From Nitrospina sp. (GTDB lineage Bacteria; Nitrospinota; Nitrospinia; Nitrospinales; VA-1), in the NCBI GenBank assembly GCA_018664975.1, contig JABIXH010000029.1, positions 1 through 34,872 on the forward strand: a DNA stretch of 34,872 bases, in the 5' to 3' direction. Position 1 is the first letter of the stretch; every line of letters begins with the position of its first letter. A program made the translations under genes and the position numbers. Positions 1 to 34,872 of the stretch are shown here, piece by piece. The notes under the pieces are model-generated. The model made no database searches, was not told where the DNA came from, and saw only the letters and a program-made list of their open reading frames with translations.

Positions 1-2
1 AT

Positions 3-989
3 ATTGGAGAAACGCACGACAACCTGGAAGCCCACAAGGTGCAGTTGCAAGTCCTCCAGCATCTATCAGAAAAATATCAGGTGGCGATTGGGCTGGAAAT
101 GTTTCGCCGCTCGAGTCAGGAAAGCTTGGATCTATGGAATCAGGGTAAGCTTCCAATCCGGGAATTTAAAAACCTCTTCCACGCAAATTGGGGTGGGGGT
201 TTTGGCCTCTATCAACCTATTTTTGAATTTGCCAAATCTCGCAGTCTACCTTTAATCGGACTCAAATCCGCCCGTGAGGTTGAAAACCATTTCCGTTCAG
301 GAGACCCAGCTCCCGGCAATACACTTTATCCAGAAATCGATGACACAGATCCCTATCACCGGGCTTTCTCTCTTTCTGCATTCGGGGGCCACCGTGGCAC
401 CGCCAAGGCACTGGAAAAACCTTATCGGATGTTATTGTTGTGGGAAGAAACCATGGCCCAAACTGTGGCGGAGTTTTTACGCGATCCCAAAAATAAAGAT
501 AAAAAACTGGTGGTACTTGTAGGTGGATTTCATGTTCAATATGGATTCGGCATCCCAAAACGTGCCTACCGAAGAATTCCGCACAAATATTCCATCATTC
601 AACCGAGTATCACTGAAATTCCCGATAACCTGAAGGATCGGGAAATGACGGTAGAAAAAGTTTCCATCCCTCTTTACTCTTCAGATTTTGCCTGGAAAGT
701 GGAATACAAAGTTCCCGCTAAAAATAAAGTTAAGCTGGGAGTTCGGCTTGCTCAGAAAAAGGAGGGTGGTGTGCTCATTAAATCTGTTGCAGAGAATTCC
801 AACGCCCAAAGGGCCGGCATAAAAACGGGGGACCTTCTACTCAGCATGGATGGCAAAACTCTAACCGGGGTCGAGGATATTTTGGAACAACTACAAACCA
901 AAAATTTCAACGACAGGTCTATATTCCACCTTCAACGTGGAAATCAAATGCTCACGGTTGAAATGGTATATAAAAAATCAAAACTTTAA
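3..989 (+). CDS. ChaN-family (DUF399) haem-binding-like protein with C-terminal PDZ domain, 5'-truncated by window edge
   Basis: The frame is open from base 3 and reads IGETHDNLEAHKVQLQVLQHLSEKYQVAIGLEMF, the ChaN N-terminal motif, upstream of the ORF-track GTG start at 39. The C-terminus KLGVRLAQ...GVLIKSVAENSNAQRAGIKTGDLLLSMDGKTLTGVEDI is a PDZ domain. Confidence 0.85.
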   Translation: MGETHDNLEAHKVQLQVLQHLSEKYQVAIGLEMFRRSSQESLDLWNQGKLPIREFKNLFHANWGGGFGLYQPIFEFAKSRSLPLIGLKSAREVENHFRSGDPAPGNTLYPEIDDTDPYHRAFSLSAFGGHRGTAKALEKPYRMLLLWEETMAQTVAEFLRDPKNKDKKLVVLVGGFHVQYGFGIPKRAYRRIPHKYSIIQPSITEIPDNLKDREMTVEKVSIPLYSSDFAWKVEYKVPAKNKVKLGVRLAQKKEGGVLIKSVAENSNAQRAGIKTGDLLLSMDGKTLTGVEDILEQLQTKNFNDRSIFHLQRGNQMLTVEMVYKKSKL

Positions 990-1046
990 ACCCTGCCTTC
1001 ATCATTACCAAATAAGCGCAATATTAAACCTCACCAATTTGTCGGT

Positions 1047-3026
1047 TTAAAGTAGTGCCGCTTCAAGAGTTTTTCGAAATAAATCAAACCTGGGGTTGAG
1101 CCTTACGGCTTCCCTGAAGTGAGTGACGGCTTCTTGCGTTTCTCCCTTTTGGAATAGAACATTACCAAGACTAAAATGTGCAAGAGCATAGTCAGGGTTT
1201 ATTCCAATAGCTTTCCTGAAGTGAACAATGGCTTCATCCGACTTCCCATTCTGAGCCAAAGCTATTCCTATATTCGTGTGCGGCATTGCCAGGCCAGGGT
1301 TTACTCTTATGGCTTCTTTGAATTGAATAATAGCTTCCTCCAGTTTCCCTGTTTTAGCTAAAGTCGTTCCAAGATTACTATAGGCCAAAGCGTTGTCAGG
1401 GCTAATTTTAATAGCTTTCCTGAAATGAGTGATCGCTTCTTCCATTTCACCTTTATAAAGCATTGCCGATCCAAGATTAATGTAGGCCAAGGAATTATCA
1501 GGTTTCACCCTAATGGCTTCTTTGAAATAAACTATGGCTTCATCAGATTCATTTACTTTTCTTAGAACATTTCCAAGATTATTATAGGGTTTGGAAAATT
1601 CAGGATTAATTTTTATTGCGGTTTTGTATTGGGTAATGGCATCTGCAAACCGCCCTTCTCTTTTCAAGGCAAACCCAAGGTTGTTATATGCCCTGGCAAA
1701 TTCCGGGTATATATTGGACTGAACTTTGATGGCGTGCTTCCAGAGTGTCACACCATCCTTCCAGTGCCCAACTTGCATCCAAGTAACAACCATGAGAGGG
1801 ATTAGGAGCCCTGCGAAAATAATAGGTGTCTTTTTCTTGTATCTCCACTTATTAAGTAAGTCAGGCAAACCCCATGCAATGATAATAAATATGCCAATGA
1901 GGGGCACATAGGCGTAGCGGTCTGCCATGGCCTGCGCCCCAACCTGTACAAGCCCGATCACAGGTATCAAAGTACCCAGATACCAAAACCATCCAGCCCC
2001 AAGATAGGGTTTGCTACGGGCTTTTCTTATTACCCATAAGGTTAAAAACAAAAGCAATAGCGCAGACAAAAGACCCTTCCAGACCGGCAAAGCATTTTCC
2101 GGGTGTGGATAAAAAATCGATAGCCCACTGGGCCACACCATCTTTTGCAGGTAAGACAAATAAGAAACAAAAGCATTAACAATGCGCTCTTGCACTGGAA
2201 AAGCCTCAACAGATTTGACTGCGCCACCCAATTTTTGAACCATGAAAGTGGTAATGATAGAGCCTATAGTCAACACAAACAGAGGAATTTTTTCCTGAAT
2301 CAAACGGGAGAAAGAAGCCTGGCTTCCAGTTTGCTCACCGTGCAAATTTTCTTTTTGGTTCTCGGGCTTCCAGCGGTTCAATGGCCAATAGTCCAACAAG
2401 AGAAGTACAAAAGGTAAAGTGACCAACATGGGCTTCGACATAAGGCCCAAGGCCAGAAACAGAGCCACCCAACCATATTTCCCGATAGTTGGCTTTTCAG
2501 CATATCGGATATAAGCCCATAGGGTTAGTAACCAAAAAAAAGTGCTCAGAACATTTTTTCGTTCTGATATCCATGCAATGGATTCGACATTCAAGGGATG
2601 CAATGCAAATAGTGCCGCTACAAAACCGCTTTGCCATAATGCTCCCGTCATTCGAAGAAAAACTATAAATAGTAAAAGCACGCTGGCAATATGTATCCCC
2701 AAATTAGTCAGCAGATGACCTTTAGGGGTTGACCCATAAAGCTGGTAATCCAACATATGCGAAAACCATGTTATCGGATGCCAATTAGCCGCATGATGTG
2801 AGGTGAAAGCCCAGGTAATACTCTCGGGGGTGAAACCTGCTTTTATATGCCAGTTCTGCGTTATATATTCAATGTCATCAAAATAAATAAACCCATGGTC
2901 TAGTATCTGCAAGTAAACAGCAAGCGTTGCTATTACCAAGGAAATACAGATAAAAATTTTCAGTGCTCTGTCCGATTCTTCTGTAAGTGGACGAACAAAT
3001 TTCTTTTTCCGTAATCGGTTTCTCAT
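1047..3026 (-). CDS. Multi-pass membrane protein (PMT/TMTC-like glycosyltransferase fold) with C-terminal TPR array
   Basis: 659 aa. Hydrophobic N-terminal two thirds with HPLNVESIAWISERKNVLSTFFWLL, typical of bacterial TPR-O-mannosyltransferase-like proteins. C-terminal 34-aa TPRs (AYNNLGFALKREGRFADAITQYKTAIKINPEF...). Confidence 0.8.
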   Translation of the reverse strand: MRNRLRKKKFVRPLTEESDRALKIFICISLVIATLAVYLQILDHGFIYFDDIEYITQNWHIKAGFTPESITWAFTSHHAANWHPITWFSHMLDYQLYGSTPKGHLLTNLGIHIASVLLLFIVFLRMTGALWQSGFVAALFALHPLNVESIAWISERKNVLSTFFWLLTLWAYIRYAEKPTIGKYGWVALFLALGLMSKPMLVTLPFVLLLLDYWPLNRWKPENQKENLHGEQTGSQASFSRLIQEKIPLFVLTIGSIITTFMVQKLGGAVKSVEAFPVQERIVNAFVSYLSYLQKMVWPSGLSIFYPHPENALPVWKGLLSALLLLFLTLWVIRKARSKPYLGAGWFWYLGTLIPVIGLVQVGAQAMADRYAYVPLIGIFIIIAWGLPDLLNKWRYKKKTPIIFAGLLIPLMVVTWMQVGHWKDGVTLWKHAIKVQSNIYPEFARAYNNLGFALKREGRFADAITQYKTAIKINPEFSKPYNNLGNVLRKVNESDEAIVYFKEAIRVKPDNSLAYINLGSAMLYKGEMEEAITHFRKAIKISPDNALAYSNLGTTLAKTGKLEEAIIQFKEAIRVNPGLAMPHTNIGIALAQNGKSDEAIVHFRKAIGINPDYALAHFSLGNVLFQKGETQEAVTHFREAVRLNPRFDLFRKTLEAALL

Positions 3027-3244
3027 TTTAAATTTCAGTTTATTTGCTAGGAAAACAAATTTTCAATGGTTTTTAGTGTCAAATGGAAAACACCGGTATA
3101 TACTCCCCTTAGATAGGACATTATTTTTCAACCCCGCCTAACTTTTTAGCAGACTAAACTTCATTACAAGTTTGCACATTTTCGCAGTTATAGACGACGA
3201 TCTGCTAAAAATTTCTAAAAGGCAAAACCAACCGCACCAAACTG

Positions 3245-4390
3245 ATGAAGCAATTTCTGTCAGGATTACAAAAATTCTTCTTCCGCATTTTTTTTATATC
3301 GTTTCCTTCGCTGATCCTTCTGATTATTGTATTAGAACTGGGCATCAGGGCTTTCCTTCCTGTGAGTGATTTTCCAGACACAACCTTTCACCCTGCCCTA
3401 GGCAACCATTTCCTATCCAATCAACGGGGATTTTTCATTAAGGGAATGCATTCAGAAATACGAGGCAAATTCCGAATAAACCAGCAAGGATGGAATTCCC
3501 CTCATGATTATACTGCAAACACACCTCTAAAAACTTACAGGATAGCCGTTATCGGAGATTCCTACATCGAAGCCCTGCAAGTCGATTATGATAAATCCTA
3601 CCCATACCTGCTAGAAAAATATATTAATGCTGAAGAAACCATGCTACAGGACGTGGAGGTCTACAGCTTTGGCCATTCAGGGGCCCAATTGGCACAGTAT
3701 CTGAACGTGTTGCGCCACGTTACCCAGAAATACCAGCCCGATCTTGTGGTCTTCAATATCGTCTACAATGATTTCATAGAAAGTCTGCATGATCATAGTC
3801 GCAAGGACAACCTATCTTTGGAATATTCTGGAGAAAGCTTTTCTGAAATTATGCCTCGCCCCATGAACACACTGGGTCTAAAAAAGTTTTTAAGAAAATC
3901 AGCGCTGGCAAGATACCTGATCTTGAACATGGATATTGCTAATAGAATAAGACCGTTCACTCATTTTTTTTACGCAGACATTCCACAATATAATGCCAAT
4001 GTGAATTCTACTTACCTTGATAAAGACCTGTCATTTCTGAAAAATATGATCGAGTACGTTTTTATTCAATCCTTGAACGCGCTCAAACCCATTGATGCCC
4101 GCCTGCTTTTAATTCTAGATGCCAATCGGGCTTCAATATATGAGAATGCTTCTCTTAATGACTCCAAGATTCATCTGTTTCAAGAAGCAACTAAAGCAAC
4201 CGCCGAAAATCTTAATATCCCACTTTTAGAATTGGACCCTGTTTTTAGGGAAACCTGGAAATTGGAGAAAAAGAAGTTTGAGTTTAAATTCGATGGGCAC
4301 TGGAATGGTTATGCTCACCGTATTATTTCGGAAACATTGAAGAGCCGGATAATTTTACATTTGGGAAACACAAATAAGAAGAGCAAGTAA
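3245..4390 (+). CDS. SGNH/GDSL-type hydrolase-like protein with N-terminal TM anchor
   Basis: 381 aa. GDSYIEALQV block I motif, N-terminal hydrophobic segment, C-terminal DGHWNGYAHRIISE (block V-like DxHxN). Confidence 0.7.
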   Translation: MKQFLSGLQKFFFRIFFISFPSLILLIIVLELGIRAFLPVSDFPDTTFHPALGNHFLSNQRGFFIKGMHSEIRGKFRINQQGWNSPHDYTANTPLKTYRIAVIGDSYIEALQVDYDKSYPYLLEKYINAEETMLQDVEVYSFGHSGAQLAQYLNVLRHVTQKYQPDLVVFNIVYNDFIESLHDHSRKDNLSLEYSGESFSEIMPRPMNTLGLKKFLRKSALARYLILNMDIANRIRPFTHFFYADIPQYNANVNSTYLDKDLSFLKNMIEYVFIQSLNALKPIDARLLLILDANRASIYENASLNDSKIHLFQEATKATAENLNIPLLELDPVFRETWKLEKKKFEFKFDGHWNGYAHRIISETLKSRIILHLGNTNKKSK

Positions 4391-4623
4391 AACTCCCAAC
4401 ATGGTCTGCAAGATCACATTTTATACTTTCCTGCACATCCCTAATTCACGTCTGTGGTACTTACTACTTCAAAAATGCAATCAACATAAAAAACTATTTT
4501 CCAAGTCTAATTCCCTTTAAACAGGGATGACTCAACATAAAAATTCTGACAACAGATTAAAGAAGTGCTCTAGCCGCTTCTACTCCAACGGTTAACACAT
4601 GTTTAAAAGAAAAAAATTATCAA

Positions 4624-5019
4624 TTAGAAATCCGTTTTCTTGTGCAATTGTAAATAGTATTTTTCCAAATCCTTCACCGAAAACATTCCCACGATTTTAT
4701 TGTTCCTTATCACGGGGATATGGCGAATTTTTTTTGTTTCTATGATAGAACATGCCTCGGCAATAGTTTGATTTTCGTCAATAGTATTTGCAATTTTTGT
4801 CATCACCGATGATATTTTAACGGCTTTGGGATCGCACTCTCCTTTTAAAACCAGAAACATCCAATCCGTTTTTGTAATAATCCCAACGTATTCCCCACCT
4901 TCCTCGACTAATAGCGCGCTAACCTTGTTTTCATACATCTTGTCAACCGCTTCATAAGCATACTTATCAGGACTTGTTGAAAAAAGTTGGGTACTCATAT
5001 ATTGACCGACTTTATTCAT
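4624..5019 (-). CDS. CBS domain pair protein
   Basis: 131 aa with two CBS repeats (VSALLVEEGGEYVGIITKTDW; IRHIPVIRNNKIVGMFSVKDL). Confidence 0.85.
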   Translation of the reverse strand: MNKVGQYMSTQLFSTSPDKYAYEAVDKMYENKVSALLVEEGGEYVGIITKTDWMFLVLKGECDPKAVKISSVMTKIANTIDENQTIAEACSIIETKKIRHIPVIRNNKIVGMFSVKDLEKYYLQLHKKTDF

Positions 5020-5126
5020 CTCAAAACTCCTTCTACAAGTAATAAAATCTGTTCTTGATCAAATGCCCACCGGTGTGGGAAGCAAGGGGACATAGAATTA
5101 TTTATCCAGTTATATCTCTGGGTTGG

Positions 5127-5873
5127 TTATTGCTCTTGAAGCCCATCATTGCCTTGGTTTGTCAATTTCAAAAACACTGCTTCCAGGTCACCATGCTGGT
5201 GTTCAGCCTGAGAGCGCAATTGTTCCACCGTTCCCAATGCTATCATTTTTCCTTTTTGAATAATTCCCACTCTGTGACACATTGCCTCGGCCACCCCTAA
5301 GGAGTGGGTGGACATAAAAATCGTCGTGCCATTTTCGCATAAATCCTGAAATAATTGTTTCACTTGGCGCGCACCCTTGGGGTCAAGTCCGACAAGCGGT
5401 TCATCAACAATGATTAACTTTGGGTTATGAAACAGTGCTCCGGCAATGATGAGCTTTTGCCTCATACCATGCGAATAGCCTTCGATTAATTCATCAGCGA
5501 AGTCTTGTAAATCAAAAAGGGTGAAATACTTTTCTGCCCTATCGCGAACAGCATTCAAATCCAGAGAGTACATGCCTGCCACAAATTCAAGATATTCCCA
5601 CCCTGTCAGCTTGTTATAAAGAAAGGGCCGGTCAGGAATGTAGCCAATGATTTTTTTTACCCGAATCGGGTCCTGTTCCAAGTCTATCCCATCTATGCAA
5701 ATAGTCCCACTGGAGGGTTTGAGGAGTCCGACTAAAAGTTTGATAGTTGTAGTTTTTCCCGCTCCGTTCGGGCCGATAAAGCCAAACAACTCCCCAGACG
5801 GGATTTCCAGATTGAGTTCGTCTACCGCCAGAACTGAATCATATTTTTTAACCAGTCGGTTAATTGATATCAC
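5127..5873 (-). CDS. ABC transporter ATP-binding protein
   Basis: Walker A GPNGAGKTT, signature-like YSHGMRQKL, Walker B LIIVDEP, H-loop STHS. Confidence 0.92.
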   Translation of the reverse strand: MISINRLVKKYDSVLAVDELNLEIPSGELFGFIGPNGAGKTTTIKLLVGLLKPSSGTICIDGIDLEQDPIRVKKIIGYIPDRPFLYNKLTGWEYLEFVAGMYSLDLNAVRDRAEKYFTLFDLQDFADELIEGYSHGMRQKLIIAGALFHNPKLIIVDEPLVGLDPKGARQVKQLFQDLCENGTTIFMSTHSLGVAEAMCHRVGIIQKGKMIALGTVEQLRSQAEHQHGDLEAVFLKLTNQGNDGLQEQ

Positions 5874-5933
5874 AACGGAGAGCCTCCGTTAGCAAAATGC
5901 CATTTAAAATATTAGTAACGAACATCTTGGCGG

Positions 5934-6206
5934 CTAGCGGACGATCTCAAAAGTGTTTAAGCCTTGGGGAGGGACCCACTCTAAATCCAGAGCTGAAACC
6001 TGAGACGCGGGCGGGCCAATTCTGCACCAACTTATAAAATGCTCAAGTATTGCTTTTTCTCCTTCAGCATGTATTTCAACCGTGCCATCTGGACAGTTTT
6101 TTGCCCAACCGCATACCCCCAATTGCATTGCCCGCTCTTGAGTACCTCCTCGAAACCAAACTCCCTGGACCCGGCCACTGACAATTATATGAACGGCGGA
6201 ACTCAT
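5934..6206 (-). CDS. acyP: Acylphosphatase
   Basis: 90 aa. GRVQGVWFRGGTQERA and GWAKNCPDGTVEIHAEG carry the catalytic Arg and Asn of the family. Confidence 0.92.
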   Translation of the reverse strand: MSSAVHIIVSGRVQGVWFRGGTQERAMQLGVCGWAKNCPDGTVEIHAEGEKAILEHFISWCRIGPPASQVSALDLEWVPPQGLNTFEIVR

Positions 6207-6234
6207 CGGTATAACACTCTAATTTCAACAGAAA

Positions 6235-6474
6235 CTACGGACTCTTCCGAAATGCGTCATCAAATAAATGCTGAATTTCCCGGTAGACTTGAAATTTGCT
6301 TCCGTCCCCGATTTTTTCTCCAAACTTGCCCAAGTCACGCATGATCCGTTGAAACTCCTGGGTCTGTCCCTTGAAATTATCAATGAGAGGACGAAAATAC
6401 AATTGCTCGTCCTCATCCAATCGATCACAAATTTCACGGAGCCGGGTTTTTAAAGGTTCAAAGTTTCGTTCCAT
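6235..6474 (-). CDS. Small helical protein of unknown function
   Basis: 79 aa ORF in line with the minus-strand gene run, good codon texture, no recognised domain. Confidence 0.55.
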   Translation of the reverse strand: MERNFEPLKTRLREICDRLDEDEQLYFRPLIDNFKGQTQEFQRIMRDLGKFGEKIGDGSKFQVYREIQHLFDDAFRKSP

Positions 6475-6571
6475 ATTTTGATACTAGCCTTCAATGAATC
6501 AGATTGCAATTGGGATAAAAGATGGCGGGAAAATCTTGCTGAATTTTTAAATCGGGTTGGAAACCAATGTC

Positions 6572-6895
6572 TTATTTCATTCGTTCTTTCATGATTGATT
6601 TTAAGCGAACTACGGCGGGGCTGTTATCCGGGAGTGTTAGAAACTTTTCGCGGGTTAAAACAGCAACTTCACAATCTTCTAAAGCTATTACCGATGCAGA
6701 GCGCTCGCCAGCGGAAATCAAAGCCATTTCCCCAAACAAGTCATTCTCTTTCAGTTGAGCGAGTACTTTTTTGTTACCTTCGCTATCTTCCCGATAAACT
6801 TCCACCTTTCCCTTTTTAATCAGGAACGCACTCGTACCATGAGTGCCCTGGCGAACAATTTTTTTTCCCTTGCGATATTCCTTAGTGACAAACAT
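6572..6895 (-). CDS. Stand-alone cyclic nucleotide-binding domain protein
   Basis: 107 aa. KKGKVEVYRE...NDLFGEMALISAGERSASVIA phosphate-binding-cassette-like motif. Confidence 0.85.
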   Translation of the reverse strand: MFVTKEYRKGKKIVRQGTHGTSAFLIKKGKVEVYREDSEGNKKVLAQLKENDLFGEMALISAGERSASVIALEDCEVAVLTREKFLTLPDNSPAVVRLKSIMKERMK

Positions 6896-7069
6896 GATGC
6901 TCTTTCGGCTCCATTACGCAAGCAAGTGGTATCGCTGATACTATAAAAAATTTTGCTCTGATTTTCAATCCCTCCCAATGTGGGACTACCTCTAACTCAT
7001 TAAAAATCAATCCTTCCTCAAGAAAAATCATTTCCTTTTGAATCTTCAGTTACGCCTTTTACAATTCAT

Positions 7070-7609
7070 CTAATTCTGGTGATCCATGGATATGGATGAC
7101 GAAAGACCCTGATACTTTAAATTCAGAAACTTTAATTGTCGTTGTACTTTTCTCATTTGCGTGTGGTTTCTTTTTTGGGAATATAATTCCTGTGCTCTAA
7201 GCATATGCTTTATGGCATTCGGGCCATCCTTTAACAAGTCATAGGCTTTACTCAGATTATAATGCGCCACAGCATATTTGGGATTGAGCTTAATAGCTTC
7301 CTGATAGGCATCCACCTCATCTTCATGCCTTCCCAAGGCCAGGTAGGCCATTCCCAGATCAAAATAAGCCACCGCATCCAGGGGATCCTCCTGAATAATT
7401 TTCTTGTGCCTTAAAATCTCCGCTTTAGCTCCCTGAAGATAAGTTTTAAAATCAATAGCCAGTGTCTCTTTCACTTGGGCCGCTAAGATACCTGTTAATA
7501 CCAACAATACGAATAGTCCTTTGGCTACAGAATAAATAATGGTATGACCTTTCCAGAAGGAAAGAAAAGTGCAAAGGCGTAAACAGGATATCATTCCCCA
7601 ATGTATCAT
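7070..7609 (-). CDS. TPR protein with N-terminal hydrophobic/signal segment
   Basis: 179 aa. AYFDLGMAYLALGRHEDEVDAYQEAIKLNPKYAVAHYNLSKAY TPRs. The exact start is uncertain. Confidence 0.7.
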   Translation of the reverse strand: MIHWGMISCLRLCTFLSFWKGHTIIYSVAKGLFVLLVLTGILAAQVKETLAIDFKTYLQGAKAEILRHKKIIQEDPLDAVAYFDLGMAYLALGRHEDEVDAYQEAIKLNPKYAVAHYNLSKAYDLLKDGPNAIKHMLRAQELYSQKRNHTQMRKVQRQLKFLNLKYQGLSSSISMDHQN

Positions 7610-7627
7610 TAATTTTGAAAGGCAGGC

Positions 7628-8605
7628 ATGAATTACCGGACATTTGGCGACATCAAGGTTTCAGAAATTGGCCTGGGTACCTGGCAACTTGGGGCAGATT
7701 GGGGGAATGTAGATGATTTAACTGCAGAACGGGTTCTGGCGACCGCTGTAGAAAATGGAGTTAATTTTTTTGATACCGCCGATTGCTATGGCGAGGGTCT
7801 TTCAGAAACCCGGTTAGGGAAGTTTGTTAAAACGTTATCGACTGAAGTGGTTATCGCCACCAAACTTGGACGATTTCCCCGACCCGGCTGGCCAGAAAAT
7901 TTTTCCATGGAACAATTTCGCAAACATACGGAAAATTCTTTGAAAAGATTGCAAAGAGAAACTCTCGACCTGACTCAGGTGCATTGCCCCCCAACGGATC
8001 TACTGAAACAAGGTGAGGTGTTTGATTGGCTGAGAACCTTGAAGCAGGAAGGCAAAATTAAACAATTCGGATTCAGTGTGGAGTCAATAGAAGAAGCTCA
8101 AATATGCCTGCAAGAAGAAGGAGTGGCTTCATTACAAATAATTTTTAATATTTTTCGGCAAAAAGCTATTTTATCCATTTTCAAAGAAGCTCAGGAAAAG
8201 CAAGTGGCACTGATTATCCGCCTGCCACTGGCTTCGGGCCTTCTTTCCGGCCATTATAATCGAGACACATGTTTTTCTGAAAATGACCATCGCCATTTTA
8301 ACCGAGATGGACAAAAATTTAATGTTGGCGAAACGTTTTCAGGACTGCCCTTTGAAAAAGGACTCGAATTGGTGGACACCCTCAAAAGTCTGGTGCCCGA
8401 AAACCAGACACTGTCTCAATTTGCCTTGAGATGGATTCTTGATTTTGAAGCAGTCCGTGTAGTGATCCCCGGCTCTAAAAATCCTCAACAGGTCATCAAT
8501 AATTGCGCCGCAAGTTCTTTACCTCCCCTACCCACAGAGACTCATGCGGCCTTGAGTGATTTTTATTTTAAGGAAGTCGCTCCCCATATTCGCGGCTCCA
8601 TATGA
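7628..8605 (+). CDS. Aldo/keto reductase
   Basis: 325 aa. GLGTWQLG, FFDTADCYGEGLSE, IPGSKNPQQVINN motifs of the AKR superfamily. Confidence 0.92.
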   Translation: MNYRTFGDIKVSEIGLGTWQLGADWGNVDDLTAERVLATAVENGVNFFDTADCYGEGLSETRLGKFVKTLSTEVVIATKLGRFPRPGWPENFSMEQFRKHTENSLKRLQRETLDLTQVHCPPTDLLKQGEVFDWLRTLKQEGKIKQFGFSVESIEEAQICLQEEGVASLQIIFNIFRQKAILSIFKEAQEKQVALIIRLPLASGLLSGHYNRDTCFSENDHRHFNRDGQKFNVGETFSGLPFEKGLELVDTLKSLVPENQTLSQFALRWILDFEAVRVVIPGSKNPQQVINNCAASSLPPLPTETHAALSDFYFKEVAPHIRGSI

Positions 8606-9045
8606 AGCCGGGATAAAACCACAAAAGTTTTAATGGACAAGATGAAATGGGTTGCCACTAAGCAACGAAAGACCTTGCAAGACAACAATCGCTATTTGGC
8701 ACTGGCAACGGGCTGAAGAGTGGGAAAAAGCAAATTGTTTTCTTTATGAGGGAATTTAGCTTTACAAAGCTTTTTACCGAAATATTTACAGTCAAGTTGG
8801 TATCCATTTTTCAATCCTTTCAACACGAATTACTATTTAGAAACATTGATTTATAAGCAAATTAACAAATAAAAGATAAAAATATCTATTTATATTTAAT
8901 ATAAAGCTGGTATCATAAGATGTCATGGTTAAGAGACCTCGATTAATGATAATTACTGAAAATTTTTGAACCGCATTTTTAAAGAACCCATCTTATCTTT
9001 GAGTTAAAAAGAAAGACTAATCTCTCAATTAACCAAGGAAACTCC

Positions 9046-9645
9046 ATGCAGGAAGCCCACTCCACAACTTTTTCCGTTGAAAATGTCGAACTAACCCCTA
9101 ACCCTCGTTCGGTAAAATTTATTTTGAACCAGACAGTAATTGATTCGGGCTCTAAAACCATTGAAGAGGGAGGCTATTTAGAAACGGATGTCTTTGCCCG
9201 AAATCTATTCGCTCTGGATATTATAGATCTGGTTTATTTACGAGAGAATTTCGTATCCGTTACCCTGGTCTCTGCAGATCTTTGGGTGATTTTTAAGGAT
9301 AAGGTCAAAAATATTATTGAAGCAGATTTGGAGAAGTATCCAGATGGAGAGGAAGAAGTCTCTGCCTCCATACTTGATGACTTTGATAAAGAAAAATACC
9401 CTCAACTTTCCGATGACGAAAAGGTTATCATTGTCGAAGCCATTCTCGACTCATCCATCCGTCCTGCTTTAGCAAATGATGGAGGGGGCCTGGAAGTGAT
9501 CGAAGTGGAAGGATCTATTGTCCGGATTCGTTATCAGGGTGCTTGCGGAGGATGTCCCAGTTCCACAGGAGGCACCCTGCGAGCCATAGAAAATCATCTT
9601 CGATCCCAGCTAGATCCCGATATTAAAGTTCACACGTATTCCTAA
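9046..9645 (+). CDS. Nfu/NifU-like Fe-S scaffold protein (Nfu_N + NifU C-terminal domain)
   Basis: 199 aa. N-terminal TPNPRSVKFILNQTV (Nfu_N) and C-terminal RPALANDGGGLEVIEVEG...GACGGCPSSTGGTL with CxxC. Confidence 0.92.
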   Translation: MQEAHSTTFSVENVELTPNPRSVKFILNQTVIDSGSKTIEEGGYLETDVFARNLFALDIIDLVYLRENFVSVTLVSADLWVIFKDKVKNIIEADLEKYPDGEEEVSASILDDFDKEKYPQLSDDEKVIIVEAILDSSIRPALANDGGGLEVIEVEGSIVRIRYQGACGGCPSSTGGTLRAIENHLRSQLDPDIKVHTYS

Positions 9646-9879
9646 TTAAAGCCCGCATCGCAACAAACCCCGTAACATATTGATAAAACTGGGCTTAGAT
9701 TAGCCCGTGTCACCCCCTGCATAAAATTTCAAGTTTTATGAAATTAAAACTAAAGTCCCTAAACTTTTTTTCGATAAGCCGGATAAGGACAGGCATATCA
9801 TTTTCAAGGCTAATATCAATGAAATCATTGTTTTAGTGGATATTCTATGCCATAGTTTATAAATCTTGATAAGAAAGCT

Positions 9880-10458
9880 ATGAAGCCTCCTAAACTCATT
9901 TTAATTATTTTGTTTCTGATGGTAGAAGCATTCTGGTCATCTCGTTTGGACCTTGCCTATGCCATCGAAAATAAAAGCCGAGTTATTTCCCCTTACTGGC
10001 AATCCGATTCCGGAAGCTACACATTCATAGCTGTTTCCCATTCTTCTTTATCGACAATTGCTACACAAATCGGTTTGGTTGTTAATGTCATTCAAAGCGA
10101 TTTAACAGCTTTCGGCACCGCAGTCACTTTTACTATTTCTGGTGGAAGCACTGAACGAATTTTTATTGTGCGGACAAACTCAACGATCAATTCTACAAGC
10201 ATCTCTTCCGCACAATTTGTTGTAGGGACCACTAATTTTAAGCACGGACATATTCTGATTGAACCTGTTGCAACAGATCCTTCTGCAGCGGTCGGCATCA
10301 ATAATGGACGGAGGGATGTGACCATGCTCAATTTTTGGGGGGCGGTGATTGTTGAAACCAATACAACAGGGTTTGCCATGGAGTTTATCGGAGATATGCA
10401 TGATAGTGCCGCCACACCCAGCATGGACGATTCTGCCCCAGTGAGTGGAGTCAATTAA
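9880..10458 (+). CDS. Secreted protein of the 'SPYWQ/FWG/MEFIGD' paralogous family (gene 1 of 3)
   Basis: 192 aa with N-terminal signal-like hydrophobic segment. The mature part aligns end to end with the C-terminus of the 11398-13431 protein. Confidence 0.8.
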   Translation: MKPPKLILIILFLMVEAFWSSRLDLAYAIENKSRVISPYWQSDSGSYTFIAVSHSSLSTIATQIGLVVNVIQSDLTAFGTAVTFTISGGSTERIFIVRTNSTINSTSISSAQFVVGTTNFKHGHILIEPVATDPSAAVGINNGRRDVTMLNFWGAVIVETNTTGFAMEFIGDMHDSAATPSMDDSAPVSGVN

Positions 10459-10470
10459 ATTTATTTTCAT

Positions 10471-11169
10471 ATGAATGAAATGAAAAATATTAGAAAAATT
10501 TTAAATTACAGGGTTTCAAATAAAGCTTGGGTTTTACCTGTGGGAATAGTGCTCACCTGGATTTTTATGCCTTATTTATTGTTTGCTCAGGTTGTGATCG
10601 TGCCTTCCACAGAAGATAAAGCAAGAATTGTATTGTCCCCATATGCTCAGTCTGTTCCCAATGACAGCTATACTTTTATGTCAATCAATCACCCCTCTCT
10701 CGATACAGCTTTAACCCAGGTGGGTGTCGCTCTGGAAGTTCGAGGCATGACCACGGTACCTGATAACGTAGCAGGTCGAGCGGCTATATTCACAGTGGAC
10801 GCTGGAGAAACCCATAGAGTTTTTATTGTCAATGTTTCGAACTCAACCATCAATTCTTCCAACGCATCCTTTACCGACGCACGTACCCATCTGATCCTGA
10901 CGCAAGATTCAGCCCAGTTTGGAAATATTAGAGCCGTTGCTGTCAACGAAGTTCCTCTCACCCCCACCACCGTTGGCACCACCCAGAAATATAATAATCT
11001 CGGTCAATTGAGTTTCTGGGGAGTAGTATTTGTTGAATCCAGTGGAACTGGTTTTTCCATGGAGTTCATTGGGGATGCTCACGATTCTACCATAGGGCGA
11101 AATTTCGGAGATAGCCAGCTTGATGGAGTTTCTGGAAGCTCAAGCGGAGTTGCCCGGGGAATCAATTAA
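10471..11169 (+). CDS. Secreted protein of the same paralogous family, divergent (gene 2 of 3)
   Basis: 232 aa with signal-like segment. RIVLSPYAQSVPNDSYTFMSINHPSLDTALTQVGVALEV...LSFWGVVFVESSGTGFSMEFIGDAHDS. Confidence 0.8.
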   Translation: MNEMKNIRKILNYRVSNKAWVLPVGIVLTWIFMPYLLFAQVVIVPSTEDKARIVLSPYAQSVPNDSYTFMSINHPSLDTALTQVGVALEVRGMTTVPDNVAGRAAIFTVDAGETHRVFIVNVSNSTINSSNASFTDARTHLILTQDSAQFGNIRAVAVNEVPLTPTTVGTTQKYNNLGQLSFWGVVFVESSGTGFSMEFIGDAHDSTIGRNFGDSQLDGVSGSSSGVARGIN

Positions 11170-11397
11170 ACTCCCATTCTTTCTTTCCACTCACTTACAG
11201 GGAAATTTGTAAATAAATAAGCAAACCTGCCAACTGGCTAGGCTCTTTTTAAGCCACTCCGTACCCTTAAAGCCTTAAAGTTCATAGTTTAGGATAACAA
11301 GCATTTTTCCGATAAGGATAATTTCAGCCTTGCCAAAAATTGGCCACGAGCTAAATTTGAATTCATTGACCCAAACCACTTTGAACCTATAGGTTTC

Positions 11398-13431
11398 ATG
11401 CCTGCTCTAACTTATTCCCTGTTGGCCATCATTCGCACCCAACATGTATTTAAACCGCTACATTTTACGTCCCCCTTCCAAAGGCTAATTCTATTACCAC
11501 TTTTAATGACCATCAGCTTTATAGGAATATCCCATGCCCTTGAGGCAGATTCTTCCGAGAACCTTCCTCCTTATTTATTTATGGCGGCGGAAAATATCGA
11601 TGGTATCCAAGCTCGACAAAGCCAGACTATTGTTCGTTCCCGTTTTGTAAATGTAGACTTCAGCCTTTTGCCTGATCCCGAAGAAAATTTTGATGCTGAA
11701 CTTGGTGCAGAAATTAAATTGATCTTGAACTTTTTTCCTGAAATTGAGTTTACAGCCCTAATTCATAAAATAGAAAAGAACCGATCAGGAAGTTACTCCT
11801 GGTTTGGAAAATTGGAAGACATCCCAATGAGTCAAGTGGTTTTGGTCGTGCATAAAAACAAGGTAATTGGAAACGTGTCGAAACCAAACCTGACCTACCA
11901 GGTGCGCCACACCAAAGATGGAATTCATACGGTCTATGAGATTAATCCTTCCAATTTCCCTCCCGATGGTGAACCCGTTACCCCTAAAATACCTTCCTCA
12001 ATCCCTTCCAATAAAGAGACAAAAGATACGGATGATGCCACTAGACTTTCTCCTTCAAACGAGGATACAAATTCAAATCAGGACCTTTTTCCAGAATCAG
12101 GAATAGGATATGGCGTCATGGGAGATGCACCGTTGTCAGGGGTTACAGCTTCACCTGATACTTTGGAGAATTCAGGGAGTTCCAATATCTCAAACCCTGA
12201 GACACAGGCTGATGATGGAACCGTAATCGATGTGTTGGTCGTTTACACTGCAGAAGCCCGCGCCGTGGAAGGTGGTACCAGTTCCATAGAAAGCTTAATA
12301 GACTTGTCCATCTCGGTAACCAATTCTATCTATTCAAACAGTGGTGTAGACCATGTTCTCCGCTTAGTAGGTCGGCAGGAGATCAACTTTTCAGAGGGTA
12401 GTTTTAGCTTTACTGGGTTTTTATCCTCAGCACAAAATGGTCTAATTCCGGGACTCCAAGCTTTAAGAGATTCTGTGGGAGCAGATGTGGTAGCAATTTT
12501 AGTGCAAGGAGATAATAGTTTATGCGGAATTGCCGGGCTAATGACAACCGTTTCGTCCGCTTTTGCGCCCTTTGCATATTCGGTAACTCAAACAAATTGC
12601 GCCGTGGGAAATCTGACAATGGCACATGAAATTGGACATAATATGGCCGCACGTCATGACCGGGCCAATGATAATATTAACGGGTTACCTTTTAGCTTCA
12701 ACCATGGGTATGTTGACAACGTAAATAGTTTTAGGACCGTCATGGGAACAGGCAACAATACCCGAATCTCTAACTTTTCCAATCCAAATGTACTTTTTGG
12801 TGGTGCTGTAACAGGAATTGCGGAGGGGAGTCTCCTTGCGGCAGACAATCGCCTGACCTTTCAAAATACGGCTTTCACGGTTTCCAATTTCAGACAGTCG
12901 ATCGACTCTCCGGCTAATCAGGCGTTCGCATCGATCGTTCCGTTTTCCAACGCCAATAGAGTGGCCTCCCCCTATTGGCAGTCAGATGGTACATCTTATT
13001 CATTTATTGCTGTCACCCACCCATCACTTTCAGGCATGGCTTCGCAGATCGGTGTCATCGTTCGAGCAATAAAAAATGATGGAACTTTATTTGGTACCGC
13101 CACCTCTTTTACGGTTAGCAATAGCGTTACAAGCAGAATATTCATAGTTAGGTCTTCGCACCCAACCATCAACAGCACATCTTTAACTGACGTTAAATTA
13201 GTTACCGGAAATTCCAGCTTTCAACATGGGTTTCTACATCTCAATCCTGTGGCGAGCAATCCTGAAATAAGCGCAAATGGATTTCGAGATATTACCCGAT
13301 TAAACTTTTGGGGAGCTGTAGTAGTTGAAAATAGTACTTCCGGTTTTGCGATGGAATTTATTGGCGATGCCCATGATAGTGCCGCCACTCCCAGCATGGA
13401 TGATTCTGCTCCGGTAACAGGTGTCAACTAA
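11398..13431 (+). CDS. Secreted zinc metalloprotease (M72/M12-like metzincin) with C-terminal 'SPYWQ/FWG/MEFIGD' domain (gene 3 of 3)
   Basis: 677 aa with signal segment, propeptide-like N-terminal region, DVLVVYTAEAR, HEIGHNMAARHD zinc site, Met-turn region FRTVMGTGNNTRISNFSNPNV. C-terminal ~157 aa homologous to gene 1. Confidence 0.85.
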   Translation: MPALTYSLLAIIRTQHVFKPLHFTSPFQRLILLPLLMTISFIGISHALEADSSENLPPYLFMAAENIDGIQARQSQTIVRSRFVNVDFSLLPDPEENFDAELGAEIKLILNFFPEIEFTALIHKIEKNRSGSYSWFGKLEDIPMSQVVLVVHKNKVIGNVSKPNLTYQVRHTKDGIHTVYEINPSNFPPDGEPVTPKIPSSIPSNKETKDTDDATRLSPSNEDTNSNQDLFPESGIGYGVMGDAPLSGVTASPDTLENSGSSNISNPETQADDGTVIDVLVVYTAEARAVEGGTSSIESLIDLSISVTNSIYSNSGVDHVLRLVGRQEINFSEGSFSFTGFLSSAQNGLIPGLQALRDSVGADVVAILVQGDNSLCGIAGLMTTVSSAFAPFAYSVTQTNCAVGNLTMAHEIGHNMAARHDRANDNINGLPFSFNHGYVDNVNSFRTVMGTGNNTRISNFSNPNVLFGGAVTGIAEGSLLAADNRLTFQNTAFTVSNFRQSIDSPANQAFASIVPFSNANRVASPYWQSDGTSYSFIAVTHPSLSGMASQIGVIVRAIKNDGTLFGTATSFTVSNSVTSRIFIVRSSHPTINSTSLTDVKLVTGNSSFQHGFLHLNPVASNPEISANGFRDITRLNFWGAVVVENSTSGFAMEFIGDAHDSAATPSMDDSAPVTGVN

Positions 13432-13477
13432 TTTCAATTAGGTATTCTTACGATAAATAAAGACAGCATTTCCTTCT

Positions 13478-14542
13478 CTACTTAAAGAATTGCCCGGTCG
13501 GTGTGTTTAAAAACAAATCCAGCGGTATATCTTCCTGTTTTAAAAATCCTTGATGCGGCAGGCCTCCTTGTGAAACCAATTCAATGACTGCACTCACCGA
13601 AGCGGCAGTAGTCCAGGAAATTGCCTTCCATGTTCTGGCATGTATCTCTCTTGGAAAATAACTGCGTACAAATTCTTCCCGCACCAGTTTTTCTTCCTTC
13701 CACCCTTCTACCGCCACATGAATATAAACCACATCTTCTTTAACCGGAGGTTTGGCATTTACCAAAATTTCTCCAGCCTCTTTTCTGCGGTCTCTCATAT
13801 ACAACTCATTAAAGAAAAACCGCATCAACTCCCCATGCCCAGGATACCGAATGGTTTTATAGTTCAAGTGATTCACTTTTTCATCATAGGTTTCACACAA
13901 AGTGCCCAGTCCGCCAGACGTTGTGAACGCTTCCAGTTGAACACCATCAATCACGATGGTCTCCAGGCCTTCCATCGCAGGCACCCTGGCCCTCTGCCCA
14001 TCCTGAATGACTTCGCAATCATTGAGATACTCGTTGACCACCCCTTCGGAAGACCAGTTAAAAGCATATCCAAGGAGTCCGCGCGGATGCTGGGGTAATG
14101 CCCCAACCCGGAGCTCAATACTGCGCAACCGCTCCAATTCTCCGGCAAGATGCGCTCCGCAAATCCCAACAAAACCGGGGGCCAGTCCACATTGGGGAGC
14201 CATGATTCCTTTTGCAGATCCCGACATCTCCCGGATAGCGGTAGTGGTGGGGACATCTTCCGTCAGGTCAAAATAATGTTTCCCCGCCTGATGCACTTTT
14301 TTAGCCACTCCCAGATTCAAATGGTAAGGCAGGCAAGTCAATATCGCATCATGTCCGGCGATAGCATTGTTCAACAAAGAATCATCTTCAACCGATCCTG
14401 AAATTATCTTAAAAGGATAATCTTCATCAGGGCTGGTATCAAATCCTGTAACCTGATATCCATTCGACTCCAATAAAATTGCCGCCAAGCTTCCTACCCG
14501 ACCCAGGCCAACAACTAAAACAGATTTGATATTCCCTTCCAT
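13478..14542 (-). CDS. Saccharopine dehydrogenase-family NAD(P)-binding protein
   Basis: 354 aa. VLVVGLGRVGSLAAILLESNGYQVTGFD Rossmann fold; CLPYHLNLGVAKKVHQAGKHYFDLTED; APQCGLAPGF typical of the family. Confidence 0.85.
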   Translation of the reverse strand: MEGNIKSVLVVGLGRVGSLAAILLESNGYQVTGFDTSPDEDYPFKIISGSVEDDSLLNNAIAGHDAILTCLPYHLNLGVAKKVHQAGKHYFDLTEDVPTTTAIREMSGSAKGIMAPQCGLAPGFVGICGAHLAGELERLRSIELRVGALPQHPRGLLGYAFNWSSEGVVNEYLNDCEVIQDGQRARVPAMEGLETIVIDGVQLEAFTTSGGLGTLCETYDEKVNHLNYKTIRYPGHGELMRFFFNELYMRDRRKEAGEILVNAKPPVKEDVVYIHVAVEGWKEEKLVREEFVRSYFPREIHARTWKAISWTTAASVSAVIELVSQGGLPHQGFLKQEDIPLDLFLNTPTGQFFK

Positions 14543-14659
14543 TTAGAACCCTTTCTATTTCTCAAATCAAATGGTTGAATAGTACGCTATACAAAATTTA
14601 TTTCATTCTCTTTTATAGATTGAGCAATCATCGTCTGAGTTTCTTCTATAAGAAATTAC

Positions 14660-16324
14660 TTAGGCATCGTGCGCCATCTTCCAGGTTAGATAAGATCCGG
14701 TCAGGTTTCGAACTCTAAAACCATTTTGCACCAAAATCCGGAAAGCAAAATAAGAACGCTGACCCGTTTGACAATAGGTAATGATCTCCTTGTCTTTCGA
14801 TAATTCGTCAAGCCTTAGACGAAGTTCTGGTAGGGGGATATGAGTTGATCCAGGAATATACCCCTCTTCTCGTTCATCCTCATCCCGAACATCCAAGACG
14901 GTGGTTGCTTCGGGTGCCAGAGTTGCGATTTCGTGCCATTGAATGCATTGCACCTCTCCCAGCTTAACGTGCTGGGCTACCATTCCAGCCAAATTGACCG
15001 GATCTTTTGCGGCCCCAAAGGGTGGCGCATAGGCTAATTCCAATTCTTCCAAATCATGTACCGTAAGACCAGACTTCAATGCGGTCGCCAAAACATCAAT
15101 ACGTTTATCCACACCATCTTTTCCCAAAACTTGCGCCCCCAATAATCGACCCTCATCAGGATCAAACAAAATTTTCATGGCAATGCGCTCCGCCCCAGGA
15201 TAATAGTTTGCATGCGATGCAGGATGTAAATGGACAACAGCATAGGTTATTTTATTTCTTTTCAAGGTCTTCTCGTTGGCTCCCGTGCAAGCCGCAACCA
15301 TATCAAAACACCGTAAAATGGAGGTTCCACAGGTTCCTGAATATTTCATCGAACCGCCAAAAATATTTTCGGCAACCATTCGGCCCTGACGGTTTGCGGG
15401 GCCTGCCAGAGGAACTAACACCCATTCCCCTGTTACAAAATCCCGCACTTCAATCGCATCACCAATTGCCCAAATGTGTGGATCACTGGTTCGGAGATCT
15501 TCACTAACCCTGATCCCGCCTTTGTCGCCAATTTCCAGATCCGCATTTTTTATTAACTCCGACTCGGGCCGAACTCCTATCGCAAGAATAACTATATCCG
15601 CAGGAATACGCACCCCACTTTTCAACTCCACCACAGTGGCCTGTTTCGTATTCGGCTCGGGGTTGTCAAAACTGGCAACCGGATCATCCAGGTGAAGCTT
15701 GACTCCCTTTGAGTTGAGTTCATGATGAAGCCATGCGGCCATCTCAGGATCAAATGGAGCCATAACCTGGGGCAAACCTTCAGCTAGAGTGATATCGAGT
15801 CCTTTTTTATGCAGTTGTTCTACCATTTCCACGCCAATGAATCCCCCTCCTACCACCACTGCCTGGGTCGCTTTCTTTTCATTAATCCATTGAAGTATGA
15901 CCTCCACATCCGTAATCCCACGGATAGAAAAAAGGCCTTCCCGGTCAATTCCAGGAATGCGAGGCTTCAAAGGACTGGCACCTGTAGAAATAATTAAATC
16001 ATCATAGCTTTCCCAATAATTCTTGTGAGATTTCAAATCACAAATCAGGGCGCGCTTTTTTGACGGGTCCAATTCAATCACCTCAGACATCACTCGAACA
16101 TCGAGATTGAATCGCGACCGCAATCCTTCGGGAGTTTGAACCAGTAAATCTTCTTTTTCAGGAATTTCACCCCCAATATAATAAGGGAGGCCGCAGTTGG
16201 CGAAGGAAACATACGGACCTCGCTCCAAAATAATGATTTCAGCATCCTCCGACAATCTTCGAGCGTGTGCCGCCGCAGTTGCTCCCCCCGCTACTCCTCC
16301 CACAATTAAAATACGCCGTCCCAT
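14660..16324 (-). CDS. FAD-dependent pyridine nucleotide-disulfide oxidoreductase (CoA-disulfide reductase-like) fused to C-terminal rhodanese
   Basis: 554 aa. GGVAGGATAAAHARRL FAD site, SFANCGLPYYIGG active-site Cys, NAD-binding VVVGGGFIGVE, C-terminal rhodanese with CQTGQRS loop. Confidence 0.92.
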   Translation of the reverse strand: MGRRILIVGGVAGGATAAAHARRLSEDAEIIILERGPYVSFANCGLPYYIGGEIPEKEDLLVQTPEGLRSRFNLDVRVMSEVIELDPSKKRALICDLKSHKNYWESYDDLIISTGASPLKPRIPGIDREGLFSIRGITDVEVILQWINEKKATQAVVVGGGFIGVEMVEQLHKKGLDITLAEGLPQVMAPFDPEMAAWLHHELNSKGVKLHLDDPVASFDNPEPNTKQATVVELKSGVRIPADIVILAIGVRPESELIKNADLEIGDKGGIRVSEDLRTSDPHIWAIGDAIEVRDFVTGEWVLVPLAGPANRQGRMVAENIFGGSMKYSGTCGTSILRCFDMVAACTGANEKTLKRNKITYAVVHLHPASHANYYPGAERIAMKILFDPDEGRLLGAQVLGKDGVDKRIDVLATALKSGLTVHDLEELELAYAPPFGAAKDPVNLAGMVAQHVKLGEVQCIQWHEIATLAPEATTVLDVRDEDEREEGYIPGSTHIPLPELRLRLDELSKDKEIITYCQTGQRSYFAFRILVQNGFRVRNLTGSYLTWKMAHDA

Positions 16325-16406
16325 TACTCGATCTCCCTGATGGATTAAAAAACAATCATTAAAATTGCATCACCCTATAATACTATATAATCTTGAACAG
16401 GATGAA

Positions 16407-16772
16407 ATGACCATGAATCGCAACTTAAATTTACAGAATTTAATAACCCGGGAGGAAACACGCTTTGTTCTTGTCCATTACACGGGGGAAGATTCGCCCA
16501 CCTATGAACAGATCAAGCAATCCCACCTAAAGGAAGGTGAACCTGAAATCGGTTTCCATTTCCTAATCACCCCTCAGGGAAAAACTTTGATGGGGAGGCA
16601 TGTTTCCAAAATTGGATCGCATTATCCAGAATTGGACAAGTCAAGCATTGGGGTATGCGTAATCGGATGCCGGGACGATATGAGCGATGAGCAATCCATT
16701 GCCCTCACTTTATTACTCGAAAATTTGAAATCTGATTATCCGTCTTTGGAAACCGTTAAATACCTGTATTAA
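16407..16772 (+). CDS. N-acetylmuramoyl-L-alanine amidase/PGRP (T7 lysozyme-like) homolog, C-terminally truncated
   Basis: FVLVHYTGEDSP...IGFHFLITPQGKTLMGRHVSKIGSHYPELDKSSIGVCVIG aligns with the Amidase_2 core. The ORF-track start 16365 is TTG; the ATG at 16407 is preferred. Confidence 0.75.
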   Translation: MTMNRNLNLQNLITREETRFVLVHYTGEDSPTYEQIKQSHLKEGEPEIGFHFLITPQGKTLMGRHVSKIGSHYPELDKSSIGVCVIGCRDDMSDEQSIALTLLLENLKSDYPSLETVKYLY

Positions 16773-16889
16773 AAAATTCAAACATTCTCCATCTACTAAA
16801 TATGAACAAGTACGATCCTGGAAGGAAATTCGCATTTCTCTTTTCCCTTTCAAAATTTCCGTTATACTGGGCCAAAGGGAGATTACCTC

Positions 16890-17396
16890 ATGATCCGGCA
16901 AGCTCTAAAAGTTTTTAAAGCTTTAAACTCTAACGAAAAGCCCTGGCAACTCAGCCTGGGCCTGGCGTTTGGTGGCATCATCGGCCTGATGCCGCTGTGG
17001 ACACCGCACAATATCTTCTTCCTTTTTCTCGCCTTCATCATCAATTTAAATTTTTCTCTTCTAATCCTTGGATTCCTCATTTTCTCTGGTATCGCTTACA
17101 TTCTTGATCCCCTTTTCCATCAAATTGGTTTGGCAGTGCTGACCTCAGGCGGAATGCAAGAATTTTGGAATGGATTTTTCAGCAATTCTCTTTTCCTGTT
17201 TGACCGTCTGAACAACACACTTGTCATGGGAAGCCTGATTTTCTCACTGGTTTCAGCGGTGCCCCTGTTTTTCCTGATCAACTTTCTTATACGAAAATAC
17301 CGTGAAAACTTGAAAGACCTACTTGAAAAAGTCCCCCTGTTAAAATCTCTCAAACTGGCTAAAGCATTCGATACGTTCACCGGTAGCGGATCATGA
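16890..17396 (+). CDS. Small integral membrane protein resembling TIGR03546/DUF2062-type family
   Basis: 168 aa. SLGLAFGGIIGLMPLWTPHNIFFLFLAFIINLNFSLLILGFLIFSGIAYILDPLFHQIG; overlaps the next ORF by 4 nt (ATGA). Confidence 0.75.
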   Translation: MIRQALKVFKALNSNEKPWQLSLGLAFGGIIGLMPLWTPHNIFFLFLAFIINLNFSLLILGFLIFSGIAYILDPLFHQIGLAVLTSGGMQEFWNGFFSNSLFLFDRLNNTLVMGSLIFSLVSAVPLFFLINFLIRKYRENLKDLLEKVPLLKSLKLAKAFDTFTGSGS

Positions 17397-19162
17397 AAAT
17401 TTTCCGCTGGCAAGGGGTAATTGCTTTCATTTTAATAGGGGGTCTCATTGGAATTTTTCTGCTCCTCTTTCTCGATGGAATGATTGAAAGGGCGGTTGAA
17501 GAAAAGGGGTCCGAAGCCGCAAAAACTCAAATTGATATTGGTTCCCTCTCCACCTCATTATTGGCGCAGGCCATAACCCTTGCCAATATTGAAGTTGCCA
17601 ATCCGGACAACAATCTGGAAAACCTGATCCAGTTTGAAAGCCTTGCCTTAGATTTGGATGGAATCCAAGTTGTTTCCCGGAAAATAATCATAGATGAACT
17701 TCAGGCCCACGGCATAAGGTTGAATCAGGCACGAACCCACCCTGCTCAATCGCCAGATGGCAAAAAATCAGAAACCGGGAATGATAAAGCATCTTCCGGC
17801 CAAAAGGCTCTTGCCCTGCCGGGACTGGACGGACTGAGTATGAAATCTCCTGAAGAGATCCTCAAGTCCGAAAAGCTGGAAACTCTGGAAGCTGGAAACC
17901 GGGTTAAAAAAACTATCGAAGATTTAAAATCCAAATGGAAAAATAAGTTTGAGACCGATCTCAATCCAAATGCCCTGGAAGAAACCAAACAGGAACTGGC
18001 TGAATTGCAGAAAAAAATACAAGGAGGGGGACTGGCAGATATTCCTAATGCCCTGAAGGAATTTAAAACTCTGCAAAATGATATTCAGGGTCAGGTGGAT
18101 CGCATAACATCCATGAAGTCCGAATTAGAAAAAGATGTGCAAATGGCAAAACAACAGGTGGCTGACTTAAAAAATCTCCCTCAAAAAGATTTTGAGCGAT
18201 TAAAAAATAAATATTCCATGAACCCAGAGGGTGGCAAAAATATTCTCGCCTCCATGCTGGAAGGTCCTTTAAAAGAAAAACTCGATAAAGCCTGGAAAGC
18301 CTACAAAATGATCAGCCCCTATCTGAACCGGGGCAAAAGTCCGGCAGAACAGGTATACGTTCGCGGCAGGGGAATAGATATCGCATTTGCTAAAACTTCT
18401 CCGGACTTTCTTCTCAAACATGGCGACTTGTCATTGGTCCTTTTAGATACTGAAGTAAAAGGAGAACTGAAAGGTTTATCGGACAATCAGCAAATTTACG
18501 GAAAGCCTGCCAGGATTAATTTCCAGTCGGATAAAAACGAAAAATTTGATTCGTTTGCGCTGGATGTCACGATGGATAAAACCGGTCCACAATCGAAAGA
18601 TACCCTTGCTTTGAACATTCAGGGACTTAACCTGCAAAACACTGGAAAGGCAGAATTGAAAGGCGGGTCTGCAAATATCACCGGGCAACTCACCATCGTG
18701 GACGAAAATAATTTAAACGGAAATTTTAAAGCTGTGCTGGACCGTGTCTCGCTATCAATCCCTAAACAGGAAGGCAACGAACTGGCCAACACCATCGCCC
18801 AATCACTATCTACGATTGATAGAATAAATATTTCTGTCGGAATCAGCGGAACCATAGAAAGTTATCAATTGGATATAAAGTCCAACCTTTCAGAGATCAT
18901 CTCCAATGCGGTCAAAAATGTTTTGGCTGAAAAAATGAAAGGATTCGAGAGTTCCCTCATGTCCGCCATCCAATCACAAACTGGGGAAGCCCTCTCTGGT
19001 GCCAATGGTTCACTTTCCGGTCTGCTGGGTCAAAATAAAATCTTAAGCGATAGCGGGTCCGCTTACGGTGGGTTGTTGGGTGAAGCAAAAGGCGAGGCAT
19101 CCAGCCTGGGCAAATCCAAAGGCGGCCTGTCCCTCCCCGGTGGATTCAAACTTCCCTTTTAA
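17393..19162 (+). CDS. TIGR03545-like AsmA-related envelope protein
   Basis: 589 aa. N-terminal TM, IDIGSLSTSLLAQAITLANIEVANPDNNLENLIQFESLALDLDG AsmA-like start, coiled-coil middle, glycine-rich tail, directly downstream of its usual partner. Confidence 0.75.
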   Translation: MKIFRWQGVIAFILIGGLIGIFLLLFLDGMIERAVEEKGSEAAKTQIDIGSLSTSLLAQAITLANIEVANPDNNLENLIQFESLALDLDGIQVVSRKIIIDELQAHGIRLNQARTHPAQSPDGKKSETGNDKASSGQKALALPGLDGLSMKSPEEILKSEKLETLEAGNRVKKTIEDLKSKWKNKFETDLNPNALEETKQELAELQKKIQGGGLADIPNALKEFKTLQNDIQGQVDRITSMKSELEKDVQMAKQQVADLKNLPQKDFERLKNKYSMNPEGGKNILASMLEGPLKEKLDKAWKAYKMISPYLNRGKSPAEQVYVRGRGIDIAFAKTSPDFLLKHGDLSLVLLDTEVKGELKGLSDNQQIYGKPARINFQSDKNEKFDSFALDVTMDKTGPQSKDTLALNIQGLNLQNTGKAELKGGSANITGQLTIVDENNLNGNFKAVLDRVSLSIPKQEGNELANTIAQSLSTIDRINISVGISGTIESYQLDIKSNLSEIISNAVKNVLAEKMKGFESSLMSAIQSQTGEALSGANGSLSGLLGQNKILSDSGSAYGGLLGEAKGEASSLGKSKGGLSLPGGFKLPF

Positions 19163-19804
19163 CTATTTCAAAGTTCTTACAGCACGAATTCCACCGTTAT
19201 TACACTGATGAATATTGCGAAGATGTATAAACCCCTGAACAAAATATAGTGTTTTAGCGCAACTCCGTTTTTGTTCTACAACGGCACTATCACTAGCCCA
19301 ATACCAGTATGCCGCTCCGTCTGCAAATTTCTCGTCCAGAGCAAGAGGGTATTCAGGGTTGTGATCCCACGCCATATTATTTTGCTGGGTCGGATCATAT
19401 AGTGTGGCAAGCTCCTTGATGGTGGGCATCCTCCAATCCTTAAAGTTTGCAGTATCAAGGTTCTTCACATAATCCAATGACTCCTGCCAGGTAAGGCATT
19501 TCCCCAAGCTGGCGTAACTATCCCTTTTGGTCCATAACAAACCAGAATCCCGATCGGTAATGGTCCCATCCTCATTGTCGATCAAATGCAGTTTGGAAGC
19601 TTCCGGCTCTTGTATTGGTTCAACATATTGGGGAGCTTCAAAAGGAACAGGAGGGGTACAACTGATAGGGTTATCAGCAAAAGACAAACTGGGAGCAATA
19701 ACAACTCCCAATACAATTCCGGTAATAAGCTTCGCCCGGAATAAAGTGGAAAAAGGTTTATTGTTGATCAAAACAAGAAGCTTTCTCAAAAAAGTTAGAG
19801 TCAC
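19163..19804 (-). CDS. Secreted DUF1566 domain protein
   Basis: 213 aa with signal segment. DNEDGTITDRDSGLLWTKRDS...DWRMPTIKELATL...NGGIRAVRTLK. Confidence 0.85.
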   Translation of the reverse strand: MTLTFLRKLLVLINNKPFSTLFRAKLITGIVLGVVIAPSLSFADNPISCTPPVPFEAPQYVEPIQEPEASKLHLIDNEDGTITDRDSGLLWTKRDSYASLGKCLTWQESLDYVKNLDTANFKDWRMPTIKELATLYDPTQQNNMAWDHNPEYPLALDEKFADGAAYWYWASDSAVVEQKRSCAKTLYFVQGFIHLRNIHQCNNGGIRAVRTLK

Positions 19805-19895
19805 TTATTATGTTTATATCTCACGCAGCATTCTAACGAGTATAATAATTTTTCCAAACAAAATTTGTCTTGATTCCTTAGAAAGGAATAACTTT

Positions 19896-21221
19896 TTGGC
19901 TAAACATCTTAATTCAGTGTCTTTTCAGTTAGAACCCTGGGTTAAAGCATTCCTATTGCTGATTTCTCTGGCTCTGTTAGTCCCGAGCCCGGCTACTGCC
20001 GAACTGACCGCACCACAATGGACCCGAGTGACCCCCGAAGGGGGAAAAATTATTCGGTTTCATTTCTTCTGGTCGAAAACCTGTCCACATTGCCGACAAG
20101 CCAAACCTTTTATTGACGGACTTGTGCAATCCTATGATTGGCTGGAACTCAACTCCTATGAAATAAGTGAAAGTCAGGAAAATGCGGCTTTGTTCAGAAC
20201 CCTTTCAGAGAAATTCGGGGAGGAAAAATTTGCCGTACCCGCATTTTTATTTTGCGAGCAGGTGGTGATTGGCTATCTCAATGACCAGACAAGTGGAACA
20301 CTTTTACGCGACCAGTTATTACAGTGTCGGAAAGCCCTTGTTCAAGGCATAGAAGCTCCAAGTAAAACTCTTGAAGCGGATGAACCAAAGCTTTCTATTC
20401 CATTTTTGGGAGAGTTTGATTCGCAGAGCTTGTCCTTACCCGTTTTCACCCTCATCATTGCCGGGCTGGATGCATTTAATCCCTGCGCATTTTTCGTTTT
20501 ACTACTGCTATTGAGCTTGCTAGTAAATGCCAAAGACCGGAAAAGAATGTTACTCATTGGTGGGATATTTGTTTTTTTCTCAGGCTTCATTTATTTCATC
20601 TTTATGGCGGCATGGTTAAATCTTTTTCTTTACCTGAGAGAATTAAGGCTCATTACAGTAATCGCGGCAATTGCCGCAATTGGAGTTTCTTTAATTAATA
20701 TAAAAGATTATTTTTCGTTTAAGAGAGGTATTTCTCTTTCCATACCAGACAGTGCAAAACCGGGCCTTTATGGACAAATCAGGAAGCTGATGGATACATC
20801 CAGTTTGCCGACCATGATTACGGGCACCATAATGTTAGCGATTGTGGCCAATGCATATGAATTATTGTGCACCTCAGGGTTCCCGATGATTTTCACCCGA
20901 ATTCTCACACTCAATAACTTACCTACCCTGGACTATTATCTGTATCTGGCACTTTACAATATTATTTATGTGGTCCCATTAATAGCCATTGTATTGCTAT
21001 TCATTAAAACATTAGGTGCCAGGAAATTAAGCGAAAAAGAAGGACGCATCCTGAAGCTCATTTCCGGAATGATGATGCTTGAGTTGGGGCTTTTATTACT
21101 CTTTGCTCCAGATTTGCTAAGCCAGCTATATATAGCCATTTGCCTGATAGCTGTCGCTATTATAATTTCTGGCTTCATTTTATATCTGGATAAAAAAATG
21201 AACTTAACTGAGCACCATTAA
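19896..21221 (+). CDS. Thioredoxin-fold + DsbD/CcdA-like membrane disulfide transporter protein
   Basis: Probable TTG start at 19896 after GAAAGGAAT, giving MAKHLNSVSFQLEPWVKAFLLLISLALLVPSPATAE. CPHC redox motif, then TM helices with NPCAFF and LLCTSGFP cysteines. The ORF-track start 19527 overlaps the divergent gene and is unlikely. Confidence 0.8.
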   Translation: MAKHLNSVSFQLEPWVKAFLLLISLALLVPSPATAELTAPQWTRVTPEGGKIIRFHFFWSKTCPHCRQAKPFIDGLVQSYDWLELNSYEISESQENAALFRTLSEKFGEEKFAVPAFLFCEQVVIGYLNDQTSGTLLRDQLLQCRKALVQGIEAPSKTLEADEPKLSIPFLGEFDSQSLSLPVFTLIIAGLDAFNPCAFFVLLLLLSLLVNAKDRKRMLLIGGIFVFFSGFIYFIFMAAWLNLFLYLRELRLITVIAAIAAIGVSLINIKDYFSFKRGISLSIPDSAKPGLYGQIRKLMDTSSLPTMITGTIMLAIVANAYELLCTSGFPMIFTRILTLNNLPTLDYYLYLALYNIIYVVPLIAIVLLFIKTLGARKLSEKEGRILKLISGMMMLELGLLLLFAPDLLSQLYIAICLIAVAIIISGFILYLDKKMNLTEHH

Positions 21222-21247
21222 TTAAATCACATAGGAAAAGAAATTGT

Positions 21248-21826
21248 TTAGGCAACCACTCGCCTTCTAGACACCACCATCAGGGAAAAAATCAGACACA
21301 CCACTGCTATGGTTGCCGGGAATAAAACTGTCGTCAGCGAATAATTCTCCAGAGCTAAAACAACAATCAGGTTTCGCACTGCCATAATCACATAAAACAT
21401 CAACTGCTCTTCAAAAGGATGAATATAGGCTCTTCTGAAAGTGGGACCAAATCCCAACACATCGACCGTGGTCAATAACACCACGGCCCAAAGAGGGTCA
21501 GAGGTCAAATACCATAATGGCAGGGATGTCATTGCCAAAATAAAAAATAACCAATCTATTCGGGTGATGGTGCTGTCCGACCTTTTGAGATAAGCCAATA
21601 TGGCAACATAGATGGAAATAATCCCGGAAACCCCTATTACCCAGGCCCCCGCCCCGCCCTTATCTGTAAGCTGAGCCAGGAAAACAATACACGTAGAAGT
21701 TCCCCAGATCACCCAGGAAAACACATGCGGCCTGGTTTTTCCCTGAACGATGGAACGGATATAGGGTAGATAGGCAAAGAAAGTCAGCCCAATGCCAATA
21801 GCACCAAGAAGCGGTTTGTACATCAC
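21248..21826 (-). CDS. Multi-pass membrane protein, PQ-loop/SWEET-like
   Basis: 192 aa, about 6-7 TM helices. FFAYLPYIRSIVQGKTRPHVFSWVIWG resembles a PQ-loop type repeat. Confidence 0.65.
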   Translation of the reverse strand: MMYKPLLGAIGIGLTFFAYLPYIRSIVQGKTRPHVFSWVIWGTSTCIVFLAQLTDKGGAGAWVIGVSGIISIYVAILAYLKRSDSTITRIDWLFFILAMTSLPLWYLTSDPLWAVVLLTTVDVLGFGPTFRRAYIHPFEEQLMFYVIMAVRNLIVVLALENYSLTTVLFPATIAVVCLIFSLMVVSRRRVVA

Positions 21827-21875
21827 ATCACCATCAATGGAGAAAAATTAAGAACTCACTTAGGAGGCGGAACCA

Positions 21876-22403
21876 TTAAGAAGATGCCCGTTCAATGGCT
21901 ATTTTAATAAGCTCGGCGGCATGCTCGACACCCTCCCAACCCTCGACTTCAACCCATTTTCCCGATTCTAAATCCTTATAGTGGGCAAAAAAATGAGAAA
22001 TCTGGTTCAGGAGTATTTTAGGCAGGTCAGAATATTCTTTTACTTCTGCATAATAAGGGTTCAGGGCATCAACCGGCACGGCCAGAATTTTTTCATCCTC
22101 ACCTTTTTCATCCTTCATTTTTAGAACCCCGACAGGTCGACAACGTACGATACAACCAGACAAAAACTCTACAGGGGAGGCCACTAGAATATCAATGGGG
22201 TCACCGTCTTCAGAAAGGGTATGAGGTACAAACCCGTAATTGCAAGGGTAGCGCATGGAAGTATGCATAACGCGGTCAACATACAAAGCGCCGGATTCTT
22301 TATCCATTTCGTATTTCACCGGCTCCCGACCAAAGGGTACTTCGATGATAACGTTTATATCCCAGGGAGGTGCTTCCCCTATCGGTATTTTATCAATATT
22401 CAT
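21876..22403 (-). CDS. ppa: Inorganic pyrophosphatase (soluble, family I)
   Basis: 175 aa. IEVPFG..VKYEMDKESGALYVDRVMHTSMRYPCNYGFVPHTLSEDGDPIDILV. Confidence 0.95.
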   Translation of the reverse strand: MNIDKIPIGEAPPWDINVIIEVPFGREPVKYEMDKESGALYVDRVMHTSMRYPCNYGFVPHTLSEDGDPIDILVASPVEFLSGCIVRCRPVGVLKMKDEKGEDEKILAVPVDALNPYYAEVKEYSDLPKILLNQISHFFAHYKDLESGKWVEVEGWEGVEHAAELIKIAIERASS

Positions 22404-22593
22404 AGCAAGTCACTCACTCCCATTAAAGGGGATTGGTCAATGCCCATAAAGCTAACGGGCACCGTGAAGCTTTTTATTGTAGGTGGGTAATATCTATGCG
22501 ACCTTGAAACAAGGGATAAAACCATTTCTAGAAATGTAAAAGGGAAATTATAGCTTGTAACCGTTCAGACCTGTCACCCCTCCCGTCTGGGAG

Positions 22594-22677
22594 TGCCGAG
22601 GGCCGGAATCGAACCGGCACGAGGTTACCCTCGAGGGATTTTAAGTCCCTTGCGTCTACCAATTCCGCCACCCCGGC
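22594..22677 (-). tRNA. tRNA-Leu (anticodon UAA)
   Basis: Minus-strand GCCGGGGTGGCGGAATTGGTAGACGC...AGGGA-CTTAAAA-TCCCT...GCCGGTTCGATTCCGGC-CCTCGGC-A; class II long variable arm; acceptor stem pairs fully (one G-U); CCA not encoded. Confidence 0.95.
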
Positions 22678-22847
22678 TTAAGGGAACTCTTTAAAAAAGT
22701 CCCGGCTGGAATTGGAAGTCGCCGGAACTTGCGTGAGGGGAATGTTAACAGTTTCCTTTTAAAATTCCAACCGCCAAGATTTTCCTCTTGCCCGGAAACC
22801 TTGATTGTATCTACCTATGATTCCGGCATAAAATGAGGCCGGCATAA

Positions 22848-23720
22848 ATGAGCCTGCAACTTATAAAGAAAGGTAGATTGTTGAGGGACCCAAAACGAAT
22901 ATTGCAGAAACTTCTTGGATCAGAAGTGGAGCCTTTTGCAGAGACGGGCGAGCCTTTGGAACAAACGGTCGAAACCTTGCGCGACGTTGTCAAATGCCGG
23001 AAAATCCGTGAATATGTTCTGGAACATTTCGGATTCGACCTTGCCATTACCCCCACGGTTTTTCACCAACTGCTGGATATTCCGCAAATTAATTTTATTG
23101 AAACTACTAAAAGGGATCTCGAAGTAGAAACCGTTTCTTTAAAAGAAATCCGTGGACCTGATGACCCGGTCGCCATCAGTAATTTAAATTCCGTCCTGCG
23201 CGAACTCTATGCCAGCCTTTTTCAAATCAAACAGCGCATCAGTAACGATTACCCCAAGGCGGTTTTGATCAAAGAAATTCAATCGGAACATATTGACCGG
23301 GTGCAGGATCTCGCAAAATCCATCTCTGTATTGCATGGGAATCTGACGGGTTATCTGTTCACCAGTTGGAAAGCAGGAAAAATCGAAAAAGAGTTCCTTT
23401 CTCTGTTTCCGAATTCAACCAAGGCGCATCCCCTTAGGAGCACGTTTCCGCTCATAGAGCATGAATTGGATTTGTACCGGGAAGTGCTAACTATTCAGAA
23501 AAAATGGGCACCTTTGGGAATCGACTTGTTTGCCATACTCCATAAAGAGGATGCTCTCAATCTACTGCTTGAAAATATTCAGGAGTTAGGCAACCGGTTG
23601 TGGCAGGTCATTTATCAAAGTTCTGAGATACGACAATGTATGGAAATTGCAGGAATTCAATTCGGAGACACCTTACCCCTGTTCGACAACGATAGGGTCC
23701 CTTTAAATCCACTAGGCTAA
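22848..23720 (+). CDS. Hypothetical protein, mainly alpha-helical
   Basis: 290 aa long ORF with coding-like composition, no recognised domain. Confidence 0.7.
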   Translation: MSLQLIKKGRLLRDPKRILQKLLGSEVEPFAETGEPLEQTVETLRDVVKCRKIREYVLEHFGFDLAITPTVFHQLLDIPQINFIETTKRDLEVETVSLKEIRGPDDPVAISNLNSVLRELYASLFQIKQRISNDYPKAVLIKEIQSEHIDRVQDLAKSISVLHGNLTGYLFTSWKAGKIEKEFLSLFPNSTKAHPLRSTFPLIEHELDLYREVLTIQKKWAPLGIDLFAILHKEDALNLLLENIQELGNRLWQVIYQSSEIRQCMEIAGIQFGDTLPLFDNDRVPLNPLG

Positions 23721-23830
23721 CCACTAGGCGCGGGGCCGGTGCCTCATCTGCTGGCAACCATTTTTCTCGGCTTAACGAGTTCTTGCCATATTTCCTGCCT
23801 TGTTGCTAGTAGCCAGCGGGCGGCTCGCCG

Positions 23831-24379
23831 CTAACTTTTGACCTGGAAGCCCTCTACTTTGTCTAGGAGCAGGTGTTTAACATTAGACACTTTTTGCGCC
23901 TCCCGGAGAACCTCTTTGCCCTCTTCGCTGATCCGATTCAGGCGCAGATCGAGGCGTACCAGATTGGTGAAAAGAGGAAGGAATTTAGCTAAAAGCGATG
24001 CCCCTTCATCGGTAATTTCATTATCGGTAATGACCAGATTCTGCAAACTCAGAAGATTATCCGATACCGCTATATATTTAACCCCTTCATTTCCAATCCG
24101 GTTATAAAACAGGTTCAGAGATGTCAGGTTAACCAGCACCTCAGACTGGGCAATATATTTCACGCCCTTTGGCCCACACAGGTTGGTCCCAAAAGCCAGG
24201 CTCGTTAAAGGCCGCAAGAACTCCATGCGGGCGATGTCTTTGGCTCCATATTCCTTCAAATATACCGCAGTAAGATCAAGAGTGAGTCCATCCTTGCTCA
24301 AATGGCTACGGATAATCGACTCTGTTTCAGCCAAAATCCTTTCCTGACCCGCAGAGGTTTTATTGCCGCTATAATCCAT
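23831..24379 (-). CDS. Leucine-rich-repeat (RNI-like) protein
   Basis: 182 aa. Repeats LVNLTSLNLFYNRIGNEGVKYIA, LLSLQNLVITDNEITDEGASLLA, FTNLVRLDLRLNRISEEGKEVL. Confidence 0.8.
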   Translation of the reverse strand: MDYSGNKTSAGQERILAETESIIRSHLSKDGLTLDLTAVYLKEYGAKDIARMEFLRPLTSLAFGTNLCGPKGVKYIAQSEVLVNLTSLNLFYNRIGNEGVKYIAVSDNLLSLQNLVITDNEITDEGASLLAKFLPLFTNLVRLDLRLNRISEEGKEVLREAQKVSNVKHLLLDKVEGFQVKS

Positions 24380-24597
24380 AATTCCTATTCTCCAACAATA
24401 ATTTCAAAAAACCAGAATCCCTGCACAGTACTGATTTTCTGGTCTATATCAATGTGCCTGTACCGATGCCCGATTATACACCGGTTTAAGACCAACAGGC
24501 AACCCATCCCTCGGAAGTGTGCAGGGAGATTTTCTTGGATATTTACCAGAAAATATTTTATATTGAAGTATAAACCTCAATTTAGGGAGTAGAGAGT

Positions 24598-25131
24598 ATG
24601 GCTGGATTATACAGAACCGAGACTGAGTTGAGTCTGGGTAATAATGTGATCGTAACGCAAATGACCCAGGCCATAAACTGGGCACGAAAATATTCGTTTT
24701 TTATCTATCCCTTTATCACCGCGTGTTGCGGCATGGAGTTCATGTCGGTTGCGGGTCCCCGGTACGATCTCGATCGGATGGGTGCGGCATTCCCAAGGTT
24801 TTCACCCAGGCAGGCTGATCTCCTTATGGTAGTTGGCACCATCAGCCATAAGCAAGCCCCTATCCTAACCAAGGTTTATAACCAGATGACCGAGCCAAAA
24901 TGGGTGGTCGCTTATGGAGTGTGCACCGTTTCAGGCGGATTCTATGACAACTACTCCACAGTGATGGGAATTGACACTTTGATTCCGGTCGATGTTTATA
25001 TTCCAGGATGTCCGCCAAGGCCCGAAATGGTAATTGATGCTTTGATGAAATTGCAGGACAAGGTACAAGCGGAAACTCTGGAAGACCATGTCAAAGGTCC
25101 TGCTCTCGTCACCCCCGCCAGCAGACTCTAA
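24598..25131 (+). CDS. nuoB: NADH-quinone oxidoreductase subunit B (orphan)
   Basis: 177 aa. TACCGMEFMS, GVCTVSGG, VDVYIPGCPPRPE keep all four N2 cluster cysteines; GGGAG RBS upstream. Confidence 0.93.
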   Translation: MAGLYRTETELSLGNNVIVTQMTQAINWARKYSFFIYPFITACCGMEFMSVAGPRYDLDRMGAAFPRFSPRQADLLMVVGTISHKQAPILTKVYNQMTEPKWVVAYGVCTVSGGFYDNYSTVMGIDTLIPVDVYIPGCPPRPEMVIDALMKLQDKVQAETLEDHVKGPALVTPASRL

Positions 25132-25216
25132 CCGGTCAGTGGCCACGGGTAACTAGCGGTACTTGCTCTGTGGCTAGAAAAAATTTACCTCGGCTTAATT
25201 TATCCCTTGGCTTTCT

Positions 25217-26494
25217 TCAGTTCATTTCAGGAAGATTGTTCAGCATTCTCAAGGCTCCGGCTTTTTCGATCGGGGTGAGTTTCGGTGATTCTCCCATTTT
25301 TGTGATTTTACGGCGTTTCTCTTCAACAAATTTTTTAAAATCTTCCTCGTCTGGCACCACCAGTTTTATTTCACCCTCCTCTCCGATAAACCGTTGCTTT
25401 ATAAACCGGAAATATATTCCCAACCGGGTGGCCGAGTCCTTCAATCTTAAATGATAGGTCATCGTCATTAAGGCTTCCCGTTTACGGTCTATGCGATAAC
25501 CCAGCCGGGTGTTATCGAGTTTATTGAACTGGATGTCTAAAATGGAAAAAGCTTCATTCAGTGCATTGGAATCCAGTTTCAATGGAGGCAGGGGAAGAAT
25601 TTTCACTGCGGCGATGTCGAGCAATAGCGAAACAGCGCGGGTCTGCTCACCAAGATAAGCGGACTCCAAAGGATACTTGCGATTCAAACGCGATACCTCT
25701 TGCAAGGCCGGTTCCAGCTTTTCTATGGCACTGCTCACCCGATTAAGTGTGTCATCTTCAAAAGGCATTAAAAACCACTGCACCTCTCTGGGAACAAGCA
25801 GGTCCTCTCCCAGAACGGTGGATCTCTCTTTTACCTCGCGCGAAAAAAATCGGTCCAGAATATCGGCGAATTCCGGAATAAAGAAAGCCGTCACCGTGTC
25901 AGAAAAATACGGAAAGTTTAATAACAAAAACCGGGGATCGGACCGAATGTTCAAACCGTACGCTTCCAACTCATTGGCAACACCCAAAAATGGCTGGGTC
26001 AAATGCAGGGACTCATGCAAGTGCGTAGCGTTTCCATATACCCGGCTATCTACCAAAACAGCAGAGGGGAAAATTCTAATGGTGTCAAAAGTGGTGTGGG
26101 CAAACTGGCCGGGACGCAACCATTCATCGGCCCAGGATTGAATGATAAATTGCTTAAGCGGTGGAGGGGGGAGATCTTGATGTATAGAAGATAAGCGGAC
26201 CAGCGTTTTTTGCATCCGGTCAATAGACTGGTCCAGCAGTTGTTCCGCCTGGTGGCATTTGCCACAACCATAAGCTTCGAATCCGGGAATGGAAAAAGAG
26301 GTTTCTCCACCCTCCGCAAGGAGCTTCACTCTCCTCGATGGGCCTTGAGTGTGGTCAACGTCTTCCTGATATTTTTTAGGAGGGTGAAGTTGAATCAACC
26401 GGTTCAATTCACCTAGGCCTGCCGACTCCTCTGCTTGCACCGTAGTTGCCGCAAGAACAAGGCAACCGATTAATGCAAAAAACTCTTTCTTCAA
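25217..26494 (-). CDS. Secreted mono-haem c-type protein with HExxH metallopeptidase-like motif
   Basis: 425 aa with signal segment, CGKCH haem site (26252-26266), HESLH (26003-26017) followed by NELEAY. TTG start overlaps the upstream stop (TTGA). Confidence 0.75.
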   Translation of the reverse strand: MKKEFFALIGCLVLAATTVQAEESAGLGELNRLIQLHPPKKYQEDVDHTQGPSRRVKLLAEGGETSFSIPGFEAYGCGKCHQAEQLLDQSIDRMQKTLVRLSSIHQDLPPPPLKQFIIQSWADEWLRPGQFAHTTFDTIRIFPSAVLVDSRVYGNATHLHESLHLTQPFLGVANELEAYGLNIRSDPRFLLLNFPYFSDTVTAFFIPEFADILDRFFSREVKERSTVLGEDLLVPREVQWFLMPFEDDTLNRVSSAIEKLEPALQEVSRLNRKYPLESAYLGEQTRAVSLLLDIAAVKILPLPPLKLDSNALNEAFSILDIQFNKLDNTRLGYRIDRKREALMTMTYHLRLKDSATRLGIYFRFIKQRFIGEEGEIKLVVPDEEDFKKFVEEKRRKITKMGESPKLTPIEKAGALRMLNNLPEMN

Positions 26495-28194
26495 GGTTTC
26501 GGTTTCTTAATATTAAAACGTTGCCAGACGCTGATAACTTTGCGTCCGTTCCTGTCTTCCTTCACTCCATCCCAGACAGCAAACGCCATCAGGGCCGGGT
26601 CGATGCGCTGGGCAAAGTCCACATCCCATTTTCCGGTTTTTGGCATATCTCGGAGAAAAACCACTGTCCAGACCCCATCTTTCCATTCGCCAGAGCCGTC
26701 CACATTCTGATTCTCTTGCGGTTGCGGAGTGATGGTGCCAAAGCCTTCAGCATTCAGTTCTTCAACCGGATTTTCTCCGGTCGCATTTAATCGAGATACC
26801 GGATTCGACATGAGGCCACCATAAATCAGTGCGTCCATATCCACCCCACCGCCGGCATATTCCAAATCATCTTCAGCTTCGAGAGCTTCTTCCAAGCCCG
26901 CTTTCCAATGCCATATATTAACGGGTTTATTGCGGTTACCCATCCCGAAAAAAGGTTCATTATGGCCATGGGTATGGAGCGTTACCGCCCCCAACGCAAA
27001 TTGCACAGCCGCTCCATCACGGAATATGTCGGAATGCAGTTCAGAAAATGCGTCATGAGTCGGATCATTCCATTGCAAGCGTATTGCCAATTGTTCGCCA
27101 TTATTAACCGAAGCCACATTGATGAATTCTACCGCTTCCCGTCTAGCAGATAATGGACGTAGTACCAGATTGGTGGTGGCCACTCCCTCCCACACCGGAC
27201 TATAGGGATCGGTGCTCAGCTCCACTCCAACAGGAAGGGAAAAAACATCCGTTTCAAATTCTGCCTCCTTAAACTCCTTAACTAACTTGGAACGAATATA
27301 ATGCACCAGTGCCCAACGATCCTTTTCCGGGATATGGATATAGGAGCCCATAGGCGTTCCATCCAGCCCCGAAGTAATGGTTCTAAAAAGGTCTTCCGGT
27401 TTGTGTCCACTTTTGAAATAATGCGGATTGGTGATGTCATGCACAAACACAGCATGTTTCCAGGCATCCATGAGCGATTCAGCCAACTCACCATCTCCCT
27501 TTAACGACTCCCCATGGCATCGGAAACATTTTAATTCTTTAAAAAGTTCCTGCCCTCGAGCCACCAGAGCGGGGGTAGATTCGAGCGCCGTGGCGATCTC
27601 AATTTTTTCACCCTGCGGTTCGTTTTTGAATCGAGGAGAAAAATTTTTAATGTGATTGATCAAAGCCCAGGTATCTTCAGGACTCAATGCGTCTTTCCAG
27701 GCTGGCATAGAGGTGCCGGGAATTCCCTCAATAATGGTCCGGTATAAATCTTCATCGCGGGGGAGCGTGCCGGTAGGAGTGGAGCGAAACTTGAAGATGC
27801 CTTCCCGGAAATCCCTCGGCCAGGGGTATAAATATTCCACGGCTTTTCCGCCACCATTACCATCCTCCCCATGGCAGAACACACACATGTGCATAAAAAT
27901 ATTGCGGCCTCGGGCCAGAAGGCTTTTGGAGTCCATATCTTTAGGCTTGGAAAGATCTGCCTGATCGTGAGACCCTCGGGCGCGGAAGATTCCGTCTTCG
28001 TGTTGCATCGCACCATGATCCCCATGCTCCATGGGCGCCCGGTATTCCTGTCCGGAAGTCGCCCCGGAATGATCCATCGCTCCGTGGTCCATCGCTCCGT
28101 GGTCCATTTTATGCTCCTGCGCCATCACAGACCCCGAGCACAAACCTACCAATACCAGTGAAACAATCTTTGAATTAATAATTTTTAGTCCCAT
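26491..28194 (-). CDS. Di-haem cytochrome c fused to ethylbenzene dehydrogenase-type haem-binding (EB_dh) domain
   Basis: 567 aa. CVFCH (27871-27885) and CFRCH motifs; C-terminal FRDGAAVQFALG, PFFGMGNRNKPVNIWHWKAG, VWTVVFLRDM, AFAVWDGVKEDRNGRKVISVWQRF typical of type II DMSO-reductase gamma/EB_dh domains. Confidence 0.85.
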   Translation of the reverse strand: MGLKIINSKIVSLVLVGLCSGSVMAQEHKMDHGAMDHGAMDHSGATSGQEYRAPMEHGDHGAMQHEDGIFRARGSHDQADLSKPKDMDSKSLLARGRNIFMHMCVFCHGEDGNGGGKAVEYLYPWPRDFREGIFKFRSTPTGTLPRDEDLYRTIIEGIPGTSMPAWKDALSPEDTWALINHIKNFSPRFKNEPQGEKIEIATALESTPALVARGQELFKELKCFRCHGESLKGDGELAESLMDAWKHAVFVHDITNPHYFKSGHKPEDLFRTITSGLDGTPMGSYIHIPEKDRWALVHYIRSKLVKEFKEAEFETDVFSLPVGVELSTDPYSPVWEGVATTNLVLRPLSARREAVEFINVASVNNGEQLAIRLQWNDPTHDAFSELHSDIFRDGAAVQFALGAVTLHTHGHNEPFFGMGNRNKPVNIWHWKAGLEEALEAEDDLEYAGGGVDMDALIYGGLMSNPVSRLNATGENPVEELNAEGFGTITPQPQENQNVDGSGEWKDGVWTVVFLRDMPKTGKWDVDFAQRIDPALMAFAVWDGVKEDRNGRKVISVWQRFNIKKPKP

Positions 28195-28284
28195 ATTTTT
28201 TATCTCCTAACCCACAGGCTCCTTCACAGTGGAGGTAAACAGCAATGGCCCGTCCACCAAAGCAACTTTTTACAGGCCAAAAAG

Positions 28285-28791
28285 CTATTGCTCGTTGGCC
28301 CCACGCCCAGCGGAGTGGACCATTTTTACCCCTTGCTCCAGATCAGCCAAATCCTTCAGGTTAAAATAGTTTTCTTTATGACCGAGGCCAAAATACCATG
28401 CATGATCCAATCCTCGCTCGTCCCCCGTCCAGATATAATAACTCCCTCCTCCTTCAAACTCAGGGGGAAGGCCCAGGATTTCTTCATCCTTGCTTTTTAT
28501 TTTTCCTGAAGATATCCATAACTGGTTCAGTTCCTTCAGGGTAGGCAGACGCCAATTTTCAAGTCCCGCAAACTTTTCAAAATTTTTTTGCGTGATATAC
28601 TCCAAAGCCTCATACCAGTTGAGGCCTTTTTTTAAATCATGAAAGGAATCGTCTTTCTGCCAAATCAAACCGGTAGTAGAGTCCTTCACAGTTCCATTTT
28701 TATTATTAATAAAGGATGCGGCCTCAACAGGAAATACGTTGAGAAAAAAAACAAAGAAGAATGCTGATGCAAAATATGATAAAGCTGGCAT
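28285..28791 (-). CDS. Secreted DUF1566 domain protein (second copy, divergent)
   Basis: 168 aa. NKNGTVKDSTTGLIWQKDDS...ENWRLPTLKELNQL; signal segment at N-terminus. Confidence 0.8.
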   Translation of the reverse strand: MPALSYFASAFFFVFFLNVFPVEAASFINNKNGTVKDSTTGLIWQKDDSFHDLKKGLNWYEALEYITQKNFEKFAGLENWRLPTLKELNQLWISSGKIKSKDEEILGLPPEFEGGGSYYIWTGDERGLDHAWYFGLGHKENYFNLKDLADLEQGVKMVHSAGRGANEQ

Positions 28792-28966
28792 GCGCTCACC
28801 CCTTTTTACAATTGAGCTACTATCCTAAGATTATACCGGAGAAAAAAAACGGAATGAACCCCTAACCGACAAATCATCGGGAGCAATATGTTTTCAGTAG
28901 TTTGCCTATTAACCTCCTTCGTTAGGAAACTGGGAAATAGCAATTTTTCCGGAAAAAAACTAATTT

Positions 28967-29143
28967 ATGGAACAACTTTTTGAAAGCATCAAAAACTTCA
29001 TCGTTGCCCTGCCACCTCTTTTACAACTATTAATCGGAATATTTGCGACTATCGGAGCCATAAGACTGTTCATGTTTGTGGTAGATTTTATCGAAGACCG
29101 AAGAGAAGGCAAGTAGCTGGTGCATTGCCCCATTCGGGGTATA
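28967..29143 (+). CDS. Possible 58-aa single-TM small protein
   Basis: Hand-translated ORF MEQLFESIKNFIVALPPLLQLLIGIFATIGAIRLFMFVVDFIEDREKASSWCIAPFGV, below the ORF-track length cut-off, in a gap between minus-strand genes. Confidence 0.4.
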
Positions 29144-29155
29144 GCGGTTAAACTT

Positions 29156-29908
29156 TTATAATTGGAAAGTCATACCGTCACAGGCCAGAAACAGCTCACC
29201 GCCATAAAGGGCAGATACCGTTTCGCGGATGACATCCAAATCGCAGGGTGGGTAAAAATGGGTGAGACAAAGCGTTTTGCAATCGGCTTCTTTCGCCAAC
29301 TTGCCTGCCAATGAGGGAATCAGGTGCCCGGCTATTTTTTCTTCATCGGGCATGGCACATTCCAGGATCATGAGATCAGTCCCCCGGCCCAACTCAATCA
29401 TGCTCTGGCAATAATCCGTATCTCCAGACAGTGCCACCGACTTTCCTGCAGAGTTTTCAAATTTATAGCCTCGGCTCATCTCTATGTGCCGGACCTTTTT
29501 GTAAGTCACCTGATGACATCCAAATTTTTTTGAGCCTTCATCCACTTCCGTAATATGAACAGAGTATTCGGTGGAAATAAGCCACTTCCCGAATGCGGAC
29601 ATAAGTTGGTCGAAAAAATTTTGAAATCCGGGGCCGGCTACAATTTCAAGCTCTTTTTTTCTGGCAGAAAGCTTGTACCGGGACCCAAATAAAAAAGGGA
29701 TCAAATCACATATATGATCGGGGTGGTTGTGGGTAAAAAAAATCCGGTCAATGTCGTGATAAGTGATCCCAAGGTGTAAAAGTTGTTTCAGGGTTCCATA
29801 GCCGAAATCAATGAGTGTATTGATACCTGCTTCCTGAACAAGTACAGCGGAAGAATTGCGTTCCAACGCGGGCACTGCCGTCCCTGAACCCAATATAGTC
29901 ACTTTCAT
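29156..29908 (-). CDS. Ribonuclease Z-like metallo-beta-lactamase-fold hydrolase
   Basis: MKVTILGSGTAVPALERNSS; FFTHNHPDHICDL; LSGDTDYC; CLTHFYP. ATG at 29908 preferred over GTG at 29935. Confidence 0.88.
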   Translation of the reverse strand: MKVTILGSGTAVPALERNSSAVLVQEAGINTLIDFGYGTLKQLLHLGITYHDIDRIFFTHNHPDHICDLIPFLFGSRYKLSARKKELEIVAGPGFQNFFDQLMSAFGKWLISTEYSVHITEVDEGSKKFGCHQVTYKKVRHIEMSRGYKFENSAGKSVALSGDTDYCQSMIELGRGTDLMILECAMPDEEKIAGHLIPSLAGKLAKEADCKTLCLTHFYPPCDLDVIRETVSALYGGELFLACDGMTFQL

Positions 29909-29996
29909 AAATTCACCTTCACCCGGCACCCGCACAATTTAGGACTAAACTTGCAAGAAATTCGAGACAACTCTTCGCTACCCGCAAAAGCCAGTC

Positions 29997-31193
29997 CTAG
30001 CTGGCCCCACCCTTAATAGAGCGGAAAATCCCAAATGAACTGGTATAACCATGCAAAAAGGTAGTATTGCCTACCGGTCCTATTTCTCCGTTACAGAAAA
30101 ATCCTCCGAGGGGAATTTTACCCAATTTATTTTGGAACATATCGGTATCGTGATTGGCTTTGCCATAAAGATATTGACCACGCCCCAGGCAGGAAAATAA
30201 CAAAGCTCCTTTTGCATTTTCAGCATTTCCCAGATTCAGGTAACGGGTTAACATAACATCCAGATCTTCTGCCGACATTTGTTTATCACGCAGATGAAAC
30301 TGCACCAGCTGACCATTTCTTAACAGAGTGCCTATCGCCAGACCTCCGCTTTCCCGGTCTATGCCCATTAAATTACGGATGAGGAAATCTCCCTGTTTCG
30401 GATTGTCCTTCATCGGGTCCATTTCTATTCCCAGAAACAAAGACGTCTGAAGCAATTTCTTGTCTGAGTCCGATAAAGTTTCATGGAGATCCTGGAGCAC
30501 CTCTAACGGGGGCTTGCCCTCAAGTTCCTGCAACAAGGTTTCCTCACATTTGGTGATTTGCATGGGTTCACCAATGGGGCGACATCCCTGCGCAACAATT
30601 GTATCGACTTCGATATCACCTGTTAATGCAATGCCCACCAAACCACTATTATAGATTTTATCTCCGAGATACATGGAGTTCCCTCCTGGACCCTGAGCAC
30701 CGCTGGCAAGTCCTCCAACTTTTTTACTGTTGGGGTACGCAAAGTCTACCCCAGCCAGAAACTCTTCACCTTGAAATGAAAAGGGGTCTGCCAGAAAAAC
30801 AAAATGAGGGTTTTCTTCCACATCCACCTCAAACCAGTCTCTCCAAACAGAGGGGGCGGTATCCTGATCCGGCAGGTTATTGGTTTCAAATTGCAGGGGC
30901 TGAATTTTCACACCAGGTAATTCTGCACAGGTAATACTAATCGCCGCCTGTTGCTCCGCTTCTTCGCCATTGCCGATGATTCCGCCCCCTGAACAGCCAA
31001 AGAGAAGGCCGGGTTTCAAATACCGGCTGATTATTTCAGGAACCTTGTCATAAAATTCCTTGAACTGGGGGGAAACAAAAACTACGGTCAAATCGGCATG
31101 GTCTTTGCCAAGTTGGCGGATGGCAGATTCGGCAGCTTCTTGTATAGCGCCATCAATATCTGTTTGCCGGGACAAGGCGGACACCCATTTCAT
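29997..31193 (-). CDS. Stand-alone FIST (FIST_N + FIST_C) sensory-domain protein
   Basis: 398 aa. LLFGCSGGGIIGNGEEAEQQAAISI; SKKVGGLASG; ALLFSCLGRGQYLYG; PLGGFFCNGEIGPVGNTTFLHGYTSSFGIF. Confidence 0.88.
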   Translation of the reverse strand: MKWVSALSRQTDIDGAIQEAAESAIRQLGKDHADLTVVFVSPQFKEFYDKVPEIISRYLKPGLLFGCSGGGIIGNGEEAEQQAAISITCAELPGVKIQPLQFETNNLPDQDTAPSVWRDWFEVDVEENPHFVFLADPFSFQGEEFLAGVDFAYPNSKKVGGLASGAQGPGGNSMYLGDKIYNSGLVGIALTGDIEVDTIVAQGCRPIGEPMQITKCEETLLQELEGKPPLEVLQDLHETLSDSDKKLLQTSLFLGIEMDPMKDNPKQGDFLIRNLMGIDRESGGLAIGTLLRNGQLVQFHLRDKQMSAEDLDVMLTRYLNLGNAENAKGALLFSCLGRGQYLYGKANHDTDMFQNKLGKIPLGGFFCNGEIGPVGNTTFLHGYTSSFGIFRSIKGGAS

Positions 31194-31231
31194 AAATATA
31201 CTCCCTCTTAATTAGTCGTGAATGTTAGATG

Positions 31232-32656
31232 CTAAATTTCCGCATTGGATTTTCCCATCAAGAGCTGGATGGCTGATTCGGCGGATTGGGTACCATTCTG
31301 AATACAATCGGGAATCCCGATGCCACGGTATGCACTGCCGGCCAGAAACAATCCGCTTTTCAAGCCTTGCATGACAGCATCAATACGCTGGGAATGATTC
31401 ACATGATATTGAACGTTGGATTTTCGGTTGTGGAAAGCTTTACTGAACACCGGCTCTTCATGTACTCCCATTATTTCTTTCAGGTCCTGCCTTACAAGGG
31501 AAATAAGGGTAGACTCATCTTTTTCGGCAATATCTTCCTGCAAAGCGCCCCCCAGATAACAGCGAAGCATGACATATCCTTCCGGAGCCCGGTGGGGGAA
31601 TTTTGATGAAGTCCAGGTACAGGCAAGAATGCTCCTGCCTTCACATTTTGGAACGACAAACCCAAACCCATCCAGAGCGTGAGAGAACCCTTCCTTCTTA
31701 TATGCAAGGGTCACCGTTGCGGTAGAAACATATTTGATTTGCTTTAAAATTTCAGCGGAATCAGGAGCAACCGGTTGAAGAAGTTGTGCTGTAATGGAAC
31801 CGGGAGTAGCCAAGATTAAAGCTTGGGCTTTGTATTCCCCCCCTCCTTCCAAATTTACCAACCAGTCGCCTTCATTACCAGAAATGGATTCCACTCTTGC
31901 TTCAGACTTAAATTGAATATCAGGAGATTTTTTAATCACTGCTTCAACCATTTCCCCTAAACCCTCTTTCAATGTCATGAACAGGGTGTGATTGCTTGCA
32001 GGACGCTTATTGGCGTTTAGGAGCATCGTTTTTTTTCTTGCCAACATCCCCAGAATGAGAGATCGGTATTTACGCTCGGTCTCCACAAACATGGGAAAAG
32101 TACTGCCAATACTCATGGTTTCGGGGTCACTGGCATAAATACCCGCCAGCATTGGCTCGGCCATTTTTCTCAACGCTTCTTCACCCATTCTCCTGCGGAC
32201 AAATGAGGCCAGGCTTTCATCACCTTCCCCCACTTTTTTGGGGATCAGGAGATCGAAGGCCATACGAATTTTTCCTGCCAGGCTGAACAAAGGCGTAAAG
32301 GCAAAAGGTAAAAACTTAGTGGGAATCATCAAACTCAAACCATCTGGCATGGTCACAAGTTTGCCTCCGGTATAAACATAGGTACTCGGTGCACCCGGAT
32401 TGGTCCCCACCAAATGGTCTCCAATTCCCAATTGTTGGCATAATCGGATGGCCGCAGGTTTTTGCGAGATAAATGAATCGGGACCTCGCTCTATGACAAA
32501 CCCCTCTGACTTTTCTGTAGCGATTTTTCCTCCAAATCGCTCTCCGCCCTCCAGCAGAGAACATTCCAGCGGAGCACCGGCTGATATCTCATTCTGTATA
32601 CGATATGCCGCGGCAAGGCCGGCAATACCACCCCCTATAACGATAATTTTTTTCAT
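31232..32656 (-). CDS. hemG: Protoporphyrinogen/coproporphyrinogen oxidase (FAD-dependent, HemG/HemY type)
   Basis: 474 aa. IIVIGGGIAGLAAAYRI; FGGKIATEKSEGFVIERGPDSF; C-terminal GLFLAGSAYRGIGIPDCIQNG. Confidence 0.92.
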   Translation of the reverse strand: MKKIIVIGGGIAGLAAAYRIQNEISAGAPLECSLLEGGERFGGKIATEKSEGFVIERGPDSFISQKPAAIRLCQQLGIGDHLVGTNPGAPSTYVYTGGKLVTMPDGLSLMIPTKFLPFAFTPLFSLAGKIRMAFDLLIPKKVGEGDESLASFVRRRMGEEALRKMAEPMLAGIYASDPETMSIGSTFPMFVETERKYRSLILGMLARKKTMLLNANKRPASNHTLFMTLKEGLGEMVEAVIKKSPDIQFKSEARVESISGNEGDWLVNLEGGGEYKAQALILATPGSITAQLLQPVAPDSAEILKQIKYVSTATVTLAYKKEGFSHALDGFGFVVPKCEGRSILACTWTSSKFPHRAPEGYVMLRCYLGGALQEDIAEKDESTLISLVRQDLKEIMGVHEEPVFSKAFHNRKSNVQYHVNHSQRIDAVMQGLKSGLFLAGSAYRGIGIPDCIQNGTQSAESAIQLLMGKSNAEI

Positions 32657-32812
32657 GGGCGCATTATGTCAGGTTTCCCATTCTCCCGCAAGACACGGCG
32701 GTTTCGTCTTGATTTAGATAAGGTTGTTGCTATTTATAGAAAGGATTTGGTATATTTTTATGAATTCCGATACTATCTAGTAATCCCATTAATTTTGTCA
32801 GGAGATTCGACA

Positions 32813-33181
32813 ATGTCTAGTTCTGCCGCAGCGTTGAGAGAAGCTGTTGAATTTGAAAAAAAAGCGTTAGAAAAATATACCGAGGCCGCCAGTCTGGTAA
32901 AGCATGCTGAAACCAAAGCATCTATTGAAAAAATAACTTCTGAGAAAAAAGAAGCCATTGAATCCATGCATTGGATCATCATGGCGGAAGCGGGAGAAAT
33001 AGAAACAGAAAAGTCTGCTCCGGTCGCTGAAGGTGAAGAGCCTAAGAGCGGGGCTAGTAAATGTCCTTTCTCTGGCGCATTAGCGGAAATGGGAATTGAT
33101 ATTACTAAAATGTCCAAAGAAGAAGCCATGGAAAAAATGGGGGATATGTCAAAAATCTTTCCGGAAAGCTCAGATTCCTGA
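32813..33181 (+). CDS. Small helical, Glu-rich protein (ferritin/rubrerythrin-like helices possible)
   Basis: ATG at 32813 after AGGAG (cagGAGattcgaca). 122 aa, MSSSAAALREAVEFEKKALEKYTEAASLVKHAETKASIEKIT..., preferred over the ORF-track start 32666. Confidence 0.7.
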   Translation: MSSSAAALREAVEFEKKALEKYTEAASLVKHAETKASIEKITSEKKEAIESMHWIIMAEAGEIETEKSAPVAEGEEPKSGASKCPFSGALAEMGIDITKMSKEEAMEKMGDMSKIFPESSDS

Positions 33182-33188
33182 CCCTGCT

Positions 33189-33596
33189 ATGGACCCGAAA
33201 ACTCCATTCGACCTGCTGATACAATGCGGGGGTTGCGGAATAGAAAACCTGATTCATGGGTTCACTCCAGGATCACCTGTAATATGCAACCAATGCCGGG
33301 AAAACCTGCTTACCACCGATTTTGCCCAAACGCATCAAGGGCATACCTGCGATTCTTGCGGAATGGCTTTGTTGATCAAGGCAGAAACAGAATTCTCTGA
33401 TGGAGAATCGGAATGCCAATGTGGAGGCACCAATTTCACGGCATTGAACCTGACAAGTTTCATGAGTAGCATTAGCACCGCCCCGGAAGAAGAATTGGAC
33501 GATGACGACCCTGATTTTGACTGGTGCCGCCCTGCACCCAACAACGTATCCCCGGAGGATTATAACGAAGTTTTCGATGACGATCCCGGGTTCTAG
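33189..33596 (+). CDS. Cys-rich zinc-ribbon-like protein with acidic tail
   Basis: 135 aa from ATG 33189. CGGC, CNQC, CDSC and CQC pairs; C-terminal EEELDDDDPDFDW...EVFDDDPGF. Confidence 0.7.
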   Translation: MDPKTPFDLLIQCGGCGIENLIHGFTPGSPVICNQCRENLLTTDFAQTHQGHTCDSCGMALLIKAETEFSDGESECQCGGTNFTALNLTSFMSSISTAPEEELDDDDPDFDWCRPAPNNVSPEDYNEVFDDDPGF

Positions 33597-33755
33597 TAAG
33601 CCCCATCTTCCAAATTCCTGAAAAATCAATAATTTTCGAGTAGCTCCCCCCGCCCTTTACCATTGAAATCATTAAATTTATTTGTCAAAGCTTTAAAAAA
33701 CCTTTTATAATGATACCTAACTTTAAAAATGGTTATTTCTTTATTTTAGGTTTCT

Positions 33756-34872
33756 ATGAAAGAAAAAAAGCCCATCAATGGCAAAACTTGGGAAGCAAAC
33801 CTGAGTCAAGCGATTGAGCTAATACATACCAGCGACAATTTCTTATTCAGTGGCGACATTGACCCGGATTCTGTAGGGTCCATGTTATCCCTTTCACTCT
33901 ATCTGAATCAGTTAGACAAAAAAGTTTTTTTGGTCATTCCTGACACGCTGGGAGATAACCTGGATTTTTTTGAAAAAATCATTCATTACAACTCTATTCA
34001 AATTCTGAGAAATCAGGAAGACATTGAAGCCGTTAAGGATGAAATTGAAACCATCATTTTTTGTGATACTGCTAACACAAAGCTGGTTCCGTTTTATTCC
34101 TTTATTTCTGAATCCATCCTATCGAAAAAACCCAAGGTCGTAGAGATTGATCATCATTTTGGTGCCGACAGTGAAGAGTTGACCGATTATGGTATTAAAC
34201 TGTTCCGCAACGCCAATGCCAACACAGAGATTATTGGCAACATTTTGGAAATGCTCCACGGTAAAAATCCGCAAGGCCCCAATCCATTCAGTCAGCGCAA
34301 TATTCTTCTGGGCCTGATAACAGGTATGCTTGGGGATACTGTGGGGGGTAAAGTCATCCATTATAAAGAAGACTACGACCACTGGATGGAAAAACTGGGG
34401 AATCAGCTGAAAGAAATTACGCGTTGGCGAGGCACTGATGACAAACGGGGAGAAGATTGCGCCACCTCAAAATTTGGTGATGCCAAACAAATTCTGAATT
34501 ATTTAAACAGGCTTACAGAAGAACAGGAAGTCTGTTTTAATATATTAAACTCCCGTATAGAGCACAAAGGCAAGATGGGGTTTTTAAGCCTTCTTCCTTC
34601 AACCTATCAGGATGTAAAAGGGGACTGTCAGACGTTTGATTCGGACTGGTTTGTGGATATCATGAATTTCCTGGTGAACTCTGTGCCAGAAAAATCAGGC
34701 CATGCCGGAATGGTGATTTTTGAGGGAAAAAATGCTGAAGGGATCGATTGTATCTTTATCAAGATTCGAAGAGCTGTAGACTTTTCTGGCGTTGATCTGC
34801 GTACCGGTGAAGACCTGATCAAGGAACTCTTTGGCGATCTTTATATGGGGGGGGGGGGACATGCCGGAGCGG
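33756..34872 (+). CDS. DHH/DHHA1 family phosphoesterase, 3'-truncated by window edge (not in ORF track)
   Basis: Manual translation: MKEKKPINGKTWEANLSQAIELIHTSDNFLFSGDIDPDSVGSMLSLSLYL...IFCDTAN...EIDHHFGAD...GLITGMLGDTVGG...LYMGGGGHAGA (DHH, DHHA1 GGGGH motifs). Confidence 0.88.
   Translation, partial: MKEKKPINGKTWEANLSQAIELIHTSDNFLFSGDIDPDSVGSMLSLSLYLNQLDKKVFLVIPDTLGDNLDFFEKIIHYNSIQILRNQEDIEAVKDEIETIIFCDTANTKLVPFYSFISESILSKKPKVVEIDHHFGADSEELTDYGIKLFRNANANTEIIGNILEMLHGKNPQGPNPFSQRNILLGLITGMLGDTVGGKVIHYKEDYDHWMEKLGNQLKEITRWRGTDDKRGEDCATSKFGDAKQILNYLNRLTEEQEVCFNILNSRIEHKGKMGFLSLLPSTYQDVKGDCQTFDSDWFVDIMNFLVNSVPEKSGHAGMVIFEGKNAEGIDCIFIKIRRAVDFSGVDLRTGEDLIKELFGDLYMGGGGHAGA
34847..34858 (+). repeat. 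Homopolymeric G12 tract inside the DHHA1 glycine motif
   Basis: atatGGGGGGGGGGGGacatgcc read directly from the sequence. Confidence 0.9.

Follow-up and report, generated by a model that had tools for sequence, protein, structure and literature searches.

A C-terminal module of exported Nitrospinota proteins with a conserved, co-varying tail and a possible role in surface targeting or docking

The window, as we call the whole stretch of 34,872 nucleotides that was analysed, comes from a relative of the marine nitrite oxidisers, the Nitrospinota bin G000, which is 78% complete and comprises 2.92 Mb in 321 contigs. It contains three consecutive genes, named A, B and gene 3, whose products all carry an all-beta module of about 150 residues at the C-terminus (Table 1). 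The three reading frames and their alignable domains lie where the original prediction had placed them, and its description of the proteins held in each respect: signal-like N-termini, close likeness of the first and third modules, an insertion in the second, and fusion of the third to a metalloprotease. Proteins A and B have Sec-like signal peptides (ending in DLAYA and LLFAQ, respectively), followed by the module and a short tail and nothing more. The product of gene 3 has a signal-like start, followed by an M12B Reprolysin_4 domain (50.9 bits against a cut-off of 22, E = 2e-13; Reprolysin_3 and Reprolysin_5 also score over their cut-offs in Pfam) and then the module; its HEIGHNMAARH sequence fits the HExxHxxxxxH zinc-binding pattern. 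In alignments, the modules of A and the metzincin are 58–61% identical, and B, which contains the insertions, is 39% identical to A.

Table 1. Coordinates of the module genes and their parts within the window.
Feature	Position	Strand	Evidence
Gene A: signal peptide, A-type module and tail; 192 aa; ends ...SGVN	9880..10458	+	ORF; alignments; A clade of module tree
A-type module and tail of gene A: predicted nine-strand beta-sandwich	9961..10455	+	AlphaFold2 pLDDT 91.2, pTM 0.84
Gene A C-terminal tail, MHDSAATPSMDDSAPVSGVN	10396..10455	+	Tail comparison; last ~20 residues of low pLDDT
Gene B: signal peptide, B-type module and tail; 232 aa; ends ...ARGIN	10471..11169	+	ORF; B clade, support 100/98
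B-type module with insertions, and tail	10606..11166	+	Alignment; own-genome profile search
Gene 3: exported M12B-like metzincin, 677 aa, A-type module at end	11398..13431	+	ORF; Pfam Reprolysin_4, 2e-13
Reprolysin-like catalytic domain of gene 3, residues 276-466, with HEIGHNMAARH	12223..12795	+	Pfam; zinc motif
A-type module and tail of gene 3	12937..13428	+	Own-genome search, E 2.8e-80; alignment
Metzincin (gene 3) C-terminal tail, AHDSAATPSMDDSAPVTGVN; 18/20 residues same as gene A tail	13369..13428	+	Tail comparison

A profile built from the copies in this genome matched every copy at E <= 2.1e-74, the searched copies being those used for building; a single-sequence search with gene A, which is independent of the profile, found gene 3 at 2.3e-59 and gene B at 4.2e-26. 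The genome has two further copies of the module, on contigs C6 and C123, both with a TPR-repeat gene nearby. Elsewhere in the window, a 567-residue protein (26491-28194, minus strand) unites cytochrome c domains with an ethylbenzene dehydrogenase-type haem domain, an architecture of the type reported for nitrite oxidoreductase gamma-like subunits, and the gene at 39-989 (plus strand) encodes a PDZ domain fused to a ChaN/Tiki-type haem-binding domain. Three further ORFs (17393-19162, 22848-23720 and 25217-26494; 589, 290 and 425 aa) have no Pfam match at E <= 1e-6.

In the original prediction no named, characterised family was recognised for the module, and indeed no Pfam or NCBIfam model recognises it, either in the three proteins of the window or in 115 aligned members. 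From the alignment of these 115 sequences, AlphaFold2 predicted the nine-strand beta-sandwich with confidence, the last ~20 residues being of low confidence. No solved structure matches this fold at E <= 0.001 in a PDB fold search, in which the best match was TM1070 (1nc7) of the ASRT/ASRAH superfamily (E 0.012, TM-score 0.63 on the target), and the best PDB sequence match reached an E-value of only 0.5. The single viral fold match below E 0.001, a lactobacillus phage capsid protein, had a TM-score of 0.42 and was judged not meaningful. Near-invariant residues include SPYxQ, Y20, F22, H27, F57-T58, F68, G96, W126-G127 and the block GFAMEFxGDxxDS. In the module tree, A and B types are separated with a support of 100/98, with five rows that had been labelled A by pattern grouping with B.

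Among the genomes searched, only those of Nitrospinota had the module. When 85,462 species genomes were scanned by pattern, almost all matches lay on Nitrospinota contigs; a few matches carry other bin names, and those that were placed in the tree fall within Nitrospinota groups, which suggests misbinning. In a profile search of 385 genomes chosen as relatives, 40 of the 77 Nitrospinota genomes and none of the 308 others had the module, a distribution that holds at the thresholds used, below which remoter relatives may lie. Phage, viral and plasmid sequences yielded no relatives of the module, and an origin from these sources was rejected on this ground. The number of copies can be large: the genome of an order-level relative (G004) has 42 matches, many of them on ORFs of 500-5370 codons.

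Within proteins, the module always stands at the C-terminus. In about 120 ORFs it ends 5-48 residues before the stop codon, and it is never internal. The domain-only secreted proteins A and B occur in tandem, A followed by B, in 33 loci, and it is this pair, not the three-gene set proposed in the original prediction, that forms the conserved core; a metzincin adjoins it in only seven. In these seven loci the metzincin stands in three different arrangements (five downstream on the same strand, one upstream at L019 and one convergent at L033), and in other genomes it lies elsewhere. Members of genus g6 and genome G022 have one stand-alone module protein and no A-B pair in the regions read. Metzincins that end in the module are present in families f1, f2 and f4; other cargo comprises subtilases, large proteins with FG-GAP, Calx-beta, SBBP, NHL, HYR or DUF5649 domains, and beta-propeller giants. 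Cargo modules mostly cluster with the A type, the exceptions being L077, L078 and a carrier in G034 whose tail is B-like. One C-terminal domain shared by many unrelated exported proteins, the property by which C-terminal surface-sorting domains are grouped as a functional kind, is found here. One module carrier, at locus L050 (10555-12387), can be aligned with the metzincin core at E 1.8e-46 and has no HExxHxxxxxH pattern; by its sequence it is perhaps a catalytically dead metzincin copy.

Beyond the last strand, the proteins continue in a polar tail of variable length, the extreme end of which is conserved. Among 117 distinct complete proteins, 91 end in G-[VILT]-N and 17 in a GPxAP-like motif (108/117 conserved), and asparagine occupies the last position in 79% of tails, compared with 5.8% in the tail interior. 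B tails end in ARGIN or GRGIN. Judged by sequence identity, the tails of A and the metzincin match within a genome beyond what their folded parts do: mean tail identity is 0.73 within and 0.42 between genomes, whereas the corresponding values for the core are 0.54 and 0.49. None of 20,000 permutations reached the observed tail value, and permutation within lineages gave p = 0.006; within lineages, a lesser excess is seen in the core as well (p = 0.009), and shared descent therefore contributes. Tail and core may also part within one genome, as in the genome of L018, where a second metzincin module has 67% core identity to the first but only 35% tail identity, and in G047 an unlinked stand-alone protein and the metzincin both end in TSQP. 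In G045, the nine tail residues are identical but no more than three of the codons, a pattern that speaks for selection acting on the protein. Gene conversion can also yield matching tails: at L033, the 3' ends of gene A and the convergent metzincin gene share an identical tract of 90 nucleotides (10008-10097 and 10796-10885), which points to recombination or gene conversion as its likely source. The conserved extreme C-terminus and the within-genome matching of tails are the new element here; together with the always C-terminal position, the restriction to Nitrospinota and a type IV pilus neighbourhood at an older pair locus, they go beyond the original prediction.

Our best explanation, to which we give a probability of about one half, is that the module may be a Nitrospinota-specific C-terminal surface-targeting or docking module whose tail would be part of the address. 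It builds on the observed Sec-like signals, C-terminal position, Nitrospinota restriction, A/B duality, diversity of cargo, and conservation and co-variation of the tail, and such a module would be expected to recur at the end of many unrelated exported proteins and to have a conserved free C-terminus. The surface location, docking, partner and export route that we infer would fit together as follows. Sec would take the cargo, here the metzincin and elsewhere subtilases or giant repeat proteins, to the periplasm, where the C-terminal beta-sandwich and the free tail could be recognised by a putative envelope partner that would export the cargo or hold it at the cell surface. The domain-only A and B proteins, present in nearly every case, would be the constant core, probably a platform alongside which A-type cargo is assembled. 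A shared anchor or shared assembly domain, already suggested in the original prediction, is a good reading in this respect. Where a cell has paralogous sets, their differing tails (SGVN as against GPAAP) seem to keep them separate. A bolder version, tentative and in our view somewhat unlikely, is that a co-evolving receptor would read the free tail as an address, such that paralogous A/B/protease sets with SGVN and GPAAP dialects in the same cell would form separate surface-delivery channels of an undescribed secretion or assembly route. Against the explanation stand the AlphaFold prediction of a read-through A-B fusion (13 rows, pTM 0.49), which gave B the same strand order and no support for an interface, the capacity of gene conversion to match tails, and the fact that not every genome with the module has an A-B pair.

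The gene neighbourhood bears on a different role, in which A and B would serve type IV pili as accessory subunits, and enzymes as well as repeat adhesins would be docked by the module to the pilus or its secretin. At window-type loci, genes for an aldo/keto reductase and a NifU-like protein, then A and then B, follow one another in a conserved order, and no pilus genes lie near the window pair. The second pair locus, in contrast, is flanked by PilW-like TPR lipoproteins, one after A-B and one on the other side beside RodZ, one or two PilT, regulators, PilC (which resembles GspF too) and a PilS-like kinase. The same gene order occurs in G004 (f2), in G010 (f4) and in genus g6 of f1, there with a single stand-alone gene, and this recurrence in f1, f2 and f4 therefore marks the pilus-side order as old. 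This neighbourhood favours pilus display, but the pilus-side genes are all divergent from A-B and proximity alone may be inherited; moreover, some module-positive genomes have no PilQ over the cut-off, and the signals of A and B are ordinary Sec signals rather than pilin-type leaders. Taken together, we consider a pilus role improbable. Loci L115, L117, L120, L114 and L024 share a deeply conserved series of PilC, regulators, PilT, RodZ and PilW-like TPR lipoprotein, followed by one or more divergent module genes and a second TPR lipoprotein. Of the near-complete genomes, 17 of the 19 with the module and 5 of the 12 without it have a GspD over the cut-off, an association that is suggestive only; type II secretion as the exporter is not claimed, because G005-G008 and G012 carry the module without GspD over the cut-off.

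Equally doubtful in our estimate is that the module is lectin-like and holds exoproteins on a surface or matrix polysaccharide, as the C-terminal domains of the metzincin Mep72 may do, with A and B as free lectins. The metzincin resembles Mep72, whose C-terminal domains bind carbohydrate, and the weak fold matches include GH50 agarases, a Bacteroides CBM, Fbs1 and the ASRT/ASRAH protein TM1070, which are proposed sugar binders. All of these PDB matches fall short of E 0.001, however, and a conserved, co-varying disordered C-terminus would be unexpected of a lectin. The protease itself offers the remaining alternatives. That A and B regulate the adjacent metzincin, as its inhibitors, activators or decoys, would accord with its presence beside the pair in seven loci, with the matched tails of A and metzincin and with the existence of a partner protein, BamI, for Mep72; we nevertheless regard it as very improbable, given that most A-B pairs have no adjacent metzincin and many module-ended proteins are not metzincins. 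The substrate/protease pairing raised in the original prediction is unlikely as well, because A-B mostly lacks a nearby protease and the module also ends subtilases and non-enzymatic giant proteins.

The main marine nitrite oxidisers belong to the Nitrospinota, and in the literature searched we found nothing on how members of this phylum place proteins on their surface. The surface or exoprotein set that the module marks, with 42 matches in one genome, is named in neither Pfam nor NCBIfam, and the profile of the module can be used to annotate it. In A, B and the metzincin we seem to meet an address label of a new kind, which would stand at the C-terminus and serve surface placement, and the hypothesis of an address tag is directly testable because the tail co-varies within its set.

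Among known systems, the type IX secretion system (T9SS) of Bacteroidota places a C-terminal beta-sandwich on many unrelated Sec-exported proteins of one genome, and the module is alike in this arrangement. No T9SS tail model, which we take to be contained in the NCBIfam release used, was among the matches of the 115 members at E <= 0.1, and SprA was found in 0 of 77 Nitrospinota genomes by a search that also gave no positive-control match; T9SS was rejected on the tail-model result and, tentatively, on the SprA result. The MYXO-CTERM, GlyGly-CTERM and PEP-CTERM tags resemble the module as phylum- or lineage-specific C-terminal labels on dozens of surface proteins, and type II secretion has been predicted for MYXO-CTERM proteins (PMC11980579). 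These tags consist of a short motif, a transmembrane helix and a basic end, whereas the module is a folded domain with a polar tail; read directly, the tails contain no hydrophobic stretch and show no transmembrane helix with a basic end. The nearest known analogue of gene 3 is Mep72 of Pseudomonas aeruginosa, a metzincin that depends on Sec, is secreted by the type II route and carries carbohydrate-binding domains at its end (PMC4334185), both being Sec-exported metzincins with non-catalytic domains at the C-terminus. Gene 3 matches the Mep72 model NF052434 (NCBIfam) in the catalytic part only (E 1.6e-28), and its 99.6 bits against a cut-off of 645 do not make it a Mep72 equivalog; the Mep72 C-terminal domains are CBM-like, whereas no CBM model in Pfam matched gene 3. 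ASRT/ASRAH proteins share the beta-sandwich with the module in a weak fold resemblance (best E 0.012), and the ASRT family profile was not among the Pfam matches of the 115 members at E <= 0.1. While the module thus fits none of the sequence definitions tested, the best reading by analogy is that it may work like the C-terminal domains of T9SS or the MYXO-CTERM tags.
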